From positions 1 to 64,000 of the forward strand of contig NZ_AYTW01000021.1 of assembly GCF_002752635.1 (NCBI RefSeq): DNA of 64,000 bases, written 5' to 3'. Position 1 is the stretch's first letter. Every line of letters begins with the position of its first letter. Shown piece after piece: positions 1 to 64,000 of the stretch. The notes below the pieces were generated by a model. That model worked only from the letters and a program-made list of their open reading frames with translations. It was not told the DNA's origin and ran no database searches. Origin of the DNA: Mesotoga sp. Brook.08.105.5.1. GTDB taxonomy: Bacteria; Thermotogota; Thermotogae; Petrotogales; Kosmotogaceae. The translations under genes and the position numbers were made by a program.

Positions 1-105
1 CCAGAGTCTGAAGATTCAACCAAACTCATAGGTATAATTTGTCCGGGAAATTAGGTTCAGAAGAGAAGGAGAGGCCTCAGCTCCTGAGTATTGAGGAGAA
101 TGATC

Positions 106-663
106 ATGAGAAGAACGATACTAATAGTTGGATTGCTGATCGTCTGTATTGCCTGCTTTGCGCAGGAAAATGAGCAAGTAAGGTTCGAGCAGCCGGTGAT
201 AGTGACCTCCGCTGGTCAGTCTCCCGGTGCCCTTCAGTTAACTGTCGTAGCCAAAATGGCGAAGATCGAACACACTTTCGAAAAGCTGCTTAACGCCGAT
301 CAGTTTGAAATTGAAAGATACAAAACGCTAATGATAGTCGTTGGCGCAAGTGGAAGGGGTCTAGGAGCTGCAGGGATAGAGATTGACGCGGAACTTCAGA
401 GAGTCTTGCTTCTCGCTCGGAAGGCCAAAGATTACGGAACCAAAATAATCGTTGACAACCTTCAAGGAGAGTCTCGGAGAGACTCTTCATCCGATGAAAT
501 CCTGTAGGCTCTAGCGCCATATGCCGACGCTCTATTTGCTAAAGTCGACGCTAATCAAGACGATTTGTTCACCAAGATAAGTGAGGAGAGATCCATTCCC
601 CTCAAGCTTTTCGAAAAGACAGTGGATCTAGTTGAAGTTCTCAATGAATTCTTTGTGAGATAG
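106..663 (+). pseudogene. DUF6305-like exported protein, interrupted by an in-frame TAG
   Basis: The first 133 codons encode an N-terminal signal peptide (residues 1 to about 18, ending CFAQ) followed by a DUF6305-like body with the signatures TSAGQSPGA and GASGRGLGAAG. A TAG at 505-507 ends the open frame after SSDEIL, but the same frame continues without a shift through ALAPYADALFAKVD and ISEERSIPL to a second stop at 661-663, giving the expected family C-terminus. The start is ATG 106, seven bases after GAGGAG (93-98); the upstream TTG and ATG codons fit that ribosome site less well. The downstream neighbour is an M14-like gene that is also broken, so the pair looks like one decaying unit. 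Family assignment is from memory of conserved motifs; the biochemical role of DUF6305 is not known to me. Confidence 0.75.
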
Positions 664-669
664 ATTATA

Positions 670-693
670 GGGGCCTTAGGCCCCTTGCTTTTC
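670..693 (+). terminator. Rho-independent terminator after the DUF6305-like gene
   Basis: GGGGCC (670-675) and GGCCCC (679-684) form a perfect 6-bp stem with a TTA loop, followed by a T-rich tail (TTGCTTTTCTC). It starts six bases after the second stop of the DUF6305-like frame, which suggests that transcription once ran through the full-length gene. Confidence 0.7.
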
Positions 694-718
694 TCTAAAC
701 GATCGGCGGTAATAGCAA

Positions 719-1234
719 ATGAGAAAAACTCTTATCATCTTCATGCTGGTTCTCGTTGCATCATTTTCGATGGCAATTTTTTTCAGGCCTGACATTCGTG
801 CAGGTTATGGTGTAACGAGCACCGGATGGCTCTCGGATTACTTCGAACCTCTCAAGGGAACGAACATGGATACTCCAGTCTATTACATGGACAGCGGAGT
901 TCCCGGACCCACTTTTCTACTTATGGGTGGTACACATCCAATGGAGATCGCAGGAACCGTAGCCGCGACAATATTCGTTGAAAACGCTTTGGTGAAGAGC
1001 GGCAGGATAATTGTTCTGCCTTTTGGCAACAGCAGCGCGGCTTCAATAGGAACCGTATTCTATCCGAACCAGCCGGATCACTTTCTGCAAATTGAGTCGA
1101 AGTCGGGGCCCCGTTTCCTAGTATATGGAGACAGAAACACAGATGTAAACGATCAGGGCGTGTCTGACCCCGAGATCTTCATCCATTATCCTTTCGGTCA
1201 GGAATAACCAGGATACGAGTCGAGAAATCTTAGG
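719..1234 (+). pseudogene. Truncated M14 / succinylglutamate desuccinylase-aspartoacylase-like protein
   Basis: The open frame (162 residues, stop TAA 1205-1207) starts with a signal peptide or membrane anchor (MRKTLIIFMLVLVASFSMA). It then shows the H-x-x-E zinc-ligand motif of the M14/aspartoacylase fold in GGTHPMEIAG at about residues 70-79. Frame-preserving translation past the TAA gives PGYESRNL, the natural continuation of this family (usually followed by an N-R motif), so TAA probably replaced a Tyr codon. Homology then ends at about 1234 and the converging Crp gene begins at 1266, so the C-terminal half is missing. The gene is therefore damaged twice, by a stop and by a 3' deletion. 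The adjacent DUF6305-like gene is also broken. Confidence 0.7.
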
Positions 1235-1265
1235 GATGTTAAAGTCCTGAAGAGCGAGATTCGAA

Positions 1266-1973
1266 TCACATCTCTGTTATCCTTTGCAGCTCCGATCTAT
1301 CCTTGATCGAAATCTTCTTACGAGACAATTCAAGTATTCCAGATAATTGAAGTTCGTCAAGAATTGTGGTTACAGTCTCTCGAAAAAGACCAGTAGTGTC
1401 CGCCAGTTCTTGGTGGGTAATTCTTATAATAAGACTATCCTGCGACAGTCTCAAAAGAGTACTACATACTCTGATTGTGGCACTCTGGAGCACCGTTTCT
1501 TCTAACCTTAGGCGGGTCAAACGTAATCGCTGACTTACGATGTCGAGCAATCTTATTGCAACGATAGGCTTATACATAATCAACGCCTCGATATCGGATC
1601 GACCGAGCACGCATATTAGCGAATCTTCGATAGCTTCAGCAAAAGATTCTTGCATACTTTGTGCAGTCAGTGACATCTCTCCGAAAAAAGTTCCAGGGCC
1701 CAATGTATCTATGATAAGGCGTCTCCCGTCTTGATTGATCGTGTAGATCTGTACTTTACCTTTCTTCAACATATACAAGACCTCTACCTTTTCATCGGGA
1801 CTGAAAAACACGTGTCCTGCTTTGCAGTAAGTCATTCTCACCATTGCTTCAACTTGCTCAACTTCTTCATCGGACAAGTCGCGAAAAATGTCGAGCTTTG
1901 AAATAAGGGTCAATTTCATCAACTGTTTAGATCCGGTCGTCGTTTTCAAGTTTGAAAGATTCTTACTCTTCAT
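1266..1973 (-). CDS. Crp/Fnr-family transcriptional regulator
   Basis: This 235-residue protein has the two-domain Crp architecture. A cyclic-nucleotide-binding-type beta-roll covers about residues 20-140, with FFSPDEKVEVLYMLKKGKVQIY and a GTFFGEMSL phosphate-cassette-like loop. A C-terminal winged helix (about 165-230) carries the recognition-helix region HQELADTTGLFRETVTTIL. It has no Cys cluster typical of Fnr, so it is probably not an oxygen sensor. The ATG at 1973 is chosen because AGAAGG lies eight bases upstream; a GTG nine bases further up would overlap that site. The target genes are unknown. It runs convergently into the truncated M14-like gene. Confidence 0.88.
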   Translation of the reverse strand: MKSKNLSNLKTTTGSKQLMKLTLISKLDIFRDLSDEEVEQVEAMVRMTYCKAGHVFFSPDEKVEVLYMLKKGKVQIYTINQDGRRLIIDTLGPGTFFGEMSLTAQSMQESFAEAIEDSLICVLGRSDIEALIMYKPIVAIRLLDIVSQRLRLTRLRLEETVLQSATIRVCSTLLRLSQDSLIIRITHQELADTTGLFRETVTTILDELQLSGILELSRKKISIKDRSELQRITEM

Positions 1974-2038
1974 ATCTATCACCTTCTGCGAACTCTGCCT
2001 ATTCTCTTTTGAACTTCATCAGCAACTAGCTGCTGATA

Positions 2039-2416
2039 TATTTGGGCGCTACAAAAAGGAGAGCATCCAAAAGACTCAATGATGATTGCATTAAATCAAT
2101 TATGAATTTTAAGGAAGCCTGAATAAATCTTATCACAAGGATGGACAAGTTCATTGTAAAGGGAACTGTAAAGAATGAGAGGAGAAGGAACAAAGAGTAC
2201 GATAAGATAAAGATACTGTAGTTGCTGGTTTTGTTGCTGACCAAGATACAAACCTAGATAAGAAGAATTAGAGAGAACCAATTCATACTTGAAGATATCA
2301 TTGATGGTTCAGAATCCATATGGTACACAAGGAACAGAGACTTTGATATACCAGTCGGCCTCAAGATTCTCACTTACAATATTGTGGTCATTCACAACCA
2401 CCTAAACCATCGCTAA
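2039..2416 (+). pseudogene. Degenerate ORF, possibly the C-terminal remnant of a transposase
   Basis: One plus-strand frame reads almost continuously for about 125 codons, broken by three in-frame stops (TGA 2120, TAG 2219, TAG 2255). Between them lie protein-like segments such as MDKFIVKGTVKNERRRNKEY and a tail with WYTRNRDFDIPVGLK and ILTYNIVVIHNHLNHR, ending at TAA 2414-2416. A basic, aromatic-rich tail of this type occurs at the C-terminus of many DDE transposases, but I cannot name a family. No start codon, N-terminal part or inverted repeats are evident. Confidence 0.4.
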
Positions 2417-2569
2417 TTGAGAAAGATTATGGATATCATTCATTCTATCTATTTGATTTGTGAGACACCTCATCATCTCGTATTTGTCAGTTTTGTAGTA
2501 CAGATTACAGAACCCACCTGTAATTGGTTGATACAATCAATTCATCTCAATAAAGGTAGGTGGATAGAA

Positions 2570-3289
2570 ATGACCAGAAAACTGACCGTGAGTATCATAT
2601 TAACTGTTATCGCAGCACTAGCAGTTTCGATTACGGGTTTTGCAGTAACTCCAACCCCTCAAGGCTTCGACAAGTACATAGTCTATATGGCAGCGGGTCG
2701 CTACAATGCAGATGTAGCGCCGGTTGAAGGAGATCTTTCGATGTGGTATCATAAAGATGTAATGGGGCGAAGCGACGAAGAGATTGCAGAAGTTCACGCT
2801 GAAGCAGATGCATATTTCGAGAAACAGTTTGGTCCCAATCTCCCCTCAGCAATGCCATTTGCTTTCGATCCCAGAGAAGAGTACCGCGCCTATGTAAGCT
2901 CAGGAGAAGAAGTGCCTTCCGAAGGCTGGGTTGTTAGAGACGGTGGATTCATGGTAATGCTCATGGAAGATACCGTTCTCTATGGCGAATATGGCGGCGA
3001 ACAGGGAAAGTTTGTTCCGGCTGGATCAATGTTAGTGTATGGGGATTACAATATCGATAGGACTCCCTCCGGGAAAGATCCAATGATTATTCATTATCAT
3101 TCCGCAGCGCCCATTATGATGCATCCATATGAACCAGGCTTCAAGATAGATTGTACAATCATCTCTGAAGAATTTGGCATAGGAAGAGCGCAAGGTTTTT
3201 CCAGTCCACTGATTGTTGATGGAATGACACAAGTCAATATACGAACCGTGTTGACATTCCCCGCATATGGACCTTCTATTCAGCACTAA
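2570..3289 (+). CDS. Exported protein of unknown function
   Basis: The 239-residue product begins with a clear signal peptide (MTRKLTVSIILTVIAALAVS, cleavage probably near ITGFA-VT). The mature part has no motif I recognise; it is rich in aromatic and acidic residues and contains DPMIIHYHSAAPIMMHPYEP, a His-rich stretch at about residues 172-191 that could bind metal. The ATG at 2570 follows AGGTAGGTGG; the long in-frame extension upstream from 2417 lacks a ribosome site and would bury the signal peptide, so it is rejected. It is monocistronic and followed by a strong terminator. Confidence 0.8.
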   Translation: MTRKLTVSIILTVIAALAVSITGFAVTPTPQGFDKYIVYMAAGRYNADVAPVEGDLSMWYHKDVMGRSDEEIAEVHAEADAYFEKQFGPNLPSAMPFAFDPREEYRAYVSSGEEVPSEGWVVRDGGFMVMLMEDTVLYGEYGGEQGKFVPAGSMLVYGDYNIDRTPSGKDPMIIHYHSAAPIMMHPYEPGFKIDCTIISEEFGIGRAQGFSSPLIVDGMTQVNIRTVLTFPAYGPSIQH

Positions 3290-3340
3290 ATCCTAACGGT
3301 TAAGAAATAGTTAAGAAACTTTTAATTGCTTGAAAGAACT

Positions 3341-3387
3341 CCCGATTCAGAGAAAGCAGTTCTCTGAATCGGGGGTCTTATTCTTAA
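3341..3387 (+). terminator. Strong rho-independent terminator
   Basis: A perfect 14-bp inverted repeat, CCCGATTCAGAGAA (3341-3354) with TTCTCTGAATCGGG (3360-3373), has a five-base loop and is followed by GGTCTTATTCTT. It closes the transcription unit of the exported protein ending at 3289. Confidence 0.85.
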
Positions 3388-3611
3388 CCCTGAGAGTAGA
3401 AACCAACCATATCCACGCCTAAGAATCTGAGAACGAAGATAATGCCCACTTTTTTGCGTTGCTACTCTGTGTTCGCAACAACTGAATCTTTTCCATAATG
3501 TCTGGAGACAGGATTTTTCTCTCAATCAGAGAAGAGTAGATGATTGAGGACAGTCAGATTTGACCAACGCCAAAATATTAAATAACCTAAACTAGAGAGG
3601 AGGGCAAAGTA

Positions 3612-3674
3612 TTGGACAGCAGAAGATTCGACGCGATAGTTATTGGTTCGGGCAAGGCCTATCATTACCCATAA
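3612..3674 (+). pseudogene. 5' stub of an FAD/NAD(P)-binding flavoprotein gene
   Basis: After a good ribosome site (GAGAGGAGGG, 3594-3603) a TTG start opens the peptide MDSRRFDAIVIGSGKAYHYP, then a stop. FDAIVIGSGKA is the N-terminal Rossmann dinucleotide-binding motif (GxGxxG region) of pyridine-nucleotide-disulfide oxidoreductases. Homology is lost after codon 16, where the motif should continue with a second Gly. The rest of the gene is absent and repeat-rich sequence begins within about 100 bases, so a gene was cut here, leaving its translation start behind. Confidence 0.6.
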
Positions 3675-3760
3675 GTTAAGGAGCTAAAAGAAATCATATT
3701 ATGCTTCTTCAACCTTGGCAGTATACCCTGTATTTGACTCCTGTTGATCTTGATCTTAAA

Positions 3761-4250
3761 TCCTCCCTTGAGGGAGGAGGACCTAAAATCATCATCCAAA
3801 GAGCTTCATAGGTCTTGAAGCTCTGCTCGGAGAACGGTGAACCGATAACGGATAACCGTTCCTGCGACTTGCAACTTGCATCTTGAAACTTGCAACTGTT
3901 TCAAAGATCGAGATCCTGGCCAGAAGCGTGCCAGGATGACCTGAAGTAAGAAAGACCGTCATTCCGCATAGCCTGCCCTGAAAAGTCCCTGTTCAGTAGC
4001 CTGCCCTGAAAAGTCCCTGTTCAGTAGCCTGCCCTGAAATGCACCTGTTCAGGAGCCTGCCCTGAAAAGTCCCTGTTCAGGGTCATCCCGTGATGATCCT
4101 GCACGGGATCTGGTCTTGAAAGCGTACCTGCAGGCAGCACGAAGATAGGGACTGACCGGCTCCATAAGAATCACTGGTCGCTTGCTAAGTGACGCTATAA
4201 GCTGTGAGGGGACGTCCTTGGTCCTTCGTCCCGGATCAAGGACCCGTCCT
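3761..4250. repeat. Dispersed repeat block A, copy 1
   Basis: This block is nearly identical, over most of its length, to 5613-6039. Shared landmarks in order are the CTTGAAGCTCTGCTCGGAG segment, a TTGCAACTTGCA-rich stretch, GATCGAGATCCTG, the 28-bp tandem array, GATGATCCTGCACGGGATC and CTTCGTCCCGGATCAAGGAC. Copy 1 is longer chiefly because it carries two more 28-bp units. The block contains no credible coding sequence; open frames on the minus strand here and in copy 2 share a C-terminus only because the DNA is repeated. Confidence 0.9.
3970..4081. repeat. 28-bp tandem repeat, four units
   Basis: Units start at 3970, 3998, 4026 and 4054 and each begins AGCCTGCCCTGAAA. Unit 3 carries a TGCACC variant in place of AGTCCC. 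Each unit holds a short inverted repeat (CTGAA ... TTCAG) that could fold as a small hairpin. The homologous array in the second block has only two units, which correspond to units 3 and 4 here. Confidence 0.9.
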
Positions 4251-4491
4251 TCGATAGGTTCAAAGAACTGATCGCGGGATGACTGCAGAGCAAATCGTCT
4301 CTTTTCGCCAAACCCCAGACTCCAGACCCGAACCCCCGCGTGTTGTTTCCTTCCCTTCTTTTGTGCTTGCCGATACAACAACTAACACCGCTCTGATGAA
4401 ACCGACCTGCTTTGGGATGAAAGTTGTGTTGATTTCATAATTGATCTCGTTTAACAGCATCGTTGATGAAGAAAACTGATCATACATAGGA

Positions 4492-4515
4492 AATATGAAT
4501 TCATGATATCATATT
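4492..4515. promoter_or_regulatory. Palindromic candidate operator of the toxin-antitoxin operon
   Basis: AATATGA (4492-4498) and TCATATT (4509-4515) are perfect inverted arms around a ten-base AT-rich spacer, 20 bases before the antitoxin start. AbrB/MazE-type antitoxins commonly autoregulate through such palindromes, so autorepression is inferred. Confidence 0.5.
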
Positions 4516-4534
4516 ACTTGCTGGAGGTGATGGC

Positions 4535-4810
4535 GTGTCGACCAGATTACTTAGGCCAACGGAGAGAGGACAAATAACAATACCAAAGGAAGCGAGAGAT
4601 AAACTGAAGATCACTCCCGACAGCAGGTTCAAGGTCTCTGTGGAAGGAGATAAGATAATCTATCAGCTGGTGTCGCCTTTCGACGTGATAGTCAAGGAGT
4701 TTCAGAAAGAGGCGGAGGCCAGAGGCTATACTAAGGAAGAATTGGAAAACGAGCTGGAAAAGGTCAGAAAGAAGCTCTTCACAGAGATTTACCATGAGAG
4801 TGATGATTGA
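4535..4810 (+). CDS. AbrB/MazE-type antitoxin
   Basis: This 91-residue protein has an N-terminal swapped-hairpin AbrB DNA-binding domain (RLLRPTERGQITIPKEARDKL, typical of the family, about residues 4-24, then SRFKVSVEGDKIIY). A charged helical C-terminus follows that would wrap the partner toxin. The GTG start at 4535 sits eight bases after CTGGAGGTG. The stop overlaps the downstream PIN gene by 17 bases, indicating translational coupling. By family it neutralises the PIN ribonuclease and represses its own promoter. Confidence 0.85.
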   Translation: MSTRLLRPTERGQITIPKEARDKLKITPDSRFKVSVEGDKIIYQLVSPFDVIVKEFQKEAEARGYTKEELENELEKVRKKLFTEIYHESDD

Positions 4811-5219
4811 TTCGAACACATTCCTCTCAGGCATTGTTTTTGACGGAATGGAAAGACTCCTCTTGCATACCATGGTGCATTCCAATCATGTGCTTCTGCT
4901 GGCAAAGTTTAGTGTTTCAGAGGTTGAGAGAGTATTGAGAAGGAAGTTCCCAGGTGTGATCGAAGATTACGATTACGAGGATATTCTCGAATCACTTGAT
5001 GCAGAAATACTGCCCTTTCCAGACAAAAGCGAAGTGGAGCAATGTATTGAGATAATCAGAGATGAGTACGATGCTCCGATTCTTGCTTCCGCTATTAAGG
5101 CTAGACCAGATGTGTTTGTTACAGGCGACAAAGACTTCTTTGAAGAGCGAGTAAGAGCATTGATCAGAGTCGCAACTACAAGAGAGACACTCAAGCTCAT
5201 ACAAGAAAGCGAGATATGA
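4794..5219 (+). CDS. PIN-domain ribonuclease toxin
   Basis: The 141-residue protein is a single PIN domain. The usual acidic quartet is visible: D6 (MIDSN), E43 (VSEVERVL), D93 (DAPILASA) and D112/D114 (TGDKDFF). These bind the metal ions for RNA cleavage, so the enzyme is predicted to be active. It overlaps the antitoxin gene by 17 bases. The pair fits a type II toxin-antitoxin module. The RNA target is unknown, and the module sits between two copies of repeat block A. Confidence 0.85.
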   Translation: MRVMIDSNTFLSGIVFDGMERLLLHTMVHSNHVLLLAKFSVSEVERVLRRKFPGVIEDYDYEDILESLDAEILPFPDKSEVEQCIEIIRDEYDAPILASAIKARPDVFVTGDKDFFEERVRALIRVATTRETLKLIQESEI

Positions 5220-5266
5220 AGCAAAGCTCTTCTGAGCCAATTCCCCACCAATAACGTATGATCAAC

Positions 5267-5311
5267 CGGTCAAAGGAGAAAGAGCATTGTCGAGACGTTC
5301 GTTGAGCTCAC
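5267..5311. repeat. Short direct repeat C, copy 1
   Basis: GAGAAAGAGCATTG followed by CGAGACGTTCG and GAGCTCAC recurs at 5471-5515, about 200 bases downstream, with only a few substitutions. It has no coding potential. Confidence 0.75.
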
Positions 5312-5328
5312 ATGAAGATGGGAGAGAA

Positions 5329-5370
5329 GCCAGTCACCTTCGGTGGCCAGTCAGGCTTCGCCTGGCCAGT
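5329..5370. repeat. 42-bp dispersed repeat B, copy 1
   Basis: GCCAGTCACCTTCGGTGGCC plus the next 22 bases are identical to 10861-10902. The element contains two back-to-back small hairpins (CACC-TTC-GGTG and CCAGTCAGG-CTTCG-CCTGG). Confidence 0.85.
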
Positions 5371-5470
5371 TTCGCGTTTGGCGAGGCCAGTTCAGCTTCG
5401 CGGGCTTAGAAACGCTATGAAGATCCGTTCTCCGTTGACCGTTCAAGATCATGAACCCGTTCACCGAGAA

Positions 5471-5515
5471 GGTCAATCGAGAAAGAGCATTGCCGAGACG
5501 TTCGCTGAGCTCACG
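5471..5515. repeat. Short direct repeat C, copy 2
   Basis: Second copy of the element at 5267-5311. The intervening region 5371-5470 carries further CCGTT/AACGG words and no gene. Confidence 0.75.
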
Positions 5516-5612
5516 AGAAGACGAGAACTCTCTCCTGTTTCTCGTCCTCTCTCCTCATCTCGTTCTCTCGATGCTCTTCTTTGAAACAAACATTCTCCGC
5601 CACTTTGTGGCA

Positions 5613-6039
5613 CTCCTCCCTCAAGGGAGGACTTAAGATCATCATCCAAAGAGCTTCATAGGTCTTGAAGCTCTGCTCGGAGAACGGTGAACCGATAACG
5701 GACAACCATTTTCTTATTCAACTTGCAACATTGCACTTGCAACTGTTTCAAAGATCGAGATCCTGACCAGAAGCGTGCCAGGATGACCTGAAGTAAGAAA
5801 GACCGTCATTCCGCATAGCCTGCCCTGAAATGCACCTGTTCAGGAGCCTGCCCTGAAAAGTCCCTGTTCAGGGTCATCCCGTGATGATCCTGCACGGGAT
5901 CTGGTCTTGAAAGCGTACCTGCAGGCAGCACGAAGATAGGGACTGACCGGCTCCATAAGAATCACTGGTAGCTTGCTAAGTGACGCTATAAGCTGTGAGG
6001 AGCGTCTTGGTCCTTCGTCCCGGATCAAGGACTTGTCCT
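5613..6039. repeat. Dispersed repeat block A, copy 2
   Basis: Second copy of the block at 3761-4250, in the same orientation. It is diverged mainly in the AACTTGCA-rich middle, and its 28-bp array (5817-5872) has two units instead of four. Confidence 0.9.
5817..5872. repeat. 28-bp tandem repeat, two units
   Basis: Units begin at 5817 and 5845. The first is the TGCACC variant and the second the common AGTCCC form, matching units 3 and 4 of the array at 3970-4081. Confidence 0.88.
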
Positions 6040-6647
6040 TTGAAAAAGCAGTTCCAAGTTGCATGTTCCAAGTTGCAAGCGGTAGAGCGAAAAACTCAGA
6101 TTCCGTCATGCTGTAAGAGCCGTCCTTCGATGAGCAGTGAGGAGTTGCTTGTTCCAGTTGCAGGCTAGAGACCTGAAAGCAAAAATGTCACAACGCGTCA
6201 TCTGAACTTGATTCAGAGTCTTACCCTTCTTTTTTCGTCTCATGTAGCTTTTCTGGTTTGACCAAGAACGAAGAACAGATCCTCGCTCTGGAACGAAGCA
6301 CTGGTTTTTCCCTCGGCTAAAGGAGAACCGTTTAACGGCCAACTGATATCGCTTTGCTCTTTCCAATCCCTACCGCAACCCCCGACCCCGGCCTTTTGCT
6401 TTTTCTTACTATGCATGATCTGCTTTCTCTTCCTGCTCTTGATACTCTCGAATATGGTTTTTCTAGAAGCGAGGCTTCACCTCAAACTCAAAGCGTCTTC
6501 CCCTCTCTAGGTTTTCTCGGAGAACCGATAATCCCAGCAACTTGCATCTGGTGGAACTGATTTCTCTCTCTTCTCCGAGGGTGGATCGCCTACAACCACA
6601 ACTCTCGGTCTCCAATGTGTCTTTATGAATCCCATTAGCCAAACGTG
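6040..6647. other. Gene-free repeat-rich stretch
   Basis: I see no convincing gene. The stretch holds AAGTTGCA words (6055-6080). It also holds a 33-base segment (6266-6298, GAACGAAGAACAGATCCTCG and on) that is the exact reverse complement of 10214-10246. Open frames here have no ribosome site and atypical composition. Confidence 0.6.
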
Positions 6648-6677
6648 TTGTCCCATGAATGGGTAGAGCACTATAAT
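6648..6677 (+). promoter_or_regulatory. Sigma-70-type promoter for the pRiA4b ORF-3-like gene
   Basis: TTGTCC (6648-6653) and a perfect TATAAT (6672-6677) are separated by 18 bases and lie 30 bases before the ATG at 6708. Confidence 0.6.
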
Positions 6678-6707
6678 AGTTTATCCAACCATAAGCGAGG
6701 TGAAAAG

Positions 6708-7298
6708 ATGAAGAAGGGATACAAGCTTATCTATCAGTTTAAGATAATGCTTCTTGACATCACACCGTTAATCTGGCGACGAATACAGGTTCCGGACATC
6801 TACACATTCTGGGATCTTCACGTCGCAATTCAGGATGCTATGGGCTGGTCTGATTACCATCTCCACGAATTCCAGGTCGTTGATCCGAAGAGTGACGAGC
6901 TTGTTTATATAGGGCTTCCTATTGAAGATGATTTCAAGGAGGTTCTCGATTCCAGAAAACTGCGCATTTCCGATTATCTCTCGATTCATAACCGAAAGGC
7001 GTCATACCTCTATGATTTCGGGGATAACTGGATCCACGATATTCTTCTCGAAGAGGTTCTCGGTAGAGACTTGAGTGTCAAGTATCCTAGATGCATCGCC
7101 GGTGAACGAGCCTGCCCACCTGAAGATGTTGGCGGAGTAATGGGTTATCGAGATCTTGTTGAGGCAATGAAGAATAAGAAGCACCCTGATCGAGAAGATC
7201 TGATCGACTGGCTGGGAAGAGAGTACGACCCCGAATCCTTCGATCGGATGCAAATCCACTTTGACGACCCTGATGAACGCCTGAAGAACACATATTAG
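6708..7298 (+). CDS. Plasmid pRiA4b ORF-3-like protein (PF07929-type)
   Basis: The 196-residue protein begins YQFKIMLLDITPLIWRRIQV and continues with a conserved helix (FWDLHVAIQDAMGW), a HLHEF segment, YLYDFGDNWIHDI and a GERACPPEDVGG motif. Together these are diagnostic of the pRiA4b ORF-3/TnpR-like family. The family is common on plasmids and chromosomes but has no settled biochemical function. ATG 6708 follows GAGGTG by seven bases; the longer reading from 6645 lacks a ribosome site. It is monocistronic. Confidence 0.88.
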   Translation: MKKGYKLIYQFKIMLLDITPLIWRRIQVPDIYTFWDLHVAIQDAMGWSDYHLHEFQVVDPKSDELVYIGLPIEDDFKEVLDSRKLRISDYLSIHNRKASYLYDFGDNWIHDILLEEVLGRDLSVKYPRCIAGERACPPEDVGGVMGYRDLVEAMKNKKHPDREDLIDWLGREYDPESFDRMQIHFDDPDERLKNTY

Positions 7299-7764
7299 AG
7301 AAAGCAGAATAGGACGTAAGACTAGACCGGAGCTATCGTTCCAACACAAATTACTGATAGCAGTAGTCTCCAAAGGGCCCTTTTCATCGACAAGAAGACA
7401 TGGAACGGTACAGCTCGAAAACAGCTCCGTTGAGATCTTGCCAGGGCGAGAGAAGCCTTCTTCAAAACCGGGCGGTTCGGCTCGAAGCATCGAAGCTGGG
7501 CAGTCTCAGAAGGCAATCGACTCACTAAGCAGCTTATGAAAAGCGGATCTTAGAAGCCTTCTCTTTGAAGCTCTCAAAGAAGGACTTTACCGAGCATTCC
7601 AGAAGAAAAGCGGCCACTACATACGTAATACAGGGCAGAGGGTTTTCAGAGCCCCGAATCTTTCTTCCTGGAGATTCTTCTTTCCGATTCCCAGTCAGCA
7701 ACTGGTCCGAACATCTTCATATAGTTTCCAAAGCATGTTGTCTCCAGTTATCCGGTTTATGAAG
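7299..7764. other. Gene-free stretch between convergent units
   Basis: No open frame here has a ribosome site or recognisable product. An imperfect hairpin (CCTT...CTTTGA/TCAAAG...AAGG, 7557-7583) is present without a T tract, so I do not call a terminator. This may be degraded coding DNA. Confidence 0.5.
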
Positions 7765-8900
7765 TTACGCAAGATGGTCTTCTTCGAACTCTTCGATTGT
7801 CCGATACTTCTTCACCTGGACGTTGTTTTCGTCATAGAGCAATCTGTACTCTTCCATTGCTTCGTCGAAGGTCCTCGCCGACCGCTGTAAATCGTTGATA
7901 TCGAAGTGCTTCATCAGATCGATAGACACGCCTTCGTACTCCTCTCTCATTTCATCGTAGAATCGCTGGCAACTTGCGGCCGTCATGAGAGACAAGTACT
8001 TGTTGTCGGTCTTTGCGGCAAGCTCCATCTTGTTTCTCCAGTTCGAATAGATTTCCTCGTAACTACCTGTAAGAGCCTACGAATCAAGTTTCTTCTTGCC
8101 CTTAACTCTGTACTTGATCTCTTCTATCTTCTCCCCCGTACACCGCAAAAGCGAAGTTGCGCTCTCTTTAATTGAACGCAGTGTATCGGCCTCGATGAGT
8201 CGTCTGTAATGACCTGGAAATCCAATCGGTAATTCCCGCATCCTTTCGATCTCTTCAGGTATGTGTCTAGACCCAAGACTTACATATGACTTGTTGATTA
8301 GATACATGATCATTTCGATAGAGTTGATCAGTTTGGGCGACTAGTATTTGACTCTTCCGGACTCTTCACTCAGAACCAACTCTGCGTAAGTCTTCTGACC
8401 CTACCCGAAATGCATCAATATATTCCTCAGGTCGTGTTAATTCAGCAGGCTGTTCAGACGTTCCATAGCTTTACCGCGAAGCTCCATAAACCTCTGAAGT
8501 TGCTTGTAGTCACGGTAGTAGACGATGTTCAGGTCCATCAGCCTTGAGATGTATGGTGTCGAATATTTAGCCATGTCTTCAAGCTGCTGCCAGCTCGTGC
8601 AGTAGATATCATGAGCAACGTCTCCCAAAATGAAGGATGAACCTATTCTGTATCCTTTCAAATCGTTTATTCAATGAAGAGATCTAAATCAGACTTGTCG
8701 TGTATGTCTCCAGTGGCGAATGAACCATAGATGCCGACGAACGCTACCGAGTCCGGGTTGACACGCTTCGATTTCTCAATCACCGCCTTGATGATCCTCT
8801 CGTTCTTAATCACTAGAGCCTCTTTGATCTTCTCATCCACAACATCCGCTCCATTCTGCATACTGACTTCACTCACCTGGTTATTGCCAACATAACTCAT
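7765..8900 (-). pseudogene. Nucleotidyltransferase-family gene, broken by several stops and one frameshift
   Basis: Read from ATG 8900 (GGGAGC upstream), the frame encodes a minimal nucleotidyltransferase domain with GIYGSFATGDIHDKSDLDLF, the G-S-x11-D-x-D metal-binding signature. A frameshift near 8665 moves the frame to KGYRIGSSFILGDVAHDIYC. The rest reads on in a single frame interrupted by a TAA at 8434-8436 and three TAG codons (near 8406, 8341 and 8073), to a stop at 7765. Protein-like sequence continues on both sides of each stop, for example KKKLDS then ALTGSYEEIYSNW. About 370 codons once formed one gene. The likely role was nucleotide transfer, perhaps to an antibiotic or protein; the substrate is unknown. 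Confidence 0.75.
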
Positions 8901-9128
8901 TCAGCTCCCGCAAGTTAGTTTACAGGACGATTCTATCAAGTGGAGCGGATTTATGTTGACAAACAATACTGTGCTCCATGCAATCACAGGCGATCTCCAG
9001 GAAAGGATAAGAGCTGCTAGATTCATCTGAAGAGGCATAGGGTGGGAACCTCCAGCTGCGTTCAGGTCGATGATGTTACACTTGGAATGGAGAATCTCAA
9101 GCAACATGAAAGAGGCGGGGTGTGAACT

Positions 9129-9959
9129 TTGCTGGGAGCAATTGTCGGCGATATCGTCGGGTCGAGATTTGAGTTCAATAATCACCGAAGCAAGGCCTTT
9201 GAACTATTCACAGATGAGTGCTTTGCTACGGACGATAGTATAATGAGCCTTGCCGTTGCCAAAGCGATCATGGAAACTGAGAAGGTTGTTGACAAATCGC
9301 GAGAAGACTACAGGCTGAGTATGTGCTATAACCGTCTGCTAAGAGAGCTTACAGTGAAATATATGCAGCAGATCGGTCGAAATTATCCTAACTGCGGTTA
9401 TGGGGGAATGTTTGGAAGATGGATATTCAGCGCCAACCCTCGGCCGTACAATAGCTTCGGCAACGGAGCTGCTATGCGCATTGGCCCTGTGGGATTCACT
9501 GCGCGAAATGAATTGGAAGCGATAAGCCTCTCAAAAACGATAACCTCTGTCACTCACGACCACCCGGAAGGCATAAAGGGGGCTGAGGCGACTACCATTG
9601 CCATTTTCCTTGCGCGTCAAGGCTTCTCAAAGCGGGATATTCGCGTCAGGATCTCAAGAGATTACTACTCTCTGGATTTCACAATCGACGAGATTCGTCC
9701 ATCATATGACTTCAATGAAACCTGTCAGGAAACAGTACCACAGGCCATACAGTGCTTCCTCGAATCAAATTCATTTGAAGACGCCATTCGCACGGCAGTT
9801 TCGCTTGGCGGAGACACCGACACAATCGCAGCAATAACCGGAGCGATAGCCGAAGCTTACTACAGCATACCGTATGAAATAAGAACCAAGGCACTGCACT
9901 ATCTAGACAAAGAACTCCTCGCGATCTTCTTTGAATGGGAAGCCCTCCTGAAATCATAA
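9129..9959 (+). CDS. ADP-ribosylglycohydrolase family protein
   Basis: The 276-residue protein has the DraG/ARH fold signatures. An N-terminal GAIVGDIVGSRFE is followed by a metal-binding TDDSIMSLAVAKA (about residues 35-48), then GNGAAMRIGPVGF and a C-terminal second metal motif SLGGDTDTIAAITGAIAEAYY. All expected metal-ligand Asp residues are present. Members remove ADP-ribose from arginine or other acceptors, reversing ADP-ribosylation, or cleave related metabolites. The TTG at 9129 lies eight bases after GAGGCGGGG and starts exactly at the conserved N-terminus. No ADP-ribosyltransferase is adjacent. Confidence 0.88.
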   Translation: MLGAIVGDIVGSRFEFNNHRSKAFELFTDECFATDDSIMSLAVAKAIMETEKVVDKSREDYRLSMCYNRLLRELTVKYMQQIGRNYPNCGYGGMFGRWIFSANPRPYNSFGNGAAMRIGPVGFTARNELEAISLSKTITSVTHDHPEGIKGAEATTIAIFLARQGFSKRDIRVRISRDYYSLDFTIDEIRPSYDFNETCQETVPQAIQCFLESNSFEDAIRTAVSLGGDTDTIAAITGAIAEAYYSIPYEIRTKALHYLDKELLAIFFEWEALLKS

Positions 9960-10020
9960 AAACTGTCGATAGCGAGATTTCGATTTGACCGTGGTAGGGG
10001 GTAGCGGGTAGGGGGTAGGA

Positions 10021-10139
10021 AAGAGCGGAATAAGACGCAAGGCGCCGGAAAGCATCGGCGGACGCAAGGCTGGCGAAGACCACGCCAGGTCGCAATGCCC
10101 GGAGAAGCATCCGGGGACGCAAGGCCCGCTTCGCGGGGA
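10021..10139. repeat. Dispersed repeat D, copy 1
   Basis: GGAATAAGACGCAAGGCGCC, AAGCATCGGCGGACGCAAGG and CAGGTCGCAATGCCC recur in the same order at 10434-10525. Copy 1 has an extra internal CCGGAGAAGCATCCGGGGAC segment. Confidence 0.85.
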
Positions 10140-10210
10140 TGAAAACTCTTGGAGAGCAAAAGAAGCTAGTTCGCCGTTGAACGGTTATCCGTTCTCCGCC
10201 GAAAAAACCT

Positions 10211-10246
10211 GTTCTTCGTTCCAGAGCGAGGATCTGTTCTTCGTTC
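10211..10246. repeat. Repeat E, inverted copy of 6266-6298
   Basis: GTTCTTCGTTCCAGAGCGAG and the following bases match the reverse complement of 6266-6298 over 33 identical positions. Confidence 0.85.
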
Positions 10247-10433
10247 CTAGATCCGCTGTACGCTGAAAGCTCAGTTGCCAGTTCTCAGTTCCGAGTTGCA
10301 AGCATAAGAACCGTAGTGCGCTTAAAAGCGGAGAACCCGCTGATCGCTTGTAAAAGCTCAGTTGCAAGTTACAAGTTGTGAGTTGTAAGGGAAGCAAAAG
10401 GCCGGGGTTGGGGGTAGCAATGTGCGGGTCGGA

Positions 10434-10525
10434 AAGAACGGAATAAGACGCAAGGCGCCTGAAAGCATCGGCGGACGCAAGGCTTGGAAGAACATCCCAG
10501 GTCGCAATGCCCGCTTCGCGGGGAA
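10434..10525. repeat. Dispersed repeat D, copy 2
   Basis: Second, shorter copy of the element at 10021-10139, in the same orientation, again ending in CCCGCTTCGCGGGG, a small perfect hairpin. Confidence 0.85.
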
Positions 10526-10860
10526 AGAGCCGCTTGCAAGTTAACGTGCAGAACGCCTGAACAGGTGTACCAAACAGAAGCCCCAAACATGAGCATATTG
10601 GGGCAGGCTCTACGGGATGACAATGTCATAAGGTTATGCAATTCTTTTGTAGGGGCGAACGGCTGTTCGCCCGAAAGATTCCGACCAGGAGCTTTGTCGG
10701 AATGACGGCATTTAACGTTCCTTTACTTTAGGGCTTACAACTTGGAACTGACAACTTGCAACTGCTCCATCTCGAGGACGGCGGACCGTTGACGGACAAA
10801 GTTGTTTTTCATCAGCGATCAGCGGGTCTTTGTTCTTAAGCGCGCAGCGGATCTTCAGGA

Positions 10861-10902
10861 GCCAGTCACCTTCGGTGGCCAGTCAGGCTTCGCCTGGCCA
10901 GT
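10861..10902. repeat. 42-bp dispersed repeat B, copy 2
   Basis: Identical to 5329-5370. After the shared part both copies continue with different GCCAGT-containing sequence, as if the word were being extended by slippage. Confidence 0.85.
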
Positions 10903-11235
10903 CTCGCCAAATCGGTTTGGTGTTCTTATAGTTTTTCTCGCCACTGCTTGCAGTGACTGTCACCACGAAGTGGTATTGGCGAAGGCGAAGCCTTCACTGG
11001 CGTCGATGATCTTTGCCTTTTGACTGGCCTGCGCCAGCAGACTGGCTTTTGCTTTTCTCCTTATGGCTTTCTCCGAAACTAGCTAATGTTTCGAAATAGT
11101 ATGTGTTATTAACTTTCGTAACCGGATCTAGCGTGAAATAATTGTATATATGTATTGTCATTATAGAATGCCGGCGGTCAAACAGTTTTCTCTTCGTAAA
11201 CGCCCGTATTTGCACTTGATTGGCCTTGGCTGACT

Positions 11236-11264
11236 TTGGAATTGGATATTGAAGTGTCTATAAT
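11236..11264 (+). promoter_or_regulatory. Promoter of the peptide/oligosaccharide ABC operon
   Basis: TTGGAA (11236-11241) and TATAAT (11259-11264) are 17 bases apart, close to the sigma-70 consensus, and stand 43 bases before the substrate-binding protein start. Confidence 0.7.
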
Positions 11265-11306
11265 ATTAATGATGTATCAAAACCTGTAAAAAAGGGGGGG
11301 GAACTA

Positions 11307-12956
11307 ATGAAAAAGGTTATAGTAATCTTGACCATCGCATCACTGGTGATTTCAGCAAGTTTGTTTGCCACCGAAATAAAGAGGGGAGGGACCCTCAGGA
11401 TCACCTCCATTAAACAGGGTATCCTGATCGAAAACTTCAACCCCTTCTCCCCAAATACCAACGAGATGGCTATCGGAGGTTTTTACGAGACTCTTATCTA
11501 CTTCAATCCCATGACCGGAAGGATCATGAACTGGCTTGCAGAAAGCTATGAGTGGTCCGACGACCTTCTAGAACTGACTTTCAACCTGAGAGAGGGCGTT
11601 TTGTGGAACGATGGGATGCTCTTTACTGAGAAAGACGTTCTGTTTACTGTAGAACTGGGAAGAGAGAATAGGGCGCTAGACGTCGCAAGTCTTTGGTCGA
11701 CGGGAGTCACCGGAGTTCGATCGGACAAGCCGATGACCGTCACATTCGAGTTTTCGGAGGTCGATACAACAATTATTCAGAGATTCTCCAGTGTCTTCAT
11801 AGTTCCAGAGCACATCTGGTCTAAAGTCGATGATCCTCTAACCTGGATAGGCGAAGGAATCCCCGTAGGCACCGGACCGTTTATTCTGAAGGAAGGCTCA
11901 TTCAGCGAACAGTCGTTCAGCGTGGTTAGAAATCCAAATTACTGGCAGATAGGCGAAGACGGTAAACCTCTTCCTTACATAGACGAAGTCCTTACGCTAA
12001 CCACAACCAACGAGCAGGTTTCCCTAAGACTCGCCAGGGGCGAATTCGACTGGGCGGGCTACTTTGTTGCCAATATCGATGAGGTATTTGTAAAGGCCGA
12101 TCCCGAGCACTTCAAGTACTGGCTTCCCGAAGGAAACCTCGTTTTCCTCAATCTAAACAACCTTAAGTGGCCCTTCGACAGCTACAATGTGAGAGCAGCG
12201 ATAGCTGCGGCGATCGATCCAATAGAGATAACTAGAATAATGGCGAGTGGAGCCGTCCCTGCTTCGCTGGCCGGTGTCAAAGCGAGCTATCTCAGACTTG
12301 CAGAAGAGGGGCTCAAGGAGTACGGCATCGAATTCGACCCCGATTACGCAAGCTATCTGCTCGAGAAAGAAGGCTACAAGCTTAACAGGAACGGGATCTA
12401 CGAAAAGGACGGCAAGGCCCTCTCGTTGAATCTCTATGTCCCGACGGGGTGGACCGACTGGATAATGGGAGCCGAAGAGGTGGCAAGACAACTGAAAGAG
12501 GTCGGAATCGAGGCTATCGTTACTCTGGCCGCCTGGCCTTCTCCTTACAAAGACATGATGTTCAACGGAAACTACGAGATGCTTTTCGGGATCTCCGTTA
12601 CGGGAACCAGTCCCTATTATCAGTTCGACAACTGGGTACATTCAAAGCACTGGGCGCCGATTGGAGAAAACGCGGGTAATTACTACGGAATGCGTTACAA
12701 AAACGACAGGATCGACGAACTCCTCGACAGCTATAAGAAACAGACCGATCCACAGGTTCAGGATAAGATTATGGAGGAAGTTATAAGCATCTTCCTGAGG
12801 GATCTTCCCTCTGTACCAATGTTCTTCAATCCTGTGTGGTTCGAGTACAGCACAAGGAATTTCGTCGGCTGGCCCAATGCCGACAATCCCTATGCCGAAC
12901 CCAGACCGACAGGCATGGACAAGATGCCCATCTTGCTTTCTATACACTTGAGGTAA
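11307..12956 (+). CDS. ABC transporter substrate-binding protein, family 5 (SBP_bac_5)
   Basis: The 549-residue exported protein has a signal peptide (residues 1 to about 22, ending SLFA) and the family-5 layout: RGGTLRI at the mature N-terminus, WLAESYEWSDDLLELTFNLR, LREGVLWNDGMLFTEKDVLF and VGTGPFIL. The lipobox Cys is absent, so it is secreted or periplasmic rather than a lipoprotein. Family-5 proteins bind peptides, nickel or, often in Thermotogota, oligosaccharides; the ligand cannot be told from sequence. ATG 11307 follows a strong purine-rich site (AAAGGGGGGGGAAC). It heads a five-gene importer operon with its own promoter and is followed by an intercistronic hairpin. Confidence 0.93.
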   Translation: MKKVIVILTIASLVISASLFATEIKRGGTLRITSIKQGILIENFNPFSPNTNEMAIGGFYETLIYFNPMTGRIMNWLAESYEWSDDLLELTFNLREGVLWNDGMLFTEKDVLFTVELGRENRALDVASLWSTGVTGVRSDKPMTVTFEFSEVDTTIIQRFSSVFIVPEHIWSKVDDPLTWIGEGIPVGTGPFILKEGSFSEQSFSVVRNPNYWQIGEDGKPLPYIDEVLTLTTTNEQVSLRLARGEFDWAGYFVANIDEVFVKADPEHFKYWLPEGNLVFLNLNNLKWPFDSYNVRAAIAAAIDPIEITRIMASGAVPASLAGVKASYLRLAEEGLKEYGIEFDPDYASYLLEKEGYKLNRNGIYEKDGKALSLNLYVPTGWTDWIMGAEEVARQLKEVGIEAIVTLAAWPSPYKDMMFNGNYEMLFGISVTGTSPYYQFDNWVHSKHWAPIGENAGNYYGMRYKNDRIDELLDSYKKQTDPQVQDKIMEEVISIFLRDLPSVPMFFNPVWFEYSTRNFVGWPNADNPYAEPRPTGMDKMPILLSIHLR

Positions 12957-12970
12957 TTTGCTGGATATAG

Positions 12971-12994
12971 CTCGCGGGCCCTAGTGCCCGCGAG
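12971..12994 (+). terminator. Intercistronic hairpin after the family-5 binding protein
   Basis: CTCGCGGGC (12971-12979) and GCCCGCGAG (12986-12994) form a perfect 9-bp stem with a six-base loop, followed by GCTTATTCAT. The T tract is poor, so it probably acts as a partial terminator or 3'-end stabiliser that keeps the binding protein more abundant than the permeases. Confidence 0.7.
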
Positions 12995-13066
12995 GCTTAT
13001 TCATATTCACGAGAGGGGGTAAGGAAGGCTCGCTTTCCTCAAGAGAGAGACGCTTTCTAAACAGCA

Positions 13067-14047
13067 TTGGCTTACTTCGCTAGAAAGATCGGATTGTTGC
13101 TCTTCGCCTTGTTTGTTGCAGTCACTCTGAATTTCTTCATTCCGAGAATGATGCCCGGTGATCCTGCGCAGGATCTGATGGACAAGATGCAAGGTGTTCC
13201 TCTAGAATCACTCGAAGCAATAAGGGCTGCCTTTGGCGTCGATTCGTCCGATCCGTTGCTTGTCCAGTACGGAAAGTATCTTCTTAACCTCCTTAAGGGC
13301 GATCTGGGTATCTCTATCTCAAGATTCCCGACTCCTGTCTGGAGAGTATTGCAGGTCGCCGTACCCTGGACAGTTGGGCTGATGGGTACGGCTACGATAA
13401 TCAGCTTCTTTCTCGGCACGATAATAGGTATAGGCGTTGCGTGGAAACGTAACACGAAGCTCGCTTCCTTCACTGTCGGACTCTTTATCTTCGTGCGTTC
13501 CTTTCCATATTTCTGGCTCGGGTTGCTGCTGATATACTTTCTGGCTTTCAGGCTGCCGATATTTCCCCTCGGAAACGCCTACACACCGCAGCTTCAGAGG
13601 GGGACGATGGAATTCTTCCTCTCTGTTCTGAAACATGCGATACTTCCTGCCCTGACAATCGTTATATCTTCTATGGGGGCATGGATACTAACTATGAGGA
13701 ACAACATGATCAATGTGCTGGCCGAAGACTACATCACCGTTGCCGAAGCCAAGGGGCTCCCGCTGCGTAGGATCAAGACTCTATACGCCGCAAAAAACGC
13801 CATCCTGCCATCTATAACTGGTTTCGCAATGTCTCTGGGATTTGTCGTCGGAGGCGGCTTGCTGACCGAAATGGTCTTTGCCTATCCGGGAGTCGGGCTG
13901 ATGCTCTATCAGGCGGTTCAGAGCAAGGATTATCCTCTAATGCAGGCTATATTCCTTTTCATTTCAGTTGCCGTTCTCGTAGCCAATTTCATCGCGGATA
14001 TCGCGATTCTAATTCTCGATCCCCGTGTCCGGGACGGTGGTAAGTGA
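13067..14047 (+). CDS. ABC transporter permease, DppB/OppB type
   Basis: This 326-residue membrane protein has about six hydrophobic segments. Its N-terminus is typical of the DppB type (FARKIGLLLFALFVAVTLNFFIPRMMPGDPA), and the cytoplasmic loop that docks the ATPase reads EDYITVAEAKGLPLRRI. The first in-frame start after a stop at 13058 is TTG 13067; the Shine-Dalgarno sequence is weak (GAGAGAGA, 16 bases upstream), which would lower expression relative to the binding protein. It forms the translocation pore with the next gene product. Confidence 0.9.
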   Translation: MAYFARKIGLLLFALFVAVTLNFFIPRMMPGDPAQDLMDKMQGVPLESLEAIRAAFGVDSSDPLLVQYGKYLLNLLKGDLGISISRFPTPVWRVLQVAVPWTVGLMGTATIISFFLGTIIGIGVAWKRNTKLASFTVGLFIFVRSFPYFWLGLLLIYFLAFRLPIFPLGNAYTPQLQRGTMEFFLSVLKHAILPALTIVISSMGAWILTMRNNMINVLAEDYITVAEAKGLPLRRIKTLYAAKNAILPSITGFAMSLGFVVGGGLLTEMVFAYPGVGLMLYQAVQSKDYPLMQAIFLFISVAVLVANFIADIAILILDPRVRDGGK

Positions 14048-15024
14048 TGCTAAAGGACACTCTTGCTCTATTCATAGAGAATCGAAAGGCTCTGTTCGGG
14101 CTTATGATACTTGTCTTTTTCTCAGGAGTTGCTATCTTCGCCCCTTTGATCGCGCCTTACGACCCAAAGACGAACAAGGTAGATGTCCTTAGAATAGTGG
14201 ACGAAGAGATGGACAGAACCACAACCATCGAAAGGGAGAAGATCGATGAATTCACAGAACGAAGAGTCTACACTCAATCGATCGCGACCACATATGAGAG
14301 AGTAACAACAAAACTCCCGCTAAATGCAAAACCCTCAAGAGAACACTTGCTCGGAACGACGAAGGCCGGACAGGATCTCTTTTCTCAGATGGTTTACGGA
14401 ACGAGAATTACGCTTACTGTAGGGCTTGTGACAGGACTGTTCACTACTGCTCTCGCCCTCACACTCGCGCTTGTGGCCGGGTATTTCGGGGGCATTGTGG
14501 ATGACATCATCTCTCTGTTTACAAACGTCTTCCTTGTTATCCCGAGCCTCCCACTGATGATAGTCATTGCCGCGTATATAACAGTTAGGGGAGTTATTCC
14601 AATCGTCCTTATACTTGGACTCACAAGCTGGCCCTGGCCTACAAGGATACTCCGCTCTCAAGTTGTTAGTCTTAAGAACAGGGATTTCGTCAGGGTGTCA
14701 AGAGTCCTTGGTGAGAAGCCCCTCTACATAGTTTTCAGGGAGATTCTGCCCAACATGATCTCACTGGTAATGGCATCCTTTTTTACATCAACAATGGCGG
14801 CGATCATGGGAGAGGCTACCCTTGAGTTTTTGGGACTAGGCAATGTCTCGATAGTGAGCTGGGGAACGATCCTATACTGGGCTCAAAACAGTGGAGCCCT
14901 TCTGTCCGGCGCGTGGTGGTGGTTCCTCCCTCCGGGTATCTGCATTGCCTTGATCGGGACTTCGTTTGCGCTCATGAATTTTGCCATCGACGAGATCTCT
15001 AATCCCAAACTAAGAAAGAGATGA
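14047..15024 (+). CDS. ABC transporter permease, DppC/OppC type
   Basis: The 325-residue protein has the DppC layout: an N-terminal membrane helix (about residues 15-35, then FAPLIAPYDPKTNKV), a long extracytoplasmic insert rich in charged residues (about 45-100), the conserved HLLGTTKAGQDLFSQMVYGT, and an ATPase-docking loop (DFVRVSRVLGEKPLYIVFREIL). ATG 14047 overlaps the previous stop (TGATG); GTG at 14044 is a less likely alternative. The long charged insert is a known but variable feature of OppC proteins. Confidence 0.9.
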   Translation: MLKDTLALFIENRKALFGLMILVFFSGVAIFAPLIAPYDPKTNKVDVLRIVDEEMDRTTTIEREKIDEFTERRVYTQSIATTYERVTTKLPLNAKPSREHLLGTTKAGQDLFSQMVYGTRITLTVGLVTGLFTTALALTLALVAGYFGGIVDDIISLFTNVFLVIPSLPLMIVIAAYITVRGVIPIVLILGLTSWPWPTRILRSQVVSLKNRDFVRVSRVLGEKPLYIVFREILPNMISLVMASFFTSTMAAIMGEATLEFLGLGNVSIVSWGTILYWAQNSGALLSGAWWWFLPPGICIALIGTSFALMNFAIDEISNPKLRKR

Positions 15025-16016
15025 TTGAGTTGGATAGAAGCCAGATGACTCCTTTACTTCAGTGCAAGGATCTTGTGGCCGGTTACAGGATCAAGAGCGG
15101 CTTCGTCCATGCTGTGGACGACGTCTCATTCGACCTCGATAGAGGTGGCTTCCTGGGCATCGCCGGTGAATCGGGATGCGGAAAATCAACACTGGCCTAT
15201 GCGATCATGAGACTTCTCAAAGATAACGCCATTATAGAAAGCGGCAGTCTGATTTTTAAGGGCATCGATCTGGTGAAACTCAACGAAGAGCAGATGAAGA
15301 AGATACGATGGGTCGATATTTCGATGGCGTTCCAGTCTGCCATGAATGCACTCAACCCGGTTCTTTCAGTCGGTGAGCAGCTCATTGATGCAATACATGC
15401 CCACAGAGAAGCATCGCAATCAAACGCTCGCGACAGGGCTATCGAAGTGTTGAAGCTGGTAGACATTCCTAGAGATAGGTTCGACTCTTACCCTCATCAG
15501 CTATCGGGAGGGATGAAACAGAGGGTTATGATTGCTATGGCGCTGATCCTGAACCCCGAGTTGATTATTATGGACGAACCGACGACAGCGTTGGACGTTG
15601 TCGTGCAGCGAACGATAATCGAAAAGATACAGGAGCTGAGGAAGACTCTGGGTTTCTCGGTAATATTCATCACCCACGATCTCTCATTGCTTGTGGAGAT
15701 CAGCGACACTCTGGCCATCATGTACGCAGGTAAGATAGTGGAGTATGGGTCTTCGGAATCTCTATTCAACAGTCCCTTGCACCCGTACACAAAAGGGCTG
15801 ATGAATTCCTTCCCGTCACTCACAGGCAGGATAAAACGGATGGGCGGAATCGAAGGAAAGCCTCCAGACCTTTTGAAACCGCCTGACGGTTGCAGATTTC
15901 ACCCCCGATGTCCGCTGGCAATGCCTATTTGTAGAGAGTCCTGCCCCTCGCTGGAGGAAATCGCCGATCGCCACAGCGTCGCGTGTTTTCTTCACAAAGG
16001 AGCCGAGGCCCAGTGA
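15021..16016 (+). CDS. ABC transporter ATPase, DppD/OppD type
   Basis: The 331-residue ATPase shows Walker A (GESGCGKST, about residues 54-62), a Q-loop (MAFQSAMNALNPV), the signature LSGGMKQR, Walker B (IIMDEPTTALD) and the switch His (ITHDL). The C-terminal oligopeptide-type extension [19 protein letters not shown] has four Cys residues, which ligate an iron-sulfur cluster in some family members. It overlaps the upstream permease by four bases (ATGA). It should pair with the next gene product as a heterodimeric motor. Confidence 0.93.
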   Translation: MIELDRSQMTPLLQCKDLVAGYRIKSGFVHAVDDVSFDLDRGGFLGIAGESGCGKSTLAYAIMRLLKDNAIIESGSLIFKGIDLVKLNEEQMKKIRWVDISMAFQSAMNALNPVLSVGEQLIDAIHAHREASQSNARDRAIEVLKLVDIPRDRFDSYPHQLSGGMKQRVMIAMALILNPELIIMDEPTTALDVVVQRTIIEKIQELRKTLGFSVIFITHDLSLLVEISDTLAIMYAGKIVEYGSSESLFNSPLHPYTKGLMNSFPSLTGRIKRMGGIEGKPPDLLKPPDGCRFHPRCPLAMPICRESCPSLEEIADRHSVACFLHKGAEAQ

Positions 16017-16981
16017 ACGATAACATTCTGGTTCTTGAAGGAGTCAACAAACACTTCCCCCTGAACTCTTTCAGAATGCGTGGAAAGGTTGTTCATGCAA
16101 TGGACGACGTGTCTTTTTCTCTGCGAAGAGGAGAAGTGCTCGCGATAGTTGGAGAGTCCGGCAGCGGAAAAACTACAACTGCAAACGTAATAAGCAGGAT
16201 CTACAAGCAGACTTCAGGCAGAGTAGCGTTTGAAGGAAGAGAGTTGAGCGGCACCATGTCGCGAAAAGAAGAGCTGAAACACCACAAGAGGGTCCAGATG
16301 ATATTTCAGGACCCTTTCGGAGCCTTGAATCCGACAAGAACGGTTGGCGGGATTATGGAACGGCCCTTCATAATTCACAAGATTGCAAAGGACAAAAGAT
16401 CAGTAGCGGAAAAGGTCTATAACATACTAATTCAGGTAGGCCTTGAGCCACCCGAACAGTTTACACGGAAGTTTCCCCATGAGCTTTCAGGAGGTCAGAG
16501 ACAGAGGGTGAATATCGCCAGAGCCTTCTCGATCGAACCCGAACTAATTCTGGCCGACGAGCCCACTTCAATGCTCGACGTTTCAAACAGGATGAGCATA
16601 ATGAACATGATGCTAAACCTCAAAGAGCGACATGGAGTATCCTTCATATACATAACCCACGATCTGGCCGGCGCCCGTTATATGAGCGACAGGATAATAG
16701 TCATGTATGCTGGCATGATCATGGAGATCGGTCCGGCAGAAGAGATAATTAACAGCTCTTTCCACCCTTACACAAAGCTGCTTAAATCGGCGGCGCCAGC
16801 CCCAGAAACTGGTCTAAAGCGAAAGCCTCTCATAACGGGAGGAGATATTCCCTCCCTGATCGATCCACCTAGTGGCTGCCGTTTCCATCCGCGTTGCCCA
16901 TTCGCCGGAGAAAGTTGCTCTCTCGAGATACCCCCTATGAAGAAGATCGGCGAGGACCACTATGCGAGGTGCCTTCTCTAG
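16013..16981 (+). CDS. ABC transporter ATPase, DppF/OppF type
   Basis: The protein (322 residues from GTG 16013) contains Walker [41 protein letters not shown], Walker [11 protein letters not shown] and ITHDL, with the family C-terminus [17 protein letters not shown] 16013 overlaps the stop of the preceding ATPase (GTGA) and lies ten bases after AAAGGAG; an upstream GTG at 15983 would put the ribosome site inside the gene. It is the last gene of the importer. Confidence 0.92.
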
Positions 16982-17097
16982 TCCCGGAGTTCTTTCTTTT
17001 CTCGGTGACTCCATTTTTAACATTGATGAGACAAACGCAGAAATGCATTCCCTGATTCCGAGCAGCAAACGATAGAGATTTTTGACCGTGCCCTCTA

Positions 17098-17135
17098 GTA
17101 AAAGCAAAGACTAGCCAGTAAAGGCTCTTACCGGC
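17098..17135 (-). terminator. Likely terminator of the minus-strand repeat-protein gene
   Basis: On the minus strand GCCGGTAA (17135-17128) pairs with TTACTGGC (17121-17114) with one mismatch and is followed by TAGTCTTTGCTTTT. It lies 26 bases after the stop of the gene ending at 17161. Confidence 0.45.
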
Positions 17136-17160
17136 CAAGAAAACCGAGCCAGCGTATCGT

Positions 17161-19269
17161 TCAGTCGGATATCCTGCGGGTCTTGAGCCAGTTGTACGCC
17201 TTGGGGCTGGATTCCCAGACCTGACGATAGTCGAGCGCATACATTGCTGCTTCTCTTTCGTCATCCTCCTTCAGTTCTTCGAACTTCACAGATCCCATAT
17301 CTCTGAAGAGCATTTCTACAATCAGAGGATTCGTTCTCAACGCGCGAAGCAGATATATGTTGGCATCTTGTTTTCTGTTTCTTATTGCACTGATGAAGGC
17401 TCGCCCCATAAGAAAATCTACATCTTCCTCTTCCAGGTAGCGTTCCAGCAACTTCTCGGCTTTCATGAAGTTTTTCTGCCTGAATAAGCTGTTGAGAAGC
17501 CCGTGCTTTGCATGCACACCATCTTCCCGGTCTATATCGAGAAGCATTTCATAGGTTTCTATTGCCCGAGTCTGATCACCGACCCTTATTCGAAGAAAAT
17601 CCGCATAGTCAACGATTAGATCCAGCAGAGGCTTGTTGTTCGCACGATCATACTCGAGTGAGTAAGACTCCGATTCGATTTCCCCTAATAGAGTTTCCAA
17701 TTTCGAATAACCGGCTTCCAGAATGTATTGACATTTATTGTCTAAGCCTATCTCAGTGTACCCATTAGCCAGCATTGAGTAGAGCCGAAACTCGTATGGG
17801 TCTCTCGCAAGTGCGTTTTCCATCCGAACAACTCTTTCAGAACTATCCGGTATCGAGGCAAGCCTCATCAATCTGTAATTTCCTGGTGGGAGGTTGTACT
17901 CGATTGTGGGGGAATCCCCAGAACGTAAAACGGTTAGGCCAGGAAGGAGAGTCTTTCTCTCCTCAAAAATGATCTTGTGGAGATACTTTGTTGAATGATA
18001 GGCTCGTTCAAGAAGACGGGCCATTTCCGTGCTCAACGAGAGATCTTTCGAAAGTACCGGTGGAACTTTCAAATCAGAAACGAACCGATCAAAACGCTTA
18101 TGGTCAGCCTTCGAAAGCATTTCATAAAGAAGCTTTGCTTTAGATGAATAGCCTGCCTTCTCTGCAACAAGAGCTGCTGCCAATCTAGTATTTGAATCGG
18201 TTTTAAGCTCTGTGACAAATGAAACCAGCTCCTCGAGTGGTTCCGACTTTTCGAGGGATTCCTCATCGAGGAGAACAGAGCACACTCCACACACTATATC
18301 TGTCGCTTCTTTCTTTTCCTTGTTTTTCAGAAGCATTCTAATAAATTTCATGATCGGTCTTCCTGAATGAGAGAAATCTGTATTGCGTACGATTTCACCA
18401 AGAATCAATGGAAGAGAATCATCAACAATCGAATTCTTCACAATGATATACAGAGGGCTGACCTGGTCTTCACTCCACTCAAGCAGATTTTCCGCGACAG
18501 TGGCAGCGTTCCTCCTTATTTGCTGATCCTTATTTACCAGAAGGCAGATAAGGGCAAGTACAGACGCACCATATCCTGCCATCAACCCGGCAGGAGTATC
18601 TTCGAAAATATACTGCAGCAGTGACACTTCAACATTTTTCTTCAGACCAAGGGCATAGTGTGCCACCATAGGCTCAATAAGCCCGAACACGACATCGGAA
18701 TAAGGATTAACGTACTGCAAGTAGAACCTTGGACAGTATTTCGCCAGCCTCACTGCTTGATACTCAAGTTCTTTCTCCTCAGAATCTTCAATATCCGAAT
18801 CAATTGTTCCGGCATGCTGAAGGAAGTACGAAAGCGCGCTGAGACCCGCGAGATAATACCATCGGGCCATTTCAGGTCCTCTGAATTCATTTACCCCCAT
18901 TGCTTCATAGACTGACGCTTCATCATCTGAACCCGCAGAATTTCTGTTGGAAGCGCTATTCAGATTCTCGCGTCGAAGCTTGTCGCCGATTTTGACGATC
19001 TCCTTCGCCGCAGCAAATCTTGTTTCGAAGGGAATGCTTTCGTCCCAGACGAAAACACTCCAATAATAAAGCAAAAACAATTCGCTCTCTATAACCGTCT
19101 CATACTCGAGATTGAACACTTCGCACAGTAGCTTCGCGAGTTCCTCGAAGGTGTCGGAAGAAGCCTCATAAAGAAGCTTCTCGCGATCAAAATCCGGCCC
19201 GGAGTATTCTGTACCCATCTCCATAAGATCCCGAAGATAGACAATTCTACTCTTCTGATAGGTATTCAA
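17161..19269 (-). CDS. Large helical-repeat protein of unknown function
   Basis: The 702-residue protein lacks a signal peptide and membrane segments, so it is probably cytoplasmic. It is almost entirely alpha-helical. The C-terminal half (about residues 480-660) resembles TPR-type repeats, for example YEFRLYSMLANGYTEIGLDN and AIETYEMLLDIDREDGVHAK. The N-terminal half has a low-complexity Ser/Asn/Glu linker near residues 105-125. I do not recognise a catalytic motif. The TTG start at 19269 lies nine bases after AAGGAGGG. It converges on the ABC operon. A scaffold or adaptor role is a guess from the repeats only. Confidence 0.8.
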   Translation of the reverse strand: MNTYQKSRIVYLRDLMEMGTEYSGPDFDREKLLYEASSDTFEELAKLLCEVFNLEYETVIESELFLLYYWSVFVWDESIPFETRFAAAKEIVKIGDKLRRENLNSASNRNSAGSDDEASVYEAMGVNEFRGPEMARWYYLAGLSALSYFLQHAGTIDSDIEDSEEKELEYQAVRLAKYCPRFYLQYVNPYSDVVFGLIEPMVAHYALGLKKNVEVSLLQYIFEDTPAGLMAGYGASVLALICLLVNKDQQIRRNAATVAENLLEWSEDQVSPLYIIVKNSIVDDSLPLILGEIVRNTDFSHSGRPIMKFIRMLLKNKEKKEATDIVCGVCSVLLDEESLEKSEPLEELVSFVTELKTDSNTRLAAALVAEKAGYSSKAKLLYEMLSKADHKRFDRFVSDLKVPPVLSKDLSLSTEMARLLERAYHSTKYLHKIIFEERKTLLPGLTVLRSGDSPTIEYNLPPGNYRLMRLASIPDSSERVVRMENALARDPYEFRLYSMLANGYTEIGLDNKCQYILEAGYSKLETLLGEIESESYSLEYDRANNKPLLDLIVDYADFLRIRVGDQTRAIETYEMLLDIDREDGVHAKHGLLNSLFRQKNFMKAEKLLERYLEEEDVDFLMGRAFISAIRNRKQDANIYLLRALRTNPLIVEMLFRDMGSVKFEELKEDDEREAAMYALDYRQVWESSPKAYNWLKTRRISD

Positions 19270-20014
19270 GATAGTTGCCCTCCTTGATCAAGTATCGTTA
19301 GAGGCTCTCCATATTCTCTTAGATTTCACAATTCACTCTGAACTCAAGAAAACCGCCTCTCCCTATCCTTTAGAATCAATTTACCCCCTATAACTGCAGC
19401 GGTCGTCCATAGCAAAAATCGTTAAGCCTCATATTTGTGATTTTTGGCTAGTCACATTAAGCAACTGCTTTTTCAATTATAAGGAATTTGAGTCTATCCA
19501 TCTCCCTTTTCAAGAGTTCAGTTAAGAAGGAACTTTCGCTGAAAAAACTCAGAAACTCAACTATTCATCCATTCTCTTCTGCGTACTCACATAAGAGGAA
19601 ATGCCGTTTCCGTGAGAGAGGGGTTCACTCATATCCCCTTTGGCCACCTTACTTTTGCCCAAAAGCGTTTCTGAACGAATGGGCTCAATTGCTCTAAAAT
19701 CCTTCCTTGAGGAAGAAAAACGAAGAGCTGGAAGATGTGTTTCAAAGATCAGACGAAAGAGGATAGAAGTGAAGATATGCAGAGTGACAGACCTCGACCT
19801 TCGAAACCATCAGTTCGCACCTCTAGCCTCTTTCTTCAAATAGCTCATCGTAACGAACACAATCGGTCCACTCGATCGTGCGGGGTTTTAAGATCAATTT
19901 CTACCTGTTCTGCCGGCAATTATTGGTTGGTAACCATGGAAGGGTTGGAAAATCGCATTCTCCACCTGAGCAACCGTAAATAAGGCTCTCGACTTGTAAG
20001 AAACAACTGCAATC
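19270..20014. other. 745-bp stretch without a credible gene
   Basis: Short open frames on the plus strand have no ribosome site and no recognisable product. The region must contain the promoter of the minus-strand gene starting at 19269, but I cannot pick a convincing -10/-35 pair. Confidence 0.5.
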
Positions 20015-20431
20015 TCAACTGGAGACCTGCTCCAAGTTGGCCATCATGAGAGGGTTTTCGCTCTTCTTCATGTTTCTTTTCAAGTACGAGAGAAAGTCTT
20101 CGGGAGGCTGATGGTCTCTGAATCCTTCGGCGATCTCTTCGGTTTCTTTCTCTTCTAGAGTTACTGATACTGTCAGCTCATCTGAAATCAGCCGCAACTC
20201 TCTTATTCTTCCCGGAGGCACAAAGCCTTCGAACTCCAGGATTATCATGTTTTCCTCATCCCTCTTGAGAAGTATATCTGCAGTGGTAATATAGTCCTCA
20301 AAAGAAACTCTGGGCTTTTCAGAACCCAGAGCAGCGACCGCATAAATCGCTTCCATTTTGTCGATCTTTACCTCAAAACGATCACCTTCTAAACTGGCTT
20401 CTCTGTCCTTCAGAAAGATCCCCAATATCAC
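20015..20431 (-). CDS. Conserved-looking hypothetical protein
   Basis: The product is 138 residues, acidic, soluble and without a signal peptide. The pattern of alternating beta segments (RFEVKIDKMEAIYAVAALG, ENMIILEFEGFVPPGRIREL, ELTVSVTLEEKE) followed by a helical tail suggests a small beta-sandwich, but no family comes to mind. The GTG start at 20431 has a good site (GGAGGGAGAAA) just upstream, which is the main reason to accept it as real. It may be related to the repeat-protein gene 745 bases downstream on the same strand. Confidence 0.65.
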   Translation of the reverse strand: MILGIFLKDREASLEGDRFEVKIDKMEAIYAVAALGSEKPRVSFEDYITTADILLKRDEENMIILEFEGFVPPGRIRELRLISDELTVSVTLEEKETEEIAEGFRDHQPPEDFLSYLKRNMKKSENPLMMANLEQVSS

Positions 20432-21276
20432 TTTCTCCCTCCTTCAAGCGCCAGGCAGCAGGTCAAGATGACCGTATTCCAGGTTTACCTCTGCCAACGG
20501 CCTTTCCTCTCTCATACTGGACGATTGCCTCTCCATTCCTACCATTTCAGATTCCACTCTTGCTCACTTCCTCTGCCTCTATCTTCCCCCCTCCCTTCTC
20601 TGAGCTACCATCAAGCAAGCACGCTTTCACCTGCGAAGCGCCTTTCTAAGCACGTTTCCCGGATATCAGATACTTCACTTGGAATAAGCGCAGCATTACT
20701 AGAACGGATACGTTCTTCTAACCGGACTTTTCAAACAGGACAGACTTCTACGGAGTTCATGGAGACAATACTCAACTACATCATCAATATCACGATAGAA
20801 TTGCAGCTGATTTACAGATACGCAACCTTGAATCGATTCTGTTTGACCATTGCCTGTTCAGTCAGTCGGATCTAGGACAGAAAGTGATGATGAGAACCGA
20901 ATAACTTAGCGGGAGAACTGTTTTAGATGGAGATCCTTCTCAAGAAATCACTTTCGCGAGTCTACTGAAGCAACTTTGCTTCTAGAGATCTCTGTTGGGA
21001 AGAAAGTCGAAAGAACTGGAATTCGGGACAAGTAGCCAAGTTACCTATGACGGGTCATTTAGCAGAACGGATCGCTTACTCTTTTGCATAGTTTGCATTC
21101 GTTCGGACTAGCCTATCTTTCAAATTGATGAGAATAATGGCTCTAATCGCTGGTGATTGTGGATATACGTTTGCAGAGTTTGTTGATCAATCCTCATGGC
21201 ATTAGTTTCGTCGACTCTTAATTGCTAGAATCATATGAAGAATTCAGCTTTGCACGATTTGCATTGAATTGACGAG
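20432..21276. other. 845-bp stretch without a credible gene
   Basis: A 135-codon plus-strand frame at 20468 is Ser/Leu/Pro-rich, lacks a ribosome site and looks spurious. The sequence is otherwise unremarkable and presumably carries the promoter of the LacI-led operon near its right end. Confidence 0.5.
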
Positions 21277-21285
21277 TTAGGAGGT
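21277..21285 (+). promoter_or_regulatory. Near-perfect Shine-Dalgarno that fixes a CTG start
   Basis: TTAGGAGGT is followed by the six-base spacer CTTTTT and then CTG 21292. No ATG, GTG or TTG lies at a usable distance in the correct frame; the next candidate, GTG 21328, would delete the first helix of the HTH. Confidence 0.7.
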
Positions 21286-21291
21286 CTTTTT

Positions 21292-22290
21292 CTGCCAACT
21301 CTGAGAGAGATATCGGAAATCACTGGCGTGGCGATTTCAACCGTGTCCAGAGTACTCAATAATGACAGCCGCATAAGCGAAGCCACCAAAAAGAAGGTCT
21401 TGAGAGTCGCGAAGAAGCTTGGATACCCGGGCGAGATATCCAGTGGCCGCGGCAGTAAGGTTGTGATGTTCTTCGTTTCCAACCCTCATAAATCAATCGA
21501 AAGCGATGAATTCTTCTCAGGAGTTCAGCGGGGGATACTGAGAGGGGCCGGGTCATCGGATATTCACTGCCTGGTTCAGTCGATCAGAAGCAAGAAGAGC
21601 TTCGATGAATCTCTGATCCCTCTCGATCTTGTCGAAGGGTTGATCGTGGGAGGCATCCCAATGCCTGACGATCTGAAGACTTTCCTGTCGGCAATGAAGA
21701 TTCCGGTCGTCTTGATCGGCAAATACTCGGGCCTGGAAAACCTAGCGTCTGTAAACAATGACAATGTCAGAGGCGGTTATCTCGCCGCCAATGAAATTAT
21801 CAAGTATAACTACTCTACAGTTACCGTCATTACAGGGCCGAGAAACGTCTCGACATTTGCTGATAGACTGGAAGGTTTCTTCAAGTGTCTTAGTGAAAAC
21901 AGGTTCCCAACTGAGCGGGTAAAGATTATCGAATGTAACTCCTTCGAAGAGAGAGATGGAAGAATGGCCATCGAGAGACACCTCAGAACACCTGGAAACA
22001 GAGAAGTGATCTTCTGCACGACCGATTGGCTTGCAAAAGGTGTGATTGAGGCTCTACAGGACAGGAAGGTTTCCATCCCTTCAGAGATAGGGGTTATTGG
22101 ATTTGGTGGGCTAGATTTCTGCAAAATGACCTCTCCAAAAATAACTACCGTCGCACTGAATCCCTATCTGCTTGGAAGAATCGCAGTAACAATGCTTCAG
22201 GAATTGATGGAGGGAAATGCTGAATCAAAGGGAGTTGTGTTTGTGGAACCGTTCTTGATGGAAGGTGAAACTCTAAGGGGGGAGAAGTAA
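21292..22290 (+). CDS. LacI-family transcriptional regulator with a CTG start
   Basis: The 332-residue protein has the LacI N-terminal HTH and hinge (PTLREISEITGVAISTVSRV, then LNNDSRISEATKKKVLRVAKKLGY) followed by a periplasmic-binding-like sensor domain (about residues 65-330) with IGVIGFGGLDFCKMTSPKIT in the second subdomain. Homology demands a start at about 21292, where the only codon with a correctly spaced ribosome site is CTG. It is translationally coupled (TAATG) to the next gene and heads a carbohydrate operon that it very probably controls. The inducer should be the imported sugar or its derivative. Confidence 0.85.
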   Translation: MPTLREISEITGVAISTVSRVLNNDSRISEATKKKVLRVAKKLGYPGEISSGRGSKVVMFFVSNPHKSIESDEFFSGVQRGILRGAGSSDIHCLVQSIRSKKSFDESLIPLDLVEGLIVGGIPMPDDLKTFLSAMKIPVVLIGKYSGLENLASVNNDNVRGGYLAANEIIKYNYSTVTVITGPRNVSTFADRLEGFFKCLSENRFPTERVKIIECNSFEERDGRMAIERHLRTPGNREVIFCTTDWLAKGVIEALQDRKVSIPSEIGVIGFGGLDFCKMTSPKITTVALNPYLLGRIAVTMLQELMEGNAESKGVVFVEPFLMEGETLRGEK

Positions 22291-22967
22291 TGCATTTCAG
22301 AGAGCTAATGGATTCTAAAGGCAGACTCTTGGTAGTCAGTCTTCCCGAGAACAGTCTGGAATACGCAAGGGCTGCAGTTGAGAACGGTGCGGACGCAGTT
22401 AAGCTTCACATAAATGTGAAGCACAGGGTGACTGGAAAGGTTCATGTCACATGGACCGACGTCAGAGAGACCGCAAAGAACATCCATTCTGCTCTTGGCT
22501 GCTGTATGGGAATCGTTCCCGGAGCGGAAACAATGGCGTCAGAAGAGGAACTAGGGGAAATGAGCAAATTCGGCCTGTCTTTCTTTGACGTCTACGTCGA
22601 CTACGCCCCTCTATATGTTATGAAGAACGATCTCTGCAAGATGCTGGCTCTTAATCATACATATTCCAAGTCGATGGCTTCATACTTAAGGAAAGTTGGG
22701 GCAGATGCGGTAGAGATCTCGATCATCGATCCCAAGGACTACGGGAAGGATCTTTCGCTGGAAGACCTTCTCGATTATTTGGAAGTGCTTGAGCTTTCAG
22801 GACTGCCTTCCTTTATTCCAACCCAGAAGAGGATTACCGTGGACGAAGCAGATAGAATTCTAGATCTCGGCTTCAAGGGGCTGATTATCGGCCCTATCGT
22901 AACGGGAATTGAAATCGGGAGTTTTTCACGGATTGTCAGGGAGTTCAGCAAAATTACCAGAGACTAA
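22290..22967 (+). CDS. Small TIM-barrel-like protein, possible sugar-phosphate enzyme
   Basis: The 225-residue protein has alternating strand-helix segments and hallmark TIM-barrel stretches: LLVVSLPENSLEYARAAVEN at the N-terminus, GADAVKLHINVKH, KVGADAVEISIIDP, and near the end GFKGLIIGPIVTG, a glycine-rich loop like the phosphate-binding ends of epimerase barrels. I cannot name a family. Position between the LacI regulator and the sugar-binding protein, with a one-base overlap upstream, implies a role in using the same substrate. Confidence 0.7.
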   Translation: MHFRELMDSKGRLLVVSLPENSLEYARAAVENGADAVKLHINVKHRVTGKVHVTWTDVRETAKNIHSALGCCMGIVPGAETMASEEELGEMSKFGLSFFDVYVDYAPLYVMKNDLCKMLALNHTYSKSMASYLRKVGADAVEISIIDPKDYGKDLSLEDLLDYLEVLELSGLPSFIPTQKRITVDEADRILDLGFKGLIIGPIVTGIEIGSFSRIVREFSKITRD

Positions 22968-22982
22968 CAGGGAGGTGTGGTA

Positions 22983-24215
22983 ATGAAGAAATGGATTTTG
23001 ATTCTTATCATCTGTCTCGCTCTAGGCTTCACGGCAATTGGCAAGACGAAGGTTACGGTTTGGTTTGCGGGTACTACAGAAGCTTTGATGGAGGCCGTAG
23101 ATGATCACCTGGTTCCTGCCTTCGAGAAAGCTAATCCCGACATTGAGCTCGCGGTTGAGTATATACCTTGGGGAGAGCTTTCCACAAAACTTACAACTGC
23201 CTTTGCCGGCGGAATAGGACCAGATATATTCATGCACGGCCAGGCTGCGATCGCGGGATTTGCTGAAACGGGCGTGATAATGGACATCGACAGTCTCATC
23301 GACAAGCTAGAGGACCCTGAAGACTTTGGAGGTACTCTGGGTGTTGGTCTTTACAGGGGCAAGAACTTCATGGTTCCTGTGTTCGGTTCGGGCAGACTTC
23401 TCGCCTACAGGGAAGACTTCTTCATTGAGAGCGGTCTCGACCCCGATGAACCGCCGGTAACCTGGGAACAGCTGAGGGCCTATGCCGAGGCGCTGACAGT
23501 CTATGAATCGGGTAGACTAGTGAGGGCCGGCCTGGACATTCCTGTATCGGCGATTGATCTTCAACAAGTATGGACAGGCTTCCTGATTGCGAACAACGGC
23601 GCTCTCTTCGACAACGACTTCAATCCGACTTTCAATTCCCAGTCGGGAGTGGAGGCTCTAGAGTATTACGTAGGCCTGATACGAGAGGCCAAGGTAGCTT
23701 CTGAATACGGTCTTACCCCGATCGGAAACCTTGAGCCGATTGCGGCTGGCACAGCGGCAATGTGTTTCATGAACAACGAATCTCTCGCGGCCATCAAGGA
23801 ATACAGCCCGGATGTTTACTCCAAGATTCGTCTAGCCTTCCCACCCGCAAGATATGGGAGAGCCGCTTTCTACTCATTCGCGGGTTTCATGGTTTCCAGC
23901 AGCACAAAGGACCTGGAAGCAACAACAAAGGCCCTTTCCTTCATGACGTCGAAGGATGCGCTTATTGCTATAAACACGGCTCTTGGAAGTCTGCCGCCAA
24001 GACAGTCCGGCGTCGTGGCCGAGTACATTGCGAATGATCCAAATCTGATGAAGTTCGTGGAAGGCTCGAAGTATGCCTATGGAAATCCAAATGTTCCGTT
24101 CTGGGTTCAGGCAAGAGATATTATCTCCAAGTATCTCGAACGTGCAATTATGGGCGTAATGACTCCAAAGAACGCGCTAGACGGAGCGGCCGAAGAAATC
24201 AGAAAACTGAAGTAA
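22983..24215 (+). CDS. ABC sugar-binding protein, extracellular family 1
   Basis: The 410-residue exported protein has a signal peptide (WILILIICLALGFTAIG) and family-1 features: KTKVTVWFAG at the mature start, FEKANPDIELAVEYIPWGEL, FAGGIGPDIFMHGQ and a C-terminal ASKYLERAIMG-type end (SKYLERAIMGVMTPKNALDG). No lipobox Cys. ATG 22983 is seven bases from GGAGG; the GTG six bases earlier is an alternative. It delivers its ligand to the two permeases that follow. A strong hairpin lies after the stop. Confidence 0.93.
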   Translation: MKKWILILIICLALGFTAIGKTKVTVWFAGTTEALMEAVDDHLVPAFEKANPDIELAVEYIPWGELSTKLTTAFAGGIGPDIFMHGQAAIAGFAETGVIMDIDSLIDKLEDPEDFGGTLGVGLYRGKNFMVPVFGSGRLLAYREDFFIESGLDPDEPPVTWEQLRAYAEALTVYESGRLVRAGLDIPVSAIDLQQVWTGFLIANNGALFDNDFNPTFNSQSGVEALEYYVGLIREAKVASEYGLTPIGNLEPIAAGTAAMCFMNNESLAAIKEYSPDVYSKIRLAFPPARYGRAAFYSFAGFMVSSSTKDLEATTKALSFMTSKDALIAINTALGSLPPRQSGVVAEYIANDPNLMKFVEGSKYAYGNPNVPFWVQARDIISKYLERAIMGVMTPKNALDGAAEEIRKLK

Positions 24216-24222
24216 TTACCGA

Positions 24223-24251
24223 AGCCGGCTCTTCCTAAGGACGGGCCGGCT
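24223..24251 (+). terminator. Intercistronic hairpin after the sugar-binding protein
   Basis: AGCCGGC (24223-24229) pairs with GCCGGCT (24245-24251), and the inner TTCC/GGA extends the stem around a TAA loop. The following CATCTATTTC is only moderately T-rich, so partial termination or mRNA protection is likely. Confidence 0.65.
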
Positions 24252-24274
24252 CATCTATTTCTAAGAGGTGAAGC

Positions 24275-25162
24275 GTGAGCGGTGCGGGCAGTCTCAAGAG
24301 GCGAATAACAGTAACGGCTTTGATATTCATTGCGCCGGTGCTTGTTTACAACATAATCTTCAAAATAGTCCCGATATTTGTCTCTCTCTTTCTGAGTCTA
24401 ACTAAATTCTCGGGTTTCGGAGAGGCCAGGTTCATTGGCCTGGCGAATTACGCCCGAATATTCGGTGACTCAGAGTTCTGGAGAGCGGTTCTGGTGACTT
24501 TTCAGTTCTCAATTGAAGTCCTGCCTCTCAATATGCTGATCTCTCTGCTGCTTGCCTTGCTTGTCAACAGCGGGTTAAAAGGAATCGGGATTTTCAGGGC
24601 GATCTACTATCTTCCAGTCATTACTCCTATGGTTGCGGCAAGTATGATCTGGATCTGGCTCTATGATCCTCAAATCGGTATATTGAATTTCCTCCTTTCG
24701 CTTTTCAATATACCCCCTGTGAACTTTCTCAGGAATCCAAACACAGCTCTTCACTCCATTGTAGCTATGAGGATATGGAGGGGAGCAGGATGGAACATGC
24801 TCATCTATCTGGCCGGTCTTCAAGGGATATCTAAAAATCTGTATGAAGCGGCAGCGATAGATGGTGCCTCGTCTATTCGGAGGTTTTTCAGGATCACCCT
24901 CCCTCTACTTAGACCGGTTCATATCTATGTATTGATCGTCGGTATGATCAGCACTCTTCAGTCCTTCACGGAGATGTATGTCATGACGGGAGGGGGTCCG
25001 CTGCAATCTACAACGACGGTCGGGCTTCTTATTTACAGAGCTGCCTTCGACTACATGGACATGGGCTATGCAAGTGCAATGTCGTTCGTTCTTGGGATAA
25101 TAATCATGACCCTGTCCGTCGTAAGTTTCCGATCACGTAGACAGAAGGAGGCCTTCGAATGA
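24275..25162 (+). CDS. Sugar ABC transporter permease, MalF/UgpA type
   Basis: The 295-residue protein has about six membrane helices, starting with VTALIFIAPVLVYNIIFKIV. The ATPase-contacting EAA loop is EAAAIDGASSIRRFFRITL (about residues 190-208). GTG 24275 follows AGAGGTGA. The next permease overlaps by four bases. No ATPase gene is present in this operon, so a shared MsmX-type ATPase encoded elsewhere must energise it. Confidence 0.92.
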   Translation: MSGAGSLKRRITVTALIFIAPVLVYNIIFKIVPIFVSLFLSLTKFSGFGEARFIGLANYARIFGDSEFWRAVLVTFQFSIEVLPLNMLISLLLALLVNSGLKGIGIFRAIYYLPVITPMVAASMIWIWLYDPQIGILNFLLSLFNIPPVNFLRNPNTALHSIVAMRIWRGAGWNMLIYLAGLQGISKNLYEAAAIDGASSIRRFFRITLPLLRPVHIYVLIVGMISTLQSFTEMYVMTGGGPLQSTTTVGLLIYRAAFDYMDMGYASAMSFVLGIIIMTLSVVSFRSRRQKEAFE

Positions 25163-26013
25163 GGAAGAACAAGGTGAGGACCATATTACTTCTTTCGATC
25201 GCGGCAGTCATTTTCGGGTCGCCCTTCTTCTGGATGGCAATCTCCTCTCTAAAGCCAAACGCAGAGCTATTTACCTGGCCGCCTACATTCCTACCGAAGA
25301 CAATTACTCTGGAACATTATCAGTCGGCGCTCACCACAAGAGGCTTCAGCAACTATTTCATGAACAGCGTAATCGTCTCACTTCTTTCGATGGCGTTCAA
25401 CCTCGTGTTTTGCTCGCTCGCAGGCTATGCTTTTGCCAGACTTGATTTCCCTATGAAGAATGTTTTGTTCATCCTTCTACTGAGTACTATGATGATACCC
25501 GTTCAGGTGACTTTGGTTCCGACTTTCCTTATGGTGAAGTCATTTCCGCTCGTGGGCGGAAACGATATTCTGGGAAGGGGAGGCACCGGACTTCTCAATA
25601 CATATGCCGGTCTTGTAATCCCTCACATAATGACTGTCTTCGGAGTTTTCATAATGAGGCAGTTCTATATGCAGTTTCCAAAAGAACTTTCGGAAGCGGC
25701 AAGGATCGATGGGGCCTCAGAACTGAAGATCTTCAGGAAGATCTTTCTTCCGCTTGGAAAGCCTGCGATGTCGGCCCTTGCGATCTTCACATTCACCCAG
25801 GCCTGGGATGATTTCCTCTGGCCCCTCGTAGTAACAAGCGACAGGTCTATGAGGACTCTGCAGCTAGGATTGGAAGTGTTCAAGAATAGGTACACAGCCG
25901 ACTGGGGACCACTTATGGCGGCAACGACAGTTTCTATTTTGCCCGTTATTTTTATATTTCTCGTGTTTCAAAGGTACTTCACAGATACCGCTTTGAGTTC
26001 TGGAATCAAATAG
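25159..26013 (+). CDS. Sugar ABC transporter permease, MalG/UgpE type
   Basis: The 284-residue permease has an N-terminal helix (ILLLSIAAVIFGSPFFWMAI), the typical SSLKPNAELF sequence after it, and the EAA loop EAARIDGASELKIFRKIFL (about residues 177-195). ATG 25159 overlaps the stop of its partner (ATGA). Together they form the membrane channel of the importer. Confidence 0.92.
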   Translation: MRKNKVRTILLLSIAAVIFGSPFFWMAISSLKPNAELFTWPPTFLPKTITLEHYQSALTTRGFSNYFMNSVIVSLLSMAFNLVFCSLAGYAFARLDFPMKNVLFILLLSTMMIPVQVTLVPTFLMVKSFPLVGGNDILGRGGTGLLNTYAGLVIPHIMTVFGVFIMRQFYMQFPKELSEAARIDGASELKIFRKIFLPLGKPAMSALAIFTFTQAWDDFLWPLVVTSDRSMRTLQLGLEVFKNRYTADWGPLMAATTVSILPVIFIFLVFQRYFTDTALSSGIK

Positions 26014-26029
26014 ACTGGGAAGTGAAGAA

Positions 26030-27358
26030 ATGGATTTAGTTTATGATGTTGTAGTTGTTGGCGGCGGCGTGGCTGGCGTATCGGCGGCTATTGCTGCCTC
26101 CAGGACAGGAGCAAGAGTGCTTCTTCTGGAGAAGGATATGTCATTCGGCGGAGTTCTTACTACTGCCCTCGTAAACCCGATGATGACATTTCACTCATCT
26201 GAGAGACAGGTGATAGGCGGGATCGGACAGGAGATTATTGACAGGCTCGTTTCAATGCGTGGGAGTTACGGACACATAGATGATCCCATTGGATTTGTAA
26301 AGTCAATCACCCCTTTCGATCCCGAAAAGATGAAATCATTGCTGATTGAGATGCTCAAAGAGGAAGGCGTGGACTTTCTGTTCAACTCACTTGTCCTGCA
26401 TGTTTCGAGAGAGGGAGACTCAATCACCTCTATAACAACTGTCAGCACAGGCGAGCAGAACAGAGTGAATGCAAAGGTTTTCATCGATTCAACGGGCGAG
26501 GGAAACTTTTCCATACGCGCCGGAGCCTATTACAACATCGGAGACGGAAGCCCTTCCAGCTGCCAGCCGATGACTTTGGTGATGAGAATCGGGGGCGTTG
26601 ATAGAGAAGAGATAGTGTCTTATGTTACAAGGAACAGAGATGATTTCGTCATAAGTGAGCATACCGACCTGAGCTATCTGGGAATTGCCGGGTTCTTCAG
26701 CTTCATGAAAAGGCTTGACGACTACGGAATCTACTTCAAAAGGGACAGGCTCTTGTTTTTCGAAGTCCCCTACCATCCCGGGCAGATATTCATGAACACA
26801 ACCAGATACGCCGGTTACGCCAACAAAAGCAAAGAACTAACTGAAGCCCAGACCAACGGGAGCACCGATGTCTGGCGATTCATGGACTTCCTCAAGAAAG
26901 AGATTCCCGGATTTGAAGACTCCTTTCTAATTCAGACTGGCTGTCACATAGGGGTGAGAGAGACCACCCACATAGTGGGAGATTACGTTTTGAGAACTAG
27001 TGACTTGATTGATAGAAAAACATTTGATGACGCCATTGCAGTAGGGTCGTATCCGATTGATATTCATCTGCCCGGTTCGGCACAACTGAAGACGATCTCA
27101 ATTCCTTACCCGGGCGAGTACCATATTCCCATGAGTTCTCTCATACCAAAGGGCTTAGCTAATGTTGTTCTTGCCGGAAGAGCTATCAGTGCCGATCATA
27201 CGGCCTTTTCTGCAGTAAGGACCAGCCCGCTGGCAACTGCAACCGGCATGGCGGCAGGGATTTCTGCGGCACTTGCCGTGAAACATCGAAAGCTTGTCAG
27301 AGATGTGAACATTGACCTGATACAGAGAGAGATCGTCGAGATGGGAGGAATTCTTTGA
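26030..27358 (+). CDS. FAD-dependent oxidoreductase (FAD_oxidored-type)
   Basis: The 442-residue protein has an N-terminal FAD-binding Rossmann fold (DVVVVGGGVAGVSAAIAASR, about residues 6-25, then LLLEKDMSFGGVLTTALVNP). A C-terminal FAD-contacting region reads NVVLAGRAISADHTAFSAVR followed by SPLATATGMAAG. It has no signal peptide. Members of this PF12831-like group are poorly characterised; some occur in carbohydrate operons. In this operon a role in oxidising a sugar or sugar-derived intermediate is inferred. It overlaps the DUF4127 gene by four bases. Confidence 0.85.
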   Translation: MDLVYDVVVVGGGVAGVSAAIAASRTGARVLLLEKDMSFGGVLTTALVNPMMTFHSSERQVIGGIGQEIIDRLVSMRGSYGHIDDPIGFVKSITPFDPEKMKSLLIEMLKEEGVDFLFNSLVLHVSREGDSITSITTVSTGEQNRVNAKVFIDSTGEGNFSIRAGAYYNIGDGSPSSCQPMTLVMRIGGVDREEIVSYVTRNRDDFVISEHTDLSYLGIAGFFSFMKRLDDYGIYFKRDRLLFFEVPYHPGQIFMNTTRYAGYANKSKELTEAQTNGSTDVWRFMDFLKKEIPGFEDSFLIQTGCHIGVRETTHIVGDYVLRTSDLIDRKTFDDAIAVGSYPIDIHLPGSAQLKTISIPYPGEYHIPMSSLIPKGLANVVLAGRAISADHTAFSAVRTSPLATATGMAAGISAALAVKHRKLVRDVNIDLIQREIVEMGGIL

Positions 27359-28776
27359 AGACAGTAGTTGTTCCAATGGATGAAAGACCCCCAAACTACC
27401 AGCTGGTTTCCATGATTGCAGATCTTAATGGTATCGAGATCGAGCTCCCGAAAAAGAGTCTGCTGGGAAGATACATGAAGCCGGGAGAATGCGAGGAATT
27501 GATCGGATGGATGCTTTCAAGGGAGGCAGACAGATTCATAATCTCTGTCGATATGCTATCTTTCGGCGGTCTCATAGCCTCAAGGGAGGAGGGAATAAGC
27601 GCTGAGACAGCTCTCGAAAGGCTGAGGTCGGTGAGAGAGCTGAGGAGAAGATTCCCGGATGCCGAGATTTTCCTTTCTTCTATTGTCAGGAGAGCGTCGG
27701 TCTCAGTTTCATCGGCTGGCTCGAAAGAACTGTGGACTATGCTTAACAAGTATCTGTGGCTCTCGGGCCATGGAAAGGTGGAAGAGGCTGAGACCGTAGA
27801 AGATGAACTACCCAGAGGATTTATCAGCAGATATCGTGAACTCCGTTTGAGAAACCACCGGGTGAACAAGGAATGCCTCAGGCTCGTCAAAGACGGCTGT
27901 GCAGATCTTCTTGTGCTTGCCCAGGAAGATACCTTCCAGCATGGCCCTCAGGAGAGAGAACTAGACATACTTGAAGGAGTCGCAAGAGACTTTGAAATCG
28001 AAGATAGAGTCTTCATTCATAACGGCGCCGATGAAGTACTCCAGGAGATGATTTGTTACAGACGAGACCAGGAATATCCTGTCGATGTCATCTTTGACTC
28101 TCCCGAAACAAGGGACAAGGTAATGGATTTCGAGGACCGGGAATTTGGCAAGAACGTAGAATCCCATATGAAGCTTCTAGGGATGAGGCAGTCTTCAGAT
28201 TCTACAACCGGCATTCTGATCGCCGGGACATCTACAACCGATTCGATTGAGGCTCTGAAAAACCTGAGCAAACGGAAGCAGAGGGTCTTCATACTGGACG
28301 TTTTCTATCCAAACGGGTCCAACCCTTCCTTTGTTGAAGCTTATCTGGGGCTGGGGCTGAAAAACGTCTGGGGATACTCTGCCTGGAATACGGCTTCAAA
28401 CAGCCTGGGGACGCTTCTTTCTCTGGCTTTGACTTCCGGTTCCTGTGAAGTGGAGAAAAAGGCTCTCGCCGAGTTTTATATCTCGCGGCTTCTTGACGAC
28501 CATCTTTACCAGGGGGTTCTCAGAAAAACTCTGGAGAGAACGATCGATGAATCCGGTGGCGACGTATACAAGGTTAGCAAGTCCAAAGGACTCTTTGAAA
28601 GCTTCAGAGACGATGTTTTCGTACCGAAAGCAGAAGAGTTCCTTGAGAGATTCATTCGTGGGAGGAAACTGGACATCTATGATTTCTCCTCTTCAAAGAA
28701 TCGGATCTCGATTGAGAAGTTCAGTCTTCCATGGGATAGGACATTTGAATGTGAAATAGAAGTCAAGATTAACTGA
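27355..28776 (+). CDS. DUF4127 family protein
   Basis: The 473-residue protein begins with the DUF4127 signature VVVPMDERPPNYQLV and contains ISVDMLSFGGLIASR, LVLAQEDTFQHGPQERE, NGADEVLQEM and NGSNPSFVEAYL, all conserved in this family. The function is unknown; the conserved acidic and His residues suggest an enzyme. The TTG start at 27355 overlaps the preceding stop (TTGA) and lies after GGGAGGA. Its fixed place between an FAD oxidoreductase and a Gfo/Idh/MocA dehydrogenase points to sugar metabolism. Confidence 0.85.
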   Translation: MKTVVVPMDERPPNYQLVSMIADLNGIEIELPKKSLLGRYMKPGECEELIGWMLSREADRFIISVDMLSFGGLIASREEGISAETALERLRSVRELRRRFPDAEIFLSSIVRRASVSVSSAGSKELWTMLNKYLWLSGHGKVEEAETVEDELPRGFISRYRELRLRNHRVNKECLRLVKDGCADLLVLAQEDTFQHGPQERELDILEGVARDFEIEDRVFIHNGADEVLQEMICYRRDQEYPVDVIFDSPETRDKVMDFEDREFGKNVESHMKLLGMRQSSDSTTGILIAGTSTTDSIEALKNLSKRKQRVFILDVFYPNGSNPSFVEAYLGLGLKNVWGYSAWNTASNSLGTLLSLALTSGSCEVEKKALAEFYISRLLDDHLYQGVLRKTLERTIDESGGDVYKVSKSKGLFESFRDDVFVPKAEEFLERFIRGRKLDIYDFSSSKNRISIEKFSLPWDRTFECEIEVKIN

Positions 28777-28815
28777 AGCAAATCTCTTCTCAACGAGAAA
28801 AAAGGGGGGCTCTTA

Positions 28816-29850
28816 GTGAAGAAAAGAGTAGCTATTGTAGGCGCAGGTGTATGGGGAAGAACGCACGCATTCCTGTATAAAGAGCATCCAGAAGTTGAGC
28901 TAGTTGGCATCTGTGATCATGACATAGAAAGAGCAAAGAGATTTGCCGAAGAGTTTGAAATTCCAAATGTATTTGAAGATCATCGCCTTATGCTAGATAG
29001 GCTTGGCTTTGATGCCGTATCTGTAGTCACACCGGACTTCGCTCATGGTGAGATAGTTGTCGATTGCGCAAATGCCGGAAAGGATATCCTCGTAGAGAAG
29101 CCGATTGCAACAACCAGAGAGGACCTGATCAGGATATCAGAGGCGGTAAAGGCAAACAACATACGGGTAATGACCGATCTTCACAATAGATGGAGTCCTC
29201 CCTTTGCAGTCGCCAAACAGATGCTTGATGATGGGGAACTCGGAACCCCGGTAAGCGCCTATTTCAGATTGAATGACGTTCTCTGGGTTGCGACAGATAT
29301 GCTGCCTTGGTCAAGCAAATCGTCTATTCTATGGTTTCTGGGTAGTCATTCGGTAGACACTTTGAGATGGTTCTTCGGCGATGAGGTAGATGCGGTTTAC
29401 TCTGTCAGTTCTTCCGGTGTTCTGAAAAATTTGGGGCATGATACAACCGACATTTATCAGACTATCCTAACCTTCAAGAACGGCGGGATAGCAACTATGG
29501 AGAACAGCTGGATAACGCCCAACACGAATCCGTGCGTAAACGACATTAAGTTCAACTTCACGGGCAGCAAGGGCATGGTTAATCTTGACCTCAGCAACAA
29601 CCAGATGATCGAGAGCTTCACTCAGAAAGAGTGCAAACATCCCGATGTACTTGTAAATCATTTCGTTCACGGCAAGGCAAAGGGATTTGCATATGAGAGT
29701 ATCCGCCATTTCATAGACTGTCTGGCGACTGGGGATGAGTTCCTTATAAATCTCGATGACGCCATCAACACCTCGCTTGTCGTTCTTTCGATCCTCGAGT
29801 CTGCCGAGAAGCGTCTCCCGGTGAAGGTGGAATACTTTGCCACAGACTGA
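28816..29850 (+). CDS. Gfo/Idh/MocA-family oxidoreductase
   Basis: The 344-residue protein has the NAD(P)-binding Rossmann motif VAIVGAGVWGRTHA at the N-terminus and the conserved lysine signature DILVEKPIATT (about residues 92-102). A C-terminal alpha/beta domain ends with the usual ILESAEKRLPVKV. It has no signal peptide. Family members oxidise or reduce sugar or polyol hydroxyls with NAD(P)H. GTG 28816 follows AAAGGGGGG. It is the last gene of the operon. Confidence 0.92.
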   Translation: MKKRVAIVGAGVWGRTHAFLYKEHPEVELVGICDHDIERAKRFAEEFEIPNVFEDHRLMLDRLGFDAVSVVTPDFAHGEIVVDCANAGKDILVEKPIATTREDLIRISEAVKANNIRVMTDLHNRWSPPFAVAKQMLDDGELGTPVSAYFRLNDVLWVATDMLPWSSKSSILWFLGSHSVDTLRWFFGDEVDAVYSVSSSGVLKNLGHDTTDIYQTILTFKNGGIATMENSWITPNTNPCVNDIKFNFTGSKGMVNLDLSNNQMIESFTQKECKHPDVLVNHFVHGKAKGFAYESIRHFIDCLATGDEFLINLDDAINTSLVVLSILESAEKRLPVKVEYFATD

Positions 29851-30261
29851 GGAAGAGGCGTTCTAGCATCTGTTATTTGGTGAAGAGAATTCCAGAGTTC
29901 GACACTTCGCAAACAGGTGAATTCTCCTACTCTTTTGCTCTGGGGAGTCACAGAGATCACTTCAGATAAGTGTGTGACTATGTGTCTCTACACTTAAAAG
30001 AGATGCCTGAAGGGCTTGTAACTGTTATTATGTAAGGCTTTCATAGGGTTCTAGCGTCAACTTCTTTCAGAAAATCTCGAAATGTTTTGAGGGAGAACTT
30101 CGATCTGTATGAATCACTTGTATAATCGTTCCATTCGATTGATTTTTACGACTGACGCGCTTTGTGCAGATCTCGGTTCAAGAGAGGCAAATTGAAAAAC
30201 CCTCCACTGTAAGCAGAGTTATTACGATTGCTCTGAGCACCGCGCCAAAGGCACAAAACCT
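29851..30261. other. Gene-free stretch with a possible terminator
   Basis: GAGAATTC (29885-29892) and GAATTCTC (29919-29926) form inverted arms around a 26-base loop, followed by CTACTCTTTTGCTC. This could terminate the operon ending at 29850, but the loop is large. No gene is seen in the rest. Confidence 0.4.
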
Positions 30262-31297
30262 CTATAGCTCGGCATAAAACTTGAGGATCTTAAGTGCCTT
30301 TAGTGTAAGCCATTTCGAAGGCTTTCCCTTTTCCTCGATGGGAACAAGCATCCTGTCGTTCAAGGAGTTTTGCATCTTCCAGAGTCCTTCTTTGTTTCTC
30401 TTGAGTGAAACGATTTCGATTGCATCCTGAAGCCTGGGATCTTTGATTCTGAGCTCGGCGAATATCTCAAGCAATTCCAGAACATCTGTCTGGTACATCA
30501 GGGGAAAACCAAGTCTTAACCAGCCCGGCTTTGCGACTTTCTCCGGATCATGACTCTTCATGTAGAAACGGTGTTTCAGGAAGTACTCTGCCAGCTCAGC
30601 TATCTTCTCGTCTATCTTCCTGTTCCGTTTCTCCTCCGAAATCGCAGCTAGAGCCTTCAAGGCCTGAGCTACGCCCATGTGGCATGAGTGGCGTCCCCAA
30701 CAGGATTCGTATCTCATGTAGACCTCTCCTACGGGTGGTTTATCTACTCCGTCATCCGTCCGCTGAAAGGCCTATATCCAGCCGATTGCCTTCTGAAATC
30801 TCTCATCCTCAAGGTAGCCGAGCCTTATGAGCGAAAAAACCATGTTGCCCGTAAGGCAGGGGATTACACCTCCCGGGAGACCTGACAGTCTCTTGGCGCT
30901 TCGAGAATACGAAAAGCCTACTAGCTCTGTCTCTTGCGAATTGCTCAATATGAATTCACAGGCTTTCTTTACCCCAGGATTGCCTGGATCTGCCCTCATC
31001 TCTGCCAGAATGATCAGATTCCAGACGGTTCCGCGATACTTATCCGTGTAGAATCTCTCGGGTGTTCCCCACGAGCCGTCATCGTTCTGGAGGTCGAGCA
31101 AAGCAGGCACCACCCCACGCTTCATTTTTCATCTCTCGTTCTTCTGATTCGCTCGAATCTTCTGCATGACCCAGAAGAGAAGTCAACGTCAAATACCTTA
31201 CAGAAGGATTCTCCTCTTCTAAAAGCAAATCACGTGTTTCTTGCACCACCTTGATCGTCGCCCGGAAATGCCCTATTCGATCATTTTTACGTCCCAC
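30262..31297 (-). pseudogene. Terpene-cyclase-fold (alpha/alpha toroid) protein, broken
   Basis: Minus-strand pieces make one protein. The N-terminal part from GTG 31297 reads NPSVRYLTLTSLLG. After a frameshift near 31120-31140 the frame continues with MKRGVVPALLDLQNDDGSWG, in which QNDDGSWG is the QW motif of squalene/terpene-cyclase-like toroids. A TAG at 30769-30771 follows KAIGWI, and the same frame goes on with AFQRTDDGVDKPPVGEVYMR to the stop at 30262. Prokaryotic members without a polyprenyl-cyclase active site are common and uncharacterised. The gene has at least two lesions and is unlikely to make a full product. Confidence 0.65.
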
Positions 31298-32047
31298 ATC
31301 TAGCGAAAGAGACTTGCATTTTCGGCAAAGAAGTGACCCTCGCTTCCACTTGCTAAACGGGGAGACTAGTGAAATCTGCCATCATTTTTGTGGGATCTCG
31401 CTGTAGGTTTTTGACAGACTAGGGAGAATCGACATATCCTACAAAGATAGGATAGTCGAGTTATTCCTGATTTCATTACTAATACCTCGAACCCGAAGGG
31501 AGCGAGTTCTTCTCATCCGATCCTTCTCTTCAATACTACTTTTGAGGAACCTTAGATAAGGAAAAACCGTTCGCCGTCTATACAGCCTAAAAGGGTCTTT
31601 CAAAGAGTTGGCCAGGATCTTATTTTCAAAGATCCTAGCCACAGAAGTCCTTTTTTTGATTACCTAACATCGCTGTACGTTGGTTAGTGGCAGTGGCAAG
31701 AACTAGAGATTGAAAGTCTAATTAGGATGTTGCTACTACTTGACTGCCGGTTCTTAAAGACTTAGGATAACTCTTTCGAGACATTGTGGTCTAAAGCAAA
31801 GACGATTTGTCTAGAACCGTCTTCGGATATTGTTGGACGAAAGTCCGAAGTCTTGAACTGGCAAGACACGCTTGAAATCCTCTAGATTTCACTTTCGACA
31901 CATCTGCCCGGTCCTTGGATCTCTGCGCACATCCGTAATGCACCACAAGAAAATCAGCTTAAGAGATGACTATAAGTATTTGATAGAGTGGTGGTAGGAT
32001 ATGGAGACCGATTTCGAGGGTTTTCGTCAGCCGTCAGATAAAGATGA
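31298..32047. other. 750-bp stretch without a credible gene; several strong hairpins
   Basis: A hairpin at 31610-31640 (AGGATCTT ... AAGATCCT, extended by GGC/GCC) is followed ten bases later by seven T residues. Further right, GGAC-GAAA-GTCC sits inside CTTCGGA ... TCCGAAG (about 31819-31850). No open frame is convincing. A non-coding RNA is possible but not supported by any family I recognise. Confidence 0.4.
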
Positions 32048-32269
32048 CTAGCCTTTCTTAAGCGGCAAGAACAGAAGTACACAGCCAACTGCTATTGAGA
32101 TAACACCTGCCCAAATCGGAATCTGTACAGTTTCTTTCTCCTTCACCTCAATCTCTGCTATGCCAAGATCGACAGTGTGACTATCTTTAGTGTATGTGAA
32201 CGCTCCATACACCAAACCCAAGACGCCGGCTACAACAAGCACAATTCCAATAATCTTAACTACACCCAT
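32048..32269 (-). CDS. Small two-helix membrane protein (DUF3185-like)
   Basis: The 73-residue protein has one membrane helix at each end (VVKIIGIVLVVAGVLGLVYG and IPIWAGVISIAVGCVLLFLP) around a short polar segment (YTKDSHTVDLGIAEIEVKEKE). This is the layout of a widespread small membrane family whose members carry a similar YTK.TH segment. ATG 32269 follows GGAGGGG; an in-frame start ten codons earlier has no site. Function unknown. Confidence 0.75.
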   Translation of the reverse strand: MGVVKIIGIVLVVAGVLGLVYGAFTYTKDSHTVDLGIAEIEVKEKETVQIPIWAGVISIAVGCVLLFLPLKKG

Positions 32270-32299
32270 ACGATCCCCTCCAACATTGCCATCAGGCAA

Positions 32300-32691
32300 T
32301 TGTCGAGCTGTATTGTCTTTGCATGAATGTTTTGTTGGTCAAAACACTAACAGCTTCCTTAACAATTCACTCATATATTTATTATAGCCTAATAACCTAC
32401 AAACTGTGTATCTTTTTAATACCCTCGCACTAGTATGAACTGAAAATCTCGTCCTCTAGTTCGGAAAGCTCAGTAAGCGAAGATGCTATCGGGATTTAAT
32501 CAGTATACTCAAGGATTCTGTAAGAGGTTCCTCATTCTCTAGATAAATCAAATGTATTCCAATCAAATGGTTTACAAAGATAAGATAACCTCTCGGTTCT
32601 GATTCTCAAGCGGGGAAGCTAACAGTATGGCAAATACCAATGAGAGCATAGAATGATGATCTGGTATCATTGTTGGGAAAAGAGGTGCTTG
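32300..32691. other. Gene-free AT-rich promoter region
   Basis: This is the divergent spacer between the small membrane protein and the Eis-like gene. It is AT-rich, with -10-like words (TATTTATTATAG near 32377-32388) but no confident promoter pair. No coding sequence is seen. Confidence 0.45.
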
Positions 32692-33904
32692 ATGGAGATA
32701 CGAAGAATCGACAGCTCTTATAAAGACAAAATCGTAGAGATCTTCCTTATGTCGTTCGAATACTTCGAACCGGAAGAGAGCGAATTCTTCTTTTCTGATC
32801 CCTCGCTATGGGAATATGTATGGGGTGCATTCGATGAGGAAAAGCTAGTGGCCGCATACATAAGCTACAAGTATCTAGCGAAGATCCGCACCAAACCTTT
32901 TGAATGCAGGTACGTCGAGGCGGTGGCTACGCTGCCCGAATACCGTAACAAAGGTATAACAAAGGCGATCCTCCTGAAGGACATAAAGGAGGCTGTAGAA
33001 AATGGAGCCACTTTCATAATGCTTGATCCCTTCAAACATGACTTTTACGTAAGGCTGGGTTTCGGGCTTGGCTTCGAGAGCCTTGAGTTGACTTTCGATC
33101 ATTCTCTTCTTTCAGATGAGATAAAAGACGACAGTCTCAAGCTACTTTCCGGCAAGCTTCTAAACAATGAAGAGATGAAAACGTTAATTGAAGAGGCCCG
33201 GAAAGTCATGTGGGAAACCTCTCGTTACACCGAGGCGCTGGAAATTAACGCTTGCAGCCAGGAGATATTCCACAAGAAAGATCTCTTCGGAGCCGTTGCC
33301 ACAGATGGTAAGGGCACACCCCATGGAATGATGATTTATTCCAAGAAAGAAAGAAAGGAAGATGGTGATCGAGAAATTCAACTTCACCGATCTTGCCGGC
33401 CTTTATTCACTGAAGAGATTCTTGCTGAATCATAGGGACCAGATTGCAACTTTCGAAATGAGGACAATGCCACCAGATTTTCCAATAGAACTCTTCTTCC
33501 ATTCGAGATGGCAGGCTGGAAAAGAGCTCAAGATGATAGATGCCTCATCGCGGATGGTTAGAATTCTCGACCCGCTTCAGGTTATCTCAAGACTCATGGA
33601 TACTTCTGTCTCCGGAAGCGTTGTTCTGAAGATACATGACGGGCTGCTTCCCGAGAACAATGTGAAGATCGAAATCGGAGACGGTGTAGCGAAGACAACG
33701 GAAGCCGCAGAGGATTTCGAGGTAGAGATTTCGGATCTTGTCCCTCTCCTGACGGGAAGGCTTTCGCCGATAAGTCTGTGGCGACATGGGAGGCTTCGGA
33801 AAGGCTCCTGGAAGAACGTCCCATGGGGAATCTCAGAAGTTCCTGAGAAGGTTTGCATTCTCGAATCGATCTTTCCCAAAATCGTCACTCATAATGCTTT
33901 GTAA
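32692..33904 (+). pseudogene. Eis-like GNAT acetyltransferase with SCP2-type C-terminal domain, frameshifted
   Basis: From ATG 32692 (after AAGAGGTG) the N-terminal GNAT region includes VEAVATLPEYRNKGITKAIL, with the acetyl-CoA loop Y-R-N-K-G, and FYVRLGFGLGFE. The frame is lost at a purine tract with tetranucleotide character (AAGAAAGAAAGAAAGG, 33343-33358). The other frame carries MVIEKFNFTDLAGLYSLKRF and FFHSRWQAGK, and ends at 33904 with the SCP2-like domain. Together the parts give the roughly 400-residue Eis layout (PF13527 plus SCP2). Either the gene is off through a repeat-length change or the call is a sequencing error; without the shift both domains would be intact. Confidence 0.8.
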
Positions 33905-33941
33905 GGTACTTTTAGCAACTTAATCTAAAACGGTGATTTGA

Positions 33942-34454
33942 ATGAGAGCAAAGCAAGTAATAGTAGATGAGTACAGTGCTGCTTGGCCTAGACTTTTCAA
34001 GGAGGAAGCCGGGCGGATTTCTGCCTCACTAAATGAGCTACAGAAGACGATAGAACATATAGGGAGTACGGCCGTTCCGGGGCTTAGGGCAAAACCGGTT
34101 ATCGACATAATGATTGGCGTATCTTCACTTGAACAGGCCGACTCCTGCGTACCGCTCATTGAAGGAACGGGCTATCTTTACAGATCCGAGCACGAGGATT
34201 CAATGCCGGAGAGAAGATACTTTGAGAGATCCGGCAGCGAGATTGATTATCACGTACACATGGTCGTTTTTGAGAGCAAGTTTTGGAAAGAGCACATCTT
34301 CTTCAGGGACTACTTGCGCGAAAACAGCAAGGCTGCGGAACAGTATGCAGCTCTCAAGAAAGAGCTTGCCGAAAAGTTCAGAGACAACACAGAAACCTAT
34401 ACAAATGGCAAGGCTGAGTTCATCCAGGGGATACTAAGACGGCAGGAAGATTGA
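33942..34454 (+). CDS. GrpB family protein
   Basis: The 170-residue protein has the GrpB signature IEHIGSTAVPGLRAKPVIDIMIGV (nucleotidyltransferase-fold core, G-S-T...D-I-M) and the conserved RRYFERSG, YHVHMVVF and FRDYLRENSKAAEQYAALK. GrpB/UPF0157 proteins share the fold of nucleotidyltransferases but their substrate is not established. ATG 33942 is 37 bases after the Eis-like gene with only a modest ribosome site. Confidence 0.9.
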   Translation: MRAKQVIVDEYSAAWPRLFKEEAGRISASLNELQKTIEHIGSTAVPGLRAKPVIDIMIGVSSLEQADSCVPLIEGTGYLYRSEHEDSMPERRYFERSGSEIDYHVHMVVFESKFWKEHIFFRDYLRENSKAAEQYAALKKELAEKFRDNTETYTNGKAEFIQGILRRQED

Positions 34455-35117
34455 TATTGCCGCAATACGGGCAGAGTATTCGTGAGCAATCGGGCATGCA
34501 GAGAGCACTGCCCCCTCAGAACCACAACGGAGACTGCTTCGCATTTTGGTCTCAGAACGGCTCCGTCTTGCTATTTATTTCGGGCATGATGACAACAGTC
34601 CAAATATGTCGGGCTCCCTGGAGATCACATCAAGGTCAAGCGGAATCCCTCTCACGTTTATTAGTCTCCTCTTCAGTGACAGACTCGCTTTCTTGCATTT
34701 CGTTGACTCTGAAACCGATCGAAGCTTCTCGATGGAGGATCCCGCTCTAGACTCTTCAATGGTCTTGAGAGGCTTTCTTCTCTAGCAAATCATACTATTT
34801 GAGCCACTAGTATAATTATGCTCACTCAATCCATGAGTTCAGTTATAGGAGCGGAACTGAGTCTAATAATCGAAATACGATGACTTGTTTGTAAAGTTTA
34901 TGGCACAAATTCTTCAGTGATTTCTCCTTCTGAAGATGGGGTATGCTAGACTTTCATTTGTAAACAAGAAGTACTTCTTCACAACTCCGGGTTAGAAGTC
35001 TCTTTATTGAGAACCGGCGTGCTCTTTATCTTGCACTGTAAGATGAGCTTATGTTTTCGGCCCCGAGATATCGCCGGTTCATGTTCAGAATATCAAGAAG
35101 GTTTTCGGGAGGTTATT
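34455..35117. other. Stretch with a possible coding remnant, otherwise empty
   Basis: The frame 34546-34785 (LRLAIYFGHDDNSPNMSGSL and on) has protein-like composition but no ribosome site or recognised family, and may be the tail of a lost gene. The part from 34800 to 35100 is AT-rich and holds the promoter region of the next small gene. Confidence 0.4.
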
Positions 35118-35426
35118 ATGGCTAACAAGAAAAGAGAGGAAGAATGGAAGGAAGTCAAGAAGAGATGCAGAGTCGGTGATGAAACGATACGCATGGCGAA
35201 GGAACTGGGAATAAGTCCAAAGACGATGATAAAGAATATACCCAACAAAGCGGAGAAGTGGAAGGCGCCTGTCGATGTCTGGATAAGAGACATGTACGAA
35301 AAGATGAAAGAAAAGAGCGCAAAGAAAGCAAAAGCGAAGGCAAAGCGGCTGAGGAAAGAGAGTGAGAAGTCAGGAGACAGTTCATTGAAAGCAGACGACA
35401 GCAATATACCTGACAAGCAAGACTAG
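35118..35426 (+). CDS. Small basic conserved hypothetical protein
   Basis: The 102-residue product begins MANKKREEEWKEVKKRCRVG and contains TIRMAKELGISPKTMIKNIP followed by EKWKAPVDVWIRDMYEK, a compact helical domain seen in many small bacterial proteins of unknown function. The tail is a long Lys/Ala-rich low-complexity helix (residues about 63-85), suggesting nucleic-acid contact. ATG 35118 follows GGGAGG by six bases; the 38-codon upstream extension is rejected. Confidence 0.75.
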   Translation: MANKKREEEWKEVKKRCRVGDETIRMAKELGISPKTMIKNIPNKAEKWKAPVDVWIRDMYEKMKEKSAKKAKAKAKRLRKESEKSGDSSLKADDSNIPDKQD

Positions 35427-36189
35427 AGGTTCTCTTCATTTGAGTGAACAGTTTGCTGGCAGTCAGAGAAATACAGCTCTTGATCAACAGTTCATGCTTA
35501 GGGAAACAAGTGAAGACTTACGCCTGACTTTATGTCAGGACCAGAAGCCTTTGCATCTGAAATTGAGGCGTTCTGGTTTCTTGGTTGATCTTCATGTTTT
35601 CATCCTAATGACAGGCTTCTTCGCGGAGAATTCAGCAGGAACTCAGTAGAATTCCAGACAAGACCACAGGTAACCAACGAAGTCCGTTTTACGGAATCTA
35701 ATAGGAGCTGATAACCACTACTTTGTGAATTCATACATCATGACAATTTGACGGCAAAATGAACTTCATGACTAGAGAATTACCTCCTCAGATTATGGAG
35801 CAAGAGTGCAAGCGGTTGCCGGCTAAATTCACCGAGAATAGCATTGAATTGAGCCACTGAGTAGAAACCTGTCGAAAGAGCGCCTCGCCAGTGAATGTCG
35901 GTATAAGTCATGAATGAATCCTCTCAATGACTTGCTTTGGAAACGTCGAGAGATTTCTTCATTCTTGACTCTGTTTGTTGTTCCGAGAGCTTTCGCTGAC
36001 AAACGCCTTGCGTGCGCGGTCACTAATTCCAGGCTCCCCGAGGAGTCCTCCGCACTCTGACGTCTTGTCGTTCAACTGCACGAATACCATATAATAACCA
36101 GAAGAGAACCTTTCTTCATTTCTGGCTCGGCGTTTCATATTCAAGAGAATGAAAAGATGCCCCTAAAGGAGTCGTTCTTAAGGCGCGTC
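35427..36189. other. 760-bp stretch without a credible gene
   Basis: A loose hairpin (CCAGAAGCC ... GGCGTTCTGG, about 35541-35576) lies 115 bases after the small basic gene and is followed by TTTCTTGG; it may terminate that unit. Otherwise I see only short spurious frames. The right end is downstream of the minus-strand carbohydrate operon. Confidence 0.45.
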
Positions 36190-37578
36190 CTAGAATCCTT
36201 CCTTCGAGATCTTGAATCCGTAGAATGCCAAAACCGGAAGATGACTAACTGCGTCAATAATCGAAAGAGACTTTGGATTCGTACCATGCTGATTGTGGAC
36301 AACACCCTCCCCTATGAGTTCTCTAGAGAGCTCCAGATCTATCATGCTGTCCCTAATTGAATATCTCACTATTTCAATCTTTCCCTCTTCATCATAAATG
36401 GAGATGGGTAAATCATCTGCCTTGAGATCAAAGGCATAAAGCCTGGAAGAAACGTTTTCAAAGGAAAGACGTACTTCTTTGTCACCTGTTAGAACAGCTT
36501 CATTGATGTCCGGTGCATCGGCCTGAATGTCTCTTCCGAAGAGATGTTTAAGGGCGCTTTTTGCAAGTCTTTCTCCGAGCATTACATTCCCGTAAGAACT
36601 GTTGTGGATATTGTCTGAAAGAGGTATGTCAATTGCTGGAATTACGAAGACTCCTTTGAGCTCTCTCCCCGCCTTTCTTTGGGCCTCTCGCACCCTGGAC
36701 CAATTGTCATCGCTCATTCCCCAAGGTTCCTGATCTGCTACAAAACGGTTGAGCTGTACCGTAAAGAAAGCTAAGCAAGGATCATTGAGATCTTCTCTCA
36801 AGCTGTTGACGAAGTTCGCAAATCTCTTGCCATACGTGATGCTGAGATCATCAGAAGTATCGGAGCATCCCTGATACCACAGGACACCTGCGAGATCTCC
36901 TCCACATCCCGTAGTAATCTCAAGTAGATTAGTATAGAGCTCTCCACTTTCGGCCGGATTCCATTGACTGAGACAGGAGCCTCCGAGAGATGCCTGGATA
37001 AGACCAATTGGTCTATTCAATTCTCTCTTAAGATATCTGGCAAAGCTCAGATAAGGTGAATGCCCAGGGTTTATTGTCTCCATGTTTACAGGGTGAATCG
37101 TTCCTGTCGAGTCGTTAAGAGGGTGCGAGGCCAGATCCCATTTGCCTTTGTTTCTCAGCACATGAACTCCGATCTCCGGAGGATCGTATATCGGATCTTT
37201 GCCATAACCTGCTGAGTTGCTTTGACCGGTAATGACAAAAACCTCACCCACACCGAGATGATGTATGGCATCACCCCTGAAAGCGTATTCTATACCAGAA
37301 CTATCTGGTTTCAGGGAGGTCTCTATCCTGTAGAGTCCCCCCACGGGGAGCTCGAAAGATATCTCCCATCTTTCGCCTTCAAGCATTGTAGCCGGGAGCC
37401 ATGGCAGTAGCGGCTCTGAGCTTGCTTCACAGACCACCCTCACAAATACCGCTTGACGATCGGAGATCTCTATAGAAGGAATGTAGCTGCCTGAGAGTGT
37501 TACAGAAGCTATTCCTTCCTTATGTTGAAGAATTTGCCAATCTTGGGGTCCACAGTTTATTTGGCAACCTGGTATCAT
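36190..37578 (-). CDS. Sialate O-acetylesterase-like SGNH esterase
   Basis: The 462-residue protein carries the SASA (PF03629-type) esterase core: VGEVFVITGQSNSAGYGK (block I Ser), PIGLIQASLGGSCLSQW, AGVLWYQGCSDT and a late DNIHNSSYGNVMLGERLA, which supplies the His. It has no signal peptide, so it should deacetylate an imported sugar in the cytoplasm. ATG 37578 lies after GGAGGAGGGAG and overlaps the ROK gene stop by four bases (ATGA). It is the last gene of the four-gene minus-strand operon. Confidence 0.87.
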   Translation of the reverse strand: MIPGCQINCGPQDWQILQHKEGIASVTLSGSYIPSIEISDRQAVFVRVVCEASSEPLLPWLPATMLEGERWEISFELPVGGLYRIETSLKPDSSGIEYAFRGDAIHHLGVGEVFVITGQSNSAGYGKDPIYDPPEIGVHVLRNKGKWDLASHPLNDSTGTIHPVNMETINPGHSPYLSFARYLKRELNRPIGLIQASLGGSCLSQWNPAESGELYTNLLEITTGCGGDLAGVLWYQGCSDTSDDLSITYGKRFANFVNSLREDLNDPCLAFFTVQLNRFVADQEPWGMSDDNWSRVREAQRKAGRELKGVFVIPAIDIPLSDNIHNSSYGNVMLGERLAKSALKHLFGRDIQADAPDINEAVLTGDKEVRLSFENVSSRLYAFDLKADDLPISIYDEEGKIEIVRYSIRDSMIDLELSRELIGEGVVHNQHGTNPKSLSIIDAVSHLPVLAFYGFKISKEGF

Positions 37579-38513
37579 ATACTCCCTCCTCCAAAGCATA
37601 TCTCAGCTAAATGAAGAGCCAATCCTGACAGTGTTGAGCTATCGGGATCGATCGCCTTCAAGATTTTCGGCAGGTTGATGCTCCCCAAATTCGCTTCAAG
37701 CTCTTTCCTCAGAGCTGGACCAATAAACTCATAGGCTCCCGAGATCTTGCCTCCAAGAACAATCACATCCGGATAGAAGATCTTGATAAAGGGTATGAGG
37801 GCTTCTGCGAGAAGGCTTCCCGTTTCACAGAATAGCTTCATGCAGACAGTGTCGCCCTTGACGGCCAAGTTATAGAGATCCATCACATCTAGATCTACCT
37901 GAAGCGAGTCTGAAATCTCCCGGTACCTTGCAAGTATTCCCCTCCGGGAGATTCTGTCGTCAAGTATTCCTTTGCCAAAAGGAAGGTTTCCAATCCAGCC
38001 GTAAGGAGGTATTCCTCTTTCATTCTGGACTATTTTCCCTTCCTCCATAAAAGCTGAACCCAGTCCTGTACCTATTGTAATTCCAATGATCCTCCTCGCA
38101 CCAATAGCTGCACCTTTGAGATACTGGCCACGAGTAAAGGCCCAAGAATCGGCATCGAATATCACGGGAAACAACTCGGTTACGGTGACTTCATTACGGA
38201 AGAAACCGGATAGATCCATTCCGTAAAGCGCCTCGTATTTGTTAACACCTTTTATGAGGCAAATTCCTTTTTCGTAATCGAATGGCCCGGGAAAGGCAAC
38301 TGCGAGGCCGACAGGCTCAAGGTTCATCTTGTTTGACTGCCCGACCAAACCAGTTACGATCTCGGAAAACCGCTTTAGAATAACTGCTCTGGAACCTCTC
38401 GAATCAACGGAGGTTATGTTAACGCCTGAGACCAGTTGACCATGCAAATCACAGAGAGCGGATTTTACTGTTGTCCCTCCGACATCTAGAGCTAGTATGA
38501 TGTGTGAATTCAC
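37575..38513 (-). CDS. ROK-family sugar kinase
   Basis: The protein (312 residues from GTG 38513) opens with the phosphate-1 motif IILALDVGGTTVKSALCD and has AVAFPGPFDYEKG, FDADSWAFTRGQYL (containing the catalytic Asp) and IIGITIGTGLGSAFMEEGK. No HTH precedes it, so it is a kinase rather than a NagC/XylR repressor. The CxCGxxGCxE zinc motif found in many ROK kinases is not present. GTG 38513 overlaps the stop of the isomerase gene (GTGA); ATG 38540 is an alternative. Likely substrate by context: mannose or N-acetylmannosamine-like sugar. Confidence 0.85.
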   Translation of the reverse strand: MNSHIILALDVGGTTVKSALCDLHGQLVSGVNITSVDSRGSRAVILKRFSEIVTGLVGQSNKMNLEPVGLAVAFPGPFDYEKGICLIKGVNKYEALYGMDLSGFFRNEVTVTELFPVIFDADSWAFTRGQYLKGAAIGARRIIGITIGTGLGSAFMEEGKIVQNERGIPPYGWIGNLPFGKGILDDRISRRGILARYREISDSLQVDLDVMDLYNLAVKGDTVCMKLFCETGSLLAEALIPFIKIFYPDVIVLGGKISGAYEFIGPALRKELEANLGSINLPKILKAIDPDSSTLSGLALHLAEICFGGGSI

Positions 38514-40264
38514 TTCAAGCGAGCCTTCACAATTATACACTTCTCCCCACTCCCGGCCTCGATTGTGTAACTACCTGCGCAAGCAGGCACTATTACAGTC
38601 TCGGAGTAGTTCATCTTCCGCCTGTTCTCCCCCGAGATAAGGATCACACTCTCTCCGTCAACGAGCGTCAATATGTGGAATCTACCTTCGGTTTCGAATT
38701 CCACCTTGCCCTCTATTTCAACCCGAAAGACCTCATGGAAGAAGTCTCTGCTTGTCGCGATAAGGTATTCGGCCCAACCATTACCCGAGGCCACTAAAGA
38801 TGGCTTTGGTTTCAAATGTCTGTCTACCCAGTTCCCCCGTCGCTTCCTATTCAAAACTTTGAAGGCGTGCTCAATGTGAATCGGCCTCATAACACCCTGT
38901 AAGTCAGGCCTCAGATGGTCGTATATCTTGAATGTGTACCTGTATGTGGTCGAGCTGATCTCAAGAACGACCAGTCCTTCTCTAGACCCATGCACCGTGC
39001 CGGGAGGTATCATTAGTATGTCATGCTTGTCTACGGGAACGCTGTGGACGTAGTTGGTGTAGTCGAAGGCAATACCTTCCTTTTCGGCACTTTCTGCAGC
39101 TGCTCTAAACTCTTCAACGCTTGCGTCGCTTCTCAAACCGAGATTGACCCGCCTACTTTCTTTGCAATCGACAATATAGTACATCTCTCCCTGGTGGTAA
39201 TTCTCATTGAAATTCTCCTTTATGTAGGTAGTCTGCGGATGCACCTGCACCGAAAGATCCCCGCCATTCATTGTATCTAAATAATCAAACCTGATCGGAA
39301 ATTCGCCGCCAAACTTTCCTCCGCTCTCTACACCCATGATTTTTTCATACGCGAGATCGAAAAAGAGATTCCACGGTAGTTCCAGAGTAGTATTTCGGTT
39401 CTTCACGAGTATAGACATCTCCGGCGCAATCACCTCATAACTCCAAGCGCAATTTGGCCATTCTTCAGGAAGATGACGTACCCTCTTGAGCCATTGACCT
39501 CCCCACGGACCCGGTTCATAGATAGGTTTCAATCTGAAAGGTTTGGATGCGATTTCCCTGGAAATCTCTCTTAGATCCCCTGCAGCAATTAGTGCCTTCG
39601 AATCTTCCGAGTTTGCATCAACATAGTAGTCAAGTGAATCGAATAGATTCCTCCTATGCCTTTCCGAGACGGGAAAATCGATGTAGTACAGTCTCTTGGG
39701 CCCAATACTCTGGGTTCCGAAAGAAGCTCCTGTCTTCTTGTAACGCTTCATGGTCTCTTCTCTCGTGAGGTCGAAATACACTTTCAGGTCATACGAGCCT
39801 CTCATAGGGCTAAGCATACATCCCCAACCAATTACCAGTATTGCATCCTGCCGCTTCGAGTTCCTCCCTCGACTGATTTCCCTTTTCAGAGTTGAGATCT
39901 TTTCTTTTGAGAAGAACGTTGCTATGCTTCTTCTGAAAACCCTGCCAAAAACCTCATCCTGACCAAGATAACGAGTTAAGAGATTTTCAAGTTCTTCATC
40001 GTTTCTCCTACATGTGTCGAAATCGTACACTTCAATGGTCAGAGATTTGCGGTCAACGATTTTTTTAGCAGTCTGTATGATCTCTCTCCAGTCGTTCCCG
40101 GGGAATCCGTCGATTGCAATAACAGGAACCGTTCCACCCGGCCTTCTCCGTTCGGATAAGAGGAAGTCCAGTATCTCTTCTAGACCCTCTATGGTATGGG
40201 CGTTCATCTTCTCGGAGACGTTTGTCGGGTTGAACTGTTCGTGAGAAGGAATCATCTCTATCAT
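38510..40264 (-). CDS. manA: Mannose-6-phosphate isomerase fused to an N-terminal kinase-like domain
   Basis: The C-terminal part (about residues 240-584) is a class I phosphomannose isomerase cupin: YEPGPWGGQWLK, QVHPQTTYIKENF (Q340, H342), a later E360 and MIPPGTVHG (H425) give the metal site. The first 230 residues resemble a uridine-kinase/P-loop domain (GTVPVIAIDGFPGNDW, then DFDTCRRNDEEL and AILVIGWGCMLSP). However, the Walker A Lys-Ser/Thr is missing (GFPGNDW), so this part is probably not a kinase now. It interconverts mannose-6-phosphate and fructose-6-phosphate. It overlaps both neighbours by four bases, so the operon is translationally coupled. Confidence 0.87.
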   Translation of the reverse strand: MIEMIPSHEQFNPTNVSEKMNAHTIEGLEEILDFLLSERRRPGGTVPVIAIDGFPGNDWREIIQTAKKIVDRKSLTIEVYDFDTCRRNDEELENLLTRYLGQDEVFGRVFRRSIATFFSKEKISTLKREISRGRNSKRQDAILVIGWGCMLSPMRGSYDLKVYFDLTREETMKRYKKTGASFGTQSIGPKRLYYIDFPVSERHRRNLFDSLDYYVDANSEDSKALIAAGDLREISREIASKPFRLKPIYEPGPWGGQWLKRVRHLPEEWPNCAWSYEVIAPEMSILVKNRNTTLELPWNLFFDLAYEKIMGVESGGKFGGEFPIRFDYLDTMNGGDLSVQVHPQTTYIKENFNENYHQGEMYYIVDCKESRRVNLGLRSDASVEEFRAAAESAEKEGIAFDYTNYVHSVPVDKHDILMIPPGTVHGSREGLVVLEISSTTYRYTFKIYDHLRPDLQGVMRPIHIEHAFKVLNRKRRGNWVDRHLKPKPSLVASGNGWAEYLIATSRDFFHEVFRVEIEGKVEFETEGRFHILTLVDGESVILISGENRRKMNYSETVIVPACAGSYTIEAGSGEKCIIVKARLK

Positions 40265-42117
40265 TCCCTTCGGCTATTTTCGCTTTGTGAAAGCAATCTG
40301 ACAAACCTGACAAGTTCATGGGGTTTTAGAAGGAAGAGCCTCCCGCTCTCACCGCCAGATATCACATACTTCATTGTTTTTGTGAGGGTAGTCAGATCCA
40401 GCCCTTTCGAGGCCTCTCCAAAGTAGCACGGCGTCATTCCCCAGAAAGGTGAATCCAAACCAATCACGGCCCATGCGCTGGACAGGCTTTCGCTTAGCTT
40501 TCTCTCCCATCTTCTCACGTCGCTCATGGGATCAAAACTCCAGTGTTCGGTCTGCTGATTCAGCACAATGAACTCCCCGTCATCGTAGAGCGTTCTGGGC
40601 CACTTTGCTTCGTCTTTGTAACTTATGGCATATTGAAAGCCTGCCTCCTTCAGCACTATGAAATCTGGCTCCGCGGTTCCATGTCTGTATTCCGGGCAGG
40701 CATCCTGGAACGAGTAATGCCCGATCGGAACATTTGCTTCTCCACAATGTTCAGCTATGATACTTCTGGCCATCAGAAGAGATTCAAAGTAGACGTTTCG
40801 CGGCAAATAGCCTTTTGCCTCGGTCGCTACACCCAAACCGGCGCTGCTCAGGAGGATCTCACCCGTAGGAAAGATGCCTCCCCTTTCGCGCGGAATGAAG
40901 AACTGTTCAAGGGTCTCGGGAGCGTAATCCCACCAGTTTGACGGGAAAGCTATTCCATCCTTTATTCCGTCAATTGAATGCAGGTCCAGATATCTTGGCA
41001 GCACAGGAAGATGACCGAGATCAGCAGCGTAGTTCACGAACACAATGGGAATATCGCCATTCTCAATCCTCTCGAGAAGAAAGCCGTCCGAAACTTCTTC
41101 CTTCCACGGAGCCTTCGCTTCCTTTAGCCACAGTACCGGCAACTTCACCTCATTCTTAATGGTCACTCCAACCTCGACATCATGGGCCAGGACAAAGACA
41201 ATTCCCCGCCTGGATAGTTCAGATATAACTCCATCATCGTATATCTGACTTCCCCAGACTATGTTGTTGCCTGTACTTTTCGCCAGTTCACCAATTACGG
41301 GCACACTTTCTCTCAGTGTGCCTAGAGCTGCAATCGGAAGTATATCCTCTCTCATGTACTTGGCAATCCAGCGAAGAGTAATGGGATCGTTTCCCAGCGA
41401 AACTCCCTTCCCTCTGTCAACCCATCTTCTGGCCATTCTACCGGTAAGACTCAACAGTGTTTCACCGTCACCAATTCGCTCTATCGTATCGACTTCGTAT
41501 CCCATTCTTTCGAATCTCTCTGCTTCTTCATCTGAGCAACACGCGAGATGAAGCCTCTCAACCCCCAAATCACGAAGCTTCTCAAACTGACTATCCCCCG
41601 CCTCGAGATGAATTGCCAGAGATTTTCGGTAGAATATCTCAGGATACAGAAAAGTGTCTATCCTCGAACGGCCTGGTAACTTGAAAGAACCCAGTTCGAC
41701 CATCTCAAGCGGAAAGTCAAGCTCACATGAAGGATATACAACTGCATCTTTCGGGAAAGTTTCTTCGAATAAGTTGAAGAGCTCTATATACAGTTCAATC
41801 AGTTCCTCTGAAGAATGGTTGAGAGAAGGACATCCTCTCGCACTGAAAAACCTTTCAAAAGGCACCTCCCTACCCTCGCTCATGGAAACAAAGAGTATCT
41901 CTTCGTAGAAATTGGTCAAGAAATACAGCTGCTCTTCATGTCTGTTTCCGGCGAAAGGGAGGTGGTCGCCAATACCTGCGAGGCTTGGTCTGACAGAGAA
42001 GTAGGCGTCATAATCGATATTCCTGTCCTTACACAACCAAGCAATTACGGGAAGGGAAGCAACCCTCGCCGGACAGCTTTCATGACTGTAATAGAAAATG
42101 AGATGGGGACTTTTCAT
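40261..42117 (-). CDS. Uncharacterised 618-residue protein leading the minus-strand operon
   Basis: I do not recognise this family. The protein has no signal peptide and no membrane helices, so it is cytoplasmic. The start HLIFYYSHESCPARVASLPV, an internal LACCSDEEAERFERMGYEVD and the C-terminal block VPIGHYSFQDACPEYRHG with GFQYAISYKDEAKWP look like ordered alpha/beta segments. The C-terminal part faintly recalls barrel-type polysaccharide-active enzymes (clustered His, Asp, Trp). ATG 42117 follows GAGGAGG. Its place as first gene, ahead of an isomerase, a kinase and an esterase, suggests an enzyme acting early on the imported glycan. Confidence 0.8.
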   Translation of the reverse strand: MKSPHLIFYYSHESCPARVASLPVIAWLCKDRNIDYDAYFSVRPSLAGIGDHLPFAGNRHEEQLYFLTNFYEEILFVSMSEGREVPFERFFSARGCPSLNHSSEELIELYIELFNLFEETFPKDAVVYPSCELDFPLEMVELGSFKLPGRSRIDTFLYPEIFYRKSLAIHLEAGDSQFEKLRDLGVERLHLACCSDEEAERFERMGYEVDTIERIGDGETLLSLTGRMARRWVDRGKGVSLGNDPITLRWIAKYMREDILPIAALGTLRESVPVIGELAKSTGNNIVWGSQIYDDGVISELSRRGIVFVLAHDVEVGVTIKNEVKLPVLWLKEAKAPWKEEVSDGFLLERIENGDIPIVFVNYAADLGHLPVLPRYLDLHSIDGIKDGIAFPSNWWDYAPETLEQFFIPRERGGIFPTGEILLSSAGLGVATEAKGYLPRNVYFESLLMARSIIAEHCGEANVPIGHYSFQDACPEYRHGTAEPDFIVLKEAGFQYAISYKDEAKWPRTLYDDGEFIVLNQQTEHWSFDPMSDVRRWERKLSESLSSAWAVIGLDSPFWGMTPCYFGEASKGLDLTTLTKTMKYVISGGESGRLFLLKPHELVRFVRLLSQSENSRRE

Positions 42118-42143
42118 AGATACCTCCTCTGGACTTCAATACA

Positions 42144-42157
42144 TACAATCATTTGTA
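42144..42157. promoter_or_regulatory. LacI-type operator candidate, minus-operon side
   Basis: TACAATCATTTGTA has perfect five-base arms (TACAA/TTGTA) and lies 27 bases before the minus-strand ATG at 42117, downstream of a TATA-rich stretch that could be the -10. A LacI repressor bound here would block the minus operon. Confidence 0.55.
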
Positions 42158-42253
42158 TTCAAAGAGAGTTTATATATCCCATCAAAAAATTCATACGTCT
42201 ATACTATACAACAGAAGTAATATTTAAAAGAACATAGTTATGGCTTGAAAAAA

Positions 42254-42267
42254 TGCAAGCGTTTGTA
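42254..42267. promoter_or_regulatory. LacI-type operator candidate, plus-operon side
   Basis: TGCAAGCGTTTGTA matches its own reverse complement at 10 of 14 positions and has the central CG typical of LacI-family operators. It shares the arm pattern of the site at 42144. It lies about 140 bases before the binding-protein start. The regulator encoded at 47687 is the obvious candidate ligand. Confidence 0.55.
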
Positions 42268-42403
42268 TTTATTGATGATAATCGTCAATTATCTGCCACC
42301 GCGAACCGTAAGACCGCATGAACGGATTCGAATACAAGGGTTCCAAAATGATAGAGTTTTCATGCACCACTGGCACCGAACGTATTCCGGGGAGGGATTA
42401 AAA

Positions 42404-43663
42404 GTGAAGAAATCGTTACTGATTCTTTTTTTGATCACGTTGATGGTGGCCGTTAGTTTTGGTGCGGCTGCGAAAGTGAAGTTCTGGCACATGTATCTTT
42501 CAGGTCCGTCGAAGGAAATCATGGACGAGATCATAGCCGAGTTCAACGAGACTAACAAGGGAGCTATCGAGGTCGAGGACCTCGCAATTTCCTTCTGGGA
42601 CTACTGGGACAAGATCAGGGTCTCTATGGCTGCAAAACAAGAGCCTGATGTCTTCCTGCATGATCTGGGTAACGTGGGAATGAGAGCTTCGACGGGCATT
42701 CTTCTTGATCTGAAGCCCTATTTGTTGGCAGCTGGCTTTGATCCTGAAGAAGTCTTCTTTGAGGGACCTTTGAAGATGTGTTCCTACGAAGATGGGATCT
42801 ACGCTCTTCCCCTTGAGACAGACGTTAGGCTGCTTTTCTACAACAAAGACCTATTCAGACAGGCTGGCCTGGATCCCGAGAAACCGCCTACTACCTGGGA
42901 GGAGTTACTCTACTACGCCGAGAAACTGAACGTTCTTGACAAGAACGGTGATTACGAGGTTGTTGGGTTCAACCCGCTATACGGTCAATCTTACTTCTGG
43001 ATGTATGTCTGGGGTAAGGGAGAAGACTTTATCACTGAAGATGGAGATATTGTTGTAAACAGTCCGGGTATAATACAGGCGTTAGAGGAATGGGTTGCCC
43101 TGATAAACGAACTCGGTCTGGAGAAGCTTCTCTCTTTCGGCGCCAATTTCGGCTGGGGTGCGGCCGATGCCTTCATTGCGGGCAAGGTTGCAATGGGAAT
43201 ACAGGTTGGTAATTTCATAGCCGATCTGGCAATGTACGCACCGGATCTAGATTATGGAATCGTACAGATACCTTACCCCGTGCAAAATGCTACCTGGTCC
43301 AACGGATTCTCCCTTGAACTATCATCGAGATCCAAGAATATCTTCGCTGCCGTCGAATTCGCCCTATATCTCTTGAGCGACGAGGTTCAGCTGAAACTTG
43401 CCGAAGGCATCTCTTCTCTCATAGGTAACAGGAGGGCGGCATACCAGTCCGATCTAATCGAGGATCCTCAGTGGAAGATGCAGATCGAGGCTCTGGAGTT
43501 CACGAAGTTCAGGCCTTTCATTCTTGAGGCACCGCTGTGGTATGAGACTTTGCAGGTTGCCACTGAAGAAGCCATTTACGGTACAAAAACTCCCGATCGA
43601 GCTCTAAATGATGCACAGAAACTAATAGAAGCCGAGATTCAGAAATACAAGATGACTCACTGA
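42404..43663 (+). CDS. ABC sugar-binding protein, extracellular family 1
   Basis: The protein (419 residues from GTG 42404) has a signal peptide (VKKSLLILFLITLMVAVSFG), then KVKFWHMYLSGPSKEIMDEI and the family-typical EPDVFLHDLGNVGM, LPLETDVRLLFYNKDLFRQA and WEELLYYAEKL. GTG 42404 is preceded by GGGGAGGG at the right distance; the 53-codon extension upstream overlaps the promoter/operator region. As first gene of the plus operon it captures the glycan. A long hairpin follows the stop. Confidence 0.92.
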   Translation: MKKSLLILFLITLMVAVSFGAAAKVKFWHMYLSGPSKEIMDEIIAEFNETNKGAIEVEDLAISFWDYWDKIRVSMAAKQEPDVFLHDLGNVGMRASTGILLDLKPYLLAAGFDPEEVFFEGPLKMCSYEDGIYALPLETDVRLLFYNKDLFRQAGLDPEKPPTTWEELLYYAEKLNVLDKNGDYEVVGFNPLYGQSYFWMYVWGKGEDFITEDGDIVVNSPGIIQALEEWVALINELGLEKLLSFGANFGWGAADAFIAGKVAMGIQVGNFIADLAMYAPDLDYGIVQIPYPVQNATWSNGFSLELSSRSKNIFAAVEFALYLLSDEVQLKLAEGISSLIGNRRAAYQSDLIEDPQWKMQIEALEFTKFRPFILEAPLWYETLQVATEEAIYGTKTPDRALNDAQKLIEAEIQKYKMTH

Positions 43664-43671
43664 AAGTAACG

Positions 43672-43716
43672 ACGGATAGCAGGACCCGGAAATCTCTTCG
43701 GTGTCCTGCTTTCCGT
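43672..43716 (+). terminator. Long intercistronic hairpin after the sugar-binding protein
   Basis: ACGGA, then GCAGGAC (43679-43685), pairs with GTCCTGC (43703-43709), then TCCGT (43712-43716). An inner CCG/CGG extends the stem. There is no T tract, which points to mRNA 3'-end protection of the binding-protein message rather than termination. Confidence 0.65.
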
Positions 43717-43745
43717 AATCGCTCTGTGAAGGGAGAGCCTGAAGG

Positions 43746-44633
43746 ATGGGAAGAAAACGAAGCAAGTATTTCAGAAGGAAGAACCTCGCCGGCTACCTCT
43801 TCGCGGCACCCTGGCTGATCGGGCTGTCGGCCTTCGTCCTCGCTCCGATACTGGCAACACTCTTTCTCAGTTTCACAAGTTACGACATGATCAATGCCCC
43901 GCGCTGGATAGGGCTGACTAACTACAAAATACTCTTCACGCTCGACCCCGGATTCTGGAAAGCGCTGGGAAATACTTTTTACTACATGTTCGGGTCGGTT
44001 TTTCTCAAGGTCTTCACCGGCCTTATCTTTGCTCTGCTTCTAAGTAGTGCCCTGAAAGGGATGCGGATTTTCAGAACCATCTATTTCCTCCCTGTTGTCC
44101 TTCCCTCGATTCCGGTGATGTTCTTATGGATGATGATGTTCAATCCCAGGAGCGGTCTAATAAACCAGTTGCTTGGATTCATAGGTATTAAAGGTCCCCT
44201 CTGGCTGAACTCGCCTCAGTGGTCTAAACCGGCTATGATCCTTATGAGCCTTTGGGGGATAGGCGGTATTATCGTCATCTTTCTGGCTGGTCTTCAGGAC
44301 GTTCCCGAGTATCTCTACGAAGCCGCAGAACTTGACGGGGCTAACAAGCTTCAGATGTTCTGGCGTATCACTGTCCCCATGATCATGCCAGTCATCTTCT
44401 TCAATACCGTCACTGGTCTCATAGCCGCTTCCCAGGTCTTTGCAGAGTCCTACATAATGACTGCAGGTGGCCCATTGGAATCGACTACCTTCGTGAACCT
44501 TAAGATATACCTGCTAGCCTTCAAAGACGTTAGGATGGGATATGCTTCGGCAATGTCATGGGTGATGTTCATGATACTGGTCCCGATGACGATCCTTCTT
44601 TTCAGAATCTCCAGAAAATGGATGGACTACTGA
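43746..44633 (+). CDS. Sugar ABC transporter permease, MalF type
   Basis: The 295-residue membrane protein starts with a basic segment (GRKRSKYFRRKNLAGYLF) and the helix LFAAPWLIGLSAFVLAPIL. The EAA loop is EAAELDGANKLQMFWRITV (about residues 195-213). It has about six helices. ATG 43746 follows AGGGAGAG. It is paired with the downstream permease; no ATPase gene is present in the locus. Confidence 0.92.
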   Translation: MGRKRSKYFRRKNLAGYLFAAPWLIGLSAFVLAPILATLFLSFTSYDMINAPRWIGLTNYKILFTLDPGFWKALGNTFYYMFGSVFLKVFTGLIFALLLSSALKGMRIFRTIYFLPVVLPSIPVMFLWMMMFNPRSGLINQLLGFIGIKGPLWLNSPQWSKPAMILMSLWGIGGIIVIFLAGLQDVPEYLYEAAELDGANKLQMFWRITVPMIMPVIFFNTVTGLIAASQVFAESYIMTAGGPLESTTFVNLKIYLLAFKDVRMGYASAMSWVMFMILVPMTILLFRISRKWMDY

Positions 44634-44646
44634 GGGAGTGATTGTC

Positions 44647-45489
44647 ATGAGAGGTTTATGCAGAGCGAAATCAATAAGAAGTTTTACGATATATGGGGTC
44701 CTCGGTTTTTTTAGTGTGGTCTACTTGATACCGCTCTTCTGGATGGTGTCGACTTCACTCAAACCGGACGCACAGATCATGTCTATACCGATGCGTTGGT
44801 TTCCCGATCCTCCCCAGTGGAGCAACTACGCAAAGGCAGTGGATAGTTTTCCCTTTTTCAGATATTTCTTCAACACACTGTTCCTAACCTCAATGAATGT
44901 TCTGGGCAATACCCTCACGGCCTCACTGGTCGCATACAGTTTCTCCAAGTTGCAGTGGAAAGGCAGGAATTTGATCTTCTACATCACTATTGCCACTATG
45001 TTCATACCCGGCCAAGTTCTCATAATACCGGTCTATATACTCTTCACTCAACTCGGTTGGGTGAACACCTATCTTCCCCTTATAGTACCGGCCTTTTGCG
45101 GGGGAGGCGCTTTCAACATCTTCCTCTTGCGGCAGTTTTTTATCTCCATTCCAGACGAGTTAATGGAATCGGCCAGGATAGACGGAGCTTCGGAGTTCAA
45201 GATCTTCAGAAAGATAATACTGCCACTCTCGACACCGGCTCTCTTTACGGTGGCCCTTTTCACCATCGTTTTCACCTGGAACGATTTCTTCGGTCCACTG
45301 ATTTATCTCCATGATCCGTCCATGTGGACTCTTGCAATCGGGTTGCGAGGCTTTCAGCAGCAGTATTCGACAAACTGGAATCTTTTGATGGCCGCCTCTA
45401 CACTCACGGCCCTTCCGTTGATAATTCTCTACTTCGTCGCACAGGACAAAATGATGCGCGGCTTCACGCTGAGGGCAGGAATAAGATGA
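44647..45489 (+). CDS. Sugar ABC transporter permease, MalG type
   Basis: The 280-residue permease has the N-terminal helix YGVLGFFSVVYLIPLFWMVS with STSLKPDAQIM after it, and the EAA loop ESARIDGASEFKIFRKIIL (about residues 175-193). ATG 44647 is nine bases after GAGGGA; GTG 44638 would sit on that site. The stop overlaps the next gene (ATGA). Confidence 0.9.
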   Translation: MRGLCRAKSIRSFTIYGVLGFFSVVYLIPLFWMVSTSLKPDAQIMSIPMRWFPDPPQWSNYAKAVDSFPFFRYFFNTLFLTSMNVLGNTLTASLVAYSFSKLQWKGRNLIFYITIATMFIPGQVLIIPVYILFTQLGWVNTYLPLIVPAFCGGGAFNIFLLRQFFISIPDELMESARIDGASEFKIFRKIILPLSTPALFTVALFTIVFTWNDFFGPLIYLHDPSMWTLAIGLRGFQQQYSTNWNLLMAASTLTALPLIILYFVAQDKMMRGFTLRAGIR

Positions 45490-47690
45490 AGAGCACCGGA
45501 ATGGATCCCTTCAAAAGGATTGCAGCCATATTGGGAGTCTCCTTGCTGGCAGTCATATCTCTTGGTAAGATTGAAAAAGTGTACCTGATTCCCTTCAGTC
45601 ATCAAGATATCGGCTTCACGGGAACGCAGCTCGAGGTAGAAAGATACTACATTGAGATGTACAACGACCTTCTAGACTTCATGGATAGTTTCCCTGACTT
45701 TAGATTCACCGTCGAGACCTTCTGGCAATTTGATTGCTGGCTGAGATCTAATCCCGAAAGCGATCTGGTTGAACGGTACAGTGCTTATGCCAGGGAAGGC
45801 AGACTGGACTTCGGGGCTGCATACGGGTCAATGCATACGGGGTTCACAAACGATTATGTGATCTCGAAAAGCCTGGAAATCGCATTGAGTTTCGCTGAAG
45901 AAAATGGTCTGGAGATTTCAACCTGCCTTATGAACGATGTTCCCGGCTACACGGCCGATCTTCCCGATATACTGGCGGAGAAAGAAATAGACTATTTCGT
46001 CAGCGGGATTAACGATGCCTATGCGGAGGCGCTGGGTCTTGAAGGAAGCCATAACCTCTTCTACTGGGAGGGCCCGCTGGGGAATCGTGTCCTTTGCTGG
46101 GTCAGCAAAGGCAGTTACGCGGAAGGGTATTGGATCAAGAGCCCCTCTCTTCTTCAGAACTACCTGAATAACCTCGAGTTATCGGGCTACCCTTACTCCG
46201 AGGTAGCCATAATGGTCGCCTTCGATAACGCAGGATACTTCCCGGGCGCCGTTGCATATCTCGACCTCTACTCGAACTGGAACGATCAAGAAGTCGAGCT
46301 GATCGTCTCAACACCTTCAGAATTCATGAGGATTATGGAAGAGAAATACGGAGAAACTGCCAGGGTATATAAAGGGGATTGGTCAGGATGGTGGGAAGTG
46401 GTCAAGACCGGAGGGCCGTTCTCGGCAGGTGCATTTCGGCGTGTCCAGGAATTCGCCAAAGAACTCGACGAGGATCTGGAAAGGACCGATGCCCGACTAA
46501 AGTCTTCACTCGATATCAACCTGATCCTCTACGGCGAACACACTTCGGCCGTAACTGCCGGATGGCCTGGCAAGCTAACCCTTGAACAAAACATAACATC
46601 TAATGCGAGTGTTGTGGAATTATCCACCAAAGCTTATTCCCAGCTTGAGATGCTTTTGCGTGAGATGGCTGACGAGCTTTTGCCACAGGAGATTTGCGTT
46701 ATTGCTCCGGGCGAAGGTCAGTATTACGTCGAGATACCGGCTGATATCCCTAAGGGCGAAGACCTCTGCCTAAAGATCGGGGGTGAGTTATTCGCGGGAA
46801 CTCCTTTCCTTCGAGAGTTCACGGATCACTGGAACACTTACAGTGAGGGCTATTGCTTTCTTCTACCGCTGAATAGAGGAGTAAATGTTGTTGAAGTTGC
46901 AGGTTATGGAACGAACACCGAAGAAGAATTCGATGTCGACAAGCATACGCTTCTCGAATGGAAAGAGAGTGAGAAAGGTTCAATCGAAGTCATTGCTCCA
47001 TGCAGCGACGGAAGCTATTTGCATTTCGATTTGCGCCTGGAGTCATATTTGACTGGGAGTCCCAAAACCTTTTCACAAATAGATGCTACAATGTCCTCAT
47101 ATAATAGATCTGTAAACGCGCTGAAGGAGATCATAACGCTGAACTACTGTTCTCTACCCATTTCTCAGATAACGCTGGCTGCAGGTTTGCTGGGCGGTAT
47201 TGAACTAAGCGTTGTTATTGATAGAAAGGAATTGCCGACCGTATCATACAAAGACCATTCGATAAACTATGTTCTTTCACTGGGAATTGAAGGAGTCGCA
47301 AATGTTGAGTACAGAGGGGCCAGATCCTTCTCTACTATGGAAAGCGAGTTAGCTGGGTCGAGACCGCCTTTCTTACCTTTCCAAAGCTACATGCTGCTGG
47401 ATAGATCAGATGGGAAGACCGTCGTGGCCAGCCGCCAGAGTTTTTCTTTCAGTCTGGATGAAAGGTTGAGGTTCCAGCTTCTAAGGCATTATTCTTACAG
47501 TGCCACTTCGAACCTTGGAATTGTACCTCTTGGCGAAAATGAACCAGGTACCCCTGATTATCTGGTCTTTTCGTTCTATATAGATACGGTCGAAAACGGT
47601 GGATTTGAAAAAGCCGTCGCATTCGTGAATCTCCCATTCGTGATAGCCGTTGAAACAGATCTGGCAAGCGAAGAAAGGTGGTTGCAATGA
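45486..47690 (+). CDS. Membrane-anchored GH38-like glycosidase domain protein
   Basis: The 734-residue protein has an N-terminal hydrophobic anchor or uncleaved signal (residues 11-27, IAAILGVSLLAVISLGK) and then a GH38-type alpha-mannosidase N-terminal domain. HQDIGF (H39, D41) corresponds to the metal-binding H-x-D, and MNDVPGYT (D151) occupies the position of the nucleophile motif. The canonical L-P-D-x-F-G-H sequence is replaced, so it is a divergent subfamily (DUF5054-like). The C-terminal half has beta-rich segments. ATG 45486 overlaps the permease stop. An extracytoplasmic role ahead of import is inferred from the anchor. Confidence 0.75.
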   Translation: MKSTGMDPFKRIAAILGVSLLAVISLGKIEKVYLIPFSHQDIGFTGTQLEVERYYIEMYNDLLDFMDSFPDFRFTVETFWQFDCWLRSNPESDLVERYSAYAREGRLDFGAAYGSMHTGFTNDYVISKSLEIALSFAEENGLEISTCLMNDVPGYTADLPDILAEKEIDYFVSGINDAYAEALGLEGSHNLFYWEGPLGNRVLCWVSKGSYAEGYWIKSPSLLQNYLNNLELSGYPYSEVAIMVAFDNAGYFPGAVAYLDLYSNWNDQEVELIVSTPSEFMRIMEEKYGETARVYKGDWSGWWEVVKTGGPFSAGAFRRVQEFAKELDEDLERTDARLKSSLDINLILYGEHTSAVTAGWPGKLTLEQNITSNASVVELSTKAYSQLEMLLREMADELLPQEICVIAPGEGQYYVEIPADIPKGEDLCLKIGGELFAGTPFLREFTDHWNTYSEGYCFLLPLNRGVNVVEVAGYGTNTEEEFDVDKHTLLEWKESEKGSIEVIAPCSDGSYLHFDLRLESYLTGSPKTFSQIDATMSSYNRSVNALKEIITLNYCSLPISQITLAAGLLGGIELSVVIDRKELPTVSYKDHSINYVLSLGIEGVANVEYRGARSFSTMESELAGSRPPFLPFQSYMLLDRSDGKTVVASRQSFSFSLDERLRFQLLRHYSYSATSNLGIVPLGENEPGTPDYLVFSFYIDTVENGGFEKAVAFVNLPFVIAVETDLASEERWLQ

Positions 47691-48673
47691 GCGTTGGTCT
47701 CAAGGAGATAGCTGAACTTGTTGGAGTCTCGGTCTCTACTGTTTCAAGAGCCCTTAGAGATGATCCCAGGGTCAATAGAAAGACAAAAGAAAGGATCGTC
47801 TCAATAGCCAGAAATATGAACTACCTGCCAAACCAGGCAGCAAAAAGCTTGATAACGAAGAGAACAATGACAATAGGTCTGGTTCTCCCAAACCTAAGGT
47901 CTTTCATGCATGATATATTCGATGGGCTCGAGAGTGTATGCTCACCAGCTGGTTATAACATCCTGCTAGGAGTCTCCGACAATGATCCGGCGAAGGAATT
48001 ACGAGAACTGAAACTACTGCTTGAGAAACGAGTGGACGGCCTCATTCTTTTCTACGTCGGTGGTATCTTTAACCAGGCATCTATAAGATTCCTTAACAAT
48101 GTAAGTGTACCGATTGTACTTCTAGACAGGTACATACCCCGATCAAGATTCGACTTCGTCGTGAGTGACAACCGCAACGGCTCGCGGATACTTGTTGAAC
48201 ACCTCGTTTCAAAGGGCAAAGAAAAGATAGCATTCATAACACAGAAAGAAGACGCGACAGCCATCAAGGAACGGATGGACGGCTTCCTTGACGGAGTGCT
48301 AAAGTGCCGGACAAGACTACATCCCGAATACCTCGCGTGTGAAACAATGCCAAAGATGGAGAACGGTTACGAGTGTACAAGAAGACTCATGAACCTCGAT
48401 GATCCACCGCAGGCAATAGTTGGATGCACGGGCGACGTCACTCTTGGAGTTGTCAAATACCTGATCGAACATCCTGAACTTGAGGGAAAGATAACCGTAA
48501 GCGGATTCGATGACTTCGACTTCCTCTCTTTTCTCAAGATCCCCGTGACCACGGTTGCACAGAAGACAGGTGAGATGGGCCGACAGGCAGCCACGATTCT
48601 CCTGGAGAGGCTGTATGGAGATCCAACAGGGCAAAGAAGAGTCTTCCTTGAAACGGTGCTTGTGGAGCGGTAA
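47687..48673 (+). CDS. LacI-family transcriptional regulator
   Basis: The 328-residue protein has the LacI HTH (VGLKEIAELVGVSVSTVSRA, then LRDDPRVNRKTKERIVSIAR) and hinge (NYLPNQAAKSLITKRTMTIGL), then a two-lobed sugar-binding domain with ILLGVSDNDPAKELRELKLL, VDGLILF and TVSGFDDFDFLSFLKIPVTT. ATG 47687 overlaps the preceding stop (ATGA). It is embedded in the operon it probably represses through the 14-bp palindromes at 42144 and 42254. Confidence 0.93.
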   Translation: MSVGLKEIAELVGVSVSTVSRALRDDPRVNRKTKERIVSIARNMNYLPNQAAKSLITKRTMTIGLVLPNLRSFMHDIFDGLESVCSPAGYNILLGVSDNDPAKELRELKLLLEKRVDGLILFYVGGIFNQASIRFLNNVSVPIVLLDRYIPRSRFDFVVSDNRNGSRILVEHLVSKGKEKIAFITQKEDATAIKERMDGFLDGVLKCRTRLHPEYLACETMPKMENGYECTRRLMNLDDPPQAIVGCTGDVTLGVVKYLIEHPELEGKITVSGFDDFDFLSFLKIPVTTVAQKTGEMGRQAATILLERLYGDPTGQRRVFLETVLVER

Positions 48674-48690
48674 GACTGTGGGGCAATAAC

Positions 48691-51375
48691 GTGAAATCTG
48701 TTTTGGTCAAAGGAGATTCAATAAGAATAGATATTCAGTTCACAGACCTTCTGAAGAGATCCGAGCTTCGGCCTCGCTTGGTGATAATTGCCAATTCGTC
48801 AGAGAAGAGATGCAATATAACTATCTCACAGAGAGAACAAGAGAGCTCAACATCTGTCGCTCCGGGTGAGTCGGAAGAGTTGTTCACAGTTGAGAGTGGC
48901 CCGGTCAAGATCATCGTTGCATCTTGTCAGGAGAGGTTGGAGGAGAGTATAGAGCTTGACCGGCCAAGGATAATTGATTTCAATCTACTAATGTTTTCTC
49001 ACGTTGACCTTGGTTACACGGCCCCCATAAAGGAAGTCGAGAGACTCCAGGCTCATTACACCGCAAAGGCGATTCAGTTCTACAATGACAGCTTGCCCTT
49101 GCCGGAAGAATCGCGATTCAGGTGGAATATTGAAACGACCTGGGCCTTTTCGTGTTTCGAAAAGAGATACGGTCAAGCCGATTATGAGACGGCCCGTGAT
49201 CTGCTGAAAAGGGGAGAATTTGGAATTGGAGCGCTATTTCTTCACCATTATGCAGACAGGACAGAGTTCGAGGAACTCTTCCATTCTCTGGAGAGAACCA
49301 GGTCGCTAAGAGCATCGGGTATGAAAATCAAGAGCGCCTTTCTCAGCGATGTACCAGGGGTGAGTACCGGACTCCTGGAGCTACTCTTCGATACAGGTGT
49401 GGAAAATTTATTCATGTCGATAAACAATTTCGTGGCCCCTTTCAAGGAATACACGAACCTGAAGTCGCCTTTCTGGTGGAGGCTTCCGAGTGGAGCAAAG
49501 ATACTCGCCTGGTTCACGGATGATCCTAAATGGGCCTACATTGAAGGACATAGATTCTTCGGAAGCGATATTGAAACCTTGAAAGGCGAGGTTATAGACA
49601 AACTCGCTTCACTCGATGTCAGAGAATATGAATTCCCGGTCTATGCAATTCCAATGGCAATCGACAACAGAGAACCTATATTCACGCCGGTCGAACTGAT
49701 AAAAGATTGGAACGCCTCGTGGAGAAACCCGCATATCTCCACAGCAACGATCGATAGTTTTTTCGATAGACTTAGACCTTGGTGTTCAGTAATTCAAGAC
49801 GTAGAAGGTGAATTCAACGGATGGTGGACTTCTAATATTCTGGCTTATCCCAGGGAGAACTCACTTTCTTCGCATACCTTCTCCATTCTGCATGAAGCTT
49901 CGATTCTAAACGGGCTTTCAAATGGGGAGAACCATAAAGAGATCGAGGAAGCTTTTGAATTGATCGGGGGATTCGACGAGCATTCGGGAGGTGGAGGTCT
50001 GTATCTCTCTAAAGACCCCGAGGCAATCCTTGATGCAGTAACTCAGGGTTTCGGCTGGGTATTTCGGGCTAACCGCCTGGCCTGCAAGACAATCAATAGT
50101 CTACGAGAGAGAGTCTTTGGTTCTGGCAATTACATTACGGCGTTCAACCCAACAGGGCTGACGCGCAATGATTTTTGTGTTATGAATTGTGACGATCCGG
50201 AACTTTCTTTGGAAGCTCCCGATGGAACTGAGGTCTCTTCATTATTCTACAGCGGGAAGCTCTTTTTCGACCCTGGCGAACTCAAGGGCTTCGAGCACAG
50301 GCGTTTTCTGCCACGGAAGAAAGCTGGAAGAAATTCAGTTTCTGAAAGCTCGACAGGTAACTTAGAGGTTTCGACCGATCACTTCGATCTATCCTTCAAC
50401 GATCGGGGAGAACTTGAATCAATCGTGGCCAAGGAGAACGGGCGAGAACTCCTTTCTTCATCTCTGACGGCTGGAAAGCTCAAAATAGTGCGTACCGCTG
50501 TCAACCCGACAGAAAACTTGGCAGACGCTATAGAACACGACGAGTTGTACACAGGAAAAGCTTCTCCAAATAGAGAAGAGGATTATCTGCCAGTCAAGTG
50601 TGGCTTTAGGGTCTTCGAATCACGGTGGGGTAAGGTGATTGAATTCCAGCCCATAGATAGATTCTGCAGGCCCTTCAGAAAATCCTTCATATTGCCAGCA
50701 GAATCTGCGGAGATAATCTTGTCTGTAAGAATCCACTACATCTACGACGTCGGTCCGTCTGACTTTCTGTTTCTCGAAGTTCCGCTCAACGTTGAGCGGC
50801 CGGAGATCAGCTACTCCACTCCCGGAAGAATCGCCCCGCAGGGTGATCTAATCAGCGGAAGCGGGACGGATACTCTGACAGTACTCGGGGGACTTAGAAT
50901 CGATGATACTGGCAGTGGATTTTCGGTGAATATAGGCCTCGAAGGCATAAACCTGGTTGACTTCGCCTCTCCTTCACCTTTACGATTCAGACGGGACCTT
51001 CCGGCAAGTGGGAGATTGTTCTTCAGACTTTTTAACGGCAACCTGCAGAACCGCTTTGCCAGCCCCTTTCTCAACGGCGAACCCATGGATTTCGCTGTTA
51101 GGCTGTCGACTGGATCGACCGGATTGCACAAGTATTCCGTTACCATGAGAAATCCAATCTCAGTATTCAAGAGTGGCCGAAAGGCTGCTCCTATCCTCGC
51201 AGGACTGAAGGCGAGCGACAATGTCGAACTGTTTCTCGCTCAGGATAGATCAATGAAGCCGGTCCTTCTTGCTAAGGAAGTTGCTGGAGAGAAAGGCTAT
51301 CTCATCGCAGGTGATGGGAGAAGATATGACCTGAAGGCATATGAATTCCTTCGCACAGATCTTCAAGTGGGGTGA
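48691..51375 (+). CDS. Cytoplasmic GH38-like protein, divergent
   Basis: The 894-residue protein lacks a signal peptide. After about 90 residues of beta-type sequence comes a GH38-like domain with FSHVDLGYT (H104, D106) and FLSDVPGVSTG (D220) in place of the canonical nucleophile motif, so it resembles the protein encoded at 45486 more than true alpha-mannosidases. The C-terminal half is beta-rich, like the mannosidase sandwich domains. GTG 48691 has only a moderate site (GTGGGG). The stop overlaps the next gene (GTGA). Substrate is unknown; an alpha-linked hexoside is likely by context. Confidence 0.75.
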   Translation: MKSVLVKGDSIRIDIQFTDLLKRSELRPRLVIIANSSEKRCNITISQREQESSTSVAPGESEELFTVESGPVKIIVASCQERLEESIELDRPRIIDFNLLMFSHVDLGYTAPIKEVERLQAHYTAKAIQFYNDSLPLPEESRFRWNIETTWAFSCFEKRYGQADYETARDLLKRGEFGIGALFLHHYADRTEFEELFHSLERTRSLRASGMKIKSAFLSDVPGVSTGLLELLFDTGVENLFMSINNFVAPFKEYTNLKSPFWWRLPSGAKILAWFTDDPKWAYIEGHRFFGSDIETLKGEVIDKLASLDVREYEFPVYAIPMAIDNREPIFTPVELIKDWNASWRNPHISTATIDSFFDRLRPWCSVIQDVEGEFNGWWTSNILAYPRENSLSSHTFSILHEASILNGLSNGENHKEIEEAFELIGGFDEHSGGGGLYLSKDPEAILDAVTQGFGWVFRANRLACKTINSLRERVFGSGNYITAFNPTGLTRNDFCVMNCDDPELSLEAPDGTEVSSLFYSGKLFFDPGELKGFEHRRFLPRKKAGRNSVSESSTGNLEVSTDHFDLSFNDRGELESIVAKENGRELLSSSLTAGKLKIVRTAVNPTENLADAIEHDELYTGKASPNREEDYLPVKCGFRVFESRWGKVIEFQPIDRFCRPFRKSFILPAESAEIILSVRIHYIYDVGPSDFLFLEVPLNVERPEISYSTPGRIAPQGDLISGSGTDTLTVLGGLRIDDTGSGFSVNIGLEGINLVDFASPSPLRFRRDLPASGRLFFRLFNGNLQNRFASPFLNGEPMDFAVRLSTGSTGLHKYSVTMRNPISVFKSGRKAAPILAGLKASDNVELFLAQDRSMKPVLLAKEVAGEKGYLIAGDGRRYDLKAYEFLRTDLQVG

Positions 51376-52613
51376 TCGAAATAACTTCAAAAGAGAGAAT
51401 AATAGAAGCCCTGAACCACAGGGAACCGGATCGGGTCCCTATAGATTTTGGTGGAATGAGATCGACTGGAATCCATGCAATAGCATACAGGAAGCTTAAG
51501 GAGTACCTTGGACTATCAGACACATCGGTGAAAATCTACGACGTTTTCCAGCAACTGGCCCTGGTCGAAGAAGAAGTAAGAAAGAGCATGCATTCTGACG
51601 TCGTAGAACTCAAGAGACTCGACGGCGGCTTTGATACAAGAATAGATGAATGGATAGAGTTCGACTTGTTCGAAGACGGCGGAAGGTATCTTTTGCCTGC
51701 GGGTTTCGATCCAGTCACGTTAGCCGATGGTTCTAGAGTCATTATGAATGACGGCCGGATCGTAGCCAGCATGCCAAGAGGCGGATTCTACTTCGACGGG
51801 AAATACTTTCCCTTGGCTGGCACAGAAGACAAAAAGGCAATTGACGGACTCGTCCGTTCTGGTCTTTCAGAGAGGGAGATCGCTTTTCTGAAAAGCCAGC
51901 TTATGGAAATTAGGAACTCCGCTGACTGTGCGGTAATGGGAACGTTTGGAGGCAACTTTCTCGAGGCAGGACACACCTACTTTGGTTATCAGGAGTTCAT
52001 GGAGAGAATCATAACGGATCGACCGTTAGTCGAATACTTCCTTGACAAGCTTCTCGAGAAGTACACCGTTGAGCTCGAAAGGTACCTTCATGAATTCGGT
52101 GACGAAATCGACCTTATACAGATTGGAGATGATTACGGAACACAGGAGAATACGCAGATTTCGTCTCGGCTTTTCAGAGCGCTCTTCAAACCACGTTTGC
52201 AGGCGCTGTGCAATTATATTCATTCGAAGAAACCCGGGCTGTTTATATTCCTACACTCCTGTGGTTCTGTTTATCCCTTCATCGGTGATTTCATAGAGGC
52301 CGGCGTCCAGGTCCTCAATCCCGTCCAGACGAGTGCAAAAAACATGGAACCTGCGATGCTCAAACGGGAGTTCGGAAAGGATATCGTATTCTGGGGAGGC
52401 GGATGTGACACTCAGCATGTGCTGCCCTTCGGAACATTGGATGACGTTAGAGATGATGTAAAGAGGCGTATAGACATACTCTCTCCCGGAGGTGGTTTTG
52501 TCTTCGCTTCGATTCACAACATTCAAATGGAAATAGCTCCGGAGAAGGTTTTTCGACTATTTGACACGGCTTATAATTATGGAAGAGGTGTGTACTGTGG
52601 CAGGAAAAGATAG
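51372..52613 (+). CDS. Uroporphyrinogen decarboxylase-like (URO-D/MtaA) protein
   Basis: The 413-residue protein begins with the URO-D family start TSKERIIEALNHREPDRVPIDFGG and has a TIM-barrel body with LIQIGDDYGTQ, FLHSCGSVYPFIGDFIEAGV and VFWGGGCDTQHVLPFGT, the last containing a candidate Cys/His metal site. It is clearly not a haem gene by context; family members here often act as methyltransferases or have unknown roles in sugar clusters. GTG 51372 overlaps the upstream stop, and the 3' end overlaps the alpha-mannosidase gene by 17 bases. Confidence 0.85.
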   Translation: MIEITSKERIIEALNHREPDRVPIDFGGMRSTGIHAIAYRKLKEYLGLSDTSVKIYDVFQQLALVEEEVRKSMHSDVVELKRLDGGFDTRIDEWIEFDLFEDGGRYLLPAGFDPVTLADGSRVIMNDGRIVASMPRGGFYFDGKYFPLAGTEDKKAIDGLVRSGLSEREIAFLKSQLMEIRNSADCAVMGTFGGNFLEAGHTYFGYQEFMERIITDRPLVEYFLDKLLEKYTVELERYLHEFGDEIDLIQIGDDYGTQENTQISSRLFRALFKPRLQALCNYIHSKKPGLFIFLHSCGSVYPFIGDFIEAGVQVLNPVQTSAKNMEPAMLKREFGKDIVFWGGGCDTQHVLPFGTLDDVRDDVKRRIDILSPGGGFVFASIHNIQMEIAPEKVFRLFDTAYNYGRGVYCGRKR

Positions 52614-55230
52614 AATCGTGCTCGTCCTCTCCCACACCCACTGGGACAGGGAGTGGTACGAGTCGTTTGAATCCTTCAGGTATAGACTTGTAAAGGCAAT
52701 GGATAAGCTAATAGAAATCCTACAGAGTAGTACAGAATACCGTTGCTTCAACCTTGATGGACAGCTAGTGATACTGGAAGACTATCTGGAGATCAGGCCG
52801 GAGATGCGCCGAGTTCTCGAGGAACTTGTGACATCAGGTAGGATTGGCGTTGGTCCCTGGTACGTTCAGGCCGATGAGTTTCTCTCCGATGGCGAGTCGT
52901 TGATCCGCAACCTTCTGCTTGGTTCCCAGATAGCACACGAGTTTGGAGATCCACAGAAGCTGGCCTATCTTCCCGACACTTTCGGACACAATTCTCAAAT
53001 TCCGCAAATAGCTAGACATTTCGGGATCACTTCGTCACTAATTTGGCGCGGAGTGTCTGGCGATGACTTGCCATGGGAATTCATCTGGGAGGGAGCCGAT
53101 GGGAGCAGTCTGTACACTTACAGACTCCCGGAAAGACTGGGTTACTGCAACATGGCATTCACACCTGAGGGTCAACCTGTCGATTCGGCATTCTTTATAG
53201 GCTCTGCAAAGGAGTTCATGGAAAACTCCGCAACCGGCATGGTGGTGCTGATGGATGGCTGCGACCATGTTCAGCCAAGCGAGTCGATTCTTCCGTTCAT
53301 AGATCAGCTAAAAGAGACCGACAACTGTCTTTCCTGCAAACAGGCGCTTTTCAATGACTTGGCGGCGGAGCTGAAGAAAAGGATACCTGCCACCGAAGGA
53401 ATAAGAGTTCTTCACGGGCAGCTGAAAAACGTTAACATCTCCAAGAGGGGATACTTCAATTTCATTCTACCCAACGTCCTCTCCTCCAGGTGCAAAAACA
53501 AGCGCGAAAACTTTGACGCGCTAAACTGGCTAGAGAGTTATGCTGAGCCACTTGCGTCGTTCGCTCTACTCTTAGGAAAGCGGCATCCGGGAGGCTTCTT
53601 GCAGAAGGCTTGGAAGCTGGTTCTTCAGAACCTTGCCCATGACAGCATAGGTGGCTGCAGTGTGGATGAAGTCCATTTAGACGTATCGCGCAGATACTCC
53701 CACAGTATTGAGATAAGCAGAAATATAGCAATGGATTCGCTTTCAAGCTTGAGCGGAGCCGCTTCCGAAGGAGAAAATGACTTCTTTGTTGTCTTCAATC
53801 CATCACAATGTCCGACTAGTCCTGTGGAGATAGAGATTGATCTTCCTCATATTGCATTCGACAACCTCTCAAAGAGACCTGTTGTGAAGAACGAGACAGG
53901 TGAAGAAGTGGACTTCCAGATTTCTTCTTTACGCGAAACCGAGAAGTCTCTGAACTATCTTGGCGGTTCGGCGCCTATAGAGAAAGTTGTCTCTGTGAAG
54001 GGTTATCTTGGGTCGCAAATTGACGGGCTTTCCTTCGACAAGTTCCAGATATGCAGTTCGAGCAGACCGATCAATCATGACCTGTATAAAGCAAATAACA
54101 GTCGATGTCTTGAGAACAAGTTTTTGATGGTCACCGCAATGCCCGATGGAAGAGTTGAGATAATGAGCAAAGCCACCGGTGAAAAGCTCTTCACGAACCT
54201 CTTCGAAGACGGTGGCGATTGTGGAGATGGTTACGTTTATTCAAGGCCGCTTACCGATACCATTGTTACGAGTTCCGGCTCCCTAGAGACAGTAGAAGTA
54301 ATAGAAAACGGGCCACTAGCAAGGGCTATAAGACTTAGTTACACACTTTCGGTGCCAGTCGGTCTTGTTGAGAACGGACGCAAGCGCTCTCTTTCAAGAA
54401 CTGAAATGCCAGTTCACTGCACTCTGAGACTGATGGAATCGAGCAGTATTTTAGAAATCGAGACTGAGATTGCTAACAGTTGCGAGAATCACAGACTTCA
54501 GGTAAATTTCTGGAGGGAAAAACCAGGGAACGCTCTCTTCTACAAAACTCCGTTCGACATCGTAACAACACCAAAGAGCCAGCCCTCAAAAATCAACCCG
54601 AATTGGATCGAGGATGAACCTCTTGCCAGACCCAATAACGGTGTCTTCGGAGAAATCGAGAACACTGACAGATACAGCGGTTTCGCAGTAAGCACCAAAG
54701 GAATAAACGAGTTTGAAAGTTTCGAGCAAGGTCTTAAGTTAACCCTGTTCAGGGCAGTGGGCCACATAGCTTCTCCCTATCCTCTATCGAGTATGAAACG
54801 GCCTGCAGGGCCGAAGATAGAAACACCCGGGGCACAAATGAAAGGGAGTCTCACCTTTGAATACGCCGTCTTCTTCATAGATTCCCTTGAAGACATCGTA
54901 AAGAGAAGTTGTAGCTATCTGAAGAAGCCTCTGTCGATAGGCTTCGCAGGTAGGCGGCCTGAGACACCACTGACCGTAGATAGTTTGACGACGGAAGTAA
55001 CTGCAATAAAAAAGGCTGAGAATGGGGAGAGTATTATCCTCAGATTAGTCAATTTCTCAGAAGAGTCCGATAACGTCAAGATTCGACTGAGAGAAGGTCT
55101 GTTTAGCAAAGCCTGCTTGTGTACAGCCGCTGAGAAAAGAGAAGAAGAGATACCTATTCAGAACAATCTCGTCTCAGTTGCGTGTGGACCGAAGAAGATC
55201 GTTACGCTAGAATTTGAAATGAGCAGCTGA
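52597..55230 (+). CDS. Alpha-mannosidase, glycoside hydrolase family 38
   Basis: The protein (877 residues) has the canonical GH38 motifs: SHTHWDREWY (H13, H15, D17), ADEFLSDGESLIRNLL, LPDTFGHNSQIP (nucleophile D127), HDSIGGCSVDEVH and a beta-rich C-terminus. It has no signal peptide, so it hydrolyses imported mannosides in the cytoplasm. GTG 52597 lies eight bases after GAGG in GGAAGAGGTG; ATG 52579 and TTG 52561 are less well placed. It is the last gene of the plus operon, 38 bases before an IS605-type relic. Confidence 0.92.
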   Translation: MAGKDRIVLVLSHTHWDREWYESFESFRYRLVKAMDKLIEILQSSTEYRCFNLDGQLVILEDYLEIRPEMRRVLEELVTSGRIGVGPWYVQADEFLSDGESLIRNLLLGSQIAHEFGDPQKLAYLPDTFGHNSQIPQIARHFGITSSLIWRGVSGDDLPWEFIWEGADGSSLYTYRLPERLGYCNMAFTPEGQPVDSAFFIGSAKEFMENSATGMVVLMDGCDHVQPSESILPFIDQLKETDNCLSCKQALFNDLAAELKKRIPATEGIRVLHGQLKNVNISKRGYFNFILPNVLSSRCKNKRENFDALNWLESYAEPLASFALLLGKRHPGGFLQKAWKLVLQNLAHDSIGGCSVDEVHLDVSRRYSHSIEISRNIAMDSLSSLSGAASEGENDFFVVFNPSQCPTSPVEIEIDLPHIAFDNLSKRPVVKNETGEEVDFQISSLRETEKSLNYLGGSAPIEKVVSVKGYLGSQIDGLSFDKFQICSSSRPINHDLYKANNSRCLENKFLMVTAMPDGRVEIMSKATGEKLFTNLFEDGGDCGDGYVYSRPLTDTIVTSSGSLETVEVIENGPLARAIRLSYTLSVPVGLVENGRKRSLSRTEMPVHCTLRLMESSSILEIETEIANSCENHRLQVNFWREKPGNALFYKTPFDIVTTPKSQPSKINPNWIEDEPLARPNNGVFGEIENTDRYSGFAVSTKGINEFESFEQGLKLTLFRAVGHIASPYPLSSMKRPAGPKIETPGAQMKGSLTFEYAVFFIDSLEDIVKRSCSYLKKPLSIGFAGRRPETPLTVDSLTTEVTAIKKAENGESIILRLVNFSEESDNVKIRLREGLFSKACLCTAAEKREEEIPIQNNLVSVACGPKKIVTLEFEMSS

Positions 55231-55268
55231 TTGGTATTGCTCATTCTTTATAGAGGGCCGATATTTAC

Positions 55269-55662
55269 CGAAAGTGCCGTAAAGCCCCTAGCTTCAGCTA
55301 TGGGGATATAAGGCACATTCATGGCATATTATAAATAATCCATCAGTCGATGGCGACAAGCAGAAGTCATAAAAACGTTCTTTGAAAATTGGATAGAGTA
55401 TGGGGTTCTGATAGCTAATCATCTATCAGGTAAAACTCTATATGTCGTCATGTACAAGACCTAAAAACAAATTAGCGGACTAATAAGTCTGTGGCAGATG
55501 GTGTAGCGTAAGCGATAGTCTGCCAGCCCTAGGAGCTAATATGCTCTGCCTAGGGACGGGCTGATGGCACAGCCCTGAACTTGGGGTCATACTCCGATAC
55601 CAGAAATGGACTTCGGTTTAATCACCCAAGAATCCCCTGCCTTTAGACATGGGGAGTGTCAA
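55269..55662 (+). mobile_element. Non-autonomous IS200/IS605-type element relic, no tnpA or tnpB
   Basis: The left end has the subterminal hairpin CCCCTAGCTTCAGCTATGGGG (55285-55305 region), preceded by TTAC at 55265-55268, a plausible target motif. The right end has AATCCCCTGCCTTTAGACAT, then GGGGAGTGTCAA to 55662, which matches the right ends typical of IS605-group elements. Only about 180 bases of non-coding sequence separate the left hairpin from the structured right part, so both the Y1 transposase and TnpB are missing. The exact ends are inferred. It lies between two convergent genes. Confidence 0.65.
55490..55662 (+). ncRNA. OmegaRNA-like structured right end (orphan)
   Basis: Consecutive stems are visible. 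GGCAGA (55493-55498) pairs with TCTGCC (55519-55524). CCCTAGG (55527-55533) pairs with CCTAGGG (55549-55555), with inner AGC/GCT. CCGA (55594-55597) pairs with TCGG (55613-55616) around CCA-GAAA-TGG. CCCC (55634-55637) pairs with GGGG (55651-55654). This is the position and architecture of TnpB-associated omegaRNA, whose guide would be the flank right after 55662. With no TnpB gene here, function would need a protein supplied from elsewhere. Expression is not shown. Confidence 0.55.
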
Positions 55663-55905
55663 TAAGTCGTTCTTACCCCAAGAACTCCTACAGAGAGGAT
55701 GACTACCTAAGAGTTCTCACATATCTCCTTCCAGAATTCCGTAGACCCAATTCTCGTATTTGAAGGCATCGGTGAGATTGGAAGAACAGGTCGATGTCGA
55801 TATCGCCATCTTTATCGATGTAAGGGTCCGGAGGCTGAACTTGCTTCGAAAACCGTTAAGCCCAGAAGGCTTACCAAAAGCAGTTTCCAGGATAGATTCT
55901 CTTAT

Positions 55906-57717
55906 TCAGGCGTCCAGTACCCTAGATATTACAGAGAGCGTTCCTGTTGACCACAACTGAGGTGAGCAGCTGGCGGGATACTCTATTAACTTTCCTGACG
56001 TCTCGATTTTTGACAGACCGCTGAAGAGTTCGAGGAGGCGATTGTCATGATGCCTTTCCTTCGCCTTCAAGAGGTCTAGAGCGAGCCCTTTGGCCTTTTC
56101 CGAAAAACCGTAATTCATAAGCCCAAGCAGAATAAGCGAGTTGTCGTGCGGCCAGACGCTACCGTTGTGGTAGGAGAAGGGATTGTAGCGCTTCATTCTG
56201 CTCGAGAGCGTTCTTATTCCCCAGCCGGTGTACATTTCTTCGGAAAAGAGCCGTTCCACTAGCGCCTCTGCTTTGTCTTCGTCCACTATCCCTGTCATGA
56301 GGCAGTGGCCTGGGTTTGAAGTTATCGAATCGACCGGGTTCTTGTCTTTGTCGAGAGCCGTAGCGAAGTAGCTCTCGCTCTCGAGCCAGAAATCACGATT
56401 GAAATTGATCTTTAGAGTTGCCGCTCTAGAGGCATAGAGCGAGGCCATCTCTCTTTTGTCAAAGAGAACCATGAGCTTTTCGAGGCATTTGAAAGCGTCG
56501 TACAGATATCCCTGAACCTCTACGAGGGCAAGGGGCGGTTCTGCAAGCCTTCCGTCTGCGAAGCTCACCGAATCTGAGGAATCCTTCCAGCCCTGATTTA
56601 CGAGGCCGCTGCCCGAAGGAGCAAACTCGATATATCCGTCGTTATCTGGGTCGGCATAATCGTCGATCCATTTTGCAGCTGCCACGATGTTCTTCTCAAT
56701 GGATTTCACGAAGTTATTGTCATCTGTCTGAACGTAATACCTGTGAGCTAGCATTATGAAGAGAAGGGTAGCATCGATCGTGCCGTAGTATCTTTCGAAG
56801 GGGAGTTTTCCTGACAGAGAAAGCTCGTTCAGGCGTGTCTCGTGAACGATCTTTCCCGGCTGCGCTTCGGTCCTGTGATCTTCCTCTTCACTTTGAAGGT
56901 GAGCATGTGCCGTAAGAATATTTCTCGCTATTTTGGGAAGGAGATCAACTGTCTGAAGGCCAAAGATGAGGCTGTCCCTTCCGAAGACGGTCGCGTACCA
57001 GGGAAGACCGGCTCCAGGAAAGTCCCCATAGATCGTGGGTATCATGAGAGTCTTGAGATCCCCCAGCTCCCTTTCATTCAGCAGCGGAGTGTTTTTGACA
57101 GGTGAGATGTCCTTCACGGGTCTTTCCGACAACATCTTCTTGAAGATCACTTCTTTCTTCAATTCTTTGCTGAGTCTGAGCTTCCCGGAAAGGCTGGAAC
57201 TTCCGCCAGACTTCATTTTCATTGAAAGAGCCGGTAGAGAGTTCTCAACGATGTCTTTCTCGAAATCACTTTCAAACTCAAAGTTATTCGTTGTAGATGA
57301 TAACAGCGTCCTAGATATATCCAACCCTTTGTAAGCGTCGTTTTCTCCTCTAACAGAAAACATGTCTTCAAAGACGCAGCTGATTTCAAATTTGAAGGAC
57401 ACTTCTATATCCTCTGCCGAATAGTTCCTGACCGTGAGCTCTGTGTAAAGTGTGTTTCCCTCCGCGCGGAGGCTTTCAGTTACGTAGATATCGAAATGTG
57501 GAGCCTCGGGTTTAGATAGGCCAAGATAGCGGACTTCAATCCCGTCCCATGAAAAGTCAGAGTGAAGTCTTCTGAGTGGTAACGATGATTTGAGGACCAT
57601 TCTCGAAATGAAACGGGTGTCCTCCAGGTAAAGTCCGGCAGCCTTTTCGCCGTCGCAGTCGATGATCCCTTTGTCATCTGTCACGACCATAAGATTTCCA
57701 TTTTTGAAGATCTTCAT
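55906..57717 (-). CDS. Glycogen-debranching-type amylo-alpha-1,6-glucosidase / GH15-like enzyme
   Basis: The 603-residue protein has an N-terminal beta-sandwich domain of the GDE_N type (GLYLEDTRFISRM at about residues 28-40), then an (alpha/alpha)6 barrel with PWYATVFGRDSLIFGLQT, YYGTIDATLLFIMLAHRYY, GWKDSSDSV and YHNGSVWPHDNSLILLGL, the usual substrate-site segments with acidic residues. It has no signal peptide. ATG 57717 follows GAGAGGTG. Substrate (glycogen branch, sucrose or mannosylglycerate-like glycosides) cannot be told from sequence. Confidence 0.88.
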   Translation of the reverse strand: MKIFKNGNLMVVTDDKGIIDCDGEKAAGLYLEDTRFISRMVLKSSLPLRRLHSDFSWDGIEVRYLGLSKPEAPHFDIYVTESLRAEGNTLYTELTVRNYSAEDIEVSFKFEISCVFEDMFSVRGENDAYKGLDISRTLLSSTTNNFEFESDFEKDIVENSLPALSMKMKSGGSSSLSGKLRLSKELKKEVIFKKMLSERPVKDISPVKNTPLLNERELGDLKTLMIPTIYGDFPGAGLPWYATVFGRDSLIFGLQTVDLLPKIARNILTAHAHLQSEEEDHRTEAQPGKIVHETRLNELSLSGKLPFERYYGTIDATLLFIMLAHRYYVQTDDNNFVKSIEKNIVAAAKWIDDYADPDNDGYIEFAPSGSGLVNQGWKDSSDSVSFADGRLAEPPLALVEVQGYLYDAFKCLEKLMVLFDKREMASLYASRAATLKINFNRDFWLESESYFATALDKDKNPVDSITSNPGHCLMTGIVDEDKAEALVERLFSEEMYTGWGIRTLSSRMKRYNPFSYHNGSVWPHDNSLILLGLMNYGFSEKAKGLALDLLKAKERHHDNRLLELFSGLSKIETSGKLIEYPASCSPQLWSTGTLSVISRVLDA

Positions 57718-57895
57718 TTCAACACCTCTCGGACTGAAGGGTTCTGAGGCTCTTCAAATCTCGATTTTACACTTATCCAAGCCCGCTGAACCGAACCTCT
57801 CCACTCGTTTCAGATGATCTTGGAAAGCACTGTCTTGACACAGGCAGACAAGGTCACTGTATGTTCCAGGCAGCAATGCAAAACGCCCTGCTGTG

Positions 57896-59923
57896 TTAGC
57901 TTTTCTCTGTCTTCTCCCGATCGACCCTTTTCAATTTGAAAGACTCTTCTAAAGGTTCGCCGAGAAGATAGTGGCTGAACCAGGCGAGATTCTGAGTCAT
58001 TATCGCCCTGTGGAGGCCGGGCTTGTCTGCGCCGTGACCCATGCCCTTTTAGATCACGAGTCTGACGGGAACGTTCATCTCTCTCAACCCCTGATAAAGT
58101 TCGAAGGCGTTAGGCGGTGGAACTCTCGTGTCCGAGCCGCCATGCTGGATGAGCGTTGGAGTGGACGCATTCTTTATGTAAGTCATAGGCGAAGTCTGCT
58201 CGTATATCCGAGGATCTTCCCAGGGGTTGTCGCCGAGGTATCGGTGACAGAATTCATGGATGTCTGTGTTCACATGATAAGTCATCCAGTTGGATATCCC
58301 GGCTCCTACGGAAGCGGCTTTGAATCTCTTTCCGTAAGTTGCACAGAAGGCCGAGATGTACCCGCCCTGGCTCCAGCCCATGACTCCAACGAGGTCCTTG
58401 TCCACATAACCTTTTTCGATAAGATGATCGACTCCGCTAATTACGTCTTGGTAATCTCCAATCCCCAGGTTTCTGTAATTCAGTTTCCTGAAGTCTCTTC
58501 CATAGCCCTCGCTCCCACGGTAGTTGGGCTCCAGCACAAGTACACCTTTAGAAACAAGCTGCTCGACAGGGTAATAACTGCTGGTCACTCTCGCAGCAAG
58601 GGCCGTCCAGGTAGGTCCTCCATGAACAAGCACCACAAGCGGATGTTTCTTCATCGAGTCGAAGTCGGCCGGGAGATTCAAGACACCGTGGATTTCGGTA
58701 CCGTCGTTGCTCTTCCAAGAGAGTCTTTCCTTCCGTACCCTTTCTCTCTTGGGCTGCAAAGACGCTATATCCGTTATCTTCTTCCCATCGAGGTAGATCT
58801 CGACAGGTTCATCATCTGTGGCCATGGCCATCGCTAAGTGCTCTCCATTTGGCGTCGTGCTGGAAGCCATAACCAGCTGATCCTCATTCGTCAGCCGTGC
58901 GATGGTGCCTTTCTCTCCCAGCAGGCCCAGGCTGATCGTGGAGTCTTCTATCCAGCTCACGAAGAAACCCTTCTCTGTCCAGGAAACCAGCTCTATGTTC
59001 AGGTCGTGTTTTACCACCACCCGTTTCTTTGAGAGATCTGAAAGATCTACGATCTCAACGGCCCCGTTATCCATCCAGGGATCTTCTTCTTCGGGCACGA
59101 CGACTGCAAGTTTCTTCGAATCAGGAGAGAATGCGAATCCCCTGGGATGCGTCAGCGCCAGTTCTTTCAGTTTCCTATCGGCATTCATGAGAAATACTTT
59201 TGCTTTGTCGAAGTCGTTGACATCGCTCGTCGGAGGCGCAAGAAGGGCGACATGATTTCCGTCAGGAGAGAGAGCGATCGAAGAGACATGAAACTCCTTT
59301 CCGTCTGTCAGCTTATCGAAAAGCGTCTCTTCAGATCTCATATCCTTGGGCAGTTCGAACCTTGAAGAGTATTTCTTCATTGCGCGTGAGAGATGAACGA
59401 AGAAAAGCGAGCTGTTCTTCGGTTCTTCATCTATGTAGTCGAATTCGCCGTAGTTCTCTTTCCTCTTTTTAAGTTCCTCGGCTTCGGGAGAGGCAGCAAC
59501 TAGATAAAGCCCGTCGTTCTTACGACTCCACTTTATCTGGCTTATGTCGTTCTCGAAAGTAAGCAGTTTGAACGTTCGCTTCTCTTCGAAATCGAAGATC
59601 ATAACGTCGTTCTTGTTTTCCCCGCCGGTCTTCTGGAGAAAGGCAAGTCTCCTAGAATCAGGAGCCCAATCGGGAAGAGAAGAGTCGAATTCATCGTTCG
59701 AGACATGCAGAGCAGTCCCACTTTCCGCATCATAGACCACAACCGTTCTAAGGTATTTATTGTCGTCCCAGTCTGTACGCCTAACCGTATAAGCAACCTT
59801 TTTGCCGTCGGCCGAAATAACGGGACTGTTTACAACAGGAAGCGAAAGCTGCTCCTCTATCGTGAGATATCTGTCGCTCAAATCATATCCCTCCCATCTG
59901 AAATAAGAAGACAGTACTATCAT
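57896..59923 (-). pseudogene. S9 acylaminoacyl-peptidase, stopped by TAA before the catalytic His
   Basis: From ATG 59923 (AAAGGA upstream) the frame encodes a beta-propeller and alpha/beta-hydrolase domain with the nucleophile GWSQGG (S518) and acid HGGSDTRVPP (D598). It stops at TAA 58049-58051 after PVRLVI. The same frame continues without a shift as KGMGHGADKPGLHRAIMTQN to a stop at 57896, and GMGHG provides the catalytic His at about residue 630. The TAA probably replaced a Tyr codon. As read, the 624-residue product lacks its catalytic His and should be inactive unless the stop is read through or is a sequence error. Confidence 0.85.
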
Positions 59924-60180
59924 GGTCTATCCTTTGGAAACAAGCAAAAGGCCTGCCAACAACCTTCTCACCGCACCAAAGTCCACTTCAAACGCCTGTA
60001 TTGAAGTCACTTTATCGCACTATATTCTAGCTCACAGATATATGATCTTGAAGAAGATACATAGGAGAGGTTTCTTCTATCGTTCATTCTTTTGCTATCG
60101 CATCCCTTCTCTTGGCAGGATTCACTCGGGCCTCAGATAGCAGGTGTCATCCCGGCTGGCTGAATGAAGGAGATGTTGGC

Positions 60181-60528
60181 ATGAAGATTACCTTCCTTCC
60201 CCATTCACGATTAGGCAACTGGGATTTCTTTCTTAGTCTGGCCTTCGTTGTCTTGCTCTTTGCCCAGATACAGTTCTCATTGATTCCGCTGCCAGTCTTC
60301 TCTGTTATGGCTCTGGGAGTTGTGGGCTTTGTCTTATCTATGATCGCTTTTCTCAAAAGGGATAGAGCAGCGGGAAAGCTGCTTTCCATGATTATTGGAG
60401 CCGCGATTATCTTCGTCTTCGGATCTATACTGATCATGTCTACCGACCTCTTCAAGGGTTCTCTCGTTGCGAAGGACTACCTGCAGAAGTCGGAAAGAGA
60501 GAAGCTCAATAACATAAACATCTGGTAA
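60181..60528 (+). CDS. Small membrane protein of unknown function
   Basis: The 115-residue protein has three membrane helices (about residues 15-30, 37-55 and 67-88; FFLSLAFVVLLFAQIQ, VFSVMALGVVGFVLSMIAFL, LLSMIIGAAIIFVFGSILIM) and a soluble tail. ATG 60181 lies eight bases after GAAGGAG. The stop TAA at 60526 may be a lesion: the same frame continues with beta-propeller-like sequence, so the native protein may have been longer. I do not recognise a family for the membrane part. Confidence 0.65.
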   Translation: MKITFLPHSRLGNWDFFLSLAFVVLLFAQIQFSLIPLPVFSVMALGVVGFVLSMIAFLKRDRAAGKLLSMIIGAAIIFVFGSILIMSTDLFKGSLVAKDYLQKSEREKLNNINIW

Positions 60529-60626
60529 TTCGACGGCGTAGCCGGAAACTGGATGTACGTTACTGACTATGTTGGCCCCCGGTATCGTGTCAAGCTAGAT
60601 GGCTCGGTCGGCACCAGAATGAACTG
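60529..60626 (+). pseudogene. Beta-propeller (DUF5050-like) fragment in frame after the TAA
   Basis: In the frame of the membrane protein, immediately after its TAA, 32 codons read FDGVAGNWMYVTDYVGPRYR then VKLDGSVGTRMN and a TGA. This resembles one blade of the DUF5050 receptor-like propeller (W-x-Y ... Y-R-x-x-x-DG-S ... T-R). The rest of the propeller is missing. Confidence 0.5.
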
Positions 60627-61022
60627 AACCCGGTCTTTCGGCCAAGGCTCACATTCCGCTTATCATCTTCGACAACCTAATTTCTGGTGAAGACGCGTAG
60701 TTCGCAGTTCTTGCTCTTTTTGCTGCATGAGTTTCCGTCAATGTTGATTTGGAGTGTCTCCCTGTATAATTAGCTCAAAACTTATACTTGCTTCATACCC
60801 TTTGACTAGCCGTGTCTCGCGTCTTGAATCCGATCTTGAAATCAGGAAATTTGGTGTAGTCCCGACTAGAGAGCAACTCCCGTCTCTAATTCAATCATTG
60901 CAGCTTCAGCTAAGAGTCACATTATGCCCATTCGTTTTAACTGGAAACACGATTGGAGTTTTCATGATTGCCAAATTAAACTGAACACTGGTCTTAGTTT
61001 TCAGGAAAGAGGAGGAGTATCC
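60627..61022. other. Gene-free stretch
   Basis: No credible gene. The right end provides the ribosome site AGAGGAGGAG for the next gene. No confident promoter is seen. Confidence 0.45.
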
Positions 61023-62420
61023 GTGGTTTCAAAGAGACTGGTAATGACCTGTTTCATACTGATTATGTTGATCTCGAGCCTATTCTCCTTTCAGCCAGAA
61101 CTCACTCTTGATCCAATCGAGGCGAAGTCCATAGCGAAGGAGGCTTATATTTTCGCCTACCCTATGCTCGAACACTACAGAACAATGTTCTTACAGCTGT
61201 TGAGCTGGGGAGAGCTGAACGAGTTCACCCATTACAAACAGCTATACGGACCAAAGAACAAGATGATTGTCCGTCCAAACAACGACACCGTCTACTCAAT
61301 GATCTGGATGGATCTTACGGTCGAACCTATTGTGATCTTCATCCCGGCGATCCCGGCCCGATACTTCTCATTCCAGCTGGTTGACATGTACACTCACAAC
61401 TTAGCATATATTGGAGCGAGAACGACCGGCCCCGGCCCGACGACGTTCATGGTTGCCGGTCCACACTGGGATGGAGAAATTCCCGCAGGCATAGACAGGG
61501 TGGTGTACAGCGAAGGTAATTTTGTCTACTGCGTAGTGAGAACCGGCGTGAACAGTGAGCTGGAAGGAGACCTTCAAAGGGTTCTCGAGATACAGCAGCA
61601 GTACAAATCGCAGGCTCTCAGCGATTATTGCGGAAATCCTTCTACGGAAGAGACTCGTTCCGTAGATCTGCCTCCTTTCGATCAAAGTGTTGCCGACTCG
61701 ACTGGGTTTATCGGATACTTCAACTTTCTTCTCGGGCAGCTTGAAATACACCCTTCGGAGGAGGTTCTAATCAACGGTTTTTCTAGGATCGGAATCGGAC
61801 CGAATTATCCATTCGATCCCGATAGCCTTTCAGAAGCCGTAAGAGAAGCTGTAGAGGAGGCAATAACTGAAGCCCGGGACGAGATCTATGCAATGGAGAC
61901 GAAGATAGGGATCGTTCAGGACGGCTGGTCTTTGCCAGAAAGAATCTTCGGTAATAGGGACAGAATGCAGGGTCTGCATCTGATGAGGGCGGCGGCAGCT
62001 CATCTTGGACTGTATGGGAACGATCTGGAAGAGACCTTCTACCCGAACTGTCTGTCTGATAGCGATGGTGACACACTGGATGGTTCAAAATACAACTACG
62101 TCATTACCTTCAGCAAGGATCGGTTGCCTCCGGTTGATCCGAGAGGATTCTGGTCGCTCACAATGTACGACAAGGACCAGTTCCTTGTGGAGAATCCCCT
62201 GAACAGATACTCTATCGGCGATAGATCAGAATTGAAATATGGCGAGGATGGCTCTCTGGTTCTATATCTGCAGCATGAATCACCCGGAGCATCAAAGGAG
62301 TCGAACTGGCTTCCGACACCTGACGGGGAGTTCAAGCTCACCATGAGGATCTATATACCACTGCCCGAAGGGCTGGATCCCCTGTACTGTCCGCCACCAG
62401 TTCAAAAAGCTGGTGAATAG
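61023..62420 (+). CDS. Exported DUF1254/DUF1214-domain protein
   Basis: The protein (465 residues from GTG 61023) has a signal peptide (VMTCFILIMLISSLFSFQ), a DUF1254 domain (AYIFAYPMLEHYRTMFLQLL, then VRPNNDTVYSMIWMDL) and a C-terminal DUF1214 domain (GFWSLTMYDKDQFLVENPLN, RYSIGDRSELKYGEDGSLVL and PDGEFKLTMRIYIPLPEGL). The pairing is widespread in exported bacterial proteins of unknown function. GTG 61023 follows AGGAGGAG; upstream in-frame starts from 60924 have no site. It is monocistronic. Confidence 0.9.
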   Translation: MVSKRLVMTCFILIMLISSLFSFQPELTLDPIEAKSIAKEAYIFAYPMLEHYRTMFLQLLSWGELNEFTHYKQLYGPKNKMIVRPNNDTVYSMIWMDLTVEPIVIFIPAIPARYFSFQLVDMYTHNLAYIGARTTGPGPTTFMVAGPHWDGEIPAGIDRVVYSEGNFVYCVVRTGVNSELEGDLQRVLEIQQQYKSQALSDYCGNPSTEETRSVDLPPFDQSVADSTGFIGYFNFLLGQLEIHPSEEVLINGFSRIGIGPNYPFDPDSLSEAVREAVEEAITEARDEIYAMETKIGIVQDGWSLPERIFGNRDRMQGLHLMRAAAAHLGLYGNDLEETFYPNCLSDSDGDTLDGSKYNYVITFSKDRLPPVDPRGFWSLTMYDKDQFLVENPLNRYSIGDRSELKYGEDGSLVLYLQHESPGASKESNWLPTPDGEFKLTMRIYIPLPEGLDPLYCPPPVQKAGE

Positions 62421-62917
62421 TTGGTGTTGACTTAGAAAACTTATGAATTCTAGAGCGATTGGTGGGGACTGATTGGTTGACCAAAACCGAATGCTCCAAC
62501 GCAACTTTGACGGCAAGGAATCTAAGAAGAGCTGAGCAAGCGGAAAAACGAAAAGAGAAAGAGACGTACCACCACAAAGACCCATGAGTGGATTGCGTGG
62601 CATTTTCTTGAGTGCTTCTAAGGAATTCTATAAATGGGCGTCTGTCTTCGCGATGGGCGCCGTTTCTCGCTATAGCAAGTAATTTTCCAACAACGAGGCT
62701 TAGCGACTAACTCTCCTTCCTTTGCAACCCTAACCAAATGTGGTTCACACGGGAACAGCAGCATGAGATATGTATTTTCCCTTTCCCCATATCTGGCAAG
62801 TCCTCCATTTCATACTACCCTCAAAGAAATGATAGTCTTTCAAAGCGGCAGTTTATTGAAGTGGATGGAGCATTATAAAGACTATAATAGTAAGAAGTGA
62901 TAATGAGGAGAGTGTGC
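62421..62917. other. Gene-free stretch with a TATAAT before the SGNH gene
   Basis: No gene is seen. A TATAAT at 62883-62888 stands 30 bases before the next start, but the best -35 (TTGAAG, 62856) is 21 bases away, so the promoter is uncertain. A small hairpin (TTGGT-TG-ACCAA, about 62473-62484) lacks a T tract. Confidence 0.45.
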
Positions 62918-63640
62918 ATGAATACCGTTGTCTGTATTGGAGATAGTATTACCTATGGCCGCGTGGGTGCAAGCTACTTCGAGATGCTGAAAAGCGAATT
63001 CGGGGGAAAGCTTGAGTTTATAAATAGTGGAGTGAATGGAAACCTCTCTTATGACGTTCTCAAGAGAATCGAGAAAGTGACCAGCATGAAGCCAGATATT
63101 GCTATTCTCCTGGTAGGAACAAATGACGTGTGGGCGACCTACTCAGAAAAGACCATGAAAGCCTATATCAGAAAGAATAGACTACCCGAGAGACCTTCAA
63201 AAGAGAGCTACGCAAGAAACCTCGCTGGGATCCTCCAAAGGCTCAAGACCTCCTCCATTGCTCATATAGGCGTAATGTCGCTGCCTTTGATCACGGAAGA
63301 TTCCGAACATATTCTCTTCAAAAGAAGCGTCGAGTATTCTGAACTAATCAAGAAGATAACCTCACAGATGGACTTGTGCTATATGGATCTCAATGAACGT
63401 CAGCGCGATTACCTGAAAAAGGCAGACAAAAGACCTTCGTCAGGGCGGGAAGTCTCCTGGGAATTCACATTGAGAATGATATTCAAACACATCTTGTTGA
63501 GAAAGAGCTGGGACGCTCTCTCGCAGGAAAATGGATTTCTATTGACGGTGGATCATGTTCATCAAAATACCGCGGGAGCAACCCTGATCAAAGATTGCGC
63601 CTCGGAGTTCTTGAAGAAGCTTTCGCTTCCAGATAGCTGA
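62918..63640 (+). CDS. SGNH/GDSL-type hydrolase
   Basis: The protein (240 residues from ATG 62918) has block I VVCIGDSITYG (nucleophile Ser), block II FINSGVNGNLSYDVL, block III LLVGTNDVW and block V VDHVHQN (Asp/His pair), so the catalytic set is complete. It has no signal peptide; a cytoplasmic esterase or lipase-like activity is expected, substrate unknown. ATG 62918 lies five to six bases after GAGGAGAG; GTG 62897 and ATG 62903 precede that site. Confidence 0.88.
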   Translation: MNTVVCIGDSITYGRVGASYFEMLKSEFGGKLEFINSGVNGNLSYDVLKRIEKVTSMKPDIAILLVGTNDVWATYSEKTMKAYIRKNRLPERPSKESYARNLAGILQRLKTSSIAHIGVMSLPLITEDSEHILFKRSVEYSELIKKITSQMDLCYMDLNERQRDYLKKADKRPSSGREVSWEFTLRMIFKHILLRKSWDALSQENGFLLTVDHVHQNTAGATLIKDCASEFLKKLSLPDS

Positions 63641-64000
63641 TTTCTTCAGTGCTCATGCTTAGAACAAGGACTAAGAGCTGTTCATTTTGTACTTGACCGG
63701 AATCCCTGTTTAAGGAAGCTCTTTCTTCAGAATGATGAGCTGTGATGTTTTTGATTTTGGTTCTGTAGCTTGGAACTCGGAACTGATAACTTGGAACTGC
63801 TCTTCACAGCGTACAGCGGTTCTTAAGGGACCAGTAGTAGGACCAATTACGTTTCTTAGGATTCGACAGAGTATCTCTCTTTGCTTTTCCGTTTTGCGAG
63901 CAGAGTTTTCTTATGTAGTTATTTTGGAACACATTACTATGAGTCCCATAATCGATTGTACTAGTGAACTTCTTGCCAGTAAGCCCTAGGGCTCTTGATT
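63641..64000. other. Gene-free end of the window with repeat words
   Basis: CTTGGAACTCGGAACTGATA and AACTTGGAACTG phrases (about 63769-63800) belong to the same family of words seen at 3870, 5720, 10340 and 10740. A weak hairpin (CTTAG ... CTAAG, 63659-63676) may terminate the SGNH gene. No gene is called. Confidence 0.5.

Follow-up and report, generated by a model that had tools for sequence, protein, structure and literature searches.

IS608 of Helicobacter pylori carries both tnpA and tnpB, and it shares with its relatives a TTAC target and ends of the single-strand, peel-and-paste type. The element described here lies in a 64,000-nt stretch of the genome of Mesotoga sp. Brook.08.105.5.1 (the window); it has the same target and type of ends and carries neither gene. 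Guide-bearing gene-free IS605 derivatives have been noted before. Gene-free IS605 derivatives as such are already known, and a PATE-like element of Halanaerobium resembles the window element in its IS605 end hairpins, lack of a complete ORF, local IS605 right end and presumed mobilisation in trans; it consists of a 28-nt left end, 58 nt of tnpB and a right end, whereas the window element has a structured RNA domain and a promoter-like site instead of genes (PMC7290912). The guide RNA of ISDra2, called omegaRNA or reRNA, offers a second comparison: a stem-rich right-end RNA whose guide is the 3' flank and whose TAM is the insertion target (PMC8612924). The ISDra2 reRNA is about 150 nt long and derives from the tnpB 3' end plus the right end, whereas the RNA here would stand alone, headed by a structured 5' domain and lacking tnpB. 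The ORF-less IStron BcISt1 is likewise an ORF-free transposable element whose RNA matters (PMC4227781), but there is no group I intron here. Lastly, a report on AmaTnpB describes a region of its mRNA, nt 825-875, adjoining RuvC-II, that inhibits DNA cleavage in vitro, with base-pairing to the omegaRNA proposed for it (Nety et al., PMC10278001).

How should the window element be understood? It is probably a non-autonomous IS200/IS605 guide-RNA element that encodes no protein, uses TnpA and TnpB in trans, and is now stranded in its present genome. An internal promoter would give rise to one RNA composed of the 5' domain, the omegaRNA and a guide supplied by the right flank. TnpB produced elsewhere would take this guide and cut the empty donor site (TTAC plus flank), and TnpA made elsewhere would move the element. 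We propose that the element is retained because TnpB cuts the empty donor site in trans; cutting of such a joint is a role proposed for ISDra2 (PMC8612924). The 5' domain might also protect the RNA, and the copy in the window's genome would be stranded because its partners were lost. What a sequence-only reading had taken for an orphan omegaRNA becomes a recurring, cross-phylum, gene-free class with a defined RNA anatomy, which raises the question of whether TnpB is exploited by guide-RNA-only parasites.

Ends and right part of the element

The sequence-only reading described a unit of roughly 0.4 kb with IS605-type end hairpins, four consecutive stems at the right end and no protein gene, and each of these statements holds. 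The element is 394 nt long, its longest stop-to-stop frame has 45 codons, and it is located between two convergent genes (Table 1). The left-end hairpin has the sequence GTGCC...CCCCTAGC-TTCA-GCTATGGGG...GGCAC. The four stems lie in series 5' of the right-end hairpin, at 55493-55524, 55527-55555, 55558-55575 and 55580-55630. Subterminal end hairpins, a fixed 5' target and the absence of target duplication are the marks of a non-autonomous IS200/IS605 element, and all are present. When compared with dinucleotide shuffles, the fold has a z of -5.0 for the whole element and -3.4 for the right part.

Table 1. Features of the gene-free element and its surroundings (positions in the window)
Feature	Position	Strand	Basis or remark
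Upstream neighbour gene, 889 aa, alpha-mannosidase-like by eye	52561..55230	+	Outside element
TTAC, IS608-type insertion target and expected TAM, not duplicated	55265..55268	+	TTAC in 14/15 distinct non-coding copies with recognisable left end
Whole non-autonomous element, no ORF	55269..55662	+	394 nt; 96% identical 394-nt copy at a different locus in sister genome G001
Left-end hairpin, IS605-type	55274..55316	+	93-100% identity to left ends of tnpA-tnpB elements in G001/G004
Possible promoter region TGGCATATTATAAAT (G001 copy: TGGTATATT)	55320..55345	+	Weak in window copy
Conserved 5' RNA domain, predicted structure (model R1)	55355..55490	+	130 bits; covariation; Bacillota members
Hairpin H0, GAC-AAGCAGAA-GTC, then ATAAAAAC	55355..55376	+	Same form as hairpin in tnpB mRNA
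Kernel: GTTCTTTGAAAA, stem ATAGAGT/ACTCTAT, internal loop ATGGGGTT/GTAAA, inner hairpin CTGATAG/CTATCAG	55377..55441	+	
Hairpin H4, CGTC-ATGTACAA-GACC, then TAAAAAC; second copy of H0-type motif	55446..55468	+	
OmegaRNA scaffold-like right part, including right-end hairpin	55489..55662	+	Homology to tnpB elements, starting in last tnpB codons
Right-end hairpin CCCC...GGGG	55634..55654	+	Fold and covariation of right part
TCAA, right-end cleavage site	55659..55662	+	Sequence; ends of complete members of window's group
Would-be guide flank TAAGTCGTTCTTACCCCAAG	55663..55682	+	Position, analogy to ISDra2 reRNA (PMC8612924); differs per independent copy
Downstream convergent neighbour gene, 603 aa, glycan-debranching-like by eye	55906..57717	-	Outside element

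A sister genome, G001, has a complete tnpA-tnpB element of 1787 nt (L028) with ends that match those of the window element. Its left end is 93% identical, and the last 174 nt of the window element are 94% identical to the DNA directly 3' of its tnpB. Across 18 sequences, including both tnpB-carrying and gene-free copies, 23 of the 30 predicted pairs in the right part show compensatory change. Because relatives have this stretch directly after tnpB and 23/30 pairs covary, the resemblance goes beyond chance. The right part has two characteristics expected of an omegaRNA, homology to the region at and behind the tnpB 3' end and a conserved secondary structure, and the omegaRNA-like right end that the earlier reading had seen is borne out. 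An IS605 relative with a matching right end, whose absence would have counted against that reading, exists. No Rfam family matched the element at gathering or relaxed thresholds. Since the tnpB-carrying relatives match none either, Rfam seemingly has no model for this type of omegaRNA.

The middle of the element and its distribution

What lies between the two ends? The middle, 55355-55490, is a conserved RNA domain of predicted structure rather than leftover DNA; the earlier reading missed both the domain and its connection with the mRNA of tnpB. Its structure comprises 28 pairs, which are 94.7% paired across 12 sequences. Compensatory cells number 51, as compared with 15.2 +- 3.2 in shuffles, and the signal is destroyed when pairing partners are slid against each other. 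RNAalifold recovers the main helices unaided. The domain is absent from Rfam at both gathering and relaxed thresholds. In the Brevibacillus daliensis copy (L047:5800-5990), the hairpin-TAAAAC motif apparently occurs three times rather than twice. Upstream of the domain, a promoter search on the element strand of the window copy gave no match, and this copy has only a degraded version of an extended -10 site. Within the range tested, an extended -10 is present in 15 of 23 related copies, versus 2.1 in shuffles, and in most Bacillota copies it lies 30-77 nt 5' of the kernel.

A plasmid search matched 55355-55469 to a gene-free element of Bacillus plasmids (74%), and a pattern scan of 84,980 species found members in Ohessyouella, Caryophanon, Virgibacillus, Metalysinibacillus, B. 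glycinifermentans, Aneurinibacillus, Brevibacillus and Ectobacillus. Two of the 15 pattern matches on genome contigs (L036 and L049) looked like chance and were discarded. In the order that contains Ectobacillus, the covariance model identified members in at least 14 of the 397 genomes, and in that of Ohessyouella in at least 3 of 392; these counts are lower bounds based on eight candidates scored per genome. In the window's own phylum, the domain occurs in 2 of 103 genomes, both from the window's genus, plus a copy in G004 that is cut by a contig end. Horizontal acquisition is likely. ORF-free IS605 elements with the domain recur in many Bacillota, at about 1-8 copies per genome. In the window's group, complete members have a length of 394-457 nt, TCAA ends and a TTAC target; non-coding copies sit at several unrelated loci, and the sequence 3' of the right end is different in each independent copy. 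A divergent group of gene-free IS605 elements in Bacillaceae (L087-L112, e.g., L088:1425-1990; G263, G408, G327), which is among the members from the order of Ectobacillus, keeps the kernel and has extended -10 promoters with TATAAT; a single genome can contain as many as eight copies. One gene-free copy from the order of Ohessyouella (L126:1349-1660, in G678) has a strongly diverged kernel and a window-like right end. Matches in a phage collection were limited to the short end hairpins, and two pattern scans of viral contigs gave one chance match and zero matches, respectively.

Partner elements and alternative explanations

Could such an element be mobilised and served in trans? The complete element in G001 encodes a Y1 TnpA of 135 aa and a TnpB of 363 aa, both with intact family matches, and the TnpB is a relative of solved Cas12f/TnpB structures. 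The same genome has a gene-free copy of 394 nt, 96% identical to that of the window, between unrelated genes in another intergenic region. An intact autonomous element with matching ends and copies at unrelated loci agree with the earlier suggestion that this could be a miniature element mobilised in trans. Autonomous relatives with the same ends also occur on plasmids: those of B. velezensis and B. carboniphilus each have a non-coding copy and a tnpA-tnpB element. Moreover, the 3' halves of non-coding copies are 93-97% identical to post-tnpB DNA of the same genome in Ohessyouella and 86% identical in Bacillus glycinifermentans. The ends and 3' half of gene-free elements thus track the local tnpB element, and the TnpB of Ohessyouella is of another type, meaning that the 5' domain travels with different types of omegaRNA.

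The situation in the window's genome is different from that in G001. A search for the TnpB domains PF07282 and PF01385 gave no match, and no intact TnpB was seen. There are three Y1 transposase matches; two are about 300 aa long, and the third is interrupted by many stops. Judged without alignment, none resembles the 135-aa partner TnpA. The sole relative of the element (L006:6400-6763, contig C6 of G000) is a relic, a right end with 95% identity that has a broken tnpB tail on its 5' side; it is the only trace of the autonomous element in this genome. The earlier idea that the RNA could use a TnpB encoded elsewhere must be qualified for the window's genome, which offers a relic only. In G004, fragments of the element lie at contig edges; none does so here, which makes it unlikely, we infer, that an intact copy was collapsed. 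Activity in this genome today is also unlikely, given that neither an intact TnpB nor a TnpA resembling that of the element was seen; the window copy is probably inert and its partners appear to be gone. No empty site was found in the genus, where the genes flanking the window copy are not syntenic, or among seven Bacillus plasmids, all of which are occupied. Plasmid pBM19 of B. methanolicus contains the relic of a right end together with a broken tnpB tail (L025:2501-2603), next to rpe and an IS200-type tnpA.

There are several other ways to account for such an element. One is that it is an ordinary internal-deletion derivative of IS605, a PATE or MITE with mobile ends and decaying filler between them, its omegaRNA half kept only because it overlaps the right end. 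PATE-like IS605 derivatives are known in Halanaerobium (PMC7290912), the ends and right part here match the local tnpB element, and, as expected of a PATE, the element keeps the ends and lacks an ORF. The element nevertheless contains more than ends: the middle is a covarying RNA domain kept across phyla, which strongly disfavours this explanation, and the omegaRNA stems 5' of the right-end hairpin covary in non-coding copies as well. In addition, the described PATE retains a tnpB tail with no other insert, whereas the tnpB remnant here is limited to the last codons. We regard a simple deletion derivative as unlikely. A domesticated guide RNA, a host small RNA put to regulatory use at this locus, would explain why the copy is intact in a genome where TnpB and a cognate TnpA were not seen, and the earlier reading had suggested one next to a sugar operon. 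A link of that kind is not supported, with the closest copy sitting at another locus in G001 and the flanks of independent copies differing. Domesticated guides have a conserved position and a TnpB-derived partner; other genus members searched have no copy at this place, and without TnpB, or a repressor derived from it, such a guide would lack a partner. Domestication is therefore very unlikely.

The remaining alternatives concern the 5' domain. It could be a small self-splicing or catalytic RNA by which the element is excised from transcripts, given that IStrons join a ribozyme to IS200/IS605 or IS607 parts and that ORF-less IStrons exist (PMC4227781). Neither the element nor its relatives match a group I or group II intron, even at relaxed thresholds, and at ~140 nt the domain would be short for a group I core. 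The copies are also intergenic, with promoter-like sites of their own, so an IStron is scarcely credible. Alternatively, the domain could be an antitermination or stability leader in which GTTCTTTGAAAA acts like a boxA to protect an untranslated RNA. We take this string to resemble the boxA of Gram-positive rRNA operons; a near-boxA string is found in most copies, and the divergent Bacillaceae group preserves it well, near the putative start. The copies in Ohessyouella have GAACATTGAAAA in its place and a compensatory GTTC in the partner strand, which means that base pairing is conserved there rather than the boxA sequence. A search of the window's own genome for a ribosomal-leader copy of GTTCTTTGAAAA found one other weak site, not in rRNA. 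This explanation seems quite improbable, and boxA as the sole explanation is not supported.

A hairpin shared with tnpB mRNA

What might the 5' domain do for a guide-RNA element? A hairpin of the H0 type, GAC-AAGNANAA-GTC...TAAAAC, is also found in tnpB mRNA. Among 14 orthologs with a median protein identity of 60%, synonymous conservation in tnpB is strongest at ACG GCA AGA ACA AGC CGT AAA AAC, codons that spell the hairpin CGGC-AAGAACAA-GCCG-TAAAAAC. The synonymous excess at these codons is 0.557, as compared with 0.047 +- 0.055 in other windows and a permutation maximum of 0.149; a second peak corresponds to the terminal overlap with the omegaRNA. The hairpin codons lie ~277 nt 5' of the stop, just past the glutamate of RuvC-II, whose position was judged by eye from the HMERL motif. 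Coordinated changes on the two sides of the stem (GAC/GTC) occur in Paenibacillus and Staphylococcus; those in Staphylococcus alter the amino acids. A strict search of gene-free elements for this hairpin gave 16 matches in 14 elements, versus 0.007 in shuffles, and H0 and H4 have the same form. The covariance model of the 5' domain gives weak matches at a consistent position inside tnpB. We rejected the possibility that the whole 5' domain is the 5' part of an omegaRNA overlapping the tnpB frame; tnpB genes hold the H0-type hairpin only.

No description of the tnpB hairpin or of the 5' domain was found in Rfam or in the open-access literature searched. The closest parallel is the inhibitory region of AmaTnpB mRNA: both are RNA features beside the RuvC-II codons, at a corresponding place in different TnpB clades, and the tnpB hairpin described here may be the counterpart of that region. 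The ortholog differs, and the part of that report available to us describes no hairpin or conservation for AmaTnpB (PMC10278001). Tentatively, and with somewhat less than even confidence, we suggest that the 5' domain presents the RuvC-II hairpin motif of tnpB mRNA and may thereby bind or regulate TnpB, through loading, processing or inhibition. A more far-reaching interpretation, which we consider doubtful, is that these elements form a class of RNA-only satellites, in which the guide RNA is headed by multiplied copies of a hairpin that TnpB recognises and that is possibly inhibitory. With a tnpB-mRNA hairpin at its head, the satellite RNA would both recruit and restrain the TnpB of autonomous elements, and the hairpin would be a previously unlocated cis-regulatory element of the tnpB mRNA in this clade. 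A strongly RNA-constrained hairpin within the tnpB reading frame, repeated in stand-alone RNAs, provides an evolutionary handle on the control of TnpB. It makes TnpB regulation testable with short RNAs, and it is relevant to the recoding of tnpB for editing.

A second clade of tnpB genes (L062, L063, L067, L070, L075, L079, L144-L169) also has an isolated island of synonymous conservation near RuvC-II. This island covers the codons around REN-R-W-M..DVNH (CGA GAA AAC CGT TGG), with an excess of 0.30 versus a permutation maximum of 0.124, and can be folded as CAACG-AGAAAAC-CGTTG.
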